From Arthrobacter sp. JZ12 (GTDB lineage Bacteria; Actinomycetota; Actinomycetes; Actinomycetales; Micrococcaceae), in the NCBI RefSeq assembly GCF_035189165.1, contig NZ_CP045246.1, forward strand, positions 1,488,001-1,552,000: a stretch of 64,000 bases of DNA. Direction: 5' to 3'. Position numbers and translations under genes: made by a program. Shown here in pieces: positions 1-64,000 of the stretch. The notes under the pieces were generated by a model. It was not told the origin of the DNA. It did no database searches and saw only the letters and a program-made list of their open reading frames with translations. Each line of letters starts with the position of its first letter. The stretch's first letter is position 1.

Positions 1-116
1 GCCGACATCTGCTGGGAGACGGCCGAAGCGGTGTAGCCCAGCCGGGTGGCGGCCGAGGCGAATGAGCCGTGCCGGATGACCTCGAGCAGGGTCCGCAGGT
101 GAACGGGGTTGACCAC
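1..116 (-). CDS. LysR-family transcriptional regulator, N-terminus only
   Basis: This is the first 38 codons of a gene that runs off the left edge of the window on the minus strand. The visible part reads as a winged helix-turn-helix of the LysR type: a leucine-rich first helix (HLRTLLEVIRHGSF) followed by SAATRLGYTASAVSQQ, the usual DNA-recognition segment. The GTG start is preceded by GAGAGG about seven bases upstream. It is transcribed away from nrdH, and the effector domain is outside the window, so the regulon and ligand cannot be inferred. Divergence from nrdH suggests only shared regulatory DNA, not a proven link. Confidence 0.7.
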   Translation of the reverse strand, partial: MVNPVHLRTLLEVIRHGSFASAATRLGYTASAVSQQMS

Positions 117-345
117 GTCGTCATCCTCTCACGCAGTCGTCGGCAGGCCGCGACACGCCGACGACAACGCGACACGGGGAGAAGTTTTTCTGTGCGGAAC
201 TGCTCCACAGGCTGTGGACGGGAGACGTTGAATCCGCGCAATCCCGCCCTTCGCGGAGGGCCTGGAGTGTGGATTTCGTGTGGACTAATCGGGGCACAAA
301 TGACATACTTGTAATACATCATCTTGGGGTCGGCGCCACTGCGCT

Positions 346-374
346 GCACTAGATGTAGTATCTAGATATCGAAT
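346..374 (+). promoter_or_regulatory. NrdR-like box(es) in the 368-base gap before nrdH
   Basis: The gap 117-484 holds no convincing gene. Bases 346-361 (GCACTAGATGTAGTAT) fit the NrdR box pattern CwAtATaTwG well. A weaker second match starts 13 bases later (core CTAGATATCG, 362-371). TAGTAT (356-361) inside the first box could be a -10 element, so NrdR binding would block it. NrdR repression of nrd operons through such boxes is established. The closer-than-usual spacing of the second box is odd, so only the first is claimed with confidence. A ribosome binding site GGGGAG lies at 471-476, eight bases before nrdH. Confidence 0.6.
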
Positions 375-484
375 TACTTGCTGGCGAGGCAGTTCCCGCG
401 CCCGACCATGAATGGTCTGAGCAGCGGCATGTAGCCCACCAACATTGGCCGGATTAGCAGCACTTCACAAGGGGAGTTAGGGAC

Positions 485-730
485 ATGACCGTCACGGTTT
501 ACACCAAGCCAGCATGCGTACAGTGCAACGCCACTTACCGGGCCCTCGACAAGAAGGGCATCGCCTACCAGAGCGTTGACATCTCACAGGATCCGGCCGC
601 CCTTGAGCGCGTGCGTTCCCTCGGTTACATGCAGGCACCGGTCGTGATCACCGACAAGGACCACTGGTCCGGATTCCGTCCCGACAAGATCAACGAGATC
701 GCCCAGGGTTCGGTTACTTCCGTAGCCTAG
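485..730 (+). CDS. nrdH: NrdH glutaredoxin-like electron donor
   Basis: Small redoxin of 81 residues that reduces the class Ib ribonucleotide reductase NrdE in the cytoplasm and is itself reduced by thioredoxin reductase. The redox pair is C11-V-Q-C14, the typical NrdH variant of the CxxC motif. The C-terminal WSGFRPDKI segment is the NrdH signature that separates it from glutaredoxins. The length matches the family. It is the first gene of nrdHIEF and follows the NrdR-like box and a good GGGGAG site. Identity is secure from sequence and context. Confidence 0.96.
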   Translation: MTVTVYTKPACVQCNATYRALDKKGIAYQSVDISQDPAALERVRSLGYMQAPVVITDKDHWSGFRPDKINEIAQGSVTSVA

Positions 731-769
731 GGGCCCGCAAGCTCGCTTTCCCTCCGTGAGAGGGCGGAT

Positions 770-1237
770 GTGGTCAGAATGACAACACCAACCATCAGCA
801 GAAGCGCCTACGGGCGGGCAATTGGGGAGCCGGTGGAAACCGACGCGTCGTTGATTTACTTCTCGTCGGCGTCGGACAACACGCACCGGTTCGTCAGCAA
901 GTTGCCCGTCCGTTCTGCGCGTCTTCCGCTCCTTACCGGGGATGACACACTGCGGGCGCTGAAGCCCTTCGTACTGGTCCTGCCCACCTACGGGGGGACT
1001 GGTGGGAAGGGGGCTGTGCCCCGGCAGGTGATCAAGTTCCTCAACATCGAAGAGAACCGCCTGCTGCTTCGAGGCGTCATTGGCGCCGGCAACACCAACT
1101 TCGGGGATACCTACTGCCTTGCCGCCGACATTGTCGCGGCGAAGTGCGGTGTTCCCGTGCTTTATCGTTTCGAACTTATGGGGACGTCCGAGGACGTCGA
1201 CCGGGTCACCCACGGATTGGAAGAGTTTTGGACATGA
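770..1237 (+). CDS. nrdI: NrdI flavodoxin-like activator of class Ib RNR
   Basis: NrdI is a flavodoxin-like FMN protein that supplies the oxidant needed to assemble the dimanganese-tyrosyl radical in NrdF. The phosphate-binding loop is seen as [13 protein letters not shown], followed by LPTYGG and [15 protein letters not shown], all typical of NrdI. The GTG at 770 is preferred because GAGAGGG lies five bases upstream; an ATG at 779 would remove three residues. The N-terminus carries about 20 extra residues before the flavodoxin core. The stop overlaps the nrdE start as ATGA, giving translational coupling. Confidence 0.94.
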
Positions 1238-3384
1238 CAGTCGCTGAACCAGAAGCACCCGCACTTCCCGAGCGCTACAAGGGACTCGGCTACCACGAGC
1301 TCAACGCCATGCTGAACCTCTACGGTCCGCAGGGCGAGATCCAGTTCGAGGCAGACCGCGAAGCAGCGCACCAGTACTTCCTTCAGCACGTCAACAACAA
1401 CACCGTCTTCTTCCACGACCTCGAGGAGAAGCTCGACTACCTGGTGAAGAACCAGTACTACGAGCGCGAGACGCTCGATCAGTACACCATGAACTTCATC
1501 CGCGACCTGTTCAAGCGGGCGTACCAGAAGAAGTTCCGGTTCGAGACCTTCCTCGGCGCGTTCAAGTTCTACACCTCGTACACGCTGAAGACCTTCGACG
1601 GCAAGCGTTATCTTGAGCGCTACGAGGACCGTGTATGCATGGTTGCCATGCATCTTGCCCGGGGCAACGAGGAACTGGCCACCCGCATGGTGGACGAGAT
1701 CATCGATGGCCGGTTCCAGCCCGCCACTCCTACCTTCCTCAACGCCGGCAAGAAGCAGCGTGGAGAACTGGTGTCCTGCTTCCTGCTGCGCATCGAAGAC
1801 AACATGGAGTCCATCGGACGGTCCATCAACTCTGCGCTCCAGCTGTCCAAGCGCGGCGGCGGCGTCGCGTTTGCGCTGACCAACATCCGCGAGGTAGGGG
1901 CGCCGATCAAGCAGATCGAGAACCAGTCTTCCGGCGTCATCCCCGTGATGAAGCTCCTCGAAGACAGCTTCTCCTACGCCAACCAGCTGGGCGCACGCCA
2001 GGGTGCGGGTGCGGTGTACCTGCACGCGCACCACCCGGACATCAACCGCTTCCTGGACACCAAGCGTGAGAACGCCGACGAGAAGATCCGCATCAAGACC
2101 CTGTCACTGGGTGTCGTGATCCCGGACATCACCTTCGAACTGGCGAAGAAGGACGAGGACATGTACCTGTTCTCGCCCTACGACGTCGAGCGCGTCTACG
2201 GCATGCCGTTCTCGGACGTCTCCGTCACGGAGAAGTACTACGAGATGGTCGATGATTCGCGTATCAAGAAGACCAAGATCAAGGCCCGCGAGTTCTTCCA
2301 GACGCTTGCCGAGATCCAGTTCGAGTCGGGCTACCCGTACATCATGTTCGAGGACACGGTGAACCGGGCCAACCCGATCGACGGCAAGATCATCATGTCC
2401 AACCTGTGCTCGGAGATCCTGCAGGTCTCGCAGCCCACCACCTACAACGACGACCTGTCGTACGCCGACACGGGCAAGGACATCTCCTGCAACCTGGGTT
2501 CGCTGAACATCGCGAAGACCATGGACTCTCCTGACTTCGGTTCCACGGTGGAGACCGCCATCCGCGCGCTCTCCGCGGTCTCCGACATGTCCAACATCAC
2601 CTCGGTGCCTTCCATCGCGAAGGGCAATGACGCGTCGCACGCCATCGGCCTGGGGCAGATGAACCTGCACGGTTACCTGGCGCGGGAGCGGGTCCACTAC
2701 GGCTCCGAAGAGGGCCTGGACTTCACGAACATCTACTTCTACACCGTCGCCTACCACGCTGTCCGGGCATCGAACCTGCTTGCAATCGAGACCGGCCGTA
2801 CCTTCGGTGGTTTCGAGAAGTCCAAGTACGCGTCGGGGGAGTACTTCGACAAGTACACGGAGCAGCAGTGGGTACCGCAGACCGAGAAGGTACGCGAGCT
2901 GTTCAAGGACGTGCACATTCCCACGCAGGATGACTGGCGTGAACTCAAGGCATCCGTCATGAAGCACGGTATCTACAACCAGAACCTCCAGGCCGTGCCG
3001 CCCACAGGATCGATCAGCTACATCAACAACTCGACCTCGTCCATCCACCCGGTAGCGGCGAAGATCGAGATCCGCAAGGAAGGCAAGATCGGCCGCGTCT
3101 ACTACCCGGCGCCGTACCTGACCAACGACAACCTGGACTACTACCAGGACGCGTACGAGATCGGATACGAAAAGATCATCGACACGTACGCCGCGGCCAC
3201 GCAGCACGTAGACCAGGGCCTGTCGCTGACGCTGTTCTTCAAGGACACCGCCACCACGCGCGACATCAATAAGGCGCAGATCTACGCATGGCGCAAGGGC
3301 ATCAAGACGCTCTACTACATCCGGCTCCGCCAGCTCGCGCTGGAGGGCACGGAGGTTGAGGGCTGCGTCAGCTGCATGCTCTAG
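1234..3384 (+). CDS. nrdE: Class Ib ribonucleoside-diphosphate reductase, alpha subunit
   Basis: The 716-residue catalytic subunit converts ribonucleoside diphosphates to deoxyribonucleotides together with NrdF. Visible family motifs are ATPTFLNAG, the first active-site cysteine in [22 protein letters not shown], and the C-terminal shuttle pair C711-V-S-C714 next to the end. The start is the ATG at 1234, which overlaps the nrdI stop (ATGA) and gives the usual MTVAEPE-type beginning; an upstream in-frame start at 1144 would lie inside nrdI. There is no N-terminal ATP cone, as expected for class Ib. Confidence 0.97.
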
Positions 3385-3400
3385 GCACCAAAAAAGCCAA

Positions 3401-3447
3401 CGACGACGTCGGCGGGCCGGCGTACGAAAGCCGGCTCGCCGTCGTCG
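3401..3447 (+). terminator. GC-rich hairpin between nrdE and nrdF
   Basis: Left arm 3401-3421 and right arm 3430-3447 pair over 18 positions, with a three-base bulge (TCG) and one G-T pair, around loop GTACGAAA. No T-run follows (TACATTTATAG). It is either a weak terminator or attenuator, or an RNA processing/stability element that sets the NrdE:NrdF ratio. Confidence 0.5.
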
Positions 3448-3462
3448 TACATTTATAGATGA

Positions 3463-4485
<1,023 letters not shown>

Positions 4486-4497
4486 ATCCTCCACCAG

Positions 4498-4545
4498 GAG
4501 CCAGTAGGCAACTCCACCACTAGTTGGCGAGTTGCCTACTGGCTC
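4498..4545 (+). terminator. Rho-independent terminator of nrdHIEF
   Basis: A perfect 17-base-pair stem (4498-4514 with 4529-4545) and 14-base loop are followed by TTCTGCGTTT, 13 bases after the nrdF stop. Confidence 0.9.
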
Positions 4546-4574
4546 TTCTGCGTTTAGCTCATCGCGGCGTGCGG

Positions 4575-4580
4575 TAGCGT
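4575..4580 (+). promoter_or_regulatory. -10 element TAGCGT, leaderless start
   Basis: TAGCGT ends seven bases before the ATG at 4588, the geometry of actinobacterial leaderless genes. No ribosome binding site is seen upstream of that ATG. Confidence 0.5.
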
Positions 4581-4587
4581 GGCGGTC

Positions 4588-5436
4588 ATGGGGGACGAAA
4601 TGACGCAGCAGGAGCAGCAAGAAGTATCAGGGAATGACACCGGTCTGTGGCGCGCGGAACTTCGATCACTCATCACCGGGGTCAATTCGGCGGTACTGGT
4701 CATTGCCGTTGCTGCCGGTGTGTGGGGAGTCTTTGACGGCATGGCGGACGCTAGAGGCGATCGTTTCGGAGGAAGCCTCATCTTTGCCGCCCCGATGGTC
4801 TATGCCGGCTGGTGCATGTTAGAGCCGGCGCTGCGCCGCAACACGAGCACGGGGTCGGTGATGATGCGACTGGCATCGGCCTTCCTGATTGCACCAGGGC
4901 TCGTAGTTGTTCCGATCGCAGCCGTCCAGGGAATCGCCCTGATCTTCCCTGGCATGCGACAAATGATCGAGAACGCAGCCGAAAACAACGGCGGAAACCA
5001 CCACTACTGGTCCGAGGGTCTTGGCATCCAGCTGCTCCTCATCCCGTTCGCAGGCTGGGCAGCAGGCATGGGTGTGGCGCTCTTCGCTTGCATGATCCTG
5101 ACTCTGCCGATCTTGTCCCTGCGGGCACCCAGCGTTGTGTCGAGCGGTTCGCACATCGAATCGGTAGCCGCCGAACAACGAGCACCGACAACCGCGTTCG
5201 TCTTCTGCGGCCTCGGAGCCACGATGCTGGGGATCGTGCTCTGGAACTTCGGTGACGGTGGAAGCATCACCGAGTTCCCCGAAGACTTCGGGCGCTTCAT
5301 GGGCGCGCTCTCAGCCGGCGCTTTCCTCTGGAAGGACGCGGTGTGGCTGATCGGCGTGGTTTTCGTCGTCGCCGGTGTGCTCGCAATGGCATGGGGGTGT
5401 GTGCCCGTAACGGCAGCGCGGAGGCGCAAGAACTGA
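4588..5436 (+). CDS. Predicted multi-pass membrane protein, unknown function
   Basis: A 282-residue protein with about six hydrophobic segments, at roughly residues 30-50, 60-80, 90-120, 145-175, 195-215 and 240-265. A short polar N-terminus rich in Q and E precedes the first. I do not recognise the family and see no catalytic motif. The ATG at 4588 is chosen because of the -10 element seven bases upstream; ATG 4600, preceded by GGGGAC, would shorten it by four residues. It stands alone behind the nrd terminator. It is probably a small integral membrane protein of regulatory or structural function. Confidence 0.7.
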   Translation: MGDEMTQQEQQEVSGNDTGLWRAELRSLITGVNSAVLVIAVAAGVWGVFDGMADARGDRFGGSLIFAAPMVYAGWCMLEPALRRNTSTGSVMMRLASAFLIAPGLVVVPIAAVQGIALIFPGMRQMIENAAENNGGNHHYWSEGLGIQLLLIPFAGWAAGMGVALFACMILTLPILSLRAPSVVSSGSHIESVAAEQRAPTTAFVFCGLGATMLGIVLWNFGDGGSITEFPEDFGRFMGALSAGAFLWKDAVWLIGVVFVVAGVLAMAWGCVPVTAARRRKN

Positions 5437-5564
5437 CCCCTGACGGGCCTCGTCAATCACCCCGCTCCCGGTGGATGCGGAGTGCGACGGGTTTTGTCTA
5501 AAATGTGATCTGTTTTGCCGCCCAGTTGGGTAACCAACAGCGATGCGCCGCACACATAGTGGGC

Positions 5565-5894
5565 ATGACAGCACAAGCGTTCGACACCGCAGGCACGGCC
5601 CAAGCTGAGCCGCTGTGGGAAGTAAAGATCGGCAGCGCCGCCGGCCAGTTCTTCACCTCGCGCCGCAAGGCAGCTGAAGGTCTGGTCCGCCTGGCTGAAC
5701 ACCGGATGAAGCAGGGGAGGCCGCTGAACTTCACCGTCCTTCGCCTGGACGACGAGGACAAGCCCGACCGGGATGCCAGCAGCGACGTCGCTGAGGTGTT
5801 CGCCGCTACCGGTTACCCGGCAAATGACGATGAAGGGCTGCGCGAGGGCACCATCGACTGCCTTGAGGCGATCCTCCCGTCTGACTTCGCGTGA
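5565..5894 (+). CDS. Hypothetical protein (109 aa)
   Basis: Soluble acidic protein with no recognised domain. The N-terminus contains WEVKIGSAAGQFFTSR and RRKAAEGLVRLAEHRM, and the C-terminus is rich in D and E. The ATG at 5565 is chosen over an upstream in-frame start at 5505 because the intervening residues are atypical and poorly coding. No clear ribosome binding site is seen; TAGTGG a few bases upstream is only a weak -10 candidate. It converges with the AAA ATPase gene, 33 bases away. An opposite-strand reading (5457-5918) is possible but looks less protein-like. Confidence 0.55.
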   Translation: MTAQAFDTAGTAQAEPLWEVKIGSAAGQFFTSRRKAAEGLVRLAEHRMKQGRPLNFTVLRLDDEDKPDRDASSDVAEVFAATGYPANDDEGLREGTIDCLEAILPSDFA

Positions 5895-5927
5895 GCTCGA
5901 GGCGTCCTCCGCGCTCACTCCACGCGC

Positions 5928-6965
5928 TCACTCCATCAGCCAGCGCCACCAGCGCGGCTGGTCCCGCTTCGGCTCTGGCGTCGGTTCCGGTTCCTCACCC
6001 AGAGCCTGTGCGGCCTCAACAAGGTCGTCCGCCGTCAGCGTCATGACGGCCTCACGGTCGAGTGCGTCGAGGCTTTGATTCTCATTGAGGGACAGCCGCA
6101 ACGCCTGGCGGTTGAGCGCCTGCTCAAATAGGGTGCGGGCAAAGCGTGCGTTGCCGGAGTCCTCGCCCGCGTGAAGCCCGGTGAAGATACGGCGCAGCAC
6201 CTGGTCCGCACCCGGTTCCAGCGTGTACTCGTGCTGGGCCAGCATCTGGTGGAAGATGGTCTGGAGTGCGTCGACTGAGTAGTCGGGGAACGTGATCTCT
6301 CGAGCGAACCGCGAGCGTAGTCCGGGGTTCGAGAGCAGGAAAGACTCCATCAACCGCGGGTACCCGGCAACGATCACCACCAGGCGGTGGCGGTGGTCCT
6401 CCATCCGCTTGAGCAGGACCTCGATAGCTTCCGGTCCGAAGTCCGTGCGGCCGTCCTCGGGCGCCAGCGCGTAGGCCTCGTCGATGAACAGGACGCCGTC
6501 TAGCGCACGCCGGATCACCCGATCTGTTTTGATGGCGGTGGCACCAACGTACTGCCCGACCAGGCCTGAACGGTCGACCTCAACCAGATGGCCTTTTTGT
6601 AGCAGGCCAACCGCCCGGTACATCTCGGCAAGGAGCCGTGCGACGGTGGTCTTGCCTGTGCCAGGGTTTCCTAGGAACACCAGATGCTGTGAGGTTGCGA
6701 CCTCCGGCAAACCGTGCGCTTTACGGCGGGCCTGGACCTGGAGCAGCGCCACGAGCGCCCGGACCTGTTCCTTTACGCTCTCCAGCCCGACCAGCGAGTC
6801 GAGCTCGGCCTGCACGTCGGAGAGTGGTCGGGCCGGCCCGGACCTCGGACCGATGAGATCGCCGACCAGGTCGTCGACGCGCTCGGAGCCGGGCAGCTTG
6901 AGCTGATCGGCCAGATGCCCGATGGTTTCGCGCAGTTCGTCAAGCGGATGGCGGCTGGGAGCCAT
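5928..6965 (-). CDS. CbbX/SpoVK-type AAA+ ATPase
   Basis: A 345-residue AAA+ protein. Walker A is GNPGTGKTT (99-107), Walker B is VLFIDEAYAL (about 158-167), with a pore-loop-like GQYVG near 137-141, an arginine-finger region LRSRFAREI, and a helical lid at the C-terminus. This arrangement is that of the CbbX/SpoVK/EccA branch, whose members remodel protein complexes as hexamers. No Rubisco or type VII secretion gene is nearby, so the substrate is unknown. The N-terminal 50 residues form a short helical region. A TACAGT -10 six bases before the ATG predicts a leaderless transcript. Confidence 0.85.
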   Translation of the reverse strand: MAPSRHPLDELRETIGHLADQLKLPGSERVDDLVGDLIGPRSGPARPLSDVQAELDSLVGLESVKEQVRALVALLQVQARRKAHGLPEVATSQHLVFLGNPGTGKTTVARLLAEMYRAVGLLQKGHLVEVDRSGLVGQYVGATAIKTDRVIRRALDGVLFIDEAYALAPEDGRTDFGPEAIEVLLKRMEDHRHRLVVIVAGYPRLMESFLLSNPGLRSRFAREITFPDYSVDALQTIFHQMLAQHEYTLEPGADQVLRRIFTGLHAGEDSGNARFARTLFEQALNRQALRLSLNENQSLDALDREAVMTLTADDLVEAAQALGEEPEPTPEPKRDQPRWWRWLME

Positions 6966-6971
6966 GCATCA

Positions 6972-6977
6972 ACTGTA
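6972..6977 (-). promoter_or_regulatory. -10 element TACAGT of the AAA+ gene
   Basis: On the minus strand TACAGT is followed by six bases and the ATG at 6965, the geometry of a leaderless promoter. Confidence 0.5.
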
Positions 6978-7003
6978 GTACGTACGCTGATTCCTGAGTC
7001 GAG

Positions 7004-7693
7004 TCAGCAGCCGTGGGCCGCTCCCTTCGGGAAGTACCGCCAGGTGCCCTCTGTAATGATGTCCACGGCATCATCGGTCACGCTGATGGCCGTCTGATCA
7101 TCGATGGCGTAGGACGGGTGGCGTATACCGGCAGCCCATTTCTCTGCTGCTGCGAGGGAGTTCCCGGGTGCACCATCAGGCGCGAGATGCGGGCAAATCG
7201 AGAAGTGAACCATTCCCAGTGCGCTATCGCCGCCCGTCGTCGGCTTCCAGCCGATGAATTCTCGGCCGATTTGAGGAGTCATCACCATGCTGCCGGCGCT
7301 CATTCCAACCCACACGGTACCTGTCAGCGACGGAAACATCTCGGCCAGCCCCGACTGCTGCACCCAGTGATTCAGGTATAGGGCGTCACCGCCCGCCGCG
7401 AGCAATACGTCGGTCTCGAGTACGAGTGGCTTCCACCGCTCTTCATCGATGCTCGGCAGCGCGGTCAATTCCAGCACGCCGACTGACTTCCACCCCAGGT
7501 CGACCATGGGGTTCTCGGACTTTCCGCTGATGAATTCCCATGCCCTGACGCCGGGACCCACCCACGGGTGACCATACTGGGCGGTGGGAATGCACAGTGC
7601 CGTGGACGCGCTGATCGGCTTGCCGATAAGTTCTTCCAGCGCAGCGAGGATTGTTGTGTTGGTGACGCCTGCCGAGGTGAGAAGAAGCTTCAC
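7004..7693 (-). CDS. Peptidase S51 (peptidase E / cyanophycinase-like) family protein
   Basis: A 229-residue protein with the class I glutamine-amidotransferase-like fold of family S51 serine peptidases. The nucleophile elbow is GMSAGSM with S132, and LAAGGDALYL near residue 100 matches the family's oxyanion region. Known members remove N-terminal Asp dipeptides or degrade cyanophycin; the substrate here cannot be decided. It is a single gene starting with GTG, with TAGGAT six bases upstream suggesting a leaderless transcript. No cyanophycin synthetase is seen in the window. Confidence 0.8.
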   Translation of the reverse strand: MKLLLTSAGVTNTTILAALEELIGKPISASTALCIPTAQYGHPWVGPGVRAWEFISGKSENPMVDLGWKSVGVLELTALPSIDEERWKPLVLETDVLLAAGGDALYLNHWVQQSGLAEMFPSLTGTVWVGMSAGSMVMTPQIGREFIGWKPTTGGDSALGMVHFSICPHLAPDGAPGNSLAAAEKWAAGIRHPSYAIDDQTAISVTDDAVDIITEGTWRYFPKGAAHGC

Positions 7694-7699
7694 GGCGCC

Positions 7700-7705
7700 A
7701 TCCTA
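7700..7705 (-). promoter_or_regulatory. -10 element TAGGAT of the S51 peptidase gene
   Basis: TAGGAT, six bases and the GTG at 7693 on the minus strand indicate a leaderless promoter. Confidence 0.5.
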
Positions 7706-7765
7706 GCGGCTGCCGGTCGTCGCGCCGCGACTCATTCGGTCCCCCCGGTTCCCATCCGGGTAAGC

Positions 7766-7803
7766 GTCAGGCCCGCCGCTCCAGTTGGAGCTGCGGGCCT
7801 GAC
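7766..7803 (-). terminator. Terminator hairpin downstream of the PRC-barrel gene
   Basis: GTCAGGCCCGC (7766-7776) pairs perfectly with 7793-7803. Inside, CTCC-AGTT-GGAG extends the stem. On the minus strand it lies about 35 bases past the PRC-barrel stop; the T-rich tail is weak. Confidence 0.7.
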
Positions 7804-7836
7804 TACGTCTTCAGACGATGGGTTGGAGCGCGAAGG

Positions 7837-8670
7837 CTAGATACGTCCGTCGCGAGTGGTTTCGACGTCGTCGGTGTCGATCTGTTCCTTACGAACTTCC
7901 TCGCTCACCGTCTGCTGCTCCGTAACGGTCTCCTTATCGAGGCGAACGCGCTCGACCGGCACGGCCTCCTTGGCGACGACGGGACGCTCCTCGTGGAGGA
8001 TGACCTCGTGCTCCTCCTCGCTAATGGCAGGGCCGTCGTAGGCTGCGTCCACGTTGGCATCCGTGATCGGCTCGCGTTCGATCCGGACCTCTTCACGCTG
8101 CACCGGAACGGTCTGCGTGACATTCTCGGTGACAACGTACTTGCGCAGGCGTGCCCGGCCGGTCTCGACGCTCTGGGTACCGACGCGGAGCTGCTCCTCG
8201 GAGCGGGTCATGGCGTCATCGGTGGTCGGGCCGGAGGTGTCGTGACCGACGGTGGCGCGATCCGATTCGAAGTTCCCGGTGGTCCCAGCGGTTCCGGTGA
8301 AGGTTTCACCGCTGGTGTGCTCGCCGTTGCTGTATTCAACATTGCCGAAGCCGTTAGCCAGGCCGTAATAGCGGTAAAGCTCAGCCTCTTCCTGCTCGCT
8401 CAGGTGTCCGTCAGGTGCCACGTTCGGCGCGTCCTTGACCTTTGCCTTCTGGTGGGCCACCCGGATGTCGTTGCCTTCAAGGGTGGCTCCCTCGAGCGGT
8501 GCGAAAGACTCGTTCGAGCCAAACAGTCCGGTGTTGACTGTGACCCAGCTCGGGTTGTTGGTGTGGTCGTCCAGGTAGATCTGTCCGACAGAACCGATCT
8601 TGTCGCCGTCGCTGTCGATTACCTTTCCGCCAGCTTCAAGGATCTGGGAAATGTTGTTTTCGGAAATCAT
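7837..8670 (-). CDS. PRC-barrel and DUF2382 (YsnF/AvaK) domain protein
   Basis: A 277-residue two-domain protein. Residues 1-80 form a PRC-barrel (GGKVIDSDGDKIGSVGQIYL, then NPSWVTV and FAPLEGA). A Gly/Ser/Thr-rich linker follows, then a DUF2382 domain (about 170-260) with the repeated acidic/basic pattern REEVRIEREPI and VILHEERPVVAKE. Such proteins are widespread in Actinobacteria and Deinococcus and are associated with general stress responses; the molecular role is unproven. The ATG at 8670 has AAGGAG seven bases upstream, better than a start six codons earlier. It is monocistronic with its own hairpin terminator. Confidence 0.88.
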   Translation of the reverse strand: MISENNISQILEAGGKVIDSDGDKIGSVGQIYLDDHTNNPSWVTVNTGLFGSNESFAPLEGATLEGNDIRVAHQKAKVKDAPNVAPDGHLSEQEEAELYRYYGLANGFGNVEYSNGEHTSGETFTGTAGTTGNFESDRATVGHDTSGPTTDDAMTRSEEQLRVGTQSVETGRARLRKYVVTENVTQTVPVQREEVRIEREPITDANVDAAYDGPAISEEEHEVILHEERPVVAKEAVPVERVRLDKETVTEQQTVSEEVRKEQIDTDDVETTRDGRI

Positions 8671-8769
8671 GCTGTTCTCCTTCGTCAACGATCCGCCGGG
8701 TTTCCGGCCTTCCGTGACCTAACCGTAACAAGCGTCCACTCAGATAGGAAGCCTGCTGATTATTTCGTA

Positions 8770-9537
8770 TTAGAACAGAGGCCATGGAACCGCCGGCATA
8801 TCGCCGCTGGGACCCGGGAAGCGCCCCTTCGCGCGCAACCGGTCACAACGAGCGGCGAGCGCAGCTATTTCTTCAGCGGTAAGCAGGTCCGCTAGGTCTC
8901 GGCCCAGCTCACCGCGCAGAGCCTCGCTCACCCGGTCGACGCCGTCGAGTTCCTCGTCGCTGAGCCGTTCCCCAAGCCAGCCCCACAGCACCGTGCGCAG
9001 CTTGTGCTCGCTGTGGAAGGTGAGCCCATGATCCACGCCGTACCGGTGTCCGTCGGGCATCGGAAGGATGTGATCACCTTTCCGGTCGGCGTTGTTGGCA
9101 ATCACATCGAACACCGCCATGCGGCGAAGTGCGGGGGAGTCCTCGTGAATGAGGGCAACCATTCGGCCTGATTCATCCTGACCTTCGAGAACCTGCTTCC
9201 AGCCGGTCTTCGGTACGTTGTCGGTTGGAACCAGGTCCAGGGCATTCTGGGCGGCATCTGCCTCCTGCCACAGCTGCACCATTCCTTCCCCCAGCGGGCC
9301 ATCCCGCAGCCAGGTGCGGGGTGCGATGTTCCAACCGAAGGCCTCGGAGACCAGGTAGGCGGCCGCCTCGCGGTAGGCGAGCGCACCGTCGGGAAAGTCC
9401 CACAGCGGTCGTTCGCCTGCGATCGGTTTGTACACCACCATCGCGCCGTCGATGCTGCCTACGAACGTGGCGTTCGACGCCGTCGTAATGCGGCCGATGA
9501 GAGTCAGCTCGGCAGCCACGAGGTCGGGTGCCGACAT
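8770..9537 (-). CDS. SCO1664-family PI3K/PI4K-like protein
   Basis: A 255-residue member of the actinobacterial SCO1664 family, remotely related to phosphatidylinositol kinases. Kinase-like features are K37 in VVYKP, a catalytic-loop-like segment FDVIANNADRKGDH (143-156) and YGVDHG (167-171) in the position of the metal-binding D-G. The substrate is unknown. The start overlaps the stop of the DUF3090 gene (TGATG), so translation is coupled. The constant partnership with DUF3090 and the phosphomutase in actinobacteria implies a shared pathway. Confidence 0.85.
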   Translation of the reverse strand: MSAPDLVAAELTLIGRITTASNATFVGSIDGAMVVYKPIAGERPLWDFPDGALAYREAAAYLVSEAFGWNIAPRTWLRDGPLGEGMVQLWQEADAAQNALDLVPTDNVPKTGWKQVLEGQDESGRMVALIHEDSPALRRMAVFDVIANNADRKGDHILPMPDGHRYGVDHGLTFHSEHKLRTVLWGWLGERLSDEELDGVDRVSEALRGELGRDLADLLTAEEIAALAARCDRLRAKGRFPGPSGDMPAVPWPLF

Positions 9538-10088
9538 CAGGACTCGGAGATTGCGCAGATGTGTCCGTCGGCGTCGATAGGCTCACCGCAGAGCGGGCAG
9601 ATGGGGCGCCCGGCAGCTACCACTTCCCGGGTGCGCTTGGCGAAGGCACGGGCGGTGCCGACCGGCATGCGCACCCGCAGTACCTCGGACACATCGGCCT
9701 CGTCGAGAACCACCTCACCTTCGGCGTCCTCCTCCAAATCGGTGAGCGGATAGGCCTCGAGGACAATCTGCGCCGTCGTTGGATCCCACCCCAAACTCAT
9801 GATCCCTGCCCGGAACTGTTCCTGAACCGGCTCAAGCTGGTCATCGTCGATGAGTTCGGGGGGAGTGCTCGTGGGGACGCTGAACGGGTTCCCGTCAACG
9901 GTGAGAAGCTGGTCGAGCACCTCGTCGATCTTGTCGGCGAGCTGCGCAGACTGCAGCTTCTCAAGGGCGATGCTCACGATCTGCTTACCCGTGCGCACCT
10001 GCAGGTAGAACGTGCGGGCTCCCGGGACGCCGATGGTGCCGATGACCACACGGTCAGGCCACGCGAAGTCGTGAACGGTAGGAGGCAT
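9537..10088 (-). CDS. DUF3090 family protein
   Basis: A 183-residue protein of the actinobacterial DUF3090 family. It begins with a beta-rich region (VVIGTIGVPGARTFYLQV) and ends with a small zinc-ribbon-like CPLCGEP...GHIC. The function is unknown. It lies between the histidine-phosphatase-like gene and the SCO1664 gene, in the order known from mycobacteria and streptomycetes. A TAAGAT -10 six bases before the ATG suggests that it is also read from its own leaderless promoter inside the operon. Confidence 0.88.
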   Translation of the reverse strand: MPPTVHDFAWPDRVVIGTIGVPGARTFYLQVRTGKQIVSIALEKLQSAQLADKIDEVLDQLLTVDGNPFSVPTSTPPELIDDDQLEPVQEQFRAGIMSLGWDPTTAQIVLEAYPLTDLEEDAEGEVVLDEADVSEVLRVRMPVGTARAFAKRTREVVAAGRPICPLCGEPIDADGHICAISES

Positions 10089-10094
10089 GCGACT

Positions 10095-10100
10095 ATCTTA
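10095..10100 (-). promoter_or_regulatory. Internal -10 element TAAGAT before the DUF3090 gene
   Basis: On the minus strand TAAGAT plus six bases leads to ATG 10088, in the 15-base gap after the phosphomutase gene. Confidence 0.5.
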
Positions 10101-10103
10101 GGC

Positions 10104-10817
10104 TCACCGGCTGGGTGGTGGCGCGTGTCCCGCGCCACCACCCACGGGCGCATCCTCGGAGCCGGCGCTGTTGGAGAGCCAGGACAGGTCCCCGGCCTCG
10201 GTGTTGGTCGCGAAAACCGTCGGACGGCTGGCGCCATACCTCACAATCGACACGGACGCGGGGCCCACATTGATGCGCTGGAACAGGTCAAGGTGCATCC
10301 CGAGCGCGTCGGCGAGTACCGACTTGATGATGTCGCCATGACTCACCGCCACCCACACCGCTTCCGGGCCATGCTGAGCCTCGAAGCCGGCATCACGGCG
10401 TCGTATCGCCGCCACGGACCGGGCTTGCATGGCAGCCATCGATTCACCGCCGGGAAAGGTGACGGCAGAGGGCTGACACTGGACAATCGGCCACAGCTTC
10501 TCGGTTGCGAGGTCCTCAAGCGTCCGGCCCTGCCACTGGCCGTAATCGCATTCCGTCAGATCCGGATCAAATTCAATCCCGTCCTGACCCTGCGGGGCGC
10601 CCGTCTGCCTCTCAACGATGAAGTGGGCGGTCTGCCGGCAGCGCTCAAGCGGACTGGACACCACGCCGACAACGGGCACGGCCGCTAGCCGCTCAGCGGT
10701 TACGGCAGACTGGTCACGCCCAATCTGGTCGAGCTCGATGCCGTCGGCACGACCTGCCAGCAGCCCGGACGCATTCGCAGTGGTGCGCCCATGTCGCACG
10801 AGAAGAACGGTTGCCAT
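10104..10817 (-). CDS. Histidine phosphatase family protein (MSMEG_4193-type phosphomutase)
   Basis: A 237-residue protein of the phosphoglycerate-mutase/histidine-phosphatase superfamily. The catalytic RHG motif is at R8-H9-G10 in LLVRHGRTTANASG, and a second conserved histidine lies in WVAVSHGDI. Substrates of this actinobacterial subgroup are not established. It is followed after 15 bases by the DUF3090 gene and preceded by nei (33-base gap). TACGCT six bases before the ATG points to a leaderless transcript. The C-terminus is a poorly conserved Gly/Pro-rich tail. Confidence 0.85.
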   Translation of the reverse strand: MATVLLVRHGRTTANASGLLAGRADGIELDQIGRDQSAVTAERLAAVPVVGVVSSPLERCRQTAHFIVERQTGAPQGQDGIEFDPDLTECDYGQWQGRTLEDLATEKLWPIVQCQPSAVTFPGGESMAAMQARSVAAIRRRDAGFEAQHGPEAVWVAVSHGDIIKSVLADALGMHLDLFQRINVGPASVSIVRYGASRPTVFATNTEAGDLSWLSNSAGSEDAPVGGGAGHAPPPSR

Positions 10818-10823
10818 CTGCCC

Positions 10824-10829
10824 AGCGTA
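10824..10829 (-). promoter_or_regulatory. -10 element TACGCT before the phosphomutase gene
   Basis: TACGCT on the minus strand ends six bases before ATG 10817, which suggests a leaderless promoter between nei and the trio. Confidence 0.5.
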
Positions 10830-10850
10830 ACCACCGGTCTACCGGCGCAT

Positions 10851-11651
10851 TCAATTCCGTTCCGGCTGGCAGTGCGGACACCACCACGTACGACGACGGC
10901 CCGGATCGCCCGGCACCTCGGCGCGGACGACGATGGTGGTGCGGCACCGCAGGCATGGCTTTCCTGCCCGGCCGGCTACCCAGTGCTGCTCACCTTTACG
11001 CCTGTTGCCGGTGGTGACCTGAAGCGCCCCGGGCTGGGTGGCCGAAAAGCGAAGGCAGCGTGCTCCGAGGCTCACCAGTGCCTGAACGTCCACATCGCCG
11101 ATGAGAGTGTCAGGGTGGATTCCACGCAGGAAGCACAGCTCGTTGGCCCAGAGATTGCCGAGGCCCGCGATATTGCGCTGCTCAAGGAGCGCAGCCGGGA
11201 CGCGCTGAAGCGGGTCGCTCAGCAGCCGCCGGACGGCTTCGTCCGCTGACCAGTCCTCCCTCAACGGATCGGGGCCAAGGTGACCGACGACGTCGGCCTC
11301 GGCCCTGGTGGGAAGGAGGTCGACGACCGGCAGGTTCAAGCCGTACACGGTGGGTCCACCTCCAACCTCAAGGAGTACCCGGACCTCCGGCAATAGTGTG
11401 CGGGGTAGTCGGCGCCCAGCGGCAGTAATCGTCCAGGAGCCCTGCATCTTCAGGTGCGTGTGCAGAGTGAGGCCGGCGTCCAACCGGGTGAGAAGGTGCT
11501 TGCCGTGCGTCTGATGCTCGAGGATCCGCATGCCGTCGAGGGTTTCGGTGGCGTGTGCGGGAACGCGGAGGTCCCCGCGGCTGAGCATCTGCCCGTCGAG
11601 TGCCTTCCGCAGCCGCACGGCGAGCCGAAACACGGTATCACCTTCGGGCAT
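10851..11651 (-). CDS. nei: Fpg/Nei family DNA glycosylase (endonuclease VIII type)
   Basis: A 266-residue bifunctional DNA glycosylase/AP lyase for oxidised bases. The catalytic N-terminus is M-P2-E3-GDTV, the form seen in Nei rather than MPELPEV of MutM. K51 in THGKHLL is the conserved base-processing lysine. A helix-two-turn-helix region (LLEQRNIAGLGNLWANE) follows, then a zinc finger CLRC...CPHC at the end. All catalytic elements are intact. It lies upstream of the phosphomutase/DUF3090/SCO1664 genes on the same strand and may be co-transcribed with them. Confidence 0.92.
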   Translation of the reverse strand: MPEGDTVFRLAVRLRKALDGQMLSRGDLRVPAHATETLDGMRILEHQTHGKHLLTRLDAGLTLHTHLKMQGSWTITAAGRRLPRTLLPEVRVLLEVGGGPTVYGLNLPVVDLLPTRAEADVVGHLGPDPLREDWSADEAVRRLLSDPLQRVPAALLEQRNIAGLGNLWANELCFLRGIHPDTLIGDVDVQALVSLGARCLRFSATQPGALQVTTGNRRKGEQHWVAGRAGKPCLRCRTTIVVRAEVPGDPGRRRTWWCPHCQPERN

Positions 11652-11805
11652 CGCATGTACCTGTTCTCGTCGGAAATGAGGCCTTACTGCAAGGTAACTT
11701 CAAGGTCCCGACAAGTATGTCTCATGAATGGGCGAACCGCCTTGACCCCGAATTCGCCTGCCCAATGCTGGGATGACAGCAGCACAGCCGATGGAGGGAA
11801 CGGAT

Positions 11806-11946
11806 ATGGGAAACATCCGGTGCAAGACCTGCAGGCAGACGTGGTCGGTCTCGTCCGAAAAGACCGAGACGGTCATCGCGGAGAACCACGCCTACCTCAA
11901 TCCCGGTCATCGGACCATCACGGTCTGGGAAGCTCAAGCCGCCTAA
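11806..11946 (+). CDS. 46-residue CxxC/His mini-protein, copy 1
   Basis: A short but well supported gene: GGAGGG lies seven bases before the ATG, and the protein is closely related to the 66-residue product at 12812. Shared features are R-C-x-T-C near the N-terminus, TWSVS, then NHAYLNPGH. The two cysteines and two histidines could bind one zinc ion. I do not know a described family. A strong bidirectional terminator follows, so it is probably monocistronic. Duplication of such a small gene, with motif conservation, argues that it is translated. Confidence 0.75.
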   Translation: MGNIRCKTCRQTWSVSSEKTETVIAENHAYLNPGHRTITVWEAQAA

Positions 11947-12018
11947 GGGTCTCAACGGCGGTGTTCCCGTAGAGGTCGTTCAAGTCCTGCATGGCATCGG
12001 CTGTGCCGGCGGACGCAA

Positions 12019-12053
12019 AAGAACCCCGGAAGGAAGTTCCTTCCGGGGTTCTT
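12019..12053. terminator. Bidirectional terminator
   Basis: A perfect inverted repeat (stem GAACCCCGGAAGG, 12021-12033, with 12039-12051) is flanked by an A-run on the left and TTT on the right. It serves the mini-protein gene on plus and the DUF805 gene on minus. Confidence 0.9.
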
Positions 12054-12081
12054 TCATGATTGAGATCAGCCGCGAAGAAGA

Positions 12082-12573
12082 TCAGTATCCGACCGGCTGG
12101 CCCTCAGGGCGGTCGTAGCGCTGTCCGGCCGGGTTGGACGGCAGGATCATCATCACGATCAGTGCAATGGCGCCCAGGAACGGTACCAACACCACCAGGA
12201 GGAACCAGCCACTGAGGTTGACGTCGTGAAGCCGACGGACCACAAGTGCCAGGGACGGGACGATCGTTGCAGCGAACCAGAGGAATCCGAGGATGATCCC
12301 GAACATGCTGCCGGCACCGCCGGTTCCGGTTGTAAGGTCAGTGGTTGCTGCGGCGCCTGCGCCCGAGATGATGTTGATGACGAAGCTCACCAGTACGGAG
12401 ACAAGCGCCCACCACCAGTACTCGCTGCGGCTGGCGCGGCCGTGGAAGGTTGCGTACTTCTTGAAGAAACGCTGTATAGCGACCTTGAACGGTGCGCCGT
12501 AGTAGGGTGCCCAGAGCGGCGGTTCGGACGCGGCGCCGGGTACGCCGGGCGCCTGGTACTGCGGATGAGTCAT
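12082..12573 (-). CDS. DUF805 family membrane protein
   Basis: A 163-residue inner membrane protein with the DUF805 (YhaH/YhaI) signatures FHGRASRSEYWWW, RRLHDVNLSGWF and LPSNPAGQRYD. Hydrophobic segments lie at about 57-75, 90-110 and 122-145, after a Pro-rich cytoplasmic N-terminus. The biochemical function of the family is unknown. GGGGGA precedes the ATG. A possible -10 (TAGCAT, complement of 12613-12618) lies about 40 bases upstream. It is flanked by the two mini-protein paralogues. Confidence 0.88.
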   Translation of the reverse strand: MTHPQYQAPGVPGAASEPPLWAPYYGAPFKVAIQRFFKKYATFHGRASRSEYWWWALVSVLVSFVINIISGAGAAATTDLTTGTGGAGSMFGIILGFLWFAATIVPSLALVVRRLHDVNLSGWFLLVVLVPFLGAIALIVMMILPSNPAGQRYDRPEGQPVGY

Positions 12574-12811
12574 GATTCCCCCGAGGTTGGGTAGGAGCGG
12601 ATGGACGCGCTCATGCTACGGCAGTCAGGTGAAGTACAGACTTCATCTGGCCGATGTGTCGGAAACGAGCCTTCTCCCTGCTGGATTACACCAAAATCAA
12701 GGGCACTTCTGGTTTATCTCAAGAGTGGATGAAAGCCATTGACCGCGCCTGATGGTCGGCGGATCCTGAAGTTACCTGCTGATGGGAGCGGGGCAGAACA
12801 AGGGGCGAATC

Positions 12812-13012
12812 ATGGGGCAGATGCGGTGCAGGACGTGCGGGGGCACGTGGTCGGTTTCAACAAAGAGTGCGGAAGCAGTCATTTCGGATAATCACGCCTA
12901 TCTCAATCCCGGCCACCGCGTAGCAACGGTCTGGTCGGAACGCCGGGAAGAAGCCGCAGCACATGCGGGAACCGGCAAGGACTCCCGCAAGGGCCTCGTT
13001 GCTAACCGCTGA
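12812..13012 (+). CDS. 66-residue CxxC/His mini-protein, copy 2
   Basis: Paralogue of the gene at 11806, with a longer basic tail. The shared core is MRCRTCGGTWSVS, then NHAYLNPGH at about residues 26-34. The tail (EERREEAAAHAGTG...) is polar and probably disordered. The start is ATG 12812 because AAGGGG lies six bases upstream and the product then aligns end to end with copy 1; an in-frame ATG at 12782 would add ten non-homologous residues. The 238-base gap upstream holds nothing else recognisable apart from the promoter region of the DUF805 gene. Confidence 0.75.
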   Translation: MGQMRCRTCGGTWSVSTKSAEAVISDNHAYLNPGHRVATVWSERREEAAAHAGTGKDSRKGLVANR

Positions 13013-13045
13013 GGGTCTAACCGCTAATCCGGGCGGCTAGGGGCA

Positions 13046-13246
13046 CTATCCCGGGAACGGCATGAACGGTACGTCGGGCTTGCCGTCCCCGTCCTTGTCC
13101 CCGTAGGCCCGCATTGCCAGTTCATTGGCTTTCTTTTCGTCGCCCTGGACGTGCACGTAGCCCTCTCGGAAGTCCTTCTGGCTGGCAGACGCCGCAGCTG
13201 CCTGCTTGCGTTCGAAGGTGGCGCCCTTGCGTCGGAAGATGGACAT
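13046..13246 (-). CDS. 66-residue protein with an EF-hand-like loop
   Basis: A small basic protein with an AAAGGAG site upstream of its ATG. The N-terminal half is helical and positively charged (FRRKGATFERKQ). Near the C-terminus D-K-D-G-D-G-K-P-D has the spacing of a calcium-binding DxDxDG loop. The protein ends in a hydrophobic, Pro-rich tail (VPFMPFPG). I do not recognise the family and calcium binding is unproven. It is transcribed divergently from selO and convergently with the mini-protein at 12812. Confidence 0.7.
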   Translation of the reverse strand: MSIFRRKGATFERKQAAAASASQKDFREGYVHVQGDEKKANELAMRAYGDKDGDGKPDVPFMPFPG

Positions 13247-13413
13247 GTCCGGCTCCTTTTTCCACTCCTGGCCAAGGCGACAACCGGCCGCGGAGCCGGT
13301 CGCCGCGATACTTCAAAAATACGCCCGCCACTTTCGGAAAGCGATATTTTTTCCGCCGGGACAAAGCAGCAGATTGAGGAATAACGACGGCGACACTTCC
13401 GTTGTATCCAGCA

Positions 13414-14874
13414 ATGACTGCTGTACTCACACTGCCGATCACCCTGGAATCCACCTTCGCTGCCAATCTGCCGGATATGGCCGTCGCCTGGCATGCGGGG
13501 AAGGTGTCCGATCCGACTCTCATCATCCTCAACGAGAAGCTGGCCGTTGACCTCGGACTGGACCCCGCGTTCCTGCGCACGTCCGGGGGCATAGGACTTC
13601 TGACGGGTAACGGCCTGCCGGAAAACGCCAACCCGGTTGCACAGGCGTACGCCGGTCACCAGTTCGGTAATTTCACCCGCCTGGGTGACGGCCGCGCTCT
13701 GCTGCTCGGTGAGATCGTTGATCCCTCCGGCCAACGTCGCGACCTCCACCTCAAGGGATCAGGCCGTACTCCGTTTGCCCGCGGCGGCGACGGCCTCGCA
13801 GCAGTCGGACCCATGCTGCGCGAATACATAGTCAGCGAGGCCATGCACGCTCTCGGCATTCCCACCACGCGCTCGCTCGCCGTCGTCGGCACCGGCGGGA
13901 TGGTGCGCCGTGAGGAGATGCTGCCCGGCGCCGTGCTTGCGCGGGTAGCCTCGAGCCACCTGCGCGTGGGGAGTTTCCAGTACGCGCGCGCCACCGGAGA
14001 CGCCGATCTCCTACGGCGGCTCGCCGACCACGCCATCAACCGGCACTACCCGGAGGCTACTCGGAGCCCCAACCGGTACCTGGATCTGCTGGACCGCGTT
14101 ATCGCAGCACAGGCATCACTGGTTGCCGGCTGGATGCTGGTGGGCTTCGTCCACGGTGTGATGAACACCGACAACATGACCATCTCAGGGGAAACGATCG
14201 ACTACGGCCCCTGCGCCTTCATGGATACGTTCGATCCGGCCACTGTCTACAGCTCGATTGATGCCATGGGCCGCTACTCCTACGGCAACCAGCCCGTCAT
14301 CGCGCAATGGAACCTTGCCCGCTTCGCCGAGACGCTTCTGCCGCTACTCGCCGAAGACCTGGATGAGGCGGTTGCGCTCGCCGAGAACTCGCTGGGCAGG
14401 TTCCCTGCCCTCTACAGCGGCGCATGGCTGGCGGGAATGCGCGCCAAGCTCGGTCTCACGGACGACGTCGACGACGACGCGGTCACAGCGCTCGCCGACA
14501 CCCTGCTCACCCTGCTTCAGGAGCAGCAGGTCGACTACACGTCCCTCTTCCGGAGTCTCGGCGCAGCTGCCCGTGGGGACGCCGAGACAGCTCGTGCGTT
14601 CTTCGGCGAGCCGGACCGCTTTGATGCCTGGCTCGCGAAGTGGCTCGCCCATAGCCCGGATGCAGACGCCATGGACGGCGTGAACCCTGTCTACATTCCG
14701 CGCAACCACCTCGTCGAGGAGGCTCTCGCCAGTGCGGTGGAGGGCGACGTCGGCCCGATGGAGAGGCTGCTGGCGGCGGTCAGCGATCCCTTTACCGAGC
14801 GTCCCGGTTTGGAACGCTATGCCGTAGCTGCGCCGCCAACCTTCGGATGCTACCGCACGTTCTGCGGCACCTAA
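13414..14874 (+). CDS. selO: SelO/YdiU protein adenylyltransferase
   Basis: A pseudokinase-fold enzyme of 486 residues that transfers AMP to Ser, Thr or Tyr of proteins and protects against oxidative stress in studied bacteria. Family motifs are [23 protein letters not shown] and [12 protein letters not shown], which contains the metal-binding Asn/Asp. The C-terminus ends C484-G-T; an antepenultimate Cys (Sec in animals) is a family hallmark. ATG 13414 is used rather than TTG 13402. No clear ribosome binding site is seen. It ends 27 bases from the convergent metallopeptidase gene. Confidence 0.93.
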
Positions 14875-14901
14875 GCTAGTACAGGCCGGGAAGCGCGGGA
14901 C

Positions 14902-15807
14902 CTAGGGGTTGTCGAGGTCCCGTGCTGCGAAAGTATCGCACGCTTCAATGTCGCCGGTTTCGAGACCCCGGAGGAACCAGGTTTGACGCTGTTCGCTGGA
15001 GCCGTGGGTCCAGACCTCGGGGTTGACCTGCCCCGTGGTTGATTCCTGGATGCGGTCATCTCCTACGGCCGACGCCGCCGACAGAGCGTCCTGTAGGTCC
15101 GTCCGGGTGAACTCGCGCAGGAAGGGCACACCCGATTCAGGATCGGGGACGCTCGTCGCGTGCGCCGCCCACATGCCTGCGTAGCAGTCTGCCTGCAGTT
15201 CGACACGGACAGCGCCGGATTCCTCGCCCCGCGGGTCCTGCTGTGAAGCACCCAGCGTGCCCGTCAGGTTCTGGACGTGATGCCCGAACTCGTGGGCGAT
15301 CACGTACTCCTGGGCGAGCGGACCTCCGGAAGCCCCGAATCGTGCCACCAGATCGTCGAAGAACGCGGTGTCGTAGTAGGTTTGCTCATCCGCCGGGCAG
15401 TAGAACGGCCCGACTGCGCTGGTCGCCGCCCCGCAACCGGTGTTCGTCTGACCGCTGAACAGGACAACGCCCGGCTGTGTGTACTGCACGCCGTAGGGCT
15501 CAAGGTACGGCCCCCAAAAGCTGTCCAGGCTTTCCGCCGTCCCCAGGATGCGGCAGTCGAGCCGCTCATTGGCGTCCTCGCCTGTCCTGCAGGATTCGAT
15601 GGCAGGGTCTTCGTTCGCGCCGATTCCGGGAGCGCTGCCACCACTGCCGTCCAGCCCCAACTGGTCAACGACGCCCGGCCCGAAGAACAGTGACAGCAGG
15701 AGAATGAGCCCGCCGCCGAGGCCGCCACCGATGGCTACACCCCGACCGCGGCCCCGACGGTCGCTCACACGGGACGGGTCAAACTGTGCGTTGTCATTGA
15801 AGCTCAT
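14902..15807 (-). CDS. YpfJ-type neutral zinc metallopeptidase, membrane-anchored
   Basis: A 301-residue protein with a basic cytoplasmic start, a Gly-rich transmembrane segment (about 24-45), and an extracytoplasmic zinc peptidase domain of the YpfJ/Zn_peptidase family. The zinc site is H172-E173-F-G-H176, and several cysteines (73, 85, 125, 137) could form disulfides outside the cell. Substrates are unknown. A TAGAGT -10 six bases before the ATG predicts a leaderless mRNA. It is divergent from the thioesterase gene. Confidence 0.9.
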   Translation of the reverse strand: MSFNDNAQFDPSRVSDRRGRGRGVAIGGGLGGGLILLLSLFFGPGVVDQLGLDGSGGSAPGIGANEDPAIESCRTGEDANERLDCRILGTAESLDSFWGPYLEPYGVQYTQPGVVLFSGQTNTGCGAATSAVGPFYCPADEQTYYDTAFFDDLVARFGASGGPLAQEYVIAHEFGHHVQNLTGTLGASQQDPRGEESGAVRVELQADCYAGMWAAHATSVPDPESGVPFLREFTRTDLQDALSAASAVGDDRIQESTTGQVNPEVWTHGSSEQRQTWFLRGLETGDIEACDTFAARDLDNP

Positions 15808-15813
15808 GTCAGC

Positions 15814-15819
15814 ACTCTA
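15814..15819 (-). promoter_or_regulatory. -10 element TAGAGT of the metallopeptidase gene
   Basis: On the minus strand TAGAGT and six bases precede ATG 15807. A short inverted repeat (AAGCCTGCTT) sits just upstream in the 67-base divergent gap. Confidence 0.5.
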
Positions 15820-15874
15820 GACCTACTAAGCCTGCTTGGTAATTTCACACCGCTGGACGATGCACAATACGTGC

Positions 15875-16654
15875 ATGGCAGATTCCTACTACCGCAACCT
15901 TGGCGGCGGCCGTTTCGAGGCCACGATTCACGCCCAGGGAGCCTGGAACACGCACGAACAGCACATGGCGCCGGCGTCCGGCCTGATAGCCCACTGCCTC
16001 GAACTGTTCCAGCCTCGGAAGGACCTCCGGATCGCCCGAATCTCGTACGAGATCCTCGGACTCATCCCGCTCGACACGATCGAGGTCACGGCGCAAATGG
16101 TCCGTCCCGGTCGCACCATCGAGCTGCTCGAGGCGGAGATGAACCACGGCGGCAGGACTGCGATTCGTGCCCGCGCATGGAGGTTGGCAACCAGCGACAC
16201 TGCCTCGGTCGCGGCAGTGGAAGAGGAAACGATGCCCGGACCGGACGATGCAGAAGCATACGATGCCGCCGCGGAGTGGCCTGGCGGGTACATCCAGTCC
16301 ATTGAGGTACGCAATCTTCCGGAGCGCCGCCCCGGCAGGGCGCGCGTCTGGCTGCGTACCGGACACGCGCTGGTGGAGGGGGAGCCGTCGTCGGACATGG
16401 CGCGCCTCACCGGGCTGATCGACACGGCCAACGGAGTTGCAACGCGCGTCCGTCCGGGGAAGGGGAGTTGGGCCTTCCCGAATGTGGACCTGCAGGTCCA
16501 CATTCACCGCCAACCTTCCGGCAGGTGGCTTGGCCTGGACACCCGGGTCACGTTCGGGACCGACGGGGTAGGCCTTACTTCCGCCGTACTCCACGACCTC
16601 GACGGGCCCTTCGGCCGCAGCGAACAGATCCTGACCCTCCGGAAGCTTCCCTGA
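15875..16654 (+). CDS. TesB-like double-hotdog thioesterase family protein
   Basis: A 259-residue protein with two hotdog halves, as in TesB-like acyl-CoA thioesterases. The first half includes the helix GLIAHCLELF and the strand IARISYEILGLIPLDTIEV; the second includes the helix ARLTGLIDTANGVA and LQVHIHRQPSGRWLGLDTRV. The acyl substrate is unknown. ATG 15875 gives the natural start; CACAAT six bases upstream may be a -10 for a leaderless transcript. The DUF427 gene follows after 88 bases, which include a 7-bp hairpin at about 16691-16717. Confidence 0.8.
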   Translation: MADSYYRNLGGGRFEATIHAQGAWNTHEQHMAPASGLIAHCLELFQPRKDLRIARISYEILGLIPLDTIEVTAQMVRPGRTIELLEAEMNHGGRTAIRARAWRLATSDTASVAAVEEETMPGPDDAEAYDAAAEWPGGYIQSIEVRNLPERRPGRARVWLRTGHALVEGEPSSDMARLTGLIDTANGVATRVRPGKGSWAFPNVDLQVHIHRQPSGRWLGLDTRVTFGTDGVGLTSAVLHDLDGPFGRSEQILTLRKLP

Positions 16655-16742
16655 GGGAATCGGGCAGGCGGCGCCGTCGTTGTCCCTGTATCGCGCTTCC
16701 AGCGCAACCAGCGCGAAGCCGTGCACAGAATCGAGGAAGATC

Positions 16743-17027
16743 ATGCCCAAGGCAGTCTGGAACAATCAGGTGATCGCGGAGTCCGATTCGACCGAGATGG
16801 TCGAGGGGAATCACTACTTCCCGAAGGAAAGCGTGAAGGAGCAGTTCCTCCGTCCCAGCGACACCCACAGCACCTGCCCTTGGAAAGGCGAGGCAAGCTA
16901 CTACACCCTGGAGGTGAACGGCGAGACCAACCCGGACGCCGCCTGGTACTACCCGGCGCCCAAGGATGCAGCAGCCAACATCAAGGACCACGTAGCGTTC
17001 TGGCGTGGAGTGACGGTAAGCGAGTAG
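16743..17027 (+). CDS. DUF427 family protein
   Basis: A 94-residue single-domain DUF427 protein, the usual length of the family. Recognisable segments are MPKAVWNNQVIAES, then EGNHYFP, STCPWKGEASYY, AAWYYP and HVAFW. The function is unknown; the fold is a small beta barrel in solved members. GAGGAAG precedes the ATG. It lies 56 bases before the aldo/keto reductase gene and may be co-transcribed with it. Confidence 0.9.
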   Translation: MPKAVWNNQVIAESDSTEMVEGNHYFPKESVKEQFLRPSDTHSTCPWKGEASYYTLEVNGETNPDAAWYYPAPKDAAANIKDHVAFWRGVTVSE

Positions 17028-17083
17028 GCATACCGACGAGGAACAGGCCAAGCAGGAACAACCAAGCACAAGTCAGGAGCGGC

Positions 17084-18112
17084 ATGCAGTACAGGAAACT
17101 CGGCAGCAGCGGAACCTCCGTGTCCACCTACGCGCTGGGCACCATGACCTTCGGCGCGGAAGCCGATGAGGCAACGTCCCACGGCATCCTCGACGATTAC
17201 GCGGACGCCGGCGGCAACTTCATCGACACCGCCGATGTCTATACGGCCGGGGCGTCCGAGGAGATCATCGGACGGTGGCTGACCAAAAGCGCCGCGGCGG
17301 GGGAGATGATTCTCGCCACCAAGGGTCGCTTCCCGATGGGCAAGGACGTCAACGACCTCGGGCTCTCCCGCAGGCACCTGCGGCTGGCCCTGGACGCTTC
17401 GCTCAAGCGGCTGGGCGTGGACCACATCGACCTCTACCAGATGCATTCCTGGGATCCGCTCACTCCATTGGAGGAGACGCTGGGTTTCCTGCACGACGCT
17501 GTGGCCGCCGGCAAGATCAGCTACTACGGCTTTTCGAACTACACCGGATGGCAACTGACGAAGGCTGTGGGGATTGCCCGTGCGCGCGGATGGGACCTGC
17601 CGGTCACCCTGCAGCCCCAGTACAGCCTCCTGGTCCGGGGGATCGAAGCGGAGATCGTGCCCGCTGCGCTCGACGCCGGGATGGGGCTCCTGCCCTGGTC
17701 ACCGCTGGGCGGCGGCTGGCTTACCGGCAAGTACCTTCGGGATACCGCCCCGCAGGGGGCCACCAGGCTGGGCGAGAACCCTGAACGCGGCATGGAGGCG
17801 TGGAAGAAGCGCAATGCGCAGGAGCGCACGTGGGCGATTATCGACGTCGTGCTTGAGATCGCCAACGCCCGGGACGTCAGCGCCTCACAGGTGGCGCTCG
17901 CCTGGGTAGAACAGCAGCCTGCGGTTACCTCCGTCATCCTCGGCGCGCGCACCACGGAACAGCTGGCCGACAACCTTGCGGCGGCAACTCTGCAGCTGTC
18001 GCCCGAGGACGTCCAGCGTCTGTCCGAAGTAAGCGCTCCCGATTTCGCGGACTACCCCTACGGCGGGCCGGGCATTGAGCAGCGCAGCCGGCGGATCGAC
18101 GGCGGCCGCTGA
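17084..18112 (+). CDS. Aldo/keto reductase
   Basis: A 342-residue NADPH-dependent aldo/keto reductase of the YajO/Tas-like group. The catalytic tetrad is visible: D48 and Y53 in FIDTADVYTAG, K80 in ATKGRF, and H121 in LYQMHSWDP. A (beta/alpha)8 barrel of normal length is predicted, and cofactor-binding residues lie near LGARTTEQL at the end. AGGAG precedes the ATG at 17084; longer in-frame extensions upstream overlap the DUF427 gene and are not supported. The physiological substrate is unknown. The PPTase gene starts four bases after its stop. Confidence 0.92.
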   Translation: MQYRKLGSSGTSVSTYALGTMTFGAEADEATSHGILDDYADAGGNFIDTADVYTAGASEEIIGRWLTKSAAAGEMILATKGRFPMGKDVNDLGLSRRHLRLALDASLKRLGVDHIDLYQMHSWDPLTPLEETLGFLHDAVAAGKISYYGFSNYTGWQLTKAVGIARARGWDLPVTLQPQYSLLVRGIEAEIVPAALDAGMGLLPWSPLGGGWLTGKYLRDTAPQGATRLGENPERGMEAWKKRNAQERTWAIIDVVLEIANARDVSASQVALAWVEQQPAVTSVILGARTTEQLADNLAAATLQLSPEDVQRLSEVSAPDFADYPYGGPGIEQRSRRIDGGR

Positions 18113-18116
18113 CCCT

Positions 18117-18758
18117 ATGGAGATTCATGCCGTCCGGCTTGACGGACATCCTGTCGAAGAGCTGGACGACGGCGAACGCGTTCGCGGCGGGATGCTGGTG
18201 GACCCTGCAGTACGGCATCGGTTCTTGGCAGGCCGCTCCTGGTTGCGCGGGCTTGTGAGCCGCGCGTCGGGGGAACCCGCCGGGAGGCTGGTCTCGCGCT
18301 CAGTCTGCCCTGCATGCGCCGAGGATAACCATGGAAGGCCCGGATTCTTCGTCGGCAGTAAGGAGGTTCCGGTCTCCGTGAGCCTTAGCCGCAGCGGCGG
18401 ATGGGCTGTCGCCGTACTTGACAGGTCCGGCGCCCAGCAATCCCTGGGGATTGATCTTGAACAGATTGACCGCTTTGAGGGCAACGGGCTGGACCTGGAC
18501 ATCTTCACGCCGGCCGAACGCGCTGCCGTCCGCGCCGCGGATGAGGACCGGCGGCCGGACGTGCGCGCAGTCCTTTGGTCCCGGAAGGAGGCCGTCCTCA
18601 AGGCGGCCGGCACCGGACTCCTCATTGAACCCGGAGAGGTCGATGTACTCGCCGATACGGTGACGGTGGAATCCTGCAGCTACTCGGTTTCCAATCTGGA
18701 CCCCGAAGAACTGGGGCTGCCGCAGGGTTTCGTCGTCGCGCTCGCCCGAGGTCGGTAG
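18117..18758 (+). CDS. 4'-phosphopantetheinyl transferase, Sfp-type
   Basis: A 213-residue enzyme that transfers phosphopantetheine from CoA to a serine of carrier domains. Magnesium ligands are D113 and E115 in GIDLEQIDRF; the W154-S-R-K-E158 and K162 motif and the upstream VSLSRSGG segment are also present. It starts four bases after the aldo/keto reductase stop, without a clear ribosome binding site, so translation may be coupled. The Pls/PosA-like synthetase with its carrier domain is transcribed toward it 1.4 kb away and is the obvious local substrate; this is inferred from proximity. Confidence 0.88.
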   Translation: MEIHAVRLDGHPVEELDDGERVRGGMLVDPAVRHRFLAGRSWLRGLVSRASGEPAGRLVSRSVCPACAEDNHGRPGFFVGSKEVPVSVSLSRSGGWAVAVLDRSGAQQSLGIDLEQIDRFEGNGLDLDIFTPAERAAVRAADEDRRPDVRAVLWSRKEAVLKAAGTGLLIEPGEVDVLADTVTVESCSYSVSNLDPEELGLPQGFVVALARGR

Positions 18759-18761
18759 CGG

Positions 18762-18819
18762 GCTCGATCAGGAGTGTTCGATCAAGGCGATGCTCCATCA
18801 GGGAGGTGCTCCATCAAGG
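18762..18819. repeat. Four imperfect G(C/T)TC(G/C)ATCA repeats
   Basis: The 9-mer occurs at 18762, 18776, 18792 and 18808 (spacing 14, 16, 16), each followed by AGG or GGG. It fills the gap between two convergent genes and runs into the last codons of the M1 peptidase gene. Confidence 0.6.
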
Positions 18820-20175
18820 CAAGGCCGGAAGCCGTGCCTGGTACAGCCACGGCTGGAGCAGGGCGGCCGCATCGAACCCGTCCAGGCCTGCGCACACTTC
18901 GTCGGCAAGACTGACGAAGTCCACCGTACTCACGTTCGCGTGCCGGAATTGCGAGGTCCAGTACTGCAACGTCCGGAAGAAAAGCTCGTCGCCCACCACC
19001 ATGCGAAGAGCGTGGAGCGTGCAGGCGCCGCGCTTGTAAACCCGGTCGTCGAACATGTCAGCGGCGCCGGGTGCACCGATCGCGAGGTCCTGCTTTGCTG
19101 AGGCGAGCCGCTGCCAGGCCTGCTCGGCGCGGGCTGCGGCAGTAAGGGATCCGGACTCTTCCGACCAGATCCACTCGGCGTAGCAGGCGAATCCCTCATG
19201 CAGCCAGATGTCCTGCCAGGAGGAGGCAGTCACGGAGTTGCCGAACCACTGATGCGCCAGTTCATGGGCAACAAGGCGTTGCGCTTCCCACTCAGCACTG
19301 AGGTGGTTGCGGCCGAACACCGATAGGGTTTGGGCTTCGAGCGGAATCTCGAGTACGTCGTCCGCAACCACGACGGTGTAGGTCGAGAAGGGGTAGTGCC
19401 CGAATCGGCGCGAGAAGGCGTCGATCATGTCCCCCTGCCGCGCCAGCGCCTTGCGTGCCGCGGGGAGAAGGGCGGAAGGCGCGGCGACGTACTGAGGCAC
19501 GGTGCCGCCGTCGTCGAGCTGTGCCAGCCCGTAGCGCCCGATCTGCACGGTGGCGAGGTAGGTGGCCATGGGAGCGTCGGTCTCATAGACCCAGGTTTCG
19601 CGGCTGGACTTGACGGTGTGGGAGGTCAGTTCGCCGTTGCACACGGCCCGGTACCCGGCGTCCGTCGTCACGCTGATCCTGAAGGCTGCTTTCCTGCGGG
19701 GGTGGTCATTGCAGGGGAACCAGGACGGTGCACCCGTCGGCTGTCCTGCAACCAGAACGCCGTCCGTCAGTTCCTCCCAGCCAACATCGCCCCAGGTGCC
19801 GGAGATGGGCGCCGGGTTGCCCCCGTACCTGACCTCTAGCGTGAAGTGGCTACCGCCGGCCAGCGGTTCGGCGGGGGTCACGGTGAGGCGCCCGTTGGCT
19901 GTTCCCACCTTGCGCACCCGCTCGCCGTTCAGTACGGCGCGGGCAACGCGCAGTCCGTCAAGGTTGAGCACCAGCGTGCGCAGCTTGTCCGACGGTGCCC
20001 CGCTCACCTCGCCGGTGAGAACTGCCCGACCCTCCAGCCGGTTACTGGCCACCCTGTACTCGAGCTCGATGTCGTACGAGCTGACCGAGTAGTCCCAGCT
20101 GCCGTGCCGGGGAGCATACGGGTCGACGAGGGCGTTCCCTGCATCTTGGGGAAGACTGTCGGTGGGTTGTGCCAT
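18814..20175 (-). CDS. M1 family zinc metallopeptidase (short form)
   Basis: A 453-residue aminopeptidase-like protein. The zinc motif is H304-E-L-A-H308 with the third ligand E327 (HExxH-x18-E). The substrate-binding GxMEN motif of classic PepN is replaced by IPLEAQ, as in other short actinobacterial M1 proteins. The C-terminal helical domain of 850-residue PepN enzymes is absent. No signal peptide is visible, so it should be cytoplasmic. Its start overlaps the synthetase stop (TGATG), so the two proteins are made together. A role in processing or degrading the synthetase product is inferred. Confidence 0.88.
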   Translation of the reverse strand: MAQPTDSLPQDAGNALVDPYAPRHGSWDYSVSSYDIELEYRVASNRLEGRAVLTGEVSGAPSDKLRTLVLNLDGLRVARAVLNGERVRKVGTANGRLTVTPAEPLAGGSHFTLEVRYGGNPAPISGTWGDVGWEELTDGVLVAGQPTGAPSWFPCNDHPRRKAAFRISVTTDAGYRAVCNGELTSHTVKSSRETWVYETDAPMATYLATVQIGRYGLAQLDDGGTVPQYVAAPSALLPAARKALARQGDMIDAFSRRFGHYPFSTYTVVVADDVLEIPLEAQTLSVFGRNHLSAEWEAQRLVAHELAHQWFGNSVTASSWQDIWLHEGFACYAEWIWSEESGSLTAAARAEQAWQRLASAKQDLAIGAPGAADMFDDRVYKRGACTLHALRMVVGDELFFRTLQYWTSQFRHANVSTVDFVSLADEVCAGLDGFDAAALLQPWLYQARLPALP

Positions 20176-23100
20176 CAGGAAACCAAGACCTTATCTGCTG
20201 CCGGATCTGCTTCCGGAGGCTGGGACTGGACGCGCTTCCAGGGGCTCACCGGATTGCCCATCCAGTAGCTGCCGGCCGGAACAGTCTCGCCCCGCATGAC
20301 AAGCGATGCGGGCCCTACCGTGGAACCTGCGCCGAGCCGGGCAGCGGGAAGGATCACTCCGTGCGGCCCCATGGTCGCGCCGTCCTCCAACGTTACGGTG
20401 TCCGTAGCCATGACGCGGTCATGGAACAAGTGAGTCTGGACGACGCACCCCCGATTCACGGTGGAGCTGTCGCCCAGGTGCACCAGATCAGCCTCGGGCA
20501 GCCAGTAGCTTTCGCACCAGACCCCGCGGCCGATCTTCGCGCCCAGTGCCCGCAGCCACCACACCAGCGCCGGCGTGCCGCTGGCCGCCCGGGCGAACCA
20601 CGGTGCCGCCACAGTTTCCACAAACGCGTCCACCACCTCATTCCGCCAGATGAACGAGCTCCACAGTGGATGCTCACCTGAACGGATTCTGCCGATCAGC
20701 AGCCACTTGACGACGACGGCGCTGCCCGCCGCCACTGCGCCGGCCAGCATCATCACAGCGCCACCGGCCAGAACCGCCACGCCGTAGCCCCACTGGTGGG
20801 CAATCAGGTCGAGCAGGAACAGGACCAGCCCCGCGATAGCGACCGTGAGCACGGTTGCGGCGAAGCGCGTGACTTCCCAGGCACCACGGGCTACGCGGAG
20901 GCGGGTCGATGGAGCATAAGTCAGCTCCTCGTCGGCGAGCATTTGCGTCCGGCGTAGGCGGACAGGTGGGGAGCCGAGCCAGGACGTGCCGGCTTTGGCC
21001 TTGGCCGGGGTGGCGGACAGGACTGCGACCAGCGAGTTCTTCGGCACCCGGCGGCCTGCGCCCGTCATGCCTGAATTCCCCAGGAAGGCCCGCTTGCCGA
21101 TCTTGGCCGGCGCGATCTTCATCCACCCGCCGCCGAGCTCGTACGAGGCCACCATCGTGTCGTCAGCCAGGAAGGCGCCGTCACCGATCGTCGTCATTTT
21201 CGGCACCAGGAGCACGGTCGAGATTTCGACGTGACGGCCCACCGTTGCGCCCAGCAGGCGGAGCCACACGGGGGTGAAGAGGCTGGCATAGAGCGGGAAG
21301 AGCAGGTCCCGGGCCAGATCGAGCACCCGTTCCGTAGCCCAGACCTGCCAACCGATGCGGCTGCGTACAGGGTGCCAGCCCTCGCGCAATCCGAGACCCA
21401 GCAGGCGTACGGTCACCAGGACCAACAGCATCAGAGTCAGGAACCAGAGGGCAGCGGCCAGTGGGAGCTGCAGAAGGATCTGCGGGGATACTTCGGAGAA
21501 GGTGGTCAGGCCCTCCAGAGCCGGAACCAGCGGCAGGACCGCTACTGCGGCCGCGACAAATGGTATGCCGGCCAGGGCGATGGATCCCGCCGCGTAGGCT
21601 ACGAAGCCCAGGGGACGTCGTCGAGAGGGCAGGGCAGGCCATTCCTGCCGCGCCTTCCCCACACGCGCCGCTGGCGAGCCGGAGAAGTGCTGGCCCGGCT
21701 TCACCTTGCCCGAAACTGCGGAGCCGGGCGCCACGACTGCTCCGGACCCGACTTTCGCGCCCGGCATGAGGGTGCTCCGGGCTCCGACCGTCGCCCCTGT
21801 TCCGATGCTGATTCGTCCGATATGGACCAGGTCTCCGTCCACCCACCACCCGGAAAGGTCCACCTCGGGTTCCACCGAACTTCCGCTGCCCAGGTTGAGC
21901 ATGCCCGTCACGGGCGGAACCGAGTGCAGGTCCACGTCCCGCCCCACGTTCGCCCCCAGCGCACGTGCGTAGTAGGTGATCCATGGGGCGCTGGCGAGGC
22001 TGACTGCTGAGGCCATATCGGCGATCTGCTCTGCGAGCCAGAGCCGCAGGTGAACCCGGCCGCCGCGGGGATAGCTCCCCGGTCCCACTCCGCGAAGCAG
22101 CAGCTTGGCGGCACAGACAGCGATCACCATCCGGCCACAGGGACTGACAAAGATTGCCCAGCTCACTGCGATCCACCACCAGGAAACCGAAAGCGGGCCG
22201 GTGAAGACTCCGAACGCGGCTAGCAGGTTGTTGGCCACCATGAGGTAGGTGAGCCAGCGCATGGCCACCAGGATGTGCAGCGGCACACCCATAACGGTCT
22301 GGAAGATCTGGGCCTTGCGCCGCGTGCGGGCGACGGGCCGAGGGGGAGCGTCGCCGTCTCCCGTGTCGGACTGCCGCACGAGGTCGATAAGGGCGCCGAC
22401 GCGGGGGTGGGCGTAGATGTCAGCCACGGTGATTGTCGGGTTGCGTCGGCGGAGCGCGGACACCAGTTGCGCGGCGGACAGGCTTCCGCCTCCGTGGGCA
22501 AAGAAGTCTGCGTCCAGCGAGGTCACGGAGGTGCCCAGGACCGCCGCGAACTGGTCTGCCACCCACTTGCCGGTCTCGTCGAGATCCAGGCTCGCGGCGT
22601 CGTCGTCGTTCTGGGCGCCCGGCAGCGGCCAGGGGAGGGCTGCGCGATCCACCTTGCCGCTGGTCTTGGTGGGCAGGGAATGGGTTTCGGTCAGCAGCGG
22701 GATGAGCGGAGCTGGAAGCGACGCGGTCAGCTGCTCACGCAGGGCCATGAGATCCAGTGCACCGGCGGCCGGAACAAGGTACCCCACCAGCACCTGCGTG
22801 CCGGCAGCAGTGTCCTTGACCGCAGCCGCCGCACCGGAAACACCGGGCAGGGCCTGGAGGGCCGCATCCACTTCGCCGAGCTCGATTCGGCGCCCCCCGA
22901 GCTTCACCTGCTCATCAGCCCGGCCCTTGAAAATGAGCCCCTCGAGCTCGAACTGGACAAGGTCACCGCTACGGTAGGCGCGTTCCCAGCCGAGCGTCGG
23001 GAAGGGAGCGTACTTCTCGCGGTCCTTGCCGGCGTCCAGGTAGCGCGCAAGCCCAACGCCCCCGATGATCAGCTCGCCAATTCCACCCTCGGCAACCGGG

Positions 23101-24092
23101 ATGCCGTTGGTATCGACCACGGCCAGGTCCCAGCCGTCAAGCGGCAGCCCGATCCGGACTGGGCCGGTGCCGGTCAGCGGCGCAGCGCAGGCGACGACCG
23201 TTGCTTCGGTGGGTCCGTACGTGTTCCAGACCTCCCGCTCGCCATCGGCCAGCCGAGCGGCGAGCTCGGGCGGGCAGGCCTCACCACCGAAGATGAGGAG
23301 CCTCACCGATTCAAGAGCTTCAACCGGCCACAGCGCGGCGAGCGTGGGCACAGTGGACACGATCGTAACGCCGCGGGTGACAAGCCACGGCCCGAGGTCC
23401 ATGCCAGTGCGTACCAGTGCCCGGGGAGCCGGTACCAGGCATGCGCCATGCCGCCATGCCAGCCACATCTCCTCGCAGGAGGCATCGAACGCGACCGACA
23501 GTCCGGCGAGAACCCTGTCAGTGGGTCCGGCGGGCTCCTTCTGCAGGAAAATCCGGGCTTCAGCATCCACGAAGGCTGCGGCAGAACGGTGGGTGACGGC
23601 CACGCCCTTGGGGGTTCCGGTGGAGCCGGACGTAAAGATGATCCACGCGTCGTCGTCGGGAAGGGGCTGACGCGGCGCGGCAAACGGGCCCTTGCGGTCC
23701 TTGTGCACCTTGATCCGGCCGTCGGCCAGGATTACGCCGGCCACGCCCGCTTCGCTGAACACCAGCCTGGCCCGCTCGTCCGGGTCGTCGGCGTCCACAG
23801 GCACGTACGCTGCGCCGATCATCAGGGTGGCGAGAATCGAGATATACAGATCAGCGGTCCCCGAAGGAATGCGGATGCCGATCCGGTCGCCCGCGCCCAG
23901 CCCCTTGGCATGCAGTTTCCGTCCAACCGCCCGCACGGCATCGAGCAGTTCGGTGTACGTCAGTCGGTTGTCGCCGTCGTCCAGTGCGTAAGCGTCCGGG
24001 TGGACCTCAGCCGTAGCCGTGAGAATATCGATGAGCGTCCGTGTCGGGGGCGCGGCTGAGAGCCCTGGCAATTGGGGAGCATGGAGTGTCAC
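20175..24092 (-). CDS. Pls/PosA-family nonribosomal peptide synthetase-like protein
   Basis: A 1305-residue single-module synthetase. An adenylation domain (about 15-490) carries FTSGSTGTPKG, FDASCEEMW, NTYGPTEAT, YRSGDL, GRADEQVKLGGRRIELGE and PTKTSGKVDR. The carrier domain (505-575) has the attachment serine S537 in HGGGSL. Then come three hexapeptide-repeat regions (about 710-805, 940-1040, 1180-1280) separated by transmembrane stretches (600-670, 828-905, 1075-1130). This matches epsilon-poly-lysine synthetase (Pls) and PosA architecture; there is no condensation or thioesterase domain. The product amino acid cannot be read reliably. GTG 24092 is chosen for GGGAGAA seven bases upstream. 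Confidence 0.88.
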   Translation of the reverse strand: MTLHAPQLPGLSAAPPTRTLIDILTATAEVHPDAYALDDGDNRLTYTELLDAVRAVGRKLHAKGLGAGDRIGIRIPSGTADLYISILATLMIGAAYVPVDADDPDERARLVFSEAGVAGVILADGRIKVHKDRKGPFAAPRQPLPDDDAWIIFTSGSTGTPKGVAVTHRSAAAFVDAEARIFLQKEPAGPTDRVLAGLSVAFDASCEEMWLAWRHGACLVPAPRALVRTGMDLGPWLVTRGVTIVSTVPTLAALWPVEALESVRLLIFGGEACPPELAARLADGEREVWNTYGPTEATVVACAAPLTGTGPVRIGLPLDGWDLAVVDTNGIPVAEGGIGELIIGGVGLARYLDAGKDREKYAPFPTLGWERAYRSGDLVQFELEGLIFKGRADEQVKLGGRRIELGEVDAALQALPGVSGAAAAVKDTAAGTQVLVGYLVPAAGALDLMALREQLTASLPAPLIPLLTETHSLPTKTSGKVDRAALPWPLPGAQNDDDAASLDLDETGKWVADQFAAVLGTSVTSLDADFFAHGGGSLSAAQLVSALRRRNPTITVADIYAHPRVGALIDLVRQSDTGDGDAPPRPVARTRRKAQIFQTVMGVPLHILVAMRWLTYLMVANNLLAAFGVFTGPLSVSWWWIAVSWAIFVSPCGRMVIAVCAAKLLLRGVGPGSYPRGGRVHLRLWLAEQIADMASAVSLASAPWITYYARALGANVGRDVDLHSVPPVTGMLNLGSGSSVEPEVDLSGWWVDGDLVHIGRISIGTGATVGARSTLMPGAKVGSGAVVAPGSAVSGKVKPGQHFSGSPAARVGKARQEWPALPSRRRPLGFVAYAAGSIALAGIPFVAAAVAVLPLVPALEGLTTFSEVSPQILLQLPLAAALWFLTLMLLVLVTVRLLGLGLREGWHPVRSRIGWQVWATERVLDLARDLLFPLYASLFTPVWLRLLGATVGRHVEISTVLLVPKMTTIGDGAFLADDTMVASYELGGGWMKIAPAKIGKRAFLGNSGMTGAGRRVPKNSLVAVLSATPAKAKAGTSWLGSPPVRLRRTQMLADEELTYAPSTRLRVARGAWEVTRFAATVLTVAIAGLVLFLLDLIAHQWGYGVAVLAGGAVMMLAGAVAAGSAVVVKWLLIGRIRSGEHPLWSSFIWRNEVVDAFVETVAAPWFARAASGTPALVWWLRALGAKIGRGVWCESYWLPEADLVHLGDSSTVNRGCVVQTHLFHDRVMATDTVTLEDGATMGPHGVILPAARLGAGSTVGPASLVMRGETVPAGSYWMGNPVSPWKRVQSQPPEADPAADKVLVS

Positions 24093-24131
24093 TGAGGCAT
24101 TCTCCCATCGAGGGCTGACGCAGCGGCGGAC

Positions 24132-24159
24132 ATTACAGCCTGAATCAGGGAACTGTGAC
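24132..24159 (-). promoter_or_regulatory. Promoter of the synthetase-M1 peptidase operon
   Basis: On the minus strand GTCACA (24159-24154), a 16-base spacer and TGTAAT (24137-24132) give a sigma-A-like promoter with a leader of roughly 35 bases before GTG 24092. Confidence 0.55.
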
Positions 24160-24198
24160 CAGCGCGACGCCGTTCGGGTCGAGGCCCTTATCGAAGTA

Positions 24199-24226
24199 TG
24201 AACAGTCGGTGGCCCAGCGCTATAAC
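24199..24226 (+). promoter_or_regulatory. Promoter of the lipoate-ligase-like gene
   Basis: TGAACA (24199-24204), a 16-base spacer and TATAAC (24221-24226). It is divergent from the synthetase promoter in the same 157-base gap. Confidence 0.55.
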
Positions 24227-24249
24227 TGAGGGAAAGAACTGCTGAACGC

Positions 24250-24972
24250 ATGGACAGGAGCCCGGTCGGGATGAGCACGCAGGCCTGGTCGAACGGTCCG
24301 CTGGCGCTGGTGCGGGATCCGTCTAGGGGCGCCGCTGCCGACCTTGAGCGCGGGCTGGAGCTCCTCCGTGCCGCCGCCGCCGGAGAGCTTCCACCGACCC
24401 TTCGGCTCTATCGGCCAAGCCCCACAGTGGCTTTCGGGCAGCGGGACGCCCGGTTGCCCGGATTCCATGCGGCCAGTGAAGCTGCCCGCCGGCACGGCTT
24501 CGAACCGCTCATCCGCAAGGCCGGTGGAAGGGCGGCCGCCTACCACCCGGGATGCCTCATCGTGGACCACATCGAATCCCACGAGGACGCGATTGCCGGA
24601 TCCCGCGTGCGTTTCGGCCTGCTGGGGGAAATCCTTGCGGCCGCGCTGCGGAAGGTGGGCGTGGACGCGGCGGTCGGCGAAATCCCGGGCGAGTACTGTC
24701 CCGGCGAGTTCAGCGTGCACGGAAACGGCGCTGTGCAGATCAAACTGGTGGGCACGGCCCAACGGGTCATCTCGGGGGCCTGGTTGTTCTCGTCCGTCGT
24801 CGTTGTCGAGAATTCGGAACCCATCCGCGCGGTACTCGAAGACACGTACGCCGCGCTCGGGCTGTCGTGGGATCCTGCCACGGCCGGCGCCGCCGACGAT
24901 CTCCTTCCCGGGCTCACGGTGGACGAAGTGTCCGACGCGGTAGTCGCCGTGTACGACGAGGCGGCGCGCTAG
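24250..24972 (+). CDS. Biotin/lipoate A/B protein ligase family protein
   Basis: A 240-residue protein of the LplA/LipB/BirA catalytic superfamily. The conserved lipoyl-binding segment appears as RKAGGRAAAYHPG (consensus R-R-x-x-G-G-x-x-x-Y-H), with QIKLVGTAQRVISGAWLF carrying the catalytic-type lysine K164. It lacks the C-terminal accessory domain of E. coli LplA. It may attach lipoate or octanoate, or act as a related transferase. The start is uncertain: ATG 24250 or ATG 24271; neither has an ideal ribosome binding site. It is divergent from the Pls-like gene. Confidence 0.75.
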   Translation: MDRSPVGMSTQAWSNGPLALVRDPSRGAAADLERGLELLRAAAAGELPPTLRLYRPSPTVAFGQRDARLPGFHAASEAARRHGFEPLIRKAGGRAAAYHPGCLIVDHIESHEDAIAGSRVRFGLLGEILAAALRKVGVDAAVGEIPGEYCPGEFSVHGNGAVQIKLVGTAQRVISGAWLFSSVVVVENSEPIRAVLEDTYAALGLSWDPATAGAADDLLPGLTVDEVSDAVVAVYDEAAR

Positions 24973-25010
24973 GCTCAGGAGATGCCTTTCAGATCCTAAG
25001 CCTCCTGACC

Positions 25011-25039
25011 TTGTGGTCCGGACTGGCAATCCGTAGCGT
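25011..25039 (+). promoter_or_regulatory. Promoter of the formaldehyde dehydrogenase-like gene
   Basis: TTGTGG (25011-25016), a 17-base spacer and TAGCGT (25034-25039). The ribosome binding site AAGGAG lies shortly before ATG 25096. Confidence 0.55.
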
Positions 25040-25095
25040 GGCACAACAGCGGCGCCTGCCGCTTTTCATCTCCAGCACCTCGAAGGAGCAGGACC

Positions 25096-26304
25096 ATGAA
25101 GGCTGTTGTGTGGCATGGCGAGGGCGATGTTCGCCTCGACGACGTAGCGGAACCTACCGTCAAGGATCCCAATGATGCGATTGTCCGGATCACTCGCAGT
25201 GCAATCTGCGGTACCGACCTGCATTTTGTCCGGGGAACAATGACGGGAATGCGGGAAGGGACCATCCTGGGACATGAAGCAGTCGGGGTGGTTGAGGAGA
25301 CCGGCCCCGGCGTGCGCGGCTTCAGCGCAGGCGACCGAGTAATCGTTTGCTCGACCATGTCCTGCGGAGTATGCCCGCAGTGTCGCCAGGGCCACACCGC
25401 GCAGTGCGATGTCTCGAACCCAAACGGTCCGCAGGCGGGAACGAGCTTCTTCGGCGGGCCTCAGGCTACGGGCCCCGTTCATGGACTGCAGGCCGAGTAT
25501 GCCCGCGTGCCCTTCGCGAACAACACACTGGTGCCCCTGCCGGAACAGGTATCTGACGACCAAGCGATCCTGCTGTCCGACATCTTCCCCACGGCGTGGT
25601 TTGGAGCGGAACTTGCCGGCGTTCGGAGGGGAGACACAGTTGCCGTATTCGGTGCCGGAATCGTTGGTCAACTGGCCGTCGCCTCCGCTTTCCGTCAGGG
25701 CGCAGCACGCGTTTGGGCCATCGATGGCGTGGAAACAAGGTTGGTCGCCGCTTTGGAACAGAACGCCGAAGTCATTGACTTCAATCGGGAGGATCCGGTG
25801 GAAGTGCTGCAGGAGGCAACGCTAGGCGGCGGCGTGGACGCAGTCATCGACGCTGTGGGTGTCGACGCGCAGGCGCCGTCGTCCGGTCCGGCAGCCCCGT
25901 CCACTGATGAAAGGGAGCAATTCGAGCAGGAGCTCAGCCAGGTCGCTCCGCAAACCAACGTCCAGGGCGGTAACTGGGTGCCGGGAGACGCGCCCAGCCA
26001 GGCTGTCCAGTGGGCCATCCAATCGGTAGCGAAGCATGGTCGGATGGGCATCATCGGCGTTTACCCACCCACAATGACGAGCTTTCCAATTGGCCAGGCC
26101 ATGAACAAGAACCTCACCATCCGGATGGGGAACTGCAACCACAAGTCAGTGACGCCGCCGCTGGTGGACCTCGTTGCTACCGGCGCGTTCGATCCCACCA
26201 AGTTCATCACCCAGCACGAGCAGGTGACCGCTGCAATCGACGCCTACCGTACCTTTGACCGGCGGGAAGAAGGCTGGATCAAGACCGTGCTGGACGTCCA
26301 GTAG
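25096..26304 (+). CDS. Zinc-dependent alcohol/formaldehyde dehydrogenase (FdhA-like)
   Basis: A 402-residue medium-chain dehydrogenase. Catalytic-zinc residues are in ICGTDLH and GHEAVG, the structural-zinc cysteines in CGVCPQCRQGHTAQC, and the NAD-binding turn in VFGAGIVGQLA. The overall pattern, including an insertion of about 50 residues before KHGRMGIIGVYPP, resembles glutathione-independent formaldehyde dehydrogenases. It carries its own promoter and a good AAGGAG site. The window also encodes a mycothiol-dependent formaldehyde dehydrogenase, so a second formaldehyde or alcohol route is likely. Confidence 0.85.
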   Translation: MKAVVWHGEGDVRLDDVAEPTVKDPNDAIVRITRSAICGTDLHFVRGTMTGMREGTILGHEAVGVVEETGPGVRGFSAGDRVIVCSTMSCGVCPQCRQGHTAQCDVSNPNGPQAGTSFFGGPQATGPVHGLQAEYARVPFANNTLVPLPEQVSDDQAILLSDIFPTAWFGAELAGVRRGDTVAVFGAGIVGQLAVASAFRQGAARVWAIDGVETRLVAALEQNAEVIDFNREDPVEVLQEATLGGGVDAVIDAVGVDAQAPSSGPAAPSTDEREQFEQELSQVAPQTNVQGGNWVPGDAPSQAVQWAIQSVAKHGRMGIIGVYPPTMTSFPIGQAMNKNLTIRMGNCNHKSVTPPLVDLVATGAFDPTKFITQHEQVTAAIDAYRTFDRREEGWIKTVLDVQ

Positions 26305-26362
26305 CATCGGCACGATCCGTCGCTTGCTCTGGATTGCTTCCAGGCGCGGAGCTATGTGAGCC

Positions 26363-26890
26363 ATGGCTTCCAGCGCCGCCAGAACCCTCATGCTGGTAGT
26401 TGCCCATCCCGACGACGACGCCTATGGTCTCGCCGGCACCGTTGCCTTGCACGCGGCTGATCCCCGCAGGCATGACTGGCTTGATTACGACGACGGCGCG
26501 GTTGCGGACGTTGCCTTCGACGAGCTGGTCGCGAGGCTGGCTGCGATCATGCGCGAGGAGGTTCCCGACGTCGTCGCCACCTTCGGGCCGGGCGGCATCA
26601 CCGGACATCCGAACCACATTGCTATCGGATTGGGTCCGTGGGATCCGACGCGCGTCTATCACATGAGGAGTGCCGGACGAGACGATCGGAGTGGAGGTAG
26701 ATACTTCTCCGTGGCGCACCGCATTGTTGCCGGACTGAAGGAGCACCGCAGCCAGCGTCATGTGATCTATGAGCTGGACCGCTCGGACCAGCAGTGGGAG
26801 CGGACGGTGAGCCGGGAGAGCATGATGATCGCGTGGCCCCCGACGAAGCCGAGGGCCACGCTTCTCACCGATGTTCTCGAGGGACTATAG
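26363..26890 (+). pseudogene. Decayed PIG-L family deacetylase
   Basis: The start (LVVAHPDDDAYGLAGTVALH) and later ATFGPGGITGHPNHIAIG are PIG-L motifs; the family includes MshB and Mca of mycothiol metabolism. The product is only 175 residues against about 260-280. Compared with the family as I remember it, about 40 residues are missing after LHAADP and again after HIAIG. Around 26664-26712 the +1 frame reads GVPDETIGVEVDTS, the expected family sequence, while the open frame reads unrelated residues, so two compensating shifts are present. It is probably non-functional although still open. Confidence 0.6.
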
Positions 26891-26906
26891 CCCCCGCGGG
26901 GCGCGC

Positions 26907-27536
26907 TCAGTGACCCCTGGCGATCCATTCCTCAAGGTGCGGCGCTTCTTCCGCGATGCTGGTTGAATCACCGTGGCCGGTCCGCACCACCGTGTCCGGA
27001 GGCAGAGTGAGCAGCCTGGTCCGGATGGACTCGATGATGGTGGGGAAGTCGCTGTAGGAACGGCCTGTAGCTCCCGGACCACCGCGGAACAACGTGTCGC
27101 CACTGAAAAGGACGCCGGCGTCGGGCAGGTAGAAGCACACGGAACCGGGGGAGTGGCCCGGGGTGTGGATAGCTTCCAGCGTTACCCCGCCCACCGTGAA
27201 CGTATCGCCGTCCGCGATGGGTCGCGTGGGCGCGGCGTCCGCGTAGACCGCGTTCCACAGCATCTGATCATCCGGGTGAAGGTAGATCGGCGCGCGGACG
27301 GCGTCGAAAAGGTCACCCACGGCCCTGATGTGGTCATCATGCCCGTGGGTCAGGAGGATGGCCCGCACCTGGCGGCCGTTGATCTCCTCGACGATGGCGT
27401 TCGCATCGTGGGGAGCGTCGATGACGATGCACTCCGTCTCGTCGCCGATGATCCAGACGTTGTTGTCCACGTCCCAGGTTCCGCCGTCGAGCGAGAACGT
27501 TCCCGAAGTGACGAGGTGGTCGATCCGCGCGCCCAT
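26907..27536 (-). CDS. MBL-fold metallo-hydrolase coupled to mscR
   Basis: A 209-residue metallo-beta-lactamase-fold hydrolase with the metal motif THGHDDH (about residues 63-69), then HTPGHSPGSVCFY, SGDTLF and a C-terminal GHG. It resembles glyoxalase II-type thioesterases. Its start overlaps the mscR stop as TGATG. From this pairing, which recurs in actinobacteria, hydrolysis of S-formylmycothiol or a similar mycothiol thioester is a reasonable inference. The substrate is not shown by sequence alone. Confidence 0.88.
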   Translation of the reverse strand: MGARIDHLVTSGTFSLDGGTWDVDNNVWIIGDETECIVIDAPHDANAIVEEINGRQVRAILLTHGHDDHIRAVGDLFDAVRAPIYLHPDDQMLWNAVYADAAPTRPIADGDTFTVGGVTLEAIHTPGHSPGSVCFYLPDAGVLFSGDTLFRGGPGATGRSYSDFPTIIESIRTRLLTLPPDTVVRTGHGDSTSIAEEAPHLEEWIARGH

Positions 27537-28621
27537 CAGAGCTCCACCACTGAACGCAGCACGACGCCGTCGTGCATCTTCGTAAATGCCTCTTCCACCT
27601 GGTCCAGTTTGATGCGCTCCGTCACGAAGGCGTCGAGGTCCAGGTTGCCCTGCTGGTAGTGGCTCACCAGCATTGGAAAGTCCCTTGACGGCAGGCAGTC
27701 GCCGTACCAGGAGGACTTCAGCGAGCCGCCGCGGCCGAACACATCAAGGAGGGGCAGTTCCAGCGTCATCTCCGGTGTGGGCACGCCCACCAGTACCACT
27801 GTGCCGGCGAGGTCCCGTGCGTAGAACGCCTGCTTGTAGGTCTCCGGGCGCCCGACGGCGTCGATCACCACGTTGGCGCCGAATCCGTCGGTAAGCTTCC
27901 GGATCTCCTCGACCGGATCGGTCTCCTTCGAGTTCACTGCGTGAGTGGCGCCGAGACCCAGCGCTAGGTCCAGCTTTCGGCTGTCGATGTCCACGGCGAT
28001 GATGCGGGTTGCACCCGCGAGCTTGGCTCCTGCGATGGCGGCGATGCCCACACCGCCGCACCCGATGACTGCCACGGAGTCACCGCGGCGGACGTTTCCG
28101 GTGTTGATGGCCGCCCCGATGCCGGCCATGATCCCGCAGCCGAGGAGACCCACCGCGGCCGGATCGGCCGAAGGATCAACCTTGGTGCACTGTCCCGCCG
28201 CGACCAGGGTCTTCTCTGCGAAGGCGCCGATCCCGAGCGCGGGTGAGAGCTCGGTGCCATCTTCCAGGGTCATCTTCTGGGTGGCGTTCGCCGTATTGAA
28301 GCAGTACTGGGCTTCGCCGCGTTCACAGGCCCGGCACTGGCCGCAGACTGCGCGCCAGTTGAGGATTACCCGGTCGCCGGGTACAACGTTGGTGACGTCC
28401 GGGCCGACAGCGCTGACCACGCCCGTTGCCTCGTGCCCCAGCAGGAAGGGGTAGTCATTGCTGATGCCGCCCTGCTTGTAGTGCAGATCCGTGTGGCAGA
28501 CGCCGCAGGTCAGGATGTCGACCAGCGCCTCTCCCGGACCCGGATCCGGAACGTTGATTGTGACTACGGACGCCGGTGCGTCCTTCTCCATAACGACGAC
28601 GGCCTTGACGCTGTGTGCCAT
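27536..28621 (-). CDS. mscR: S-(hydroxymethyl)mycothiol dehydrogenase
   Basis: A 361-residue zinc-dependent class III alcohol dehydrogenase that oxidises the formaldehyde-mycothiol adduct and, in mycobacteria, also reduces S-nitrosomycothiol. Catalytic-zinc motifs are [10 protein letters not shown] and GHEATGVV; the structural-zinc set is [15 protein letters not shown]; the NAD-binding turn is [10 protein letters not shown]. The motif set and the coupled MBL hydrolase distinguish it from ordinary alcohol dehydrogenases. The ATG is at 28621; no strong ribosome binding site is visible. Confidence 0.9.
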
Positions 28622-28722
28622 AAAACTACTTGTCCTATCGCTGGGTTCTGAGACGACTCCAGCTTATGCACCGCGTCTGACGTTGTCGTATTTGACGGAC
28701 ACCCGGCGTCCGGGCGGGAACA

Positions 28723-28980
28723 TCAAGCCCCTACGCGAGCCTTCACTTCAGCGGCCGAGGGGTTGGTCGCCGAGCTGCCGTCGGGGAAGATGACGGTCGG
28801 CACCGTCTGGTTGCCCCCGTTCAGGGACGCGACCAGTTCAGCCGTTCCTTCGACCTCTTCGATGTTAATTTCCTGGTAGCCGATGCCCTGGGCATCGAGC
28901 TGGGACTTAAGCCTGCGGCAGTATCCGCACCAGGTGGTGGAGAACATGGTGATGGTGCCGGCGGCTGGTGTGTAGTCCAC
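28723..28980 (-). CDS. mrx1: Mycoredoxin (glutaredoxin-like)
   Basis: An 85-residue mycothiol-dependent oxidoreductase with active site W-C18-G-Y-C21, the mycoredoxin form, and the cis-Pro segment TVPTVIFPDG. It reduces protein-mycothiol mixed disulfides. It starts with GTG at 28980, with AAGGAG four to five bases upstream. It lies just upstream of mscR on the same strand, separated by about 100 bases that include a short CCCG/CGGG hairpin, so the genes are likely transcribed separately. It is divergent from thrS. Confidence 0.9.
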   Translation of the reverse strand: MDYTPAAGTITMFSTTWCGYCRRLKSQLDAQGIGYQEINIEEVEGTAELVASLNGGNQTVPTVIFPDGSSATNPSAAEVKARVGA

Positions 28981-29208
28981 AGCGCTCCTTATTGGGTTGG
29001 GATGTATCGCCGTATGTAACGTCGGCGCCGCACGCTACATTCCCGGCCTGTGCTGGTTGGTTGGCAGATCGCGCAGCGGATACCATCGAGGAGACCGCGG
29101 CGGGGAGTGTCGGGCCGTCCCTGACTTCCATTCGCCGGTACGGTTGACCGATCGGTGCGAAACAGCGGTGCCGAACCCAAGCAGTGCCCATATCCAGAGG
29201 AGACCCCA

Positions 29209-31224
29209 GTGTCAGCGCCCCCTTCCATCACCCTCATCGTCAACGGCGAAGAGCAGCGGGTGACCACCGGGACCACGGGTGCCGACCTCTTCGCCGAGCA
29301 GCGCGACGTCGTCGTAGTCCGGGTCAACGGCGAGCTGTGGGACCTCAGCCGTGAGCTCGAGGACGGCGCCGCCGTGGAGTCGGTGACCATCAGCTCCCCG
29401 GATGGGTTGAACGTCCTGCGGCACTCCGCCGCCCACGTCATGGCGCAGGCAGTGCAGCAGCTGCGTCCGGACGCCACCCTTGGCATCGGCCCGTACATCA
29501 CGGACGGTTTCTACTTCGACTTCGACGTCAACGACCCGTTCACCCCCGAAGATCTGAAGCAGCTCGAGAAGATGATGCTGAAGATCGTCAACGCCAACCA
29601 GCTGTTCCAGCGCAGGGTAGTGACGGAAGACGAGGCCCGTGAGGCGATGAAGGACGAGCCCTACAAGCTGGAACTCATTGGCCTCAAGGGCGGTAGCGGA
29701 GACATCACCGACGACGACGGCGCCTCCGTGGAGGTCGGCGCGGGTGAGCTGACCATCTACGACAACGTTGACCGCAAGTCCGGAGACATTGTGTGGAAGG
29801 ACCTGTGCCGCGGTCCGCACCTGCCCAACACCAAGCTCATCTCCAACGCCTACGCGCTCACGCGGTCGGCCGCTGCCTACTGGCGCGGCAGCGAGAAGAA
29901 CAAGCAGCTGCAGCGTATCTACGGAACCGCGTGGCCCACCAAGGATGACCTGAAGGCATACCAGGAGCGGCTGGCGGAGGCCGAGCGCCGGGACCACCGC
30001 AAGCTTGGCAGCGAACTGGACCTGTTCTCCTTCCCGGACGAACTGGGCTCAGGCCTTCCCGTGTTCCATCCGAAGGGCGGCATCATCCGCAAGGCGATGG
30101 AGGACTACTCACGCCAGCGGCACGTCGAGGCCGGCTACGAGTTCGTCTACACGCCGCACATCACCAAGGGACACCTGTACGAGGTCTCAGGCCACCTGGA
30201 CTGGTACCGCGACGGCATGTTCCCGCCGATGCACGTGGATGCCGAGCTCGACGACGAGGGCAAGGTCCGCAAGCCCGGCCAGGATTACTACCTGAAGCCG
30301 ATGAACTGTCCCATGCACAACCTGATCTACCGGTCGCGGGGACGGTCCTACCGGGAACTGCCCCTGCGGCTTTTCGAGTTCGGCTCGGTGTACCGGTATG
30401 AGAAGTCGGGTGTGGTGCACGGCCTGACGCGTGTGCGCGGCATGACCCAGGACGACGCCCACATCTACTGCACCCGCGAACAGATGAAGGATGAGCTCAC
30501 CACGACGCTCAACTTCGTCCTCGGGCTGCTGAAGGACTACGGGCTCGATGACTTCTACCTGGAACTGTCCACCAAGGACCCGGAGAAGTACGTCGGAGAT
30601 GACCAGACCTGGGAGGAGGCAACCCGCACCCTGGCCGAGGTAGCGGAAGCCTCCGGGCTGGACCTGGTGCCTGATCCGGGCGGCGCCGCCTTCTATGGGC
30701 CGAAGATCTCGGTGCAGGCGCGCGACGCGATCGGCAGGACCTGGCAGATGTCCACCATCCAGTTGGACTTCAACCTGCCGGAGCGCTTCCAGCTTGAGTA
30801 TCAGGCGGCAGACGGGTCCAGGCAGCGGCCGGTGATGATCCACCGCGCACTGTTCGGTTCCATCGAGCGGTTCCTCGGCGTTCTCACCGAGCACTACGCC
30901 GGAGCCTTCCCTGCTTGGCTGGCCCCCGTCCAGGTGCTTGCCATTCCGGTAGCCGACGCTTTCAACGACTACCTGTACGACGTCGTCGACAAGCTTCGTG
31001 CGCAGGGTGTCCGTGCCGAGGTGGACATCAGCTCTGACCGGTTCCCCAAGAAGATCCGTACGGCGAGCAAGGAGAAGGTTCCCTTCGTCCTGATCGCCGG
31101 AGGTGACGACGTCGACGCCGGTGCCGTGTCCTTCCGCTTCCGCGACGGCAGCCAGGACAACCAGGTGCCGGTTGAGGAAGCCGTGAAGCGAATTGTGGAA
31201 GCAGTTCGCAACAGGGAGCAGTAA
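29209..31224 (+). CDS. thrS: Threonyl-tRNA synthetase
   Basis: A class II synthetase of 671 residues charging tRNA-Thr. It has a TGS domain (1-65), an editing domain, a catalytic core with [10 protein letters not shown] and [15 protein letters not shown], motif 3 [13 protein letters not shown], and a C-terminal anticodon-binding domain. The GTG start at 29209 follows GAGGAGA; an in-frame start 18 codons earlier lacks a site and family similarity. The 228-base region upstream shows no T-box signature and no other recognisable element. It heads a thrS-HIT-pgsA cluster. Confidence 0.97.
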
Positions 31225-31230
31225 CGCCGG

Positions 31231-31851
31231 ATGCACAACGACGTGGGCGCTGGAGAACTTCATCGCGAAGACGGGGAGATAACGGACGGCTTTGAGCTGC
31301 CCGGAGTTCCCGACGCGTTCCAGCGCCTGTGGACGCCGCACCGGTTGGCCTACATAAAGGGCGGGCAGGGGCAGTTCAACAAGCAGGAGGACTGCCCGTT
31401 CTGCGCCGCTCCCCAGCGTTCCGATGAGGAGTCCCTGATTGTGCACCGGGGGGAAAGCGCCTACGTCGTCCTGAATCTGTTCCCGTACAACCCCGGTCAC
31501 CTGCTGGTGTGCCCATACCGTCACGTGCCGGACTACACCGACATCACCCACCAGGAGACGGTTGAGATCGGGCAGCTCACGCAGGCGGCCATGCACGCCC
31601 TGCGAAGCGTCGCCCGGCCCACCGGCTTCAACCTGGGCATGAACCAGGGCGTCACAGGGGGAGCGGGCATTGCGGCCCACCTTCACCAGCACGTGGTTCC
31701 GCGTTGGAGCGGCGACGGCAATTTCTTCCCCATCATTGCGCAGACCAAGGCCATCACGCAGACCCTCGACGAGGTACGGACGCAGCTTGCGGCGGCCTGG
31801 GATGAGGCTGCGGCGGCCGTAGCCGGATCGGCGGACAGCCATGCTGAATAG
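31231..31851 (+). CDS. HIT-domain Ap4A phosphorylase-like protein
   Basis: A 206-residue HIT protein related to the mycobacterial diadenosine tetraphosphate phosphorylase Rv2613c. The histidine triad is HLHQHVVP with W-R nearby, and C-P-F-C near residue 51 is the zinc-binding pair. It starts six bases after thrS and overlaps pgsA by 11 bases. Removal of Ap4A, a side product of aminoacyl-tRNA synthetases, fits the position next to thrS, as in mycobacteria. Confidence 0.9.
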   Translation: MHNDVGAGELHREDGEITDGFELPGVPDAFQRLWTPHRLAYIKGGQGQFNKQEDCPFCAAPQRSDEESLIVHRGESAYVVLNLFPYNPGHLLVCPYRHVPDYTDITHQETVEIGQLTQAAMHALRSVARPTGFNLGMNQGVTGGAGIAAHLHQHVVPRWSGDGNFFPIIAQTKAITQTLDEVRTQLAAAWDEAAAAVAGSADSHAE

Positions 31852-32449
31852 GTATGCCCGGACATTCTTCACCTCCCTGTTCACCCCCCTTGCCAACATC
31901 CTGCTCAAGTGGGGTGTTTCGCCCGACGCGGTGACCGTCGTCGGGACCGTAGGCGTGGCCGGCGGGGCCCTTCTGTTCTACCCGCTCGGCGAACTGTTCT
32001 GGGGCACGCTGTTCATCACCCTTTTTGTGTTCTCGGACGTCCTCGACGGCATCATGGCGCGTATTCAGGGACGCAGCGGCTCCTGGGGCAGCTTCCTTGA
32101 TTCGACCCTGGACAGGATGGCCGACGGCGCGGTGTTCGCCGGCGTCGCCATCTGGTTCTTCCAGGGCGGGGACAACAGCGCAATCGCCGTTTCCGCGCTG
32201 GCCTGCCTGGTGCTCGGCATGATTGTTTCCTATGCGCGTGCCAAGGCCGAGTCCCTCGGGTATTCCGCCAACGTGGGGATCGCCGAACGCGCCGAGCGGC
32301 TGGTCTCGGTGCTCGTCGTCACCGGCCTGACCGGGCTGGGGCTGCCGGAAGGTGTGCTGCTGGCTGTCCTCGTCCTGCTGGCCTTGGCAAGCGTCGTGAC
32401 GATCATCCAGCGGATCATGGCTGTGAGGGTGCAGGCGGCCGCTGCCTGA
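31841..32449 (+). CDS. pgsA: CDP-alcohol phosphatidyltransferase, phosphatidylinositol-phosphate synthase type
   Basis: A 202-residue integral membrane enzyme with about six transmembrane helices. The CDP-alcohol motif D-x2-D-G-x2-A-R-x8-G-x3-D-x3-D is complete in the segment beginning DVLDGIMAR and ending STLDRMAD. In this gene order (thrS-HIT-pgsA) the mycobacterial orthologue makes phosphatidylinositol phosphate from CDP-diacylglycerol and inositol phosphate. The start lies inside the HIT gene, an 11-base overlap. The acyltransferase and mannosyltransferase genes that follow in mycobacteria are absent; pdxS comes next. Confidence 0.88.
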
Positions 32450-32547
32450 TCAGGCAGGCTCCATCGAAAAGGGACACTGTCCACCTGCACAGCACCGGCG
32501 GTGTTACGTGCAGTTTCCGACCGGCGCTTTCGGGGCATCCGCGGGCG

Positions 32548-32553
32548 TATCAT
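32548..32553 (+). promoter_or_regulatory. Probable -10 element TATCAT of pdxS
   Basis: TATCAT lies 36 bases before the GTG of pdxS. No convincing -35 is seen. Confidence 0.35.
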
Positions 32554-32589
32554 GGATTGTCATCTTTTCTCTACCCAAGGGGCCAAACT

Positions 32590-33504
32590 GTGTCCACTGT
32601 TGAAGAAACTTCGACCACCGCGCCCGTGACCGGCAGCAGCCGGGTCAAGCGCGGCATGGCCGAAATGCTCAAGGGCGGCGTCATCATGGATGTTGTCACC
32701 CCGGAGCAGGCTCGCATCGCCGAGGACGCCGGCGCCGTCGCCGTGATGGCCCTCGAGCGCGTGCCCGCCGACATCCGCGCGCAGGGCGGCGTATCCCGTA
32801 TGTCCGATCCGGACATGATCGACGGAATCATCGACGCCGTCTCCATCCCAGTGATGGCGAAGGCCCGCATCGGCCACTTTGTTGAGGCGCAGGTGCTGCA
32901 GTCCCTCGGCGTCGACTACATCGACGAATCCGAGGTTCTGACTCCGGCCGACTTCACCAACCACATCGACAAGTGGAAATTCACTGTCCCCTTCGTCTGC
33001 GGTGCCACCAACCTCGGTGAGGCGCTGCGGCGCATTAACGAGGGCGCGGCGATGATCCGCTCCAAGGGCGAGGCCGGCACCGGTGACGTCTCCAACGCGA
33101 CAATGCACATGCGCAAGATCCGCGCCGAGATCGCCCACCTGACCTCCATGCCCGAGGACGAGCTGTATGTTGCCGCCAAAGAACTGCAGGCTCCCTACGA
33201 ACTGGTCAAGGAAGTTGCCGCCGCCGGCAAGCTGCCGGTAGTGCTCTTCACGGCCGGTGGTATCGCAACTCCGGCTGATGCCGCCATGATGATGCAACTG
33301 GGCGCCGACGGTGTGTTCGTCGGATCCGGCATCTTCAAGTCCGGCAACCCGGCCGAGCGTGCCGCGGCCATCGTGAAGGCCACCACCTTCCACGACGATC
33401 CCGACATGATCGCCAAGGTCTCCCGCGGTCTGGGTGAAGCGATGGTCGGCATCAACGTCGACGAAATTCCGCAGCCTCACCGCCTCGCCGAGCGCGGCTG
33501 GTAG
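32590..33504 (+). CDS. pdxS: Pyridoxal 5'-phosphate synthase, synthase subunit
   Basis: A 304-residue (beta/alpha)8 enzyme that builds PLP from ribose 5-phosphate, glyceraldehyde 3-phosphate and ammonia supplied by PdxT. The family start [19 protein letters not shown], the Schiff-base lysine K91 in [20 protein letters not shown] and the phosphate loop [14 protein letters not shown] are intact. GTG 32590 has AAGGGG seven bases upstream. The glutaminase partner pdxT is not adjacent but 7.6 kb downstream. Confidence 0.97.
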
Positions 33505-33548
33505 AGCTCCCTGCTTATTGAGCACCGCCCGGTCGTAAGGGTTTAGTC

Positions 33549-33578
33549 GGAAGGGTCGGACGAAAGTCCGGCCCTTCC
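33549..33578 (+). terminator. Terminator after pdxS
   Basis: A 13-base stem (33549-33561 with 33566-33578, one G-T pair) around a GAAA tetraloop, 45 bases past the pdxS stop, followed by GCCGTTT. Confidence 0.75.
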
Positions 33579-33596
33579 GCCGTTTACGGATGCGTC

Positions 33597-33602
33597 TACG
33601 CT
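33597..33602 (+). promoter_or_regulatory. -10 element TACGCT of capA copy 1
   Basis: TACGCT, six bases and GTG 33609, a leaderless geometry. Confidence 0.45.
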
Positions 33603-33608
33603 GGCACT

Positions 33609-34873
33609 GTGGCTACATTGGGCGGCAGACGCCGGAACGCAGTGGTGCTGGCAGCGGTGCTGGGCGCCTCGGCCTGCTCGACGCCGGCGCCGGACTCCGG
33701 CGCCGACCCGTCGCCCGGCACACCGGGCGAGACTGCCTCGCCCGGCACCCCGGGGGGTACTGCGTCGCCCTCACCTACTGCATCCCCGACTACGGCAGCC
33801 ACTGCCGCTCCCGAGACCGAACCGACGCAGCCTGCCTGCCCGGGCGACGGTTGCACTACCGTGGTGCTCACAGGTGATCTCCTGCTTCACGAGGGTCTCT
33901 GGGAGCAGGCAGCGTACGACGGCGGCGGGAGCCTCGACTTCGTCCCTATGCTCGCGGCTCAGGAAAAGTTTGTGGACCCGGCGGATCTGGCGATCTGCCA
34001 CCAGGAGACGCCCCTTGCCGATCCTGCCGGTCCCTTTGCCGGGTTCCCGGTCTTCAACGCTCCGCCCCAGGTAGCCGAAGCAGTTGCGGCTCTTGGCTAT
34101 GACGCCTGCACCACGGCGAGCAACCACACGCTGGATGCCGGAACAATCGGTGTCACCCGCACTCTCGACACCCTGGACAGTGCCGGCCTGGCGCACACCG
34201 GTTCCTACCGCACCGCGGAGGAAGCTGCACAGCCGCTCGTGCTGGACACCGGCGAGGCGCACGTCGCCGTAGTCACCGGGACCTTCTCACTCAACGGAAT
34301 CGCTCCGGAGCATCCCTGGCAGGTCGACCCGCTGGACCCGGCGGCGATGATCGCGAAGGCAAGGCAGGCCCGTGAGGCGGGCGCCGACGTCGTACTGGCG
34401 GCCGTCCACGCGGGTGATGAGTATGTGAACTACGCCAACGCGCAGCAGCAGGAGGTTGCGCATGCGCTCGTGGACAGCGGCGAATTCGACCTCATCTACG
34501 GACACCACAGCCACTCGGTACTGCCGATCGAGAAGTACAACGGCGTCTGGATCGTCTACGGTCTGGGCAACACGATCGCGGCCCACCTGACGCCCACAAT
34601 CCTGACACCGAAGGCCTGATGGTCGGGGTGGATTTCCAGCAGGACGACGACGGCGCGTGGCAGGTGCGTGAGCTTCGCTGGCTGCCTGCCACCTGGAACG
34701 GCCCCGGACACCGCTGGTGCCCGGTGGCGCAGTACCGGCTCGACGAGATGGCAGCCTCGGGCGAGTCGTGCGTCTCGCCGGAGGAGGACGCAGCCAGCCG
34801 CGCCCGCACCAAAGCCACGGTCGAGTCAATGGGGGCAGCCGAAGCCGGGGCTGTGGAGTGGCCCCCGCCCTAG
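33609..34873 (+). pseudogene. CapA-like putative lipoprotein, copy 1, frameshifted
   Basis: Paralogue of the intact gene at 37723. The N-terminus has a hydrophobic signal ending in ACST, a Pro/Thr/Ser/Gly linker, then a CapA (PGA_cap) metallophosphatase-like domain with VLTGDLLLHE, TTASNHTLDAG and IYGHHSHSVLPIE. The frame closes at 34619 just after YGLGNT. The -1 frame then reads DTEGLMVGVDF through RWCPVAQYR to the stop at 34873, matching the C-terminus of the paralogue. One base is therefore missing near 34593-34600. Either the gene is inactivated or the base is a sequencing error. Confidence 0.85.
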
Positions 34874-35603
34874 CTCAGGTGGAGCCACCAGGTCGAGCCC
34901 CGGCCGATGAGCTCAAACCCGCGACGGGAGTACAGTTCGTAGCCCTCGGGAGTGGCGTTGAGTGCAAGCTCGGTGGCACCTGCGTCAGCGGCACACTGTG
35001 TCGCCGCGGCCAGCAGGGCTGTACCGATACCCCGCCTCCGATGCACGGCAGCAACCTCCATATTGAAGATCCCACCGAGGGTGCCGCTATCTGCGGCACT
35101 GTCGAAGAAGGAGTAGGCAGCGCCCACCGGTTTTTGACCAACCCGGGCGAGTGCGTGCCAGGCGCGCGCCGGTTCGCTTCGGGCTATCGCGAGTTCGGCA
35201 GCACGTGGCCCTCGAATTCGGACACCTTCGGAAGGACCGACACCTCGGCCGTCGCCGATCCCGGCACCGCCGCCCATCCGGTCACGGCGTCTGCGTCTAT
35301 TGGTGCGCTCATCCACCAGGGCTGCCACCCGGGTTCGAAGCCGAACGATGCAAGCTCCGGTGCGCGTACCGCTGCATTGAGCCACACGCCGACCGTCCGC
35401 GCACCCAGCCGAACACCCTCCGCCAGCCCTGGCCGCAGACCTGCGCCGGACAGGACCGTAGGAAACATCAACATGAGCTCCGAACGCGCCGGCAGCCAGA
35501 TCCAGTCACATCCGTGCGTCGAGAAGGTGCGGCCGCCGGTCGCCTGTGCGAGAGCGGCAAACCAAGCCCGCTGCAGCCGCTGGCAACCGGCGATCGTCGT
35601 CAT
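34870..35603 (-). pseudogene. GNAT family acetyltransferase, frameshifted
   Basis: From ATG 35603 the frame reads an N-terminal GNAT half (MTTIAGCQRLQRAWFAALA...) and then closes at 35184. The adjoining frame supplies PRAAELAIARSEPARAW, then the acetyl-CoA site VHRRRGIGTALLAAA and a typical end, YSRRGFELIG. The joint is at a C-run at 35209-35211; one more base there gives a continuous protein of about 243 residues. The start overlaps the dcp stop (ATGA), so the gene would be coupled to dcp. The substrate is unknown. Confidence 0.8.
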
Positions 35604-37618
35604 GACTGGTCAGTCAGCCCGCGCCGCTCAAGGAGCGGGTCGATGCTGGCAGCGCGCCCCCGGAAGGACGCGAAGGCTTCCAGCGGGTCCATGCTGTAAC
35701 CCCGCGAGAGGAGGGTCCTGCGGAAGTGTTCGCCGTTCTCGCGGGTGAGGCCGCCGGACTCCTTGAACCATTCGACGCTGTCGGCGTCGAGCACTTCGCT
35801 CCAGATGTAGGCGTAATAGGCAGCGGAATAGCCGCCCGCGAAGATGTGCTTGAAGTAGCCGGTGCGGTATCGGGGAGGGACGGGCGCAAAGTCCACGCCC
35901 GCGTCGTGCAGCGCCTGCTTCTCGAAGGCCAGCGGGTCCTCGATGTGCGTCCCGGGCGGCAGTTCATGCCAGGCGAGGTCAAGCAGCGCGGCCCCGAGGT
36001 ACTCGGTGGTGGCAAAACCTTCGCCCCACTGCTGGGCAGCGACGAGCTTGTCAATCGTCTCCTGGGGCAGGGGCTCGCCCGTCTGGTGGTGGCGCGCGTA
36101 GTTCCGGACCACCTCGGGCCAGAGCATCCACATCTCGTTCACCTGGGACGGGTACTCCACGAAGTCGCGCGGAACGCTGGTCCCGGAGAAGAGCGGATAG
36201 GTCACATCGGAGAAGAGCCCGTGCAGCGCGTGCCCGAACTCATGGAAGGCGGTCCGAACCTGGTCATAGGTCAGGAGGGTGGGCTCGCCCGCCGGCGGGC
36301 GAGGGACATTCAGATTATTGACGACGACGGCGCGGGTGCCTTCCAGCCGGGACTGCTCCACGAAGGAGTTCATCCACGCGCCGCCGTTCTTGGTGTCGCG
36401 CGTGTAGTAGTCGCCGAGGAAAAGGCCAAGACCGGTGCCGTCCTCCTCACGGACCTCCCAGATCCGAACTTCGGGGTGGTAGCCCTGCAGGTCCTCCCGC
36501 TCGTGGAACGTCAGCCCGTAGAGGCGGTTAGCCGCAAAGAAGACGCCGTCGGTCAGCACGCGATCCAATTCGAAGTAGGGGCGCAACGCTGCAAGGTCGA
36601 CGTCGAACTTTTCCGCGCGGACCTTCTCCGAATAGAAGGCCCAGTCCCATGCCTCGATCGGGTGCCCGGCGGCCTTCTCAAGGAGCTCGGCCTCCGCCCG
36701 GGCGTTCCTCACCGCAGGCTTGGCGAGCCTGTCGAGCATGTCGTGAATCGCCTCGAGCGACGGTGCCGTCTGGTCGTCGGTGGCCAGCTCGGCGTGGTTC
36801 CCGAAACCGAGGAGGGCGGCCCGCTCAGCACGGAGGGCAGCCATCTGTGCTGCCACCGACACGGTGTTGTTCTCATTTCCGCGCGAGCCGCGGCTGATCG
36901 ATGCCTCGTGGAGCCGCCGCCGTGTCTCGCGATTGGTGAGAACCTCCATTGCGGGTTGGGAGGTGGGCAGAATCAGGGTCAGGAGGTAGCCTCCCGGATG
37001 GCCGGCGTTCTCAGCAGCAGTTGCCGCCGCGGCCAGGTCGTCGCCCGAGAGCCCGTCGAGCTGGGCAGGATCCTCCACCAGCAGCGCGGAGTCGTTGGTG
37101 TCCCGAAGGAGCCGCTGCCCGAACTCCGTGCTCAGGCGTGACAGTTCGCTGTTGAGTTCGCGAAGGCGCTGCTGGGCTACCTCGTCGAGCTGGGCTCCGG
37201 CACGGATGAAGCGCTTCCGGTACTCATCGGCGAGCCGTGCAGATTCGGCATCCAACCCGGCGGTATCAACCTCGCAAACCCGCGCGAACAATGCAGCGTT
37301 GAGGTTGATGGCGTCCTGGTGCGCCGCCAGCCGCGGGGCGATCTCCTGCTCCACCGCCTGAATTCCTTCGGTGGCGTGGGCCGACGAGTTGTTATGGAAC
37401 ACCAGCGCAACCCGGCGCAGGGTCTGTCCGGCCAGCTCGAGGGCAACGATCGTGTTGTCGAATGTTGCCGGCTCACTACCAGCCAGGATGGCGTCGATCT
37501 CGGCAAGGTGTTCGCTCATCCCGGCTTCGAAGGCGGGCAAAAAATCCTCTTCCCGGATCTCGGCGAACGGAGGCAACTGGTAGGGGAGCGTGCTGGGACT
37601 TGCAAAAGGGTTGCTCAT
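35600..37618 (-). CDS. dcp: M3 family metallopeptidase, peptidyl-dipeptidase Dcp type
   Basis: A 672-residue cytoplasmic zinc peptidase. The active site is HEFGHALHGLFS, and the family's SGTSVPRDFVEYPSQ and RTGYFKHIFAGGYSAAYYAY segments are intact. The long helical N-terminal half (from FDNTIVALELAG) is typical of Dcp/OpdA enzymes that degrade short peptides. ATG 37618 (MSNPFASPS) fits the family start; the open frame extends 80 codons further upstream but into non-homologous sequence. The GNAT gene overlaps its stop. Confidence 0.93.
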   Translation of the reverse strand: MSNPFASPSTLPYQLPPFAEIREEDFLPAFEAGMSEHLAEIDAILAGSEPATFDNTIVALELAGQTLRRVALVFHNNSSAHATEGIQAVEQEIAPRLAAHQDAINLNAALFARVCEVDTAGLDAESARLADEYRKRFIRAGAQLDEVAQQRLRELNSELSRLSTEFGQRLLRDTNDSALLVEDPAQLDGLSGDDLAAAATAAENAGHPGGYLLTLILPTSQPAMEVLTNRETRRRLHEASISRGSRGNENNTVSVAAQMAALRAERAALLGFGNHAELATDDQTAPSLEAIHDMLDRLAKPAVRNARAEAELLEKAAGHPIEAWDWAFYSEKVRAEKFDVDLAALRPYFELDRVLTDGVFFAANRLYGLTFHEREDLQGYHPEVRIWEVREEDGTGLGLFLGDYYTRDTKNGGAWMNSFVEQSRLEGTRAVVVNNLNVPRPPAGEPTLLTYDQVRTAFHEFGHALHGLFSDVTYPLFSGTSVPRDFVEYPSQVNEMWMLWPEVVRNYARHHQTGEPLPQETIDKLVAAQQWGEGFATTEYLGAALLDLAWHELPPGTHIEDPLAFEKQALHDAGVDFAPVPPRYRTGYFKHIFAGGYSAAYYAYIWSEVLDADSVEWFKESGGLTRENGEHFRRTLLSRGYSMDPLEAFASFRGRAASIDPLLERRGLTDQS

Positions 37619-37687
37619 GGAAACCAACCTTGGCACAGCGGGCGGCACCTCTTCCACAACATCACCGGAAATAACCGATCCCGCACC

Positions 37688-37693
37688 TATCAT
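37688..37693 (+). promoter_or_regulatory. -10 element TATCAT of capA copy 2
   Basis: TATCAT lies 29 bases before ATG 37723, with a GGGAGGAG ribosome binding site between. The -35 is weak. Confidence 0.45.
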
Positions 37694-37722
37694 GAAGGGG
37701 CACCGTACGAGGGAGGAGAACG

Positions 37723-38979
37723 ATGGCTGTTCGGGGGAAGACCACCGGGAAATGGGCGGCGCTGGGGCTCGCGCTCGCGCTGGCCTGCTCAGGCTGCATG
37801 GGGGCCGGGGAGGGCCGCACCGTCGAGGGAAGCTCATCCGGTACCCCTGAGGGCTCAACCAGCCCGGAGGCGACGACGACGTCCGCCTCGCCTACTCCTG
37901 AACCCTCGCCCGAGCCGACGCCCGGCAAGGGTCCCGACTGCCCCACCGACCGGTGCTTTTCCTTCATGGCTTCCGGAGACCTGCTGGTCCACCCGCAACT
38001 GTGGGACCAGGCGGCCGTGGACGCGCAGGAGACCGGCAAAGGAACCCTCAACTTCGAACCGTTGCTTGCCGCCCAGCGGCCCTACATCGAAGCCAGCGAC
38101 ATCGCCATGTGCCACATGGAGACACCCGTCGCGACGCCGGAAGGCCCGTACAGCGGCTACCCGATGTTCAACGTCCCGCCGCAGATCCTGGACGCCGCGA
38201 AGGCGGTGGGCTACCAGGCCTGCACTACGGCTAGCAACCACACGATCGATGCCGGGACAGAGGGCCTGGTGCGCACGCTGGACACACTCGACAGGCTTGG
38301 CCTGGAGCATACAGGGTCCTACCGCACCGAGGAGGAGGCTCAGGAACTGATGATCCTCGAGACTCCCGCTGCCCGTGTGGCAGTCATCGAGGCCACCTAC
38401 GGGCTGAACGGACTGGTGCCGGAGTTCCCCTGGCAGGTGGACATGCTGGACGCCGCGACCATGATCGAAAAGGCAGAGCGCGCACGCGAGGAGGGCGCCG
38501 ACGTCGTAATTGCCGCTATTCACGCAGGCGACGAATACGCCTCGCTGCCCAATCAGCAGCAAGTCGATCTTGCGCATACGCTCGCTGACAGCGGCGCTGT
38601 CGATTTCATCTATGGCCACCACACGCACTCGGTGCTGCCGATCGAGTACTACAACGACACCTGGATCGTCTACGGGCTGGGCAATGGCGTGACCGAGCTA
38701 TCGCCGGTCTACGACGTGAACAATGAGGGACTCACCATCCGGGCCCAGTTTGCGGCCGATGAGTCAGGCGAATGGACCGTGAGCGACCTGGCATGGGTTC
38801 CCTCGGTGATCGTCCGCGACCCGTACCGGTGGTGTTCGCTGGCCCCGGACCAGGAGCCCGGCTCCTGCTCGACGCCGGAGCATGAAGCAGCCGTGAAAGC
38901 GCGCACTCTCGCGACGGTGGAGACCTATGGAGCAGCCGACCACGGTGCGCGCCAGTGGACGGTGTCCGAGGAGAAGTAG
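37723..38979 (+). CDS. CapA family putative lipoprotein, copy 2 (intact)
   Basis: A 418-residue secreted protein. A hydrophobic signal (about 12-22) ends at a cysteine-rich CSGC lipobox-like site, followed by a Ser/Thr/Pro/Glu linker to about residue 70. The CapA (PGA_cap) domain has FMASGDLLVHP, MCHMETPVA, TTASNHTIDAG, AIHAGDEY and IYGHHTHSVLPIE, the metal-ligand pattern of the calcineurin-like superfamily. CapA proteins are linked to poly-gamma-glutamate capsule formation, but no capBC genes are nearby, so the role here is open. GGGAGGAG precedes the ATG. Confidence 0.9.
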   Translation: MAVRGKTTGKWAALGLALALACSGCMGAGEGRTVEGSSSGTPEGSTSPEATTTSASPTPEPSPEPTPGKGPDCPTDRCFSFMASGDLLVHPQLWDQAAVDAQETGKGTLNFEPLLAAQRPYIEASDIAMCHMETPVATPEGPYSGYPMFNVPPQILDAAKAVGYQACTTASNHTIDAGTEGLVRTLDTLDRLGLEHTGSYRTEEEAQELMILETPAARVAVIEATYGLNGLVPEFPWQVDMLDAATMIEKAERAREEGADVVIAAIHAGDEYASLPNQQQVDLAHTLADSGAVDFIYGHHTHSVLPIEYYNDTWIVYGLGNGVTELSPVYDVNNEGLTIRAQFAADESGEWTVSDLAWVPSVIVRDPYRWCSLAPDQEPGSCSTPEHEAAVKARTLATVETYGAADHGARQWTVSEEK

Positions 38980-38991
38980 ATTTCTGCTCCC

Positions 38992-39732
38992 TCAGCGGGG
39001 ACGTGCGCCGGCGTGCTTGCGGGCGAGTTCGGCCAGACTGTCGTCCAGGTTGCCGGGCTCGAACGAGCCGTACTTGCGGATCGCGGCTTCGCGGATGAGG
39101 AAGTCTGCGATGGCAGGGTTCTTCGGCAGCAGGGAGCCGTGCAGGTAGCTGGCCACGATGTTCCGGTACCGGGCACCCTCATGGTCTTCACTCGAGTTGT
39201 TGCCCTCGCCCTTCGTGACCGTGGCGAGCGGCCGGACGCCGGGGCCCAAGTAGGTCTGGCCGCTGTGGTTCTCGTAGCCGTGGATTTCCCCGAACTCCTC
39301 GCTGTTGGCGACCACGTTGCCGATCAGCCGTTCGCTGCCGCCGTGGGTCTCGATGTCGAGGATGCCGATCCCGGGAATCAGCATCCCGTCATGGGTCTTG
39401 AAAAACTTTCCGAACAGCTGGTAGAGGCCGCAGATCACCAGCATCGGAGCGCCGTCTTCCGCCAGTCGACGCAGGCGCGCGGCGTTGGCTTGGAGGTCCT
39501 CCTGGATGACCACCTGCCCGCTGTCCTGTCCGCCGCCGCCGATAAGGATGTCGACATCCTCCTGGAAGGCGTCGCCGGCGTTGTGTTCAAGCACCTCGGC
39601 TTCGTAGCCGTGCCACGCCAGTCTCTGCTTGAGAACCAGGACGTTACCCCAGTCTCCGTAGATATTCATGTCCCGGGGATAGAGCTGCAGGATGCGGATT
39701 GTGCCCTTGCTCGTTGGAGCGTCGTGGGTCAT
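38992..39732 (-). CDS. gatD: Lipid II isoglutaminyl synthase, glutaminase subunit
   Basis: A 246-residue class I glutamine amidotransferase that supplies ammonia to MurT for amidation of the D-Glu of lipid II stem peptides. The nucleophile C101 is in LVICGLYQLFG and the catalytic histidine H198 in SYLHGSLLPKNP; LIGGGGQDSGQ is typical of GatD. The start overlaps the murT stop (ATGA), so the complex subunits are co-translated. Cytoplasmic, acting on membrane-bound lipid II. Confidence 0.94.
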   Translation of the reverse strand: MTHDAPTSKGTIRILQLYPRDMNIYGDWGNVLVLKQRLAWHGYEAEVLEHNAGDAFQEDVDILIGGGGQDSGQVVIQEDLQANAARLRRLAEDGAPMLVICGLYQLFGKFFKTHDGMLIPGIGILDIETHGGSERLIGNVVANSEEFGEIHGYENHSGQTYLGPGVRPLATVTKGEGNNSSEDHEGARYRNIVASYLHGSLLPKNPAIADFLIREAAIRKYGSFEPGNLDDSLAELARKHAGARPR

Positions 39733-41009
39733 GACACCACCTTCACTTCGGTAATTCGGGACAGATCCCTGCGTATTGCCAACATGGCGGTGTACGTGCA
39801 GAAGATCCGCTTGGGCCGGCCCTTCGCGCTGTGGATGAAGGTGCGCAGCGCGGAACCGGTGTCGGTGTCGATGTCGGCGACCGAAACGTCGTCGTACTTC
39901 AGGCGCAGGGCCATGTCATATGCGCGCACGCCGCTGACCATGTCAACACCGGCTTCACGAAGGGTGTCGAAATCGACGTCCCAGAGCCAGGACATGTCCC
40001 TGCCGTCGGCGTAGTTGTCGTTGATGGCGATCATGGTTGCGTAACCGGTGGCATCGAAGGACTTGAGGCCAAGCCGGAACCCGCTGGGGTTCTTCACCAG
40101 CACAAGCTCCAGCGGCTGCCCGTCAACCACCAGCGACTCACCGCGGCCGAAGGCCGGCTCAACCGCGGCCAGGGAATTGAGCAACGCTTCCCGGCGGGCG
40201 TCCTTGCCCAGGACCACCCGAGCCATGGCAAGGGCGGCGGCAGCGTTGAAGATGTTGTAGACACCACGGAGGCTCAGTTCGACGGTGCTCGACTCTCCGT
40301 CCATCGAGAAGGACGCCGTGTTCGAGTCGACGGTCTCAAGAACCACGTCTGCCGGCAGGCGCGAGGCCGGTGCCGTGCCGGTTGCACCCCGAAGCTCGTC
40401 GTCGCTGGGGAACGTGTCCCGGAGACCCTCGTTGAGGCCGAAGTAGGCAACCGTTGCGTTCTTCACCGAAGATGCGATTGAAGCGACGCGCGGATCCTCC
40501 CGGTTCAGCACTACCGTGCCCGTGGTCTTGACCGCAATCTGCTCAAGCAGTCTGGTGGTCTTGTCGATTTCGCCGAACCGGTCCAACTGGTCGCGCAGCA
40601 CATTCAGGAGCAGGCAGTGGGTCGGTGGAACCAGGTTCACGAAGTGGACGGCGTGGGCCTCGTCGAGTTCAAGTACGGCAACGTCGGCCTTCAAGCGGCC
40701 GCGCCAGTCCACGTCACCCAACAGGGCGGCAGCCACTCCGCGGGTGAAATTGCTTCCCGTCCGGTTGGTGAACACCTTCAGGCCCTGACCCTCAAGCAGT
40801 TCCACCACCATCTTGGTGGTGGTTGTCTTGCCGTTGGTGCCACTGACAACGACGACGCCGCGGGGCAGGTCCCGTAGTGCCCTCGCCATGAAACCGGGGT
40901 CGATCCGTTCCACCACCAGGCCGGGGAAGGCAGAGCCGCCGCCGCGCAGGCGTGACAGGGCTCGGACTGCTTTGCCCAGGGGCACGCTCAAGCTAGACAG
41001 ACCAGACAT
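39729..41009 (-). CDS. murT: Lipid II isoglutaminyl synthase, Mur-ligase-like subunit
   Basis: A 426-residue Mur ligase homologue. The ATP loop is VSGTNGKTTTTK (55-66), followed by the tRTGSNF segment, ELDEAHAVHF, LLLNVLRDQLDRFGE and the C-terminal MurT domain with LVKNPSGF. It activates the D-Glu carboxylate for amidation. The Cys4 zinc ribbon inserted in the S. aureus and pneumococcal enzymes is missing: the protein has only two cysteines. ATG 41009 has TAAGTT seven bases upstream, a leaderless geometry; a longer in-frame start at 41048 is not needed. Confidence 0.94.
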   Translation of the reverse strand: MSGLSSLSVPLGKAVRALSRLRGGGSAFPGLVVERIDPGFMARALRDLPRGVVVVSGTNGKTTTTKMVVELLEGQGLKVFTNRTGSNFTRGVAAALLGDVDWRGRLKADVAVLELDEAHAVHFVNLVPPTHCLLLNVLRDQLDRFGEIDKTTRLLEQIAVKTTGTVVLNREDPRVASIASSVKNATVAYFGLNEGLRDTFPSDDELRGATGTAPASRLPADVVLETVDSNTASFSMDGESSTVELSLRGVYNIFNAAAALAMARVVLGKDARREALLNSLAAVEPAFGRGESLVVDGQPLELVLVKNPSGFRLGLKSFDATGYATMIAINDNYADGRDMSWLWDVDFDTLREAGVDMVSGVRAYDMALRLKYDDVSVADIDTDTGSALRTFIHSAKGRPKRIFCTYTAMLAIRRDLSRITEVKVVS

Positions 41010-41016
41010 GACGTCT

Positions 41017-41022
41017 AACTTA
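41017..41022 (-). promoter_or_regulatory. -10 element TAAGTT of murT-gatD
   Basis: On the minus strand TAAGTT and seven bases precede ATG 41009. Confidence 0.55.
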
Positions 41023-41128
41023 TCGCGATTTGGTTCCTCAACCGGCATACGCGCTTGCCTTCCGGGCCGGGCCGGGAGTGCCGCTCAGCCGGCCGGTCTT
41101 CGAATTCGGGCGCTGCGCACGGCCAAAC

Positions 41129-41134
41129 TAGAAT
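41129..41134 (+). promoter_or_regulatory. -10 element TAGAAT of pdxT
   Basis: TAGAAT and six bases precede GTG 41141, with no ribosome binding site, so the mRNA is probably leaderless. Confidence 0.6.
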
Positions 41135-41140
41135 AGTTCG

Positions 41141-41854
41141 GTGACTTCCACAAATACATCTGCGGACAACCCGCTGCGCGTAGGCGTCCTGGCAGTGCAG
41201 GGTGACGTCCGCGAACACATGAGGGTGATTGAATCCCTGGGCGGATCAGCAACGGCAGTCCGCCGCCCTTCAGAGTTGGCAGACATCGAAGGACTGATCA
41301 TTCCCGGGGGCGAGTCCACCACGATGGACAAGCTGACCCGCGCTTTCGACCTTGCCGAACCGCTGCGTGAACGAGTCCGGGACGGCTTTCCTGTCTACGG
41401 TTCCTGTGCGGGAATGATCATGCTCGCCGACACCATCGCCGATCCTTCCCTCGACCTGTCGGGCAGCCCTCAACAGACGATCGGCGGGCTGGACATCGTG
41501 GTGCGCAGGAACGCTTTCGGCCGGCAGCGTGAATCCTTCGAGACCGATCTCGCGTTCGCAGAGCTTCCCGGCAGCCCGGATCCTGTTCATGCGGTCTTCA
41601 TCCGCGCTCCCTGGGTGGAGAAGGTCGGAGAGTCCGTGCAGGTCCTCGCGCAGGTGGATGCGCCGGAGACACCCCCCGCCGAGCACGGCGTCGGGCAGGC
41701 CGATGCACGGCCGGTCGCTAGAATTGTTGCAGTTCGCTCAGGAAACCTGCTGGCCACGAGCTTCCATCCGGAAGTCACAGGCGAGCACCGCGTTCACGAG
41801 CTTTTCCTATCCATGATCGCAAAGAGAAGGGCAGAGCATGTCGGGGCACTCTAA
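41141..41854 (+). CDS. pdxT: Pyridoxal 5'-phosphate synthase, glutaminase subunit
   Basis: A 237-residue glutaminase that feeds ammonia to PdxS. IIPGGEST (53-60), the nucleophile C89 in [14 protein letters not shown] and the His/Glu pair in [13 protein letters not shown] are all present. It overlaps yebC by 17 bases. It is separated from pdxS by 7.6 kb holding cell-wall, CapA and peptidase genes, whereas the two are adjacent in many bacteria. A leaderless promoter lies immediately upstream. Confidence 0.96.
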
Positions 41855-42596
41855 ATGGGCTACCACCAAACACAAGAAGGCGGTCATTGATGCCAAGCGC
41901 GCCAAGTCCTTCGCCAAGCTGATCAAGAACATCGAAGTTGCTGCCCGCGCAGGAGGGGCAGATCTCTCAGGTAACCCCGCGCTGGAACTTGCCGTCCAGA
42001 AGGCCAAGAAAACCTCGGTCCCGAATGACAACATCGACCGTGCGATCAAGCGCGGCGCCGGCCTCACCGGTGAGGTCATTGACTACTCCGAGATCATCTA
42101 CGAAGCACGCGGTCCCCAGGGTTCGGCTTTGCTCATCGAGTGCCTGACCGACAACAAGAACCGCGCCGCATCAGAGGTGCGCGTTGCCATCACCCGCAAC
42201 GGCGGTACCGTGGCCGATCCCGGGTCCGTTGCCTACCTTTTCTCGCGCAAGGGCGTCGTGTCGCTGCCGAAGAAGGACCTGAGCGAGGACGATGTCCTCA
42301 TGGCGGTCCTCGACGCGGGGGCCGAGGAGGTCAAGGAATCCGGTGACAGCTTCGACGTTCACTCCGAGCCCACCGACCTGCGCGCCGTCGTCGCCGGTCT
42401 CGAGGATGCCGGGATCGAGTACGAGACCGACGAGGTCGAGTTCGTTCCCTCCATGCAGGTGGAGTTGGATGCCGACGCTGCACGGAAGTTCCTCAAGCTC
42501 GTCGATGCTCTCGAGGACCTTGACGACGTCCAGAACGTGTACTCGAACGCTGATCTCAGCGATGACGTACTCGCCCAGCTGGAGAGCGACGATTAG
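41838..42596 (+). CDS. yebC: YebC/PmpR family regulatory protein
   Basis: A 252-residue YebC/TACO1 protein, starting with the family signature [15 protein letters not shown], with [16 protein letters not shown] and [15 protein letters not shown]. Members act as transcriptional regulators or relieve ribosome stalling at proline stretches. AGAGAAGGG upstream of the ATG lies inside the pdxT coding region. It is followed after 24 bases by ruvC, the common pdxT-yebC-ruvCAB order. Confidence 0.96.
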
Positions 42597-42620
42597 TTCG
42601 GCCTTCCCCGGATCCGCGCC

Positions 42621-43193
42621 GTGACTCTCAGGGTCATGGGCGTGGATCCGGGACTGACGCGCTGCGGCCTCGCGGTGGTCGACGTGGAGCCGAACCGGCG
42701 CGCTACCCTCGTTTCCGTCGGCGTAGTAGGTACACCCGCCGACGTCAGCCTGGACCGCAGGCTGCTCATGATCGCGGAGTCCGTTGAATCCTGGCTGGAT
42801 TCCCACTCACCGGCGGTCCTCGCCGTCGAACGCGTTTTCAGCCAGCTGAACGTGAGCACCGTGATGGGCACCGCACAGGCGTCCGGCGTCGTCATCGCTG
42901 CAGCCGCGCGACGCGGCATACCGGTCGCGCTGCACACGCCCACTGAGGTCAAGGCTGCGGTCACCGGAAACGGGCAGTCGGACAAGGCCGCAGTCACCAA
43001 GATGGTCACCAAGATCCTTCGGCTGACAACCGCGCCCACTCCTGCGGACGCTGCAGACGCGCTTGCCCTGGCGATCACGCATGCCTGGCGGACCGGAGCT
43101 TCCGCCACGGCCCGCGCGCAGGGCGGTTCGGGGCAGACCCCCGCGCAGCGGTTGTGGGCGGAAGCGGAAGCAAAAGCACGACGGCGGCGCTAA
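42621..43193 (+). CDS. ruvC: Crossover junction endodeoxyribonuclease RuvC
   Basis: A 190-residue Holliday-junction resolvase. The four acidic catalytic residues are visible and correctly spaced: D9 ([10 protein letters not shown]), E70 (AVERVF), D143 and D146 (PADAADALA). It works with RuvAB in branch migration and resolution. It starts with GTG at 42621, 24 bases after yebC. The basic, Ala/Arg-rich C-terminal tail is somewhat longer than in E. coli, as is common in actinobacteria. Confidence 0.96.
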
Positions 43194-43339
43194 ATCTCCG
43201 GATTCACCGGCGGCCGGTGTGGCGCTCATCTTTTGTGGGACGGTGCCGTAGGCTCATTCGTAGATATGTTCGGTGATATTCACACGACTTCCCGCACCCA
43301 CTTCTTGCATCGTCAAGCCTTACCTTGGAGCACCAGCGC

Positions 43340-43969
43340 ATGATCAGCTCTCTGACCGGAACCGTCAGCCACGTGGGCCTTCATTCCGCCGTCATCGATG
43401 TCAACGGGTTCGGCATGCAGGTCCAGGCCACGCCGCAGACACTTTCCGGCCTGCATGTTGGCGCGCAGGCCACTGTATCCACCGCGCTGATCGTCCGTGA
43501 GGATTCAATGACGCTGTTCGGCTTCGCGGGGCCCGAGGAGCGCGAGGTTTTCGAGACCCTGCTGGGCGTGAGCGGAGTGGGGCCGCGGCTAGCGCTTGCT
43601 GTTCTTGCGGTACACACCCCGGAAGCCATCCGGATAGCGGCGTCATCGGGTGACGACAAGGCCTTCAGCAAGGTGCCTGGTATCGGCCCGAAGGGAGCCC
43701 GACGCATTGTTCTTGAGCTCGCCGACAAGCTGGTTCCGCTGGAATCCGGCTCTCCGGCTACGCCCGGGAATGCGTGGCAGGGTCAAGTTCTTGCCGCGAT
43801 GATGGGCCTGGGCTGGTCGGAGAAGGACGCGGGTGCGGCCATCGACGCGGCGATCAAGGAATCACCGGAGACCGCAGCCTCCGGTGACGTCGGATCAATC
43901 CTCAAGCTCACCCTGCGCAGGCTCGGCCAGGACGGCGCCCGCAGCTCTGCCCGGACGTCGGTGGGCTGA
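43340..43969 (+). CDS. ruvA: Holliday junction DNA helicase subunit RuvA
   Basis: A 209-residue junction-binding protein: N-terminal OB fold ([13 protein letters not shown]...), two helix-hairpin-helix motifs ([13 protein letters not shown] and [19 protein letters not shown]), and domain III, which contacts RuvB ([14 protein letters not shown]). ATG 43340 is preferred over TTG 43325. The 146-base gap after ruvC shows no other feature. Its stop overlaps the ruvB start as TGATG. Confidence 0.96.
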
Positions 43970-45078
43970 TGGCGGCGGACAACGAACAGCCGCTGGTCTC
44001 TCCCGCGGTGGATCCTGAGGATCGCGCAGTCGAAGCGGCGCTCAGGCCGAAGAACCTTGACGATTTTGTGGGACAGGCTCGTGTGCGACGGCAGCTGTCC
44101 CTGGTGCTGGAAGCATCGCGCCTGAGGGGGCGCAGCGCGGACCACGTCCTGCTGTCCGGTCCGCCCGGACTGGGCAAGACCACTCTTGCAATGATCATTG
44201 CCGCCGAGATGAACGCGCCGCTGCGTATCAGCTCCGGCCCGGCGATCCAGCACGCGGGGGACCTTGCCGCGATCCTGTCCTCACTGACGGACGGCGAGGT
44301 GCTGTTCCTCGATGAAATCCACCGAATGTCCCGGCCGGCCGAAGAGATGCTCTACATGGCCATGGAGGACTTCCGGGTAGACATCGTGGTGGGCAAAGGG
44401 CCCGGAGCCACCGCCATTCCGTTGGACCTCCCGCCGTTCACCCTTGTCGGGGCAACAACACGGGCCGGGCTCCTGCCGGGACCGCTGCGCGACCGGTTCG
44501 GCTTCACCGGGCATCTGGAGTTCTACTCCACCGAGGAGCTCGAACTGGTGCTGCGCCGTTCGGCCATGATGATGGACATGCGGGTCAACTCGGCGGCATT
44601 TGCGGAGATTGCCGGCCGATCCAGGGGAACACCCCGTATCGCCAACCGTCTTCTGCGGCGGGTTCGCGACTGGGCACTGGTTCACGCCGTCGACGTCATC
44701 GATGCCGGCAGTGCCGGTGCGGCGCTGGACATGTACGAGGTTGACGCAAAGGGCCTTGACCGGCTGGACCGCGCCGTGCTGACCGCGCTGGTGACCAAGT
44801 TCAATGGAGGACCTGTCGGTTTGTCTACCCTCGCTATAGCTGTCGGCGAGGAACCTGAAACCGTCGAGACTGTTGCCGAACCCTACCTGGTCCGCGAAGG
44901 CATGCTCGGCCGTACCCCGCGCGGACGGATTGCGACAGCTGCTGCGTGGGAGCATCTGGGACTGATGATGCCGCCGACCGTCGCGGCCGCGATGCCCGAG
45001 GACCTGTTTTCGGTGTACCAGGAAGAGCACGACGGGGAACTCGGTGACGAGACGGAGTGGAGCAGGAACAAGCGCTAG
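43969..45078 (+). CDS. ruvB: Holliday junction branch migration ATPase RuvB
   Basis: A 369-residue AAA+ motor with Walker [10 protein letters not shown] (64-72), Walker B LFLDEIHR (112-119), sensor segments LVGATTRAG and RDRFGF, and a C-terminal winged helix (VEPYL-type [19 protein letters not shown]). It is co-translated with RuvA. The extra C-terminal acidic tail (about 15 residues) is usual for actinobacteria. Confidence 0.97.
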
Positions 45079-45115
45079 TGCTTGTTCGGGCCGGAATGCC
45101 CGTAAACTGATATGA

Positions 45116-45133
45116 CGCGCGGCACACCGCGCG
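45116..45133 (+). terminator. Short GC hairpin after ruvB
   Basis: CGCGCGG (45116-45122) pairs with CCGCGCG (45127-45133) around CACA, followed by ATTGTTGT. It is a modest terminator in the 194-base gap before yajC. TAAACT (45103-45108) just upstream could be a -10 for yajC. Confidence 0.5.
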
Positions 45134-45272
45134 ATTGTTGTCGTGGATTCGGCCCCCAACCAATACGGTAGAGGGAGTTACCCGGCGAATCGCGCCTTGG
45201 CCGCGGACCCGGCGTCGGATGTACATACATGTATTCCGGCCGCGCTGACCAACTTAGGAACGGATCTTCTCT

Positions 45273-45764
45273 GTGCTCGCAAACGTAGTTGCCCAGTCCA
45301 CCCAGCCGGCAGGCGGGGGTTTCGATATTTTCAGCCTGCTTCTCCCGCTCGCCCTCATCTTCCTCATCTTCACGATGTTCCGGAAGCAGCGGAAGATGAA
45401 GCAGGAAGTTGCTGAGCAGCGGACGCAGATGGTTCCCGGCACCGAGGTGATGACCAACTTCGGCCTTTTCGGCACGATCGTCTCCCTCGATGAGGACAAC
45501 AACAAGGCCCTCATCGAGATCTCACCGGGCGTGACCGCCACGGTGCACTCGCAGACGCTCAGCAAGGTGGTCACTCCCGAGCCGGCCGCGGAGGAGCCTG
45601 GAATTGTTCCCGATGACGCATCCTCACTGACCCATCCCGCGGATGCTGACACTGAGCGACCCGTACACCAGGAGACCCCCGAGGAAACCGTGGAGCGGCT
45701 CAACCGCGAGAACGCTCGGGAACGCGACCGCAACGACCGCGAGCGTAACGACAAGGACCAGTAA
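45273..45764 (+). CDS. yajC: Preprotein translocase subunit YajC
   Basis: A 163-residue membrane accessory of the SecDF complex. A single transmembrane helix (about 18-36, FSLLLPLALIFLIFTMF) is followed by the family segment RKQRKMKQEVAEQ and a small beta domain (VPGTEVMTNFGLFGTIVSL). The acidic, highly charged C-terminal 60 residues are poorly conserved and longer than in E. coli. The start is GTG 45273, with AGGA about 13 bases upstream. It precedes secD by 65 bases that hold a small CCGACAG/CTGTCGG hairpin. Confidence 0.94.
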   Translation: MLANVVAQSTQPAGGGFDIFSLLLPLALIFLIFTMFRKQRKMKQEVAEQRTQMVPGTEVMTNFGLFGTIVSLDEDNNKALIEISPGVTATVHSQTLSKVVTPEPAAEEPGIVPDDASSLTHPADADTERPVHQETPEETVERLNRENARERDRNDRERNDKDQ

Positions 45765-45829
45765 ACCGACAGCCGCTGCCTGTCGGCGGCTTCGTTCCGA
45801 CGATCCAACACCTGAAGGATTCACCTACC

Positions 45830-47650
45830 ATGGCACGAACCGGCCCGGGCTCGGCGGCCAAACGGACTCTCGTTTGGCTTGGCGTAGTCTTTGCACTCCT
45901 CGCGCTGCTGCTTGGCGGCGGCTCGCTCTGGAGCAACGCCAGCTGGACCCCAAAGCTCGCCCTCGACCTCGAGGGCGGCACCCAGATGATCCTTGCCCCT
46001 GAGGTGCAGGGCAGCAGCACAGGCGAGATCACCCCCGAACAGCTGGACCAGGCGGTTGAGATTATCCGCCAGCGCGTCGACGGCAGCGGCGTCGCCGAAG
46101 CGGAGATCAGTACCCAATCGGGACAGAATGTCATCGTCGCTCTTCCCGGCATCCCCGAACCGGAAACCCGGGAGCTCATCCAGGCCTCCGCGCAGATGGA
46201 GTTCCGTCCGGTCCTTTTCGGCGGACCGGGACAGGCTCCGGCAGCGCAGACTCCCACCCCGGAAGACCAGTTGCCCACCCCGAGCGCTGAGCCCACCGAC
46301 GCGAGCGACCCCAACTGGATCACCGCCGAGCTCCTGCAGGAGTTTGAGGCAACCGACTGCACCAGCCCGGAAGCGCTGGAGCCCGCGGTCGAGCCCGCGG
46401 CGGGCGACCAACCGACGATTGCGTGCGAGCCCGATACCCAGGGGAAGTACATCCTGGGCCCCGTCGAGGTGCGTGGGACCGAGATCGAGTCGGCCGACTA
46501 TGGCATGGCACGCAGCGCCCAGGGCCAGTCGCTGAATGAGTGGGTTGTCAACATCGACTTCAACGATGAGGCAACCGAGACGTTCCGCGCCGTAACCGAG
46601 CGTCTGTTCGCCATCGGAGCCGGAGATCCCCGGAACCAGTTCGCCATTGTGCTCGACGGCGTCATCGTGTCTGCCCCGACCACCAACGCGGTGATCCCAG
46701 ACGGGCGCCCGCAGATCAGCGGCAGCTTTACTGAAGAGTCCGCAGCCGCGCTCTCCGAGCAGCTGAAGTACGGTGCGCTGCCGATCAGCTTCGAGATCCA
46801 GAGTGAACAGCAGATCTCGGCAACGCTCGGCGCCGACCAGCTTCGATTGGGCCTGATCGCCGGCGTCATCGGACTTGTGCTTGTTGCCGTCTATTCCCTG
46901 TTCCAGTACCGGATGCTTGGGCTTGTGACCATTGCATCACTCGTCGTGGCAGGCGGCTTGACCTACCTGGCCATCTGCATCCTGGGGTGGACGGAAAACT
47001 ACCGCCTGTCGCTGGCAGGTGTGGCCGGTCTCATCGTGGCCATCGGCCAGACAGCCGACTCGTTCATCGTCTACTTCGAACGCATCCGTGATGAGCTCCG
47101 AGACGGACGCGGCCTGGTATCCGCCGTCGAGAACGGCTGGCGCAGGGCCAAGCGTACGGTTCTGGCGTCCAAGGCAATGAACCTCCTGGCCGCCGTCGTG
47201 CTCTACTTCGTGGCGGTCGGAAACGTGCGTGGATTCGCCTTCACGCTCGGTCTGACAGCCATCGCCGACCTCATTGTGGTGTTCCTGTTCACCCACCCGA
47301 CCATGCGCCTGCTCGCGATGACGCGTTTCTTCGGCGAGGGCCACCGCTGGTCCGGCCTGGACCCGACCAGGCTCGGTGCGCTGCCCCTGTACCGCGGCGC
47401 CGGTCGTGTGCGGCACAAGCCGGTTGAACGACCGGCAGTAGAACTGCGCGGGCGCAACAAGGCTGCAGCGGGAGAGGCTGAACGGCGGATGACGATCGCC
47501 GAACGGCGCCTGGCTGAGCAGAAGGCTGCCCAGGAGAAGGCGGCCCAGCAGAAGGTCGAGCAGAAAAGCAATGGGGCACCTGCGGGTGACGGACAGCAGG
47601 AAACCGTCTCCGCACGCGGACACGGACCCGAGGAAGGGGACAAGCGATGA
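45830..47650 (+). CDS. secD: Protein translocase subunit SecD
   Basis: A 606-residue RND-type membrane protein that uses the proton motive force to help complete protein export. The first transmembrane helix (about 13-32) is followed by the periplasmic P1 region, which begins LALDLEGGTQM, and then by five more helices (from about residue 340). An insertion rich in Pro/Ala/Glu (about 140-200) sits in the P1 domain. The C-terminus has an extra basic, coiled-coil-prone tail of about 80 residues (AERRMTIAERRLAEQKAA...). It overlaps secF by ATGA. Confidence 0.96.
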   Translation: MARTGPGSAAKRTLVWLGVVFALLALLLGGGSLWSNASWTPKLALDLEGGTQMILAPEVQGSSTGEITPEQLDQAVEIIRQRVDGSGVAEAEISTQSGQNVIVALPGIPEPETRELIQASAQMEFRPVLFGGPGQAPAAQTPTPEDQLPTPSAEPTDASDPNWITAELLQEFEATDCTSPEALEPAVEPAAGDQPTIACEPDTQGKYILGPVEVRGTEIESADYGMARSAQGQSLNEWVVNIDFNDEATETFRAVTERLFAIGAGDPRNQFAIVLDGVIVSAPTTNAVIPDGRPQISGSFTEESAAALSEQLKYGALPISFEIQSEQQISATLGADQLRLGLIAGVIGLVLVAVYSLFQYRMLGLVTIASLVVAGGLTYLAICILGWTENYRLSLAGVAGLIVAIGQTADSFIVYFERIRDELRDGRGLVSAVENGWRRAKRTVLASKAMNLLAAVVLYFVAVGNVRGFAFTLGLTAIADLIVVFLFTHPTMRLLAMTRFFGEGHRWSGLDPTRLGALPLYRGAGRVRHKPVERPAVELRGRNKAAAGEAERRMTIAERRLAEQKAAQEKAAQQKVEQKSNGAPAGDGQQETVSARGHGPEEGDKR

Positions 47651-48663
47651 GCCGCTTCAGTTTCGCCGAATTCGGCAATGAGCTCTACTCCGGCAAGCGG
47701 TCCTACCCCTTCGTGGGAAAGCGCAACCTGTGGTTCATCATCGCCGGGGCCGCAGTATTGCTGTCCCTGCTGATCCCCGTCATCAAGGGTGGGTTCAACC
47801 TTGGTATCGACTTCCGGGGCGGATCCGAGTTCACGGTCTCCAACGTGCAGGACACGAGTATCTCGGCCGGCGAGCAGGCTGTGACCGGGATAGTGCCCGA
47901 GGCCGTTCCCCGCGTGACGAACATAGCGCCGGAAACCGTGCGCGTGCAGACCGAACGGCTCAGTGACGATGAGACGCTGGCCGTTCGCGATGCCCTGATC
48001 GGCGCCTACGGGGTCACCGAGGAGGAAGTCACCTCCAACTTCGTCGGACCCACCTGGGGCGAGGACGTGAGCCGGCAGGCCGTCATCGGCCTGATTGTGT
48101 TCGTAGTTCTTGCAGCGCTCCTGATGGCGATCTACTTCAGGACCTGGAAGATGTCCGTCGCGGCAATGACCGCGCTCGTGGTTGTCATGATCACCTCCGC
48201 TGGAATCTACTCCCTGGTGGACTTCGAGGTGACGCCGTCGGCCATCATCGGTTTCCTGACTATCCTCAGCTACTCCCTTTACGACACTGTGGTGGTCTTC
48301 GACAAGATCCGGGAGAACACCGCGGACCAGGACGTGTCCACGAAGCGCACGTTCGCTGAACAGGTGAACCTTGCCGTGAACCAGACGCTGGTCCGTTCGA
48401 TCAACACCTCCGTGGTCGCTGTCCTGCCCGTCGCGGCGATTCTGTTCATCGGTGCGATGCTGCTCGGTGCCGGCACACTGCGCGACCTCTCCCTGGCGCT
48501 CTTCGTGGGCATCATCATCGGCACCGTAACTACGGTCTTCATTGCGGCTCCGATGTACGCGATGCTTCGCATGAAGGAACCCGAGATCCGGAAGCAGGAA
48601 AAGCGCGTGCTGCAGCGGCGGTCGCTCGAGGCCAAGGAAGCCGAAGGTACGGTTCGGGCGTAA
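47647..48663 (+). CDS. secF: Protein translocase subunit SecF
   Basis: A 338-residue partner of SecD with six transmembrane helices. The short periplasmic domain begins with the family signature LGIDFRGGSEF, and SLYDTVVVFDKIREN and VNQTLVRSINTS are the conserved cytoplasmic-side motifs. Translation is coupled to secD through the ATGA overlap. A perfect 15-bp terminator follows 45 bases after the stop, closing yajC-secD-secF. Confidence 0.97.
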   Translation: MSRFSFAEFGNELYSGKRSYPFVGKRNLWFIIAGAAVLLSLLIPVIKGGFNLGIDFRGGSEFTVSNVQDTSISAGEQAVTGIVPEAVPRVTNIAPETVRVQTERLSDDETLAVRDALIGAYGVTEEEVTSNFVGPTWGEDVSRQAVIGLIVFVVLAALLMAIYFRTWKMSVAAMTALVVVMITSAGIYSLVDFEVTPSAIIGFLTILSYSLYDTVVVFDKIRENTADQDVSTKRTFAEQVNLAVNQTLVRSINTSVVAVLPVAAILFIGAMLLGAGTLRDLSLALFVGIIIGTVTTVFIAAPMYAMLRMKEPEIRKQEKRVLQRRSLEAKEAEGTVRA

Positions 48664-48707
48664 GCGGTCGCCACACGAAGTCCGACCGGTACCTGAATTC
48701 AGCACAT

Positions 48708-48740
48708 CAGCGGCCCGGCACCCTTGGTGCCGGGCCGCTG
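48708..48740 (+). terminator. Terminator of yajC-secD-secF
   Basis: A perfect 15-base-pair stem (48708-48722 with 48726-48740) with a CTT loop, followed by ACATTTCATC. Confidence 0.9.
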
Positions 48741-48911
48741 ACATTTCATCGGTTGTTCAATAGGTGCCGTCCGTTACGCGGTCGGGGGAAAGGGCCGCAG
48801 CGCGGGCCCGCGGCAGATAAACTTGGAGAGTCAACCTGGAGTGTGGGATGTTGTAGCCCTTAACCAAACCCGGTGGGGTAGGTAGTAGCTGCAACAGAAG
48901 AGGGGTTATGG

Positions 48912-51320
48912 GTGGCTGAAGCCAATGGTTCAGGACGCCCGTCCGGCACCGGTCAAACCGGAGCCGGCATGGAGTCGCGCGTGCAAACGGCCAGGGCAGC
49001 CGCGCCTGCCACTGTGAGGCCGGGCTCGTCGCCGTCGTTGTCCGGACCCGACCAGCCCAGCAGCGCGCCCGGCCGGCGCGAGCGCACCCGGGCGCGTCTG
49101 GCCCGACTGGCAGGACGCGGTACAACCTCGGGCTATTCGCCCATCCTCGAACCACTGTTGCGCACCGTGCGGGCCAACAACCCCAAAGAAGACCTGGAGT
49201 TCATCAAGCGGGCCTATGAGGTGGCCGAGCGCAGTCATGCCGGGCAGAAGCGCAAGAGCGGCGACCCGTACATCACCCACCCTGTAGCGGTCGCCACCAT
49301 TCTCGCCGAACTCGGAATGACCGGCACTACGCTTGCGGCCGCGCTCCTGCACGACACCGTTGAAGACACCACTTGCACGTTGGAGGACATCCGCCGGGAC
49401 TTCGGCCAGGAAGTGGCCATGCTCGTGGACGGCGTCACCAAGCTGGACAAGGTTTCCTTCGGTGACGCCGCACAGGCAGAGACTGTGCGGAAGATGGTCG
49501 TGGCAATGGCCAAGGACATCCGGGTGCTCGTGATCAAGCTTGCGGACCGGCTGCACAATGCCCGTACCTGGCGCTTTGTCTCCCCGGAATCCTCAGCCCG
49601 CAAGGCGCGCGAAACCCTCGAGATCTTCGCCCCGCTTGCCCATCGCCTGGGTATGAACACGATCAAGTGGGAGCTTGAGGATCTGTCCTTCGCCGCCCTG
49701 CATCCCAAGGTCTACGAGGAGATCGTGCGGATGGTCGGGGACCGCACGCCCGAAAGGGAGAAGCACCTCAACCTGGTGCGCGGGCAGATCGACGAAGACC
49801 TGCGGTCGGTGAAAATCAAGGCCACGATCACCGGCCGGCCGAAGCACTACTACTCGATCTATCAGAAGATGATCGTTCGTGGGAAGGACTTCGACGACAT
49901 CCACGACCTCATGGGCGTGCGGGTCCTGGTGGACAGCGTGCGTGACTGCTACGCAACCCTCGGCCAGTTGCATGCGCGGTGGAACCCGCTTCCCGGCAGG
50001 TTCAAGGACTACATCGCCATGCCGAAGTTCAACATGTACCAGTCGCTGCACACCACGGTGATCGGACCGGGCGGCCGGCCGGTGGAGATCCAGATCCGTA
50101 CCCACGACATGCATCGGCGGGCTGAATACGGTGTGGCAGCCCACTGGAAGTACAAGAATTCCGCCGGTGTCCGGTCAGGAGGCGCGCCCGACAACAGTGA
50201 CATGGGCTGGCTCCGGAGCCTGGTGGACTGGCAGCAGGAGACATCCGACCCGGACGAGTTCCTCGATTCCCTTCGCTTCGAGATCAACGCCCAGGAAGTG
50301 TTCGTCTTCACCCCCAAGGGCGAGGTCATGGCCCTGCCCGCGGGGTCCACGCCCGTCGATTTTGCCTATGCCGTCCATACCGAGGTGGGCCACCGCACCA
50401 TCGGCGCGCGCGTCAACGGGAAACTGGTTCCACTCAACAGTGAACTGAACCATGGCGACCGGGTTGAGATATTCACCTCCAAGGCGGAGGGCGCCGGTCC
50501 CAGCCAGGACTGGCAGGGGTTCGTCAAGAGCCCGCGTGCGCGCAACAAGATCCGGCAATGGTTCACCAAGGAACGCCGCGAAGAGGCCATTGAAAAGGGC
50601 AAGGACCAGCTGACGCGCACCATGCGCAAGCAGAATCTGCCCCTGCAGCGCCTGATGACCCACGAGGCACTGACCGCGGTTGCCCAGGAACTTCGGCACG
50701 CCGACATCTCCGCGCTGTACGCTGCCGTGGGCGATGGACACACCTCAGCACAGAATGTCATCGAGCACCTGATCACCCTGATGGGGGGCCATGCAGGGGC
50801 CGAGGATGACATCGCCGAGGCCACGGTCTCCACCCAGCCCCGCCGCCCCAAGTTCTCGGACTCGGGCGTGACGGTGCGAGGGGTGGGCGACGTTTGGGTG
50901 AAGCTTGCACGGTGCTGTACCCCTGTGCCGCCGGATCCCATCGTCGGCTTTGTAACTCGAGGCTCAGGTGTCTCGGTGCACCGGCACGATTGCCGCAACG
51001 TCGTGGAATTGCGGGACCAGCCCGACCGGATGGTGGATGTGGAATGGGCGCCCACGCAGTCCAGCGTGTTCCTGGTCGAGATCCAGGTGGAAGCACTGGA
51101 CCGCAAGAGCCTGCTCTCCGACGTCACCAGGGTTTTGTCGGAAAACCACGTCAATATCCTGGCGGCCAGCGTGAACACTTCCACTGACCGGGTGGCGATG
51201 TCCCGGTTCGCCTTCGAGATGGGCGATCCCAAGTACCTGAACCACATCCTCAACGCGGTGCGCCGCATCGACGGTGTCTTCGACGTCTACCGCACCACGG
51301 GCGCAAACCGCCGAATCTAG
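48912..51320 (+). CDS. relA: Bifunctional (p)ppGpp synthetase/hydrolase (Rel/RSH)
   Basis: An 802-residue RSH enzyme controlling the stringent response. The hydrolase HD motif is H147-D148 ([10 protein letters not shown]), with [11 protein letters not shown]; the synthetase shows [13 protein letters not shown] and [21 protein letters not shown] (about 470-530) and C-terminal ACT (about 730-800) domains are present. Both catalytic halves look intact. An N-terminal extension of about 70 low-complexity residues precedes the enzyme. The GTG at 48912 follows AGAGGGG. The 248-base gap upstream holds the secF terminator, GC palindromes and no further gene. Confidence 0.96.
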
Positions 51321-51949
51321 CTAACGCCCCGTAGCGCTTCCCGCAGCCGGCCAAGAGCTCGCGACTTTCCGGGGATACGCGAGGAGCTCTCAAGCGAGAG
51401 GACCACGAGGTGCAGCGGACATCGCAGCTCCGGCGAAGCTGCGATGTTCTGCAGGGCGACCACCGCCCATGGGTCCTGGCCGTGAATTGCGATGTCCAGT
51501 GCTGTCCGCAGCGGCGACGTTACCTCCACCCCGCCGATTGACCGCAAATCGCAGGGGCCAAGGGTGACCTGATGCATTACCGCGTCGCTGAAAGCCGGAA
51601 GAGCCGTGGTTCGGCGGCGGTGATCGGTGACCAGACTGACGAGTGCCGGAGCCGGGGCGCACCCGTAGACCCAGGCCGCGCTCTGGCGAGCCAGCGCGAC
51701 GCGTCGGTGCAGCGAGCGGGGTACCGAGTTGATGGCCGACTGCGCCCGGATGGCCGGTGTCGCCGGTTGGTCAGTACGCACGTAGGACTTGCCACACACA
51801 TGCGTCATCAGTCCGTCCATACGCATCGCCTGTAGTTCGGCATGGGTGAATAGGTTTCCGCCGTGAAAAAGCACGCCGCCGGTGGAGTTGATGGAAAGGT
51901 TTCGTTGACCCGGCCTCAGCCCTGTTGCGGTTCCTGGCGGTAGTGGCAT
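51317..51949 (-). CDS. AbiEi-like protein (orphan, possible regulator)
   Basis: A 210-residue basic protein resembling the AbiEi-type antitoxin-domain proteins common in actinobacteria: an N-terminal DNA-binding-like region ([19 protein letters not shown]), then a middle segment with [16 protein letters not shown]. No AbiEii nucleotidyltransferase toxin is adjacent, so it is an orphan. Its stop overlaps the end of relA by four bases in convergent orientation. The family assignment is from memory of such proteins, so function is uncertain. Confidence 0.6.
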
Positions 51950-51977
51950 GAATCAAGCTTTCCCGTCCTGGGACCAA

Positions 51978-52031
51978 AGAGAAAGTCCCGGCCGGACCGT
52001 TGTGGATAACGGTTCGGCCGGGACTTTCTCT
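51978..52031. terminator. Long bidirectional terminator hairpin
   Basis: Arms 51978-52001 and 52008-52031 pair over 24 bases with one G-T, around loop GTGGAT. The stem begins AGAGAAAG and ends CTTTCTCT. On the minus strand it terminates the DUF349 gene. Confidence 0.88.
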
Positions 52032-52033
52032 CC

Positions 52034-52072
52034 TGCAGACTCTCTCTTGCAGACTCTCTCTTGCAGAACTCT
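52034..52072. repeat. Three tandem copies of a 14-mer (TGCAGACTCTCTCT)
   Basis: Two exact copies (52034-52047 and 52048-52061) and a third diverged one (52062-52072) lie between the DUF349 stop codon and the hairpin. Confidence 0.75.
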
Positions 52073-53588
52073 AGGAGAAGTCCTGCGCCGACCGCTGCAA
52101 CATGTCCAGCCACTGGCGGCGGGCGTCCAGCGCCTCGCGCGCTGCCGTGATGCGACGGGCGTCACCGTCCTTCTCAGCGGCTGCGAGGTCCTCTTCGAGC
52201 GAGGCGATGGTGCTCTCAAGCTGGCTCAGCGCGCTATTCGTCCGCGCTTTGGTTTCAGGGTTGGTGCGCTGCCAGTGCTCGTCTTCAGCGGCCTTCACAG
52301 CATCCTCGACCTCGCGCAGGCGGGCTTCGATCCGCCCCATGTCGGCCCGCGGCACCTTGCCTGCGTCTTCCCAGCGGTCACGGATCGACTGAAGCGCCTT
52401 GCGGGCCGCCCCGGCATCCTTGACCGGCAACAACTGCCGAGCCTCGGCCAGCAGCGCTTCCTTCACAGCGAGATTGGCGCCGTACTCCTCGTCAATGGCT
52501 TCGTTGGCAGCCTTGCGGGCGGCGAAGAAGGTGTCCTGTGCGGCCCGAAACCTCGACCACAGGGCGTCGTCGTCCTTGCGGCTTGCACGCTTGGACGCTT
52601 TCCACTCGTCCATCAGGCGGCGGTACTCCGCTGCTGTAGGCCCCCAGTTCGTGGAGGATGAAAGCTCCTCAGCACGACGGATCAGCTCTTCCTTTGCGCG
52701 CTTCGCTTCAGCGTTGTCATTGTCCAGCTGGGAAAAGTATGCGCGGCGGTGCCGGTCGAACACGGTGCGGGCGGAACGGAACCGCTTCCAGAGTGCGTCC
52801 TCGGTACCGCGACCGAGCCTCAGCCCGGACTTCTGCGCAGCCTTCCACTGTTCGAACAATTCGTTCATGCGGTTGCTGCTGGCCTTCCACTGCACGGTGG
52901 AGGGATCACGCCCGGCGATTTCCTCAGCTTCAGCAACGATCGCCTCCCGCGCCTGCAGTTCGCGCGCACGTGCGGCGTCCTGCTCTGCCTTCTCAGCGGC
53001 TTCGAGTTCGGTGACGAGCGAGGTCAGTGCATCCAGCCGGGCCTCAAGCGCCCGGACGTCACCAACCATCTTCCGCTCCGCAATCTGCTCACGAAGGTGG
53101 GAAGCGGTCTTGCGCATATCGGTGGTGGGGGCTTTCGCATGCACGCGCTGCTCCAGGAGCGTTACCTGCCCGGCGACCTCGTCGTACTTGCGCACGAAGT
53201 AGGCGAGCGCTTCCTCCCGGGATGCGTCGGGGTACTGTCCGACGGCGAATTCCTCGCCGTCCACGATCAGGAAGACATGGCCGTCGTCCTCCACGCGGGC
53301 AAACTTCTCAGCCTCGGACAGCGGCGTGGTGTGGATCGGGGGAGTGGCGACGACGCTCGGGGCGGCTGCACCGTTGGGCCGGGGCCCCAGGGCTGCCGGG
53401 GTTGGCCGGGGGCTTGCACCCTTCGGGCCTGGGATCGGCGAAGGCTGCTGCGCAGGTTCGGCCGCTGAATCGGCTGTCTGTTCCGGCGTCTCCTCCGGCG
53501 TAGAGGCTGCAGCGCTTTCTGCGGGCTCTGGCTGTCCTTCGGTGGATTCTGTTACGGGGGTTTCGTCGGATTTCTGACTGTTTGTCAC
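52071..53588 (-). CDS. DUF349 domain protein
   Basis: A 505-residue protein. The first 90 residues are low-complexity (Glu/Ala/Pro/Thr). A small beta region (FLIVDGEEFAVGQY) and a helical region follow, then a series of DUF349 repeats, each with the pattern W-x3-(L)-F-x-R-A (for example LWKRFRSARTVFDRHRR and LWSRFRAAQDTFFAARK). Long coiled-coil segments dominate. The function is unknown. It starts with GTG at 53588 and follows the cyclophilin gene on the same strand after 60 bases. A long terminator hairpin follows. Confidence 0.9.
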   Translation of the reverse strand: MTNSQKSDETPVTESTEGQPEPAESAAASTPEETPEQTADSAAEPAQQPSPIPGPKGASPRPTPAALGPRPNGAAAPSVVATPPIHTTPLSEAEKFARVEDDGHVFLIVDGEEFAVGQYPDASREEALAYFVRKYDEVAGQVTLLEQRVHAKAPTTDMRKTASHLREQIAERKMVGDVRALEARLDALTSLVTELEAAEKAEQDAARARELQAREAIVAEAEEIAGRDPSTVQWKASSNRMNELFEQWKAAQKSGLRLGRGTEDALWKRFRSARTVFDRHRRAYFSQLDNDNAEAKRAKEELIRRAEELSSSTNWGPTAAEYRRLMDEWKASKRASRKDDDALWSRFRAAQDTFFAARKAANEAIDEEYGANLAVKEALLAEARQLLPVKDAGAARKALQSIRDRWEDAGKVPRADMGRIEARLREVEDAVKAAEDEHWQRTNPETKARTNSALSQLESTIASLEEDLAAAEKDGDARRITAAREALDARRQWLDMLQRSAQDFS

Positions 53589-53648
53589 CGCTAAAACTCT
53601 TTCGCTGGTTGGATGGCCGGGCTGCCGTCTTACTTATCGCTTGGCTGA

Positions 53649-54434
53649 TTACTGCAGGGTTAACGAGTCTATCGTCACAGGCGTTGCCGGGGGCCCGTCC
53701 TGCCCGCCGCCCTCGACACCGCCCTCGGCGATCTCCTGGACAACGTCCAGGCCCGACGTCACCGATCCCATGATGGTGTATCCACCGGTGTTCTGCGGAA
53801 TTTGCGAGTCTTTGTAGACGATGAAGAACTGCGTGCCGTTGGTGTCCGTTTCCGATCCACGGGCAACAGCGATACTTCCTGCAGGGTAGGAGCCATCCTG
53901 CGGACTGTTTTCGACGGGCCCCCAAAGATAGCTGGGATCGCCGGCACCGTCGCCATTGACCGAGCCGCACTGCAGGACGCCCATGGTGGGGGCCGTGGTC
54001 AACCGGTGGCAGTTCTTCCCGGCGAAGAAGCCGTCCTCCGCAAGCGAGGAGAAGACCGCAACAGCCTGTGGCGCAACGTTCCCGTCGAGCTTCACCCCAA
54101 TCTCGCCGGCGCTCGTTGCGAGGGTTCCGGTGAAGACACGGCCCTCAGCGGTTGACGGATCGGGGATGTTCGGACCGTTTCCCGTTGGCTCAGCGCTTGC
54201 TGCTTCGGCGTCGCCGGCTGCTTCCTCGAGCGCGGCCATCTCCGCAGGCGTCGGGTTGGAGCTGAACCAGAAAACCTGCAGGGCGACTGCCAGCACCAAA
54301 ACCACCGCCGCGGCCAGCGCAGCCAGACGGTTGTCCCTCCGCCGGCGCTGTTGCTGCGACCGGCCCAGCGCCCGTTTCGCTTCGATCTGGCTCAGCTGAC
54401 GGCGCATCTCGCGTCCGCGTCGGTCGGCGGCCAC
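53649..54434 (-). CDS. Cyclophilin-type peptidyl-prolyl isomerase, membrane-anchored
   Basis: A 261-residue protein with a basic cytoplasmic N-terminus (RRQLSQIEAKRALGRSQQQR), one transmembrane helix (about 36-56), an Ala/Glu linker, and an extracytoplasmic cyclophilin domain (about 95-260). Family segments are NVAPQAVAVFSSLAEDGFFAG, CHRLTT and DTNGTQFFIVYKDS, with TIMGSVTSGLDVV near the end. It probably assists folding of exported proteins. GGGAGG precedes the GTG. It is divergent from hisS and upstream of the DUF349 gene. Confidence 0.92.
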   Translation of the reverse strand: MAADRRGREMRRQLSQIEAKRALGRSQQQRRRRDNRLAALAAAVVLVLAVALQVFWFSSNPTPAEMAALEEAAGDAEAASAEPTGNGPNIPDPSTAEGRVFTGTLATSAGEIGVKLDGNVAPQAVAVFSSLAEDGFFAGKNCHRLTTAPTMGVLQCGSVNGDGAGDPSYLWGPVENSPQDGSYPAGSIAVARGSETDTNGTQFFIVYKDSQIPQNTGGYTIMGSVTSGLDVVQEIAEGGVEGGGQDGPPATPVTIDSLTLQ

Positions 54435-54471
54435 GTATCCTCCCGGGTTCGGCGGGAACGCTCCGGGCCGG

Positions 54472-54501
54472 TTAGCCTGCCCCGGAGCGAACCCCTAAAA
54501 T
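54472..54501 (+). promoter_or_regulatory. Promoter of hisS
   Basis: TTAGCC (54472-54477), an 18-base spacer and TAAAAT (54496-54501). The leader is about 105 bases, with AAGGAG before the ATG and no T-box-like element recognised. Confidence 0.5.
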
Positions 54502-54612
54502 GAATGCCGCAGACAGTGTAGGCACAGTCACCGACAGCTGCCGTGCTTCACCGCTGATCCCGGACCGCTCGGTTGGGGAACCCGCATCCTCGTCCCCAAG
54601 GAGAGTTGCCGC

Positions 54613-56070
54613 ATGGCACGTAAGTCCTCATTGTCCGGATTTCCCGAATGGCTCCCGTCAGAGCGCCTCGTGGAGCTGCACATCCTGGATACCCTGAGGC
54701 GGACCTTCGAGCTGCACGGGTTCTCCAGCGTCGAGACCAGGGCAGTCGAGACGGTGGCACAGCTTCTTCGGAAGGGCGAGATCGACAAAGAGGTCTACGC
54801 GGTATCACGACTACAGGAGGACGAGCCCTCGGCCGCGGCCGGTGAGGATGCCCTGGCGCTGCACTTCGACCTGACTGTTCCCTTTGCCCGCTACGTGGTG
54901 GAGAACGCCGGGCATCTTGCCTTCCCCTTCCGGCGCTACCAGATTCAGAAGGTGTGGCGGGGCGAGCGCCCGCAGGAGGGAAGGGCGCGCGAGTTCACCC
55001 AGGCCGACATCGATGTGGTGGGCGACGGCGCCCTGCCCTTCCGCTACGACGTCGAGCTTGCCCTGGTAATCGCAGAGGCCCTGGGTGCCCTGCCCATTCC
55101 CGACTTCCAGCTGCGTATCAACAACCGCAAGCTCGCCGAAGGCTTCTACAGGGGAATCGGACTGACCGACACCCCGGGAGTCCTGCGCAGCATCGACAAG
55201 CTGGAGAAGATCGGGCGGGAAAAGGTTGCCGCGCTGCTGAAGAGTGAGCTGGGCGCGACCGACGAGCAAGCGGAAGCGGCGCTCAACCTCGCGGCCATCC
55301 GTACCGAGGACACCTCCTTCGTTGAGCAGGTCCGCGCCTTCGGAGTTCAGGACGAGCTGCTGGATGAGGGCCTCGCCGAACTGGAACAGGTGATCGGGGA
55401 GGCATCCAAGCGCGCGCCTGGTCGGGTGATCGCGGATCTCAGCATCGCCCGTGGCCTCGACTATTACACCGGCACCGTCTACGAGACCGTGCTGGTCGGT
55501 CATGAGTCACTCGGCTCCATCTGCTCCGGCGGCCGCTACGACGCCCTGGCGAGCAAGGGCAACCGGACGTTCCCCGGCGTCGGACTTTCCATCGGCGTCA
55601 CCCGACTGGTGACCAGGATCCTCAGCCAGGAGTTCGCGTCCGCTTCCCGGCAGGTGCCGACGGCGGTACTCGTCACCCTGGCGAATGACGACTCGTGGTC
55701 AGCCGCCCAGGATGTGGCGGCAAGCCTGCGGGAGCGGGGAATTCCGGTGGAGGTTGCGGCTTCCGCAGAGAAGTTCGGCAAGCAGATCAAGTTCGCTGAC
55801 CGCCGCGGCATTCCTTTCGTGTGGTTCACCGCCGAGGACGGCACGCACGAGGTAAAGGACATCCGATCGGGCGAGCAGGTTGCGGCCGATCCGCTGTCGT
55901 GGACCCCCCGGCCGAGGACCTGTGGCCTGCAGTCCTGCCGAAGGGCTGAAGCAGCCTCCGCGAATGACTTCAACCGCGCCGTCGTCGTGCCAGCACCACG
56001 GCGGCGCGGCCCAGCAGGCCGACGGCGAGAATTACCAGCATGGTCACCACAGACTGAACGGGCAGGGTGA
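54613..56070 (+). CDS. hisS: Histidyl-tRNA synthetase with apparent 3' frameshift
   Basis: A class II synthetase charging tRNA-His. Motif 2 lies in RYQIQKVWRGERPQ...REFTQADIDVVG, and the histidine-specific loops in GLDYYTGTVYE and the ICSGGRYDAL segment. The anticodon-binding domain runs to EVKDIRSGEQV. After SWTP the frame turns into a 50-residue Arg-rich tail that overlaps the convergent permease gene. The +1 frame instead reads PAEDLWPAVLPKG and stops at 55949, the natural family end (about 445 residues). The switch is at a run of six C (55904-55909); a seventh restores it. The enzyme core is complete either way. Confidence 0.93.
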   Translation: MARKSSLSGFPEWLPSERLVELHILDTLRRTFELHGFSSVETRAVETVAQLLRKGEIDKEVYAVSRLQEDEPSAAAGEDALALHFDLTVPFARYVVENAGHLAFPFRRYQIQKVWRGERPQEGRAREFTQADIDVVGDGALPFRYDVELALVIAEALGALPIPDFQLRINNRKLAEGFYRGIGLTDTPGVLRSIDKLEKIGREKVAALLKSELGATDEQAEAALNLAAIRTEDTSFVEQVRAFGVQDELLDEGLAELEQVIGEASKRAPGRVIADLSIARGLDYYTGTVYETVLVGHESLGSICSGGRYDALASKGNRTFPGVGLSIGVTRLVTRILSQEFASASRQVPTAVLVTLANDDSWSAAQDVAASLRERGIPVEVAASAEKFGKQIKFADRRGIPFVWFTAEDGTHEVKDIRSGEQVAADPLSWTPRPRTCGLQSCRRAEAASANDFNRAVVVPAPRRRGPAGRRRELPAWSPQTERAG

Positions 56071-57217
56071 AGGCGAGCAGCAGGCACCCTGCCAGCCCGA
56101 GCATGTTGAGCGCGCGGGGCGCGTACCACGGCCGGGACGAAAGCGTCAGTGCCGAGAGGTTGGTCACCGCGTAGTACAGCAGAACGCCGAAGCTGGAGAA
56201 TCCCACGACGGTGAGTACGTCAGTTGTCAGCAGCAGTGTGATGACGACGGCGGCGATCGCCAGTTCTGAGACGAACGGAGTGGCGCGCCGGCGTGAGACC
56301 AAGCTGAAGATCCGTGGCAGGTCACCTTCCCGGGCCATCGCCAGGGAAGTACGGGCGATGCCGCTGATCAGGGCAAGCAGCGCGCCGAGGCTTGCCAGCG
56401 CCGCCGCGATGGCGACTGCGAGCAGGGGGACGGCTTCTCCCGCAGCGAAGTTCCCGTTTGCGAAGACCTCCGCCAGGGGCGCTGTTGAAGCGGCGAGCCG
56501 TTCAGCTCCCACCGCGTGCAGCAGCCCAAAGGCCAGAAACAGGTACAGGGCGAGCGTGAAGCCCAGGGCGCCGAAGATGGCGCGGGGGATGTTCCGCGCC
56601 GGTTCACGCACCTCCTCACCCATTGTGGCGATGCGTGCGTATCCGGCGAAGGCGAAGAACATCAGGGCCGCCGCCTGGAACACACCCGTGCCGGGGGAGT
56701 CCGGCGTCGTGCCGCCTTCGCCCGGTTGGGCGAAGGCGGCGACCACTACGAAGCCCAGCACGGGAACCACCAGCGAGACGATGATCCGGGTCATCAGCGC
56801 GGTCCGCGTCACTCCGAGCAGGTTCACGACGGTCAGTGCGACGACGGCGGCGACTCCCGCCGGCTTGGCCACTTCAGGCGCGGCATACAGGCCGAAGGTC
56901 AGGGCCATCGCGGCGCAGGAGGCGAGCTTGCCCGTGAGGAAGCACCATCCGGCCAGGAAGCCGGGCCACTCGCCCAGCTGCCTGCGTCCGTAGATATAGG
57001 TGCCGCCGCTGACCGGATGGATGGCGGCAAGCTGCGCCGAGGCTGCGGCATTGGCATACGCGACGATGGCTGCCAGGACGACGGCGATCGGCAGCAGGGG
57101 ACCGGCGGCAGCTGCGGCCGGTGCGAAGACGACGAAGACACCGGCGCCGATCATGGAACCGATGCCGACGGTGGTGGCGTCGAACCCGCCAAGTTGTCGT
57201 TTCAGCGCCTGCGGCAT
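55970..57217 (-). CDS. APC superfamily amino acid permease
   Basis: A 415-residue transporter with about 12 predicted transmembrane helices. The first helix carries the APC signature VGIGSMIGAGVFVVF, followed by SGGTYIYGRRQLGEWPGFLAGW and FAFAGYARIATMGEEV, which are typical of the amino acid-polyamine-organocation family. The substrate is not predictable. The gene is divergent from aspS and ends inside the shifted tail of hisS; with the hisS frame corrected, the two would be separated by 20 bases, which further supports the correction. Confidence 0.9.
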   Translation of the reverse strand: MPQALKRQLGGFDATTVGIGSMIGAGVFVVFAPAAAAAGPLLPIAVVLAAIVAYANAAASAQLAAIHPVSGGTYIYGRRQLGEWPGFLAGWCFLTGKLASCAAMALTFGLYAAPEVAKPAGVAAVVALTVVNLLGVTRTALMTRIIVSLVVPVLGFVVVAAFAQPGEGGTTPDSPGTGVFQAAALMFFAFAGYARIATMGEEVREPARNIPRAIFGALGFTLALYLFLAFGLLHAVGAERLAASTAPLAEVFANGNFAAGEAVPLLAVAIAAALASLGALLALISGIARTSLAMAREGDLPRIFSLVSRRRATPFVSELAIAAVVITLLLTTDVLTVVGFSSFGVLLYYAVTNLSALTLSSRPWYAPRALNMLGLAGCLLLAFTLPVQSVVTMLVILAVGLLGRAAVVLARRRRG

Positions 57218-57281
57218 TCGCGGGTTCCCATCCTGGAATTGTGCGGCGGACCAGTGGCCGGAACTGCCCCGTATCCGGCGG

Positions 57282-57300
57282 TAAACTCGATCATTGAGTT
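57282..57300 (+). promoter_or_regulatory. aspS -10 element and overlapping inverted repeat
   Basis: TAAACT (57282-57287) is a good -10. AACTC (57284-57288) and GAGTT (57296-57300) form an inverted repeat over the predicted start of transcription. Confidence 0.45.
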
Positions 57301-57338
57301 CCTACTCTTCGAAATCTAACCACACCGGAAGGAATGCT

Positions 57339-59126
57339 GTGCTGCGCACACATGACCTTGGTTCCCTGCGGACCGGGCACATTGGACAGACCGTTACTCT
57401 CGCCGGATGGGTGGCCCGCCGTCGGGATCACGGTGGCGTCGCATTCCTCGATCTTCGCGACGCATCCGGTGTGGCGCAGGTGGTTGTGCGCGAGGAGGAG
57501 GTTTTCGCAGGCCTCCGCAACGAGTACGTACTGCAGATCGTCGGCACCGTCGAGAAGCGACCTGAGGGGAACGAGAACCCGGCGCTGGCCACCGGTGAAG
57601 TGGAAGTCATGGCCGAGAAGGTCACCATCCTCAACACCGCTGATCCGCTTCCGTTCCAGGTCGATGAGCACGTTGAGGTGGGCGAGGAAGCACGCCTGAA
57701 GCACCGTTACCTCGACCTGCGGCGTCCTGCACCGAACGCCAACCTTCGCCTTCGCTCCGAAGCGAACCGTGTGGCCCGGGAGCTCCTCCACAAGGACGGC
57801 TTCGTCGAGATTGAGACTCCCACTCTCACGCGCTCCACCCCGGAAGGAGCCCGTGACTTCCTGGTGCCCGCGCGCCTCGCTCCCGGCTCCTGGTACGCGC
57901 TGCCGCAGTCGCCCCAGCTGTTCAAGCAGCTTCTCCAGGTGGGCGGTTTCGAGAAGTACTACCAGATCGCGCGCTGCTACCGGGATGAGGACTTCCGCGC
58001 CGACCGCCAGCCCGAGTTCACCCAACTGGACATCGAGGCAAGCTTCGTGGAGCAGGACGACATCATTGCTCTCGGCGAGGCCATCGTGAAGGCGCTCTGG
58101 AAGCTCATCGACGTTGAGATCCCCACACCGATCCAGCGGATGACCTACGCGGACGCGATGCACCGCTACGGCTCGGACAAGCCGGACCTGCGGTTCGGCC
58201 TGGAGCTCACCGACCTGACCGAGTACTTCAAGGACACCGAGTTCGGCGTGTTCAAGGCCGGCATTGCCGCCGGCTATGTCGGCGCCGTCGTCATGCCCGG
58301 CGGTGCCGCCCAGCCGCGCCGCCAGCTTGACGCCTGGCAGGAGTGGGCCAAGCAGCGTGGCGCGAAGGGCCTTGCGTACGTCCTGATTGACGACGACGGC
58401 AGCCACCGCGGGCCCGTTGCCAAGAACCTGACCGACGCCGAGCGGGAAGGCCTCGCCGCGGCCGTCGGCGCCAACCCCGGCGACTGCATCTTCTTCGCGG
58501 CAGGCGAGAAGTCGCCGTCGCGCGCGCTCCTGGGCGCTGCACGCGTCGAGATCGGACACCGTACCGGACTGATCGATCCCAACGCCTGGGCGTTCGTCTG
58601 GGTTGTTGACGCACCAATGTTCGAACCGGCGTCCGACGCTGTCGCAGCGGGCGACGTGGCCGTGGGTTCCGGCGCGTGGACGGCTGTGCACCACGCGTTC
58701 ACGTCGCCCAAACCCGAGTTCATGGACTCCTTCGACACCGACCCGGGCAGCGCGCTGGCCTACGCCTACGACATCGTCTGCAACGGAAACGAGATCGGCG
58801 GCGGATCCATCCGTATCCACCGGCGCGACGTGCAGGAACGCGTCTTCGCGGTCATGGGCCTGAGCGCCGAGGACGCGCAGGAGAAGTTCGGCTTCCTCCT
58901 TGAGGGCTTCAAGTACGGCGCGCCCCCGCACGGTGGAATCGCCTTCGGATGGGACCGCGTGGTTGCACTGCTCGCCGGAACCGAATCGATCCGCGACGTC
59001 ATCGCATTCCCGAAGTCGGGCGGCGGTTACGACCCTCTCACCGCGGCGCCGGCACCCATTACTGCCCAGCAGCGCAAGGAAGCCGGCGTGGACGCCAAGC
59101 CCAAGGAAGCAGCCGGCGCGGGCTGA
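57339..59126 (+). CDS. aspS: Aspartyl-tRNA synthetase (Asp or Asp/Asn type)
   Basis: A 595-residue class II synthetase: N-terminal OB-fold anticodon-binding domain (1-105), catalytic core with [29 protein letters not shown]-type motif 2 region, an internal GAD insertion (about 290-420), and motif 3 [13 protein letters not shown]. The length is typical of bacterial AspRS. Whether it is discriminating or also charges tRNA-Asn is not decided here. GTG 57339 (LRTHDLGSL) follows GGAAGGA; an earlier in-frame start adds 15 residues without family match. Confidence 0.96.
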
Positions 59127-59135
59127 CCGGCGTGC

Positions 59136-59166
59136 CCGGGCTGGCCGGCCTCCCAGGCCAGCCCGG
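59136..59166 (+). terminator. GC hairpin after aspS
   Basis: CCGGGCTGGCC (59136-59146) pairs with 59156-59166 around a nine-base loop. There is no T-run. It lies ten bases past the aspS stop. Confidence 0.55.
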
Positions 59167-59250
59167 CCAGTCCGTCAGCCGGTGCCCCGTCAGCCGTTCC
59201 CCAGCACGGACATCCGAATTCAAAAGTTGTGAAAGAATGTCCACGTACAA

Positions 59251-59380
59251 CGTGCTCCGGGGTCGGTGAAAGTCCGAACCGGCGGTTATAGTCCGCGACC
59301 CGCCCGACTGGTTTCCAGGAGGGTGGTTGAGCCGGTGAAATTCCGGCACCGACAGTTACAGTCTGGATGGGAGAAGCACG
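59251..59380 (+). promoter_or_regulatory. FMN riboswitch (RFN element)
   Basis: The conserved RFN blocks are all visible: GGGTCGGTGAAAGTCC, GAACCGGCGGTTATAGTCC, GCGACCCG, GGTTGAGCCGGTGAAATTCC, GGCACCGACAGTTACAGTC and TGGATGGGAGAAG. The closing P1 stem is CGTGCT (59251-59256) with AGCACG (59375-59380). It sits 137 bases before ribD. The region between (59381-59516) holds a GCCGGC-TGAT-GCCGGC hairpin but no clear T-tailed terminator, so control may be at translation. FMN binding should turn the riboflavin operon off. Confidence 0.95.
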
Positions 59381-59516
59381 TGCGGCCGGCGCTGCCCTTC
59401 AGGTGGCGCGCCGCTCGTGGCCGGCTGATGCCGGCTACCGTCGTTAACCCTGGAGCCACCGCGCTATATGTAGGGAACGACATGAATCTCGACGGCAGGC
59501 TCGATCGGAGCCAGGC

Positions 59517-60593
59517 ATGACCGCGCCCCAGCCGCACTTCACGGCAGCGGAGATGGCCGCCATGGAGCATGCGCTTCAGCTGGCCGGCACGGGCGTGCGC
59601 GGTGCGAATCCGCTGGTGGGTGCGGTCATTCTGAACAGCGACGGCGCTATGGTCGCCTCCGGAGCGCATCACGGCGCAGGAACCGACCACGCAGAGGTAG
59701 CGGCTCTCAAGAATGCGGCTCGGCAGGGAGCAGATCCTGCCGGATGCACCATGGTGGTGACACTCGAACCGTGCAATCACACCGGGCGGACGGGACCGTG
59801 CGCCGCGGCGGTCGCGGCAGCAGGAATTCGTCGCGTTGTGCACGCCGCCTCGGACCCGAATCCTGAAGCCGCGGGCGGCGCCGCCTGGCTCGCCGAGCGG
59901 GGTGTCGACGTCGCCGGCGGTCTGCTGGCCGGTCCCGCGGAGGAGCTGAACCGGCGCTGGATCCAGGCCATGCAGGAACGCCGCCCCTTTGTCACCGTGA
60001 AAGTCGCGCACAGCCTCGACGCGCAGTCCGCTGCGGCAGACGGCTCAAGCCAATGGATCACCGGCCCGCATGCCCGCGCTGACGGGCACACCATCCGTTC
60101 ACGTGTTGACGCAGTGCTCGTCGGTACAGGAACGGTACTCGCGGACGATCCCCGTCTTACCGCCCGGGTACTCGACGGCTCCGACGCGGAGCGCCAGCCG
60201 CTGCGCGCCGTCATGGGCCTGCGGGACGTGCCCGAGGAAGCCGCGATCCGGGGTGACGGCTTTGTGCATCTACGCACCCAGGACCCCGTGGCCGCTCTCG
60301 GCGAGCTGTACGGGCGGGGGGTCCGCCACGTCCTCGTGGAGGGTGGACCGCAGCTCATCGGCGTGTTCCTCATGGCGGACCTCGCCGACGAGCTCTTCAG
60401 CTATATCGCTCCGATGCTGCTTGGCTCTGGTATCCCGGCCTTCCAGCGGCTGGGCGTCGCAACCCTGACGGACGCGCACGTGTGGCGTCTCGATCCTGAC
60501 GGCGCCGACGCCGTTGCACAGCTGGGCGACGATGTCCGGCTCCACTTCAAACCCATCACGCCGCCGCCGGCGGCCACAGTGAAAGGCCGATGA
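59517..60593 (+). CDS. ribD: Bifunctional pyrimidine deaminase/reductase RibD
   Basis: A 358-residue bifunctional enzyme for the second and third steps of riboflavin synthesis. The N-terminal deaminase zinc site is H58-A-E60 with C86 and C95 in LEPCNHTGRTGPC. The C-terminal NADPH reductase domain (about 155-350) has VKVAHSLDAQSA, SRVDAVLVGTGTVLADDP and VLVEGGPQLIG. GGAG precedes the ATG. First gene behind the FMN riboswitch; ribE starts immediately after its stop. Confidence 0.95.
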   Translation: MTAPQPHFTAAEMAAMEHALQLAGTGVRGANPLVGAVILNSDGAMVASGAHHGAGTDHAEVAALKNAARQGADPAGCTMVVTLEPCNHTGRTGPCAAAVAAAGIRRVVHAASDPNPEAAGGAAWLAERGVDVAGGLLAGPAEELNRRWIQAMQERRPFVTVKVAHSLDAQSAAADGSSQWITGPHARADGHTIRSRVDAVLVGTGTVLADDPRLTARVLDGSDAERQPLRAVMGLRDVPEEAAIRGDGFVHLRTQDPVAALGELYGRGVRHVLVEGGPQLIGVFLMADLADELFSYIAPMLLGSGIPAFQRLGVATLTDAHVWRLDPDGADAVAQLGDDVRLHFKPITPPPAATVKGR

Positions 60594-61223
60594 GTGTTCA
60601 CAGGAATTGTCTCCGGACAGGGCAGGGTTACTTCCCTCAAGCCCACCCCGGACGGCGAAAGCGCCGTGCTCGAGTTCGATGCCGGTGATTCCGCCGCCGA
60701 CCTCGAGCTTGGTGGATCGATCGCAGTCAACGGTGTCTGCCTCACCGCAACCCAGATCCGGCAGGGACACGTCAGCGTCGATGTGATGGGGGAGACCCTC
60801 GCGCGCACCACGATCGGCAGCCTGGGCGAGGGGGACCGCGTGAACCTGGAGCGCTGCGTTCCTGCAACCGGCCGCCTCGACGGGCACGTCGTGCAAGGGC
60901 ATGTCGACGGCGTCGGCACCCTCCTTGAGCGCGAGGACCAGGGCGCCTGGGAGCGCCTGCGCTTCAGCGTTCCGGTTCCCCTGGACAGGTACGCCGCCGA
61001 GAAGGGTTCCATTGCGGTCGACGGGGTGTCACTGACGGTCACCGCCGTGAGCGAACCCGGTGCTGCCGAGCCCTGGTTCGAAGTCGGCCTCATCCCCACG
61101 ACCCTGAGCGAGACCGGCCTGGGGGAGAAGAAGATCGGTGACCCCGTGAACCTCGAGATGGATGTCCTGGCCAAGTACGCCGAGCGGCTGCTTTCCTTTT
61201 CCGGGAACGGAGAGCGCGCATGA
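60594..61223 (+). CDS. ribE: Riboflavin synthase alpha chain
   Basis: A 209-residue enzyme that dismutates two 6,7-dimethyl-8-ribityllumazines to riboflavin. The two homologous beta-barrel halves each start typically (MFTGIVSGQGRV, and DGHVVQGHVDGVGTL), with GSIAVNGVCLT and GSIAVDGVSLTVT. GTG 60594 follows the ribD stop with no gap. The stop overlaps the ribB start (ATGA). Some annotations call this gene ribC. Confidence 0.95.
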   Translation: MFTGIVSGQGRVTSLKPTPDGESAVLEFDAGDSAADLELGGSIAVNGVCLTATQIRQGHVSVDVMGETLARTTIGSLGEGDRVNLERCVPATGRLDGHVVQGHVDGVGTLLEREDQGAWERLRFSVPVPLDRYAAEKGSIAVDGVSLTVTAVSEPGAAEPWFEVGLIPTTLSETGLGEKKIGDPVNLEMDVLAKYAERLLSFSGNGERA

Positions 61224-61927
61224 TCCCGGCACAGGCCAATGCGAACGCTCCTGGAAGCGTGAGTGAGGCGAACCCCGGGCGGGTCTTCGAGATCGCTTTG
61301 GACCCTATCGAGGACGCGGTGGCGGCCATCGCCGCCGGCCGGCCCGTCGTCGTCGTCGATGATGCCGACCGGGAGAATGAGGGCGACATCATCTTCGCCG
61401 CGCAGTTCTCCACCACCGAGCTCATGGCGTGGACCATCCGCTACACCTCGGGCGTGCTGTGCGTTCCGGTCACCGGCGAGATCGCAGACCGGTTGGAACT
61501 GCCGCCGATGGTCGTTGATAACCAGGACTCAAAGCAGACCGCCTACACGGTCTCGTGCGACGCGGCCGTCGGCGTCAGTACGGGCATCAGCGCAGCGGAC
61601 CGGGCGCTGACGGCGCGCCTGCTGGCCGCGCACTCCACAGCGGCGTCGGACCTCACACGCCCGGGACACATGTTCCCGCTGCGGGCTGTCGAGGGCGGCG
61701 TGCGCGCACGGCGCGGACACACCGAGGCGTCGATCGACCTGTGCCGGCTGGCCGGCGTGCAGCCCGCCGCTGTCATCGCGGAGCTGACCCATGACGACGG
61801 CGAGATGATGCGCCTGCCTGCCCTGCGGGAATTCGCTACGCTGCATTCCGCGCCGCTGGTGTCGATCGAGGACCTTGTTGCCTATCTGGGCACCGACGAC
61901 TCCGGAGAATTCGGAGGCATCGAATGA
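61220..61927 (+). CDS. ribB: 3,4-dihydroxy-2-butanone-4-phosphate synthase
   Basis: A 235-residue enzyme that makes the four-carbon unit of riboflavin from ribulose 5-phosphate. The acidic loop DDADRENEGDI binds the metal and substrate; RPGHMFPLRA, RRGHTEASIDLC and ELTHDDGEMMRLP are family motifs. In several actinobacteria it is fused to GTP cyclohydrolase II; here the two are separate, with an ATGA overlap and a genuine ribosome binding site for ribA, so the split is not a frameshift. Confidence 0.95.
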   Translation: MIPAQANANAPGSVSEANPGRVFEIALDPIEDAVAAIAAGRPVVVVDDADRENEGDIIFAAQFSTTELMAWTIRYTSGVLCVPVTGEIADRLELPPMVVDNQDSKQTAYTVSCDAAVGVSTGISAADRALTARLLAAHSTAASDLTRPGHMFPLRAVEGGVRARRGHTEASIDLCRLAGVQPAAVIAELTHDDGEMMRLPALREFATLHSAPLVSIEDLVAYLGTDDSGEFGGIE

Positions 61928-62574
61928 GCACAGTGTCCGGGGGGCCGGTAGTAACCATTCCGACGGCGTTCGGCACCTTCTCGGCGCAGGCATGGGTGGA
62001 CCCGGTGACTGGAGTGGAGCACCTTACGATGTCAGCACCCGGCCCCGGCGCCGACGACGGTACCGACCCGTTGGTGCGCCTGCATTCCGAGTGCCTTACC
62101 GGGGACGTTTTCGCCTCCTTCCGTTGCGACTGCGGCGAACAGCTTGAGCAGGCGCTTGGGCTTGTCCAGGAGCAGGGCGGGACGGTGGTCTACCTGAGGG
62201 GGCAGGAGGGCCGCGGAATCGGCCTTGCCAACAAGCTGCGCGCCTATGCCCTGCAGGAAAACGGTGCGGACACGGTTGAAGCGAACGAGCAGCTCGGACT
62301 TCCGGTTGATGCGCGCGACTACCAGGCGGCGGCCGGGATCCTCACCGAGCTGGGTATCACCCGGATCCGCCTGCTGAGCAACAATCCGGTCAAGCGTGAG
62401 CACCTGGAACGGTACGGGATCACTGTTGCCTCGATGGTGCCGTCCCAGATTCCCTCGCGCCTGGAGAACCAGCACTACCTTGAGACGAAGCGCGACCGCC
62501 TGAACCACCAGCTGTCGCACCTCGAGGAACGCTTCTACCAGCACCCGCACGAAAAAATCGTCCAGCAAAGCTGA
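61924..62574 (+). CDS. ribA: GTP cyclohydrolase II
   Basis: A 216-residue zinc enzyme for the first committed step of riboflavin synthesis. The metal site is HSECLTGDVFASFRCDCGEQ, where three cysteines bind zinc, followed by YLRGQEGRGIGLANKLRAY and the GTP-binding LLSNNPVK. GGAGGC precedes ATG 61924 inside ribB. A weak hairpin around 62576-62605 lies in the 84-base gap before ribH. Confidence 0.95.
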   Translation: MSTVSGGPVVTIPTAFGTFSAQAWVDPVTGVEHLTMSAPGPGADDGTDPLVRLHSECLTGDVFASFRCDCGEQLEQALGLVQEQGGTVVYLRGQEGRGIGLANKLRAYALQENGADTVEANEQLGLPVDARDYQAAAGILTELGITRIRLLSNNPVKREHLERYGITVASMVPSQIPSRLENQHYLETKRDRLNHQLSHLEERFYQHPHEKIVQQS

Positions 62575-63147
<573 letters not shown>

Positions 63148-63197
63148 ACCTTCGTCACATACAACAGGGGCGATACGGCGGATCGGGCGGAACGCAG

Positions 63198-63203
63198 TAA
63201 CCT
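63198..63203 (+). promoter_or_regulatory. -10 element TAACCT of hisE
   Basis: TAACCT, seven bases and GTG 63211, with no ribosome binding site: a leaderless promoter separating hisEG from the rib operon. Confidence 0.55.
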
Positions 63204-63210
63204 AGGCAGA

Positions 63211-63474
63211 GTGAAATCCTTCGATAGCCTCTTCGCCGAGCTGAGCGAGAAAGCTGCTGCCCGTCCATCCGGGTCCCGCACCGTAGCCGAGCTGGACTCC
63301 GGCGTGCATGGGATCGGCAAGAAGGTTGTGGAAGAAGCCGCCGAAGTATGGATGGCGGCGGAGTACGAGTCGAAGGAAGCAGCCTCGGAGGAAATCTCAC
63401 AGCTGCTCTACCACCTTCAGGTCATGATGATCGCCAAGGGACTCACTCTCGAGGACGTCTACAAGCATCTGTAG
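63211..63474 (+). CDS. hisE: Phosphoribosyl-ATP pyrophosphatase
   Basis: An 87-residue enzyme for the second step of histidine synthesis. It begins [16 protein letters not shown] and has the MazG-like acidic motif [15 protein letters not shown] with [15 protein letters not shown], all typical of HisE. No HisI domain is fused. It starts with GTG from a leaderless promoter and is followed by hisG after 95 bases. Confidence 0.95.
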
Positions 63475-63569
63475 CCGCGCGCCATGCCTCGGCTGTACCC
63501 GCGCGCGGCCCAGCGCCCGCTTCAAGGAAACTTCCCATCCGAGGAACCCCCTCCTGATAAAGGAAACCC

Positions 63570-64000
63570 ATGCTTCGAGTAGCAGTCCCCAACAAGGGGT
63601 CCCTGTCCGAGTCCGCCTCCGCCATGCTGAGCGAGGCCGGATACCGCCAGCGCCGCGATTCCCGTGAACTGGTGATGGTGGATCCGGACAACGACGTTGA
63701 ATTCTTTTTCCTCCGCCCCCGCGACATCGCCGTCTACGTCGGCTCCGGAACGCTTGACGTCGGAATTACCGGCCGGGACCTCTTCCTCGACGCGCAGGTG
63801 GAGGCCGAAGAGCTCCTGCCCCTGGGCTTCGGTGCGTCGACCTTCCGCTTCGCCGGGCCGATCGGCCACTTCTCCTCAGTTACTGAACTGCACGGCCGCC
63901 GGCTCGCCACCAGCTACGACGGCTTGCTGCGCGATTTCCTGGCAGAGCAGGGAGTCGAGGCCACAGTCGTCCGCCTGGACGGTGCGGTGGAGTCTTCGGT
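63570..64000 (+). CDS. hisG: ATP phosphoribosyltransferase, N-terminal part
   Basis: The first 143 codons of the first enzyme of histidine synthesis, cut by the right edge of the window. It begins [16 protein letters not shown], a typical HisG start, and shows [22 protein letters not shown]-type substrate-binding segments. AAAGGA lies six bases before ATG 63570. The C-terminal regulatory domain that would show long-form, histidine-inhibited HisG is not in the window. The hisE-hisG order is typical for actinobacteria. Confidence 0.95.

Follow-up and report, generated by a model that had tools for sequence, protein, structure and literature searches.

What does a single-module synthetase make when its gene runs directly into that of an M1 peptidase, and where does the peptidase act? 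The question is raised by a locus in the window, the 64,000-nucleotide stretch of Arthrobacter sp. JZ12 DNA (NZ_CP045246.1) that was analysed here. What it holds is an actinobacterial version of a two-gene unit that is already known, a Pls-type synthetase plus a peptidase. Sequence comparisons make us fairly confident that it is a pls-pldII-type operon, which would make the antimicrobial polymer epsilon-poly-L-lysine (epsilon-PL) and whose M1 enzyme would degrade the polymer, probably in the cytoplasm. The genes concerned are as follows.

20175..24092, minus strand: Pls/PosA-family synthetase, 1305 aa, GTG start (TIGR02353 at 708 bits, congener orthologs)
18814..20175, minus strand: M1-family metallopeptidase, 453 aa, PldII-type homolog without export signal (Pfam Peptidase_M1 and Peptidase_M1_N)
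18075..18758, plus strand: 4'-phosphopantetheinyl transferase (PPTase), probably Sfp-like, true start not fixed (Pfam ACPS)
24250..24972, plus strand: divergent LplA-like gene (Pfam LplA-B_cat)

The synthetase frame runs on the minus strand from a GTG at 24092 to a stop ending at 20175; a longer ORF from 24278 is not needed. A sequence-only reading of this DNA had placed the 1305-residue product in the Pls/PosA family, and the TIGR02353 profile agrees (708 bits against a cut-off of 423.1). A chance match is excluded because of this score and because the arrangement recurs across Actinomycetes. Orthologs at 13 congener loci (L015-L027) are 70-85% identical. Upstream, the LplA-like gene and the synthetase start bound the operon, so that the unit consists of two genes. 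A minus-strand ORF (24220-25044) that was considered as a further upstream member is antisense to the LplA-like gene. The PPTase gene is convergent with the operon, at a distance of about 1.4 kb from the end of the synthetase gene, where a PPTase had been noticed before. It is probably the sole Sfp-like PPTase of the genome, in which there are two ACPS-family matches, the second in a 147-aa frame. A convergent PPTase at the pls locus is found mainly in near relatives.

Within the synthetase an adenylation (A) domain is followed by a carrier domain and then by the stretch that matches TIGR02353 (597-1282). Pfam finds only AMP-binding, PP-binding and Hexapep, with neither a condensation nor a thioesterase domain.

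22635..24017, minus strand: adenylation domain, residues ~26-486 (Pfam AMP-binding at 26-350; best PDB match 7wew)
Within it, minus strand: substrate pocket DAESIGTVVK, that is D203, A204, E207, S246, I267, G269, T291, V299, V300 and K480 (computed code)
22377..22565, minus strand: carrier (PP-binding) domain, residues 510-572, with Ser537 at 22482-22484 (Pfam PP-binding; serine index)
20247..22304, minus strand: membrane polymerisation domain, residues 597-1282, with long helices alternating with three predicted hexapeptide-type beta-helical regions (TIGR02353 stretch, model, fold matches)

Which monomer does the A domain select? Its best solved-structure match is 7wew, the epsilon-poly-L-lysine synthetase of Streptomyces albulus (648 bits over residues 12-493). 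The ten pocket positions were placed by the GrsA convention and, as read from the alignment, they hold the same residues in both proteins. Lysine is therefore the predicted monomer, and the window synthetase is predicted to be lysine-specific. This fits the basic substrate proposed from the sequence alone. The core A-domain motifs are intact, and the essential residues, whose loss would have spoken against the sequence-only reading, are present. The same code is found in 16 of the 22 other synthetases compared; one (L061) differs at a single position and five (L062, L064-L067) differ more. According to one report, pocket position 2 is Ala with lysine, Met with ornithine and Phe with diaminopropionate or diaminobutyrate (PMC10522769). 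Could the product nevertheless be another cationic polymer, built from ornithine, diaminobutyrate or beta-lysine? The Pls/PosA family is chemically diverse, which leaves some room for the idea. However, the pocket is that of S. albulus Pls and unlike that of PosA (DMEHNGTVSK), and none of the scanned neighbours of the locus is a diaminobutyrate-type gene. We regard such a product as very improbable.

The polymerisation domain was said to contain three hexapeptide-repeat regions alternating with membrane segments. Pfam alone sees one such unit (residues 761-794), but a structure model of residues 500-1292 (mean pLDDT 89.8, pTM 0.91) has three regions of short regular strands with long helices between them, and its best matches among solved structures are mostly hexapeptide-type acetyltransferases. 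Together the strand pattern and these folds agree with three hexapeptide/beta-helix units, as modelled. The family criterion used for comparison is six membrane helices in pairs. Hydropathy marks five stretches (~641-665, 838-856, 877-905, 1079-1097 and 1104-1122), and a sixth long helix near 592-626 is visible in the model only. Searching PDB chains by sequence yielded nothing for this domain among the best 60 of 167 matches, and among the best 15 of 428 matches in the open-access literature on a solved polymerisation domain only the PosA paper is relevant.

The synthetase stop and the M1 start meet in TGATG, a 1-base overlap that had been pointed out earlier. The peptidase carries a complete zinc site:

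19195..19266, minus strand: HELAH-X18-E, residues 304-308 and 327 (aligned paired M1 proteins)

Both His and both Glu are invariant in all 88 aligned paired M1 proteins. The window enzyme, with its catalytic residues intact, is a putative epsilon-PL-degrading peptidase.

Is the pairing meaningful? The M1 gene adjoins the synthetase gene in 18 of 18 close orthologs and in 69 of 76 testable named loci, the remaining seven being four Kitasatospora, two Streptomyces and one Kocuria. In a class-wide sample the two are paired in 27 of 29 synthetase-bearing genomes (G175 and G075 are the exceptions), a count that leaves out the genome under study. The conserved coupling anticipated for this locus is thus found, where its absence would have told against the reading. 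Across 69 loci, the identity between two synthetases goes hand in hand with that between their M1 partners (r 0.93, without correction for species descent). When all ORFs of the neighbourhoods are clustered, the clusters are largely antisense and chained, and after synthetase and M1 the next ones reach at most 37 of 100 loci. Eleven of the 19 plasmid records with Pls have no M1 match on the record, and the five Streptomycetaceae loci without M1 (L077, L078, L083, L093 and L130) have no gene in common besides pls.

Perhaps the signal-less M1 is a general aminopeptidase, unrelated to the polymer and co-transcribed by chance. M1 enzymes are common and this genome encodes two others; moreover, some pls loci lack M1, and a Rhodococcus koreensis plasmid carries a close M1 (50% identical) with no synthetase match. 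Against this, the two genes overlap or nearly overlap at 87 of 88 loci (start choice favours overlap), M1 matches above 380 bits are confined to synthetase genomes in the class-wide sample (29 of 29, own genome included), and the coupled Streptomyces enzyme is reported to degrade epsilon-PL. We regard chance co-transcription as very improbable.

We return to a peptidase that acts on the polymer, and to the place where it acts. The accessible part of PMC9223678 describes Streptomyces PldII as external, outside the membrane, and contains no mention of a signal peptide. A twin-Arg motif with a hydrophobic stretch before the M1 core is absent from the window peptidase, in keeping with the cytoplasmic enzyme of the sequence-only reading. 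For want of an export signal we call it a PldII-type homolog rather than PldII, and it probably works in the cytoplasm. Only eight of the 88 paired peptidases have a Tat-like signal, all of them from Streptomyces; the window M1 and 79 others have none. The synthetases whose partners lack the signal fall into a single clade (78 rows, support 100). Given these partners, the synthetase at most chromosomal pls loci seen, that of the window included, seems to have a cytoplasmic peptidase at its side, which hints at protection or turnover inside the cell. In the open-access literature searched, the export signal of the peptidase brought up one unrelated paper, and we found no description of this pairing.

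What if synthesis and cutting are both intracellular? The operon would then maintain a lysine store or a cycle of short oligomers, with the cytoplasmic peptidase responsible for turnover and no secreted antibiotic. This is compatible with the main explanation and differs on purpose. It is favoured by the large synthetase clade in which the partner peptidases are all signal-less, and by the lack of epsilon-PL from native Corynebacterium variabile. However, epsilon-PL is reported from S. coelicolor cultures that express the C. variabile Pls, and pls copies without adjacent M1 exist. On balance we consider it a minority prospect. A broader version is equally tentative: the common Actinomycetes form of the operon, in one large synthetase clade and at nearly all chromosomal loci examined, might be an intracellular cycle of oligo- or poly-epsilon-lysine synthesis and turnover with a cytoplasmic, co-translated M1, rather than the antibiotic-secreting system familiar from Streptomyces, peptidase export having been gained or retained by the lineage of Streptomyces producers alone. 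The cycle might, just as tentatively, serve as a lysine store, supply a counter-ion to nucleic acids or phosphate polymers, or protect the cytosol.

In the pls-pldII-type operon that we prefer, the synthetase would adenylate L-lysine, as its pocket suggests. The convergent PPTase would phosphopantetheinylate the carrier, and lysine would then be loaded on Ser537. By analogy with characterised homologs, the membrane domain, with its three beta-helical units and membrane helices, would join lysines via the epsilon-amine into epsilon-poly-L-lysine. The co-translated M1 may shorten or degrade the polymer or stalled short chains, and a cytoplasmic location would suit self-protection or lysine recovery. 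An aminoacyl conjugate in place of a polymer had also been suggested; no feature of the locus supports it.

With this locus one more actinobacterium joins the likely producers of epsilon-poly-lysine, and the pls-M1 unit proves to be widespread and tightly paired. If the peptidases of the signal-less clade do act in the cytoplasm, this would bear on the retention of pls by so many actinobacteria with no known production, and on the function of the polymer.

How does the locus compare with known systems? It had been put forward as the best candidate in this DNA for an undescribed system. That label is rejected since the pls-pldII unit, its coupling, epsilon-PL degradation and pls in Arthrobacter and coryneforms are already published (PMC8117764, PMC9223678). 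Translation of pldII is reported to be coupled to that of pls, and the enzyme to break down epsilon-PL (PMC9223678); publications are at odds on the effect of PldII on chain length, and coryneform Pls homologs, including those of Arthrobacter, have identical or highly similar pockets (PMC8117764). The C. variabile operon, likened here by description, also combines Pls and a peptidase in a non-filamentous actinobacterium; its Pls made epsilon-PL in S. coelicolor, whereas C. variabile itself gave none in culture and C. glutamicum with the gene gave none although the protein was detected (PMC8117764).

PosA of Acinetobacter baumannii shares the architecture of A domain, carrier and membrane domain, and in its published model three beta-helices are packed together (PMC10522769); it differs in its ornithine pocket and single-gene operon. 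The poly-diaminobutyrate synthetases with dat and ask genes belong to the same family (PMC8117764) but have Phe at pocket position 2 and aminotransferase and aspartate kinase neighbours. A paralog elsewhere in the genus resembles this type, as the window locus does not, and diaminobutyrate-type genes adjoin relatives of that paralog.

The closest likeness is to S. albulus pls-pldII, in domain order, pocket residues (7wew), gene order and coupling. For the peptidase, the nearest named locus (L068) was compared in place of S. albulus PldII: its A domain shares 93% identity with 7wew, and the M1 partner that follows pls is taken as PldII by position. Relative to this pair the window synthetase is ~52% and the M1 ~43% identical (45% over residues 15-452). 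A Tat-like signal is present in the L068 partner and absent from the window M1. The unusual point of the window copy is thus a peptidase without export signal that probably stays inside the cell.

The synthetase ends where the M1 gene begins: the two genes overlap by 1 base at a TGATG junction. The operon consists of two genes, because the pair is bounded by a divergent gene on one side and a convergent gene on the other:

24092 to 18814, minus strand: synthetase (1305 aa) and M1 peptidase (453 aa)
24250-24972, plus strand: LplA-like gene, divergent, on the synthetase side
18075-18758, plus strand: PPTase, convergent, on the M1 side

At 14902-15807 on the minus strand, about 3 kb away from the M1 gene, is another metalloprotease gene, a member of the KPN_02809/YpfJ family.

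Against TIGR02353 the synthetase reaches 708 bits (cut-off 423). Pfam finds AMP-binding and PP-binding (Ser537) domains in it and no condensation or thioesterase domain. One clue to the substrate is that, among solved structures, the A domain best matches the S. albulus epsilon-poly-L-lysine synthase (7wew, 648 bits). The ten pocket residues, DAESIGTVVK, are identical in 7wew as read from the alignment, with the ten positions placed by the GrsA convention. The same pocket is common to 17 of the 23 synthetases compared (the window's and 22 others), and one more, L061, has DAESIGTVIK. The remaining five diverge more (L062 and L064-L067, the latter four with DFECLSVVTK). In PMC10522769, the PosA code is DMEHNGTVSK and Ala at position 2 is tied to Lys. 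The structural match, the identical pocket and this Ala together make lysine the predicted monomer.

The membrane domain was modelled from 60 sequences (residues 500-1292; mean pLDDT 89.8, pTM 0.91). The model has three regions of short regular strands with long helices between them, and hydropathy detects five of the six expected membrane stretches. The top PDB fold matches are mostly hexapeptide-type acetyltransferases (best E 1.7e-5), with query TM-scores of about 0.1-0.15, which are low because a single unit aligns. A three-fold beta-helix arrangement has already been predicted for PosA (PMC10522769). In the third unit all eight columns of QTHLFHDR (residues 1219-1226, with two His) are invariant in the 60 sequences, and no equivalent was seen by eye at the matching place in the first two units of the window synthetase. 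Therefore, the third unit may hold the catalytic site.

How general is the pairing with M1? Among 24 congener and order loci (fragmented copies from genome G030 were left out), 18 have M1 immediately downstream in the same orientation, and these are exactly the loci whose synthetase is at least 57% identical. M1 is missing from the other six, L061, L062 and L064-L067, which are more divergent. A set of named loci found with 7wew comprises the best 80 of at least 592 confirmed relatives. Four are truncated too early for a test (L069, L114, L116 and L121), and M1 is found in 69 of the other 76; the exceptions are L073, L077, L078, L083, L093, L112 and L130. In a class-wide sample of 148 genomes drawn evenly, 30 have a synthetase at E up to 1e-150, own genome counted, and M1 adjoins it in 28 (27 of 29 with the own genome excluded). 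In G175 M1 is on a different contig; none was found in G075, which has a synthetase with 40% identity. Every one of the 29 M1 matches that exceed 380 bits in this sample falls in a synthetase genome. Weaker M1 relatives are widespread, and 77 of the 148 have at least one at E up to 1e-40. As for damaged copies, the synthetase of one congener (L063, G011) is broken into three frames but keeps its M1, and that of another (L032/L040, G030) is in pieces at contig ends.

The pairing is weaker on plasmids than in the other samples. M1 lies within about 200 bases in six of 19 plasmid records with a synthetase and about 600 bases further on in one partial Tsukamurella copy, while second copies blur the assignment in one Streptomyces record. 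A search at E up to 1e-30 gives no M1 match anywhere on the other 11 records; these include three from R. opacus and five from the M. avium complex. Conversely, a Rhodococcus koreensis plasmid carries a 50% identical M1, yet no synthetase match. On one Rhodococcus opacus plasmid (L195) the M1-less pls sits amid CYTH/CHAD, PhoU and histidine phosphatase genes, hinting at a polyphosphate or phosphate-control connection.

The M1 genes themselves were compared as a set of 88 (the window's, 18 congener and order, 69 named). The chosen start is at most 60 bases from the synthetase stop in 87 and overlaps it in 76, although the start nearest the stop was preferred, which favours closeness; no proper start codon was found in L094. 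No variation occurs among the 88 in HExxH, the distal Glu or the Tyr. Among solved structures, the closest relative of the window M1 is 6a8z, a zinc metalloprotease of 474 aa (169 bits).

S/T-RR-x-L/F is the Tat motif. This motif together with a hydrophobic stretch, both ahead of the conserved core, occurs in eight of the 88 M1 proteins, all from Streptomyces (L068, L070, L071, L072, L074, L075, L076 and L087); individual start assignments may be mistaken. The window M1 and the other 79 lack the combination; L084 and L089 have the Arg pair and no hydrophobic stretch. With 28 class-wide proteins added, all of them signal-less, the count becomes 8 of 116; at least one sequence is in it twice (L104 = L169). 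The hydropathy margin is small: 1.47 for the weakest signal-bearing protein (L087) versus 1.38 for the highest other (L151, no Arg pair).

In a quick synthetase tree (98 rows, no mixture model, midpoint-rooted; short rows L063, L073, L099, L114 and L121 omitted), a single branch with support 100 separates the 78 synthetases with a signal-less partner from the rest. One change is enough for this trait, compared with an average of 18.5 after shuffling, and none of the 500 shuffles came down to that value. No single branch sets off the eight signal-bearing rows, which need three changes. Streptomyces L092, L103 and L104 lie inside the signal-less clade without a signal; thus the trait tracks the synthetase and not the genus. 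Twelve rows were marked M1-less, two of them (L069, L116) too short to test. Since the tree covers neither class-wide, G175 nor plasmid copies, the signal-less clade may include M1-less members. The nearest named synthetases to the window's are from Arthrobacter and Pseudarthrobacter, so the host is probably Micrococcaceae-like. The sequence-only reading had called the window M1 cytoplasmic, and this fits the signal-less pattern.

The PPTase is a less constant neighbour. A match lies beyond M1 in 12 of 14 M1-bearing congener loci (it is missing at L045 and at L046, whose flank is short) and in none of four loci from other families of the order. Of the named 80 (best 80 of at least 592), six have one no more than about 2.2 kb beyond the synthetase. 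The genome has only two ACPS-family matches, the window PPTase and one in a 147-aa frame, which from its length is probably AcpS. It also encodes a second, divergent TIGR02353 protein above the cut-off at another site, and the window PPTase probably serves both synthetases.

At L064:6447-11645 (G000:C1, outside the window), this second synthetase (30% identical) has downstream of it a protein of the lysyl oxidase family (PF01186) whose N-terminus is lipobox-like and for which oxidation or cross-linking of a polycation is a possible role. The pair recurs in G022; in G006 the PF01186 match is on another contig. In three congeners (L065, L066 and L067) a class III aminotransferase and an ACT-domain, aspartate kinase-like amino-acid kinase precede the second synthetase, a setting of the poly-diaminobutyrate type. 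An M28 peptidase lies downstream in L067, with a 61% identical counterpart in L066. In the window's own genome, the aminotransferase homolog (G000:C1:1039980-1041239, 74% identical) lies far from the second synthetase, at a distance of about 0.7 Mb.

What is already known of such operons? PMC8117764 describes a pls-peptidase operon in Streptomyces and C. variabile, and reports Pls homologs whose pockets are of the lysine type in Arthrobacter and seven further genera. There the C. variabile gene yields epsilon-PL in S. coelicolor, and native C. variabile and C. glutamicum carrying the gene yield none. PMC9223678 reports that pldII is translationally coupled to pls and that S. albulus PldII is outside the membrane, a location with which the signal pattern agrees. 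Publications differ on the product: according to a review, inactivation of Pld and PldII left chain length unchanged (PMC8506220), whereas PMC9223678 links repression to longer chains. With both the operon and Arthrobacter Pls homologs already published, the window locus belongs to a known kind and is a further example of the pls-peptidase operon.
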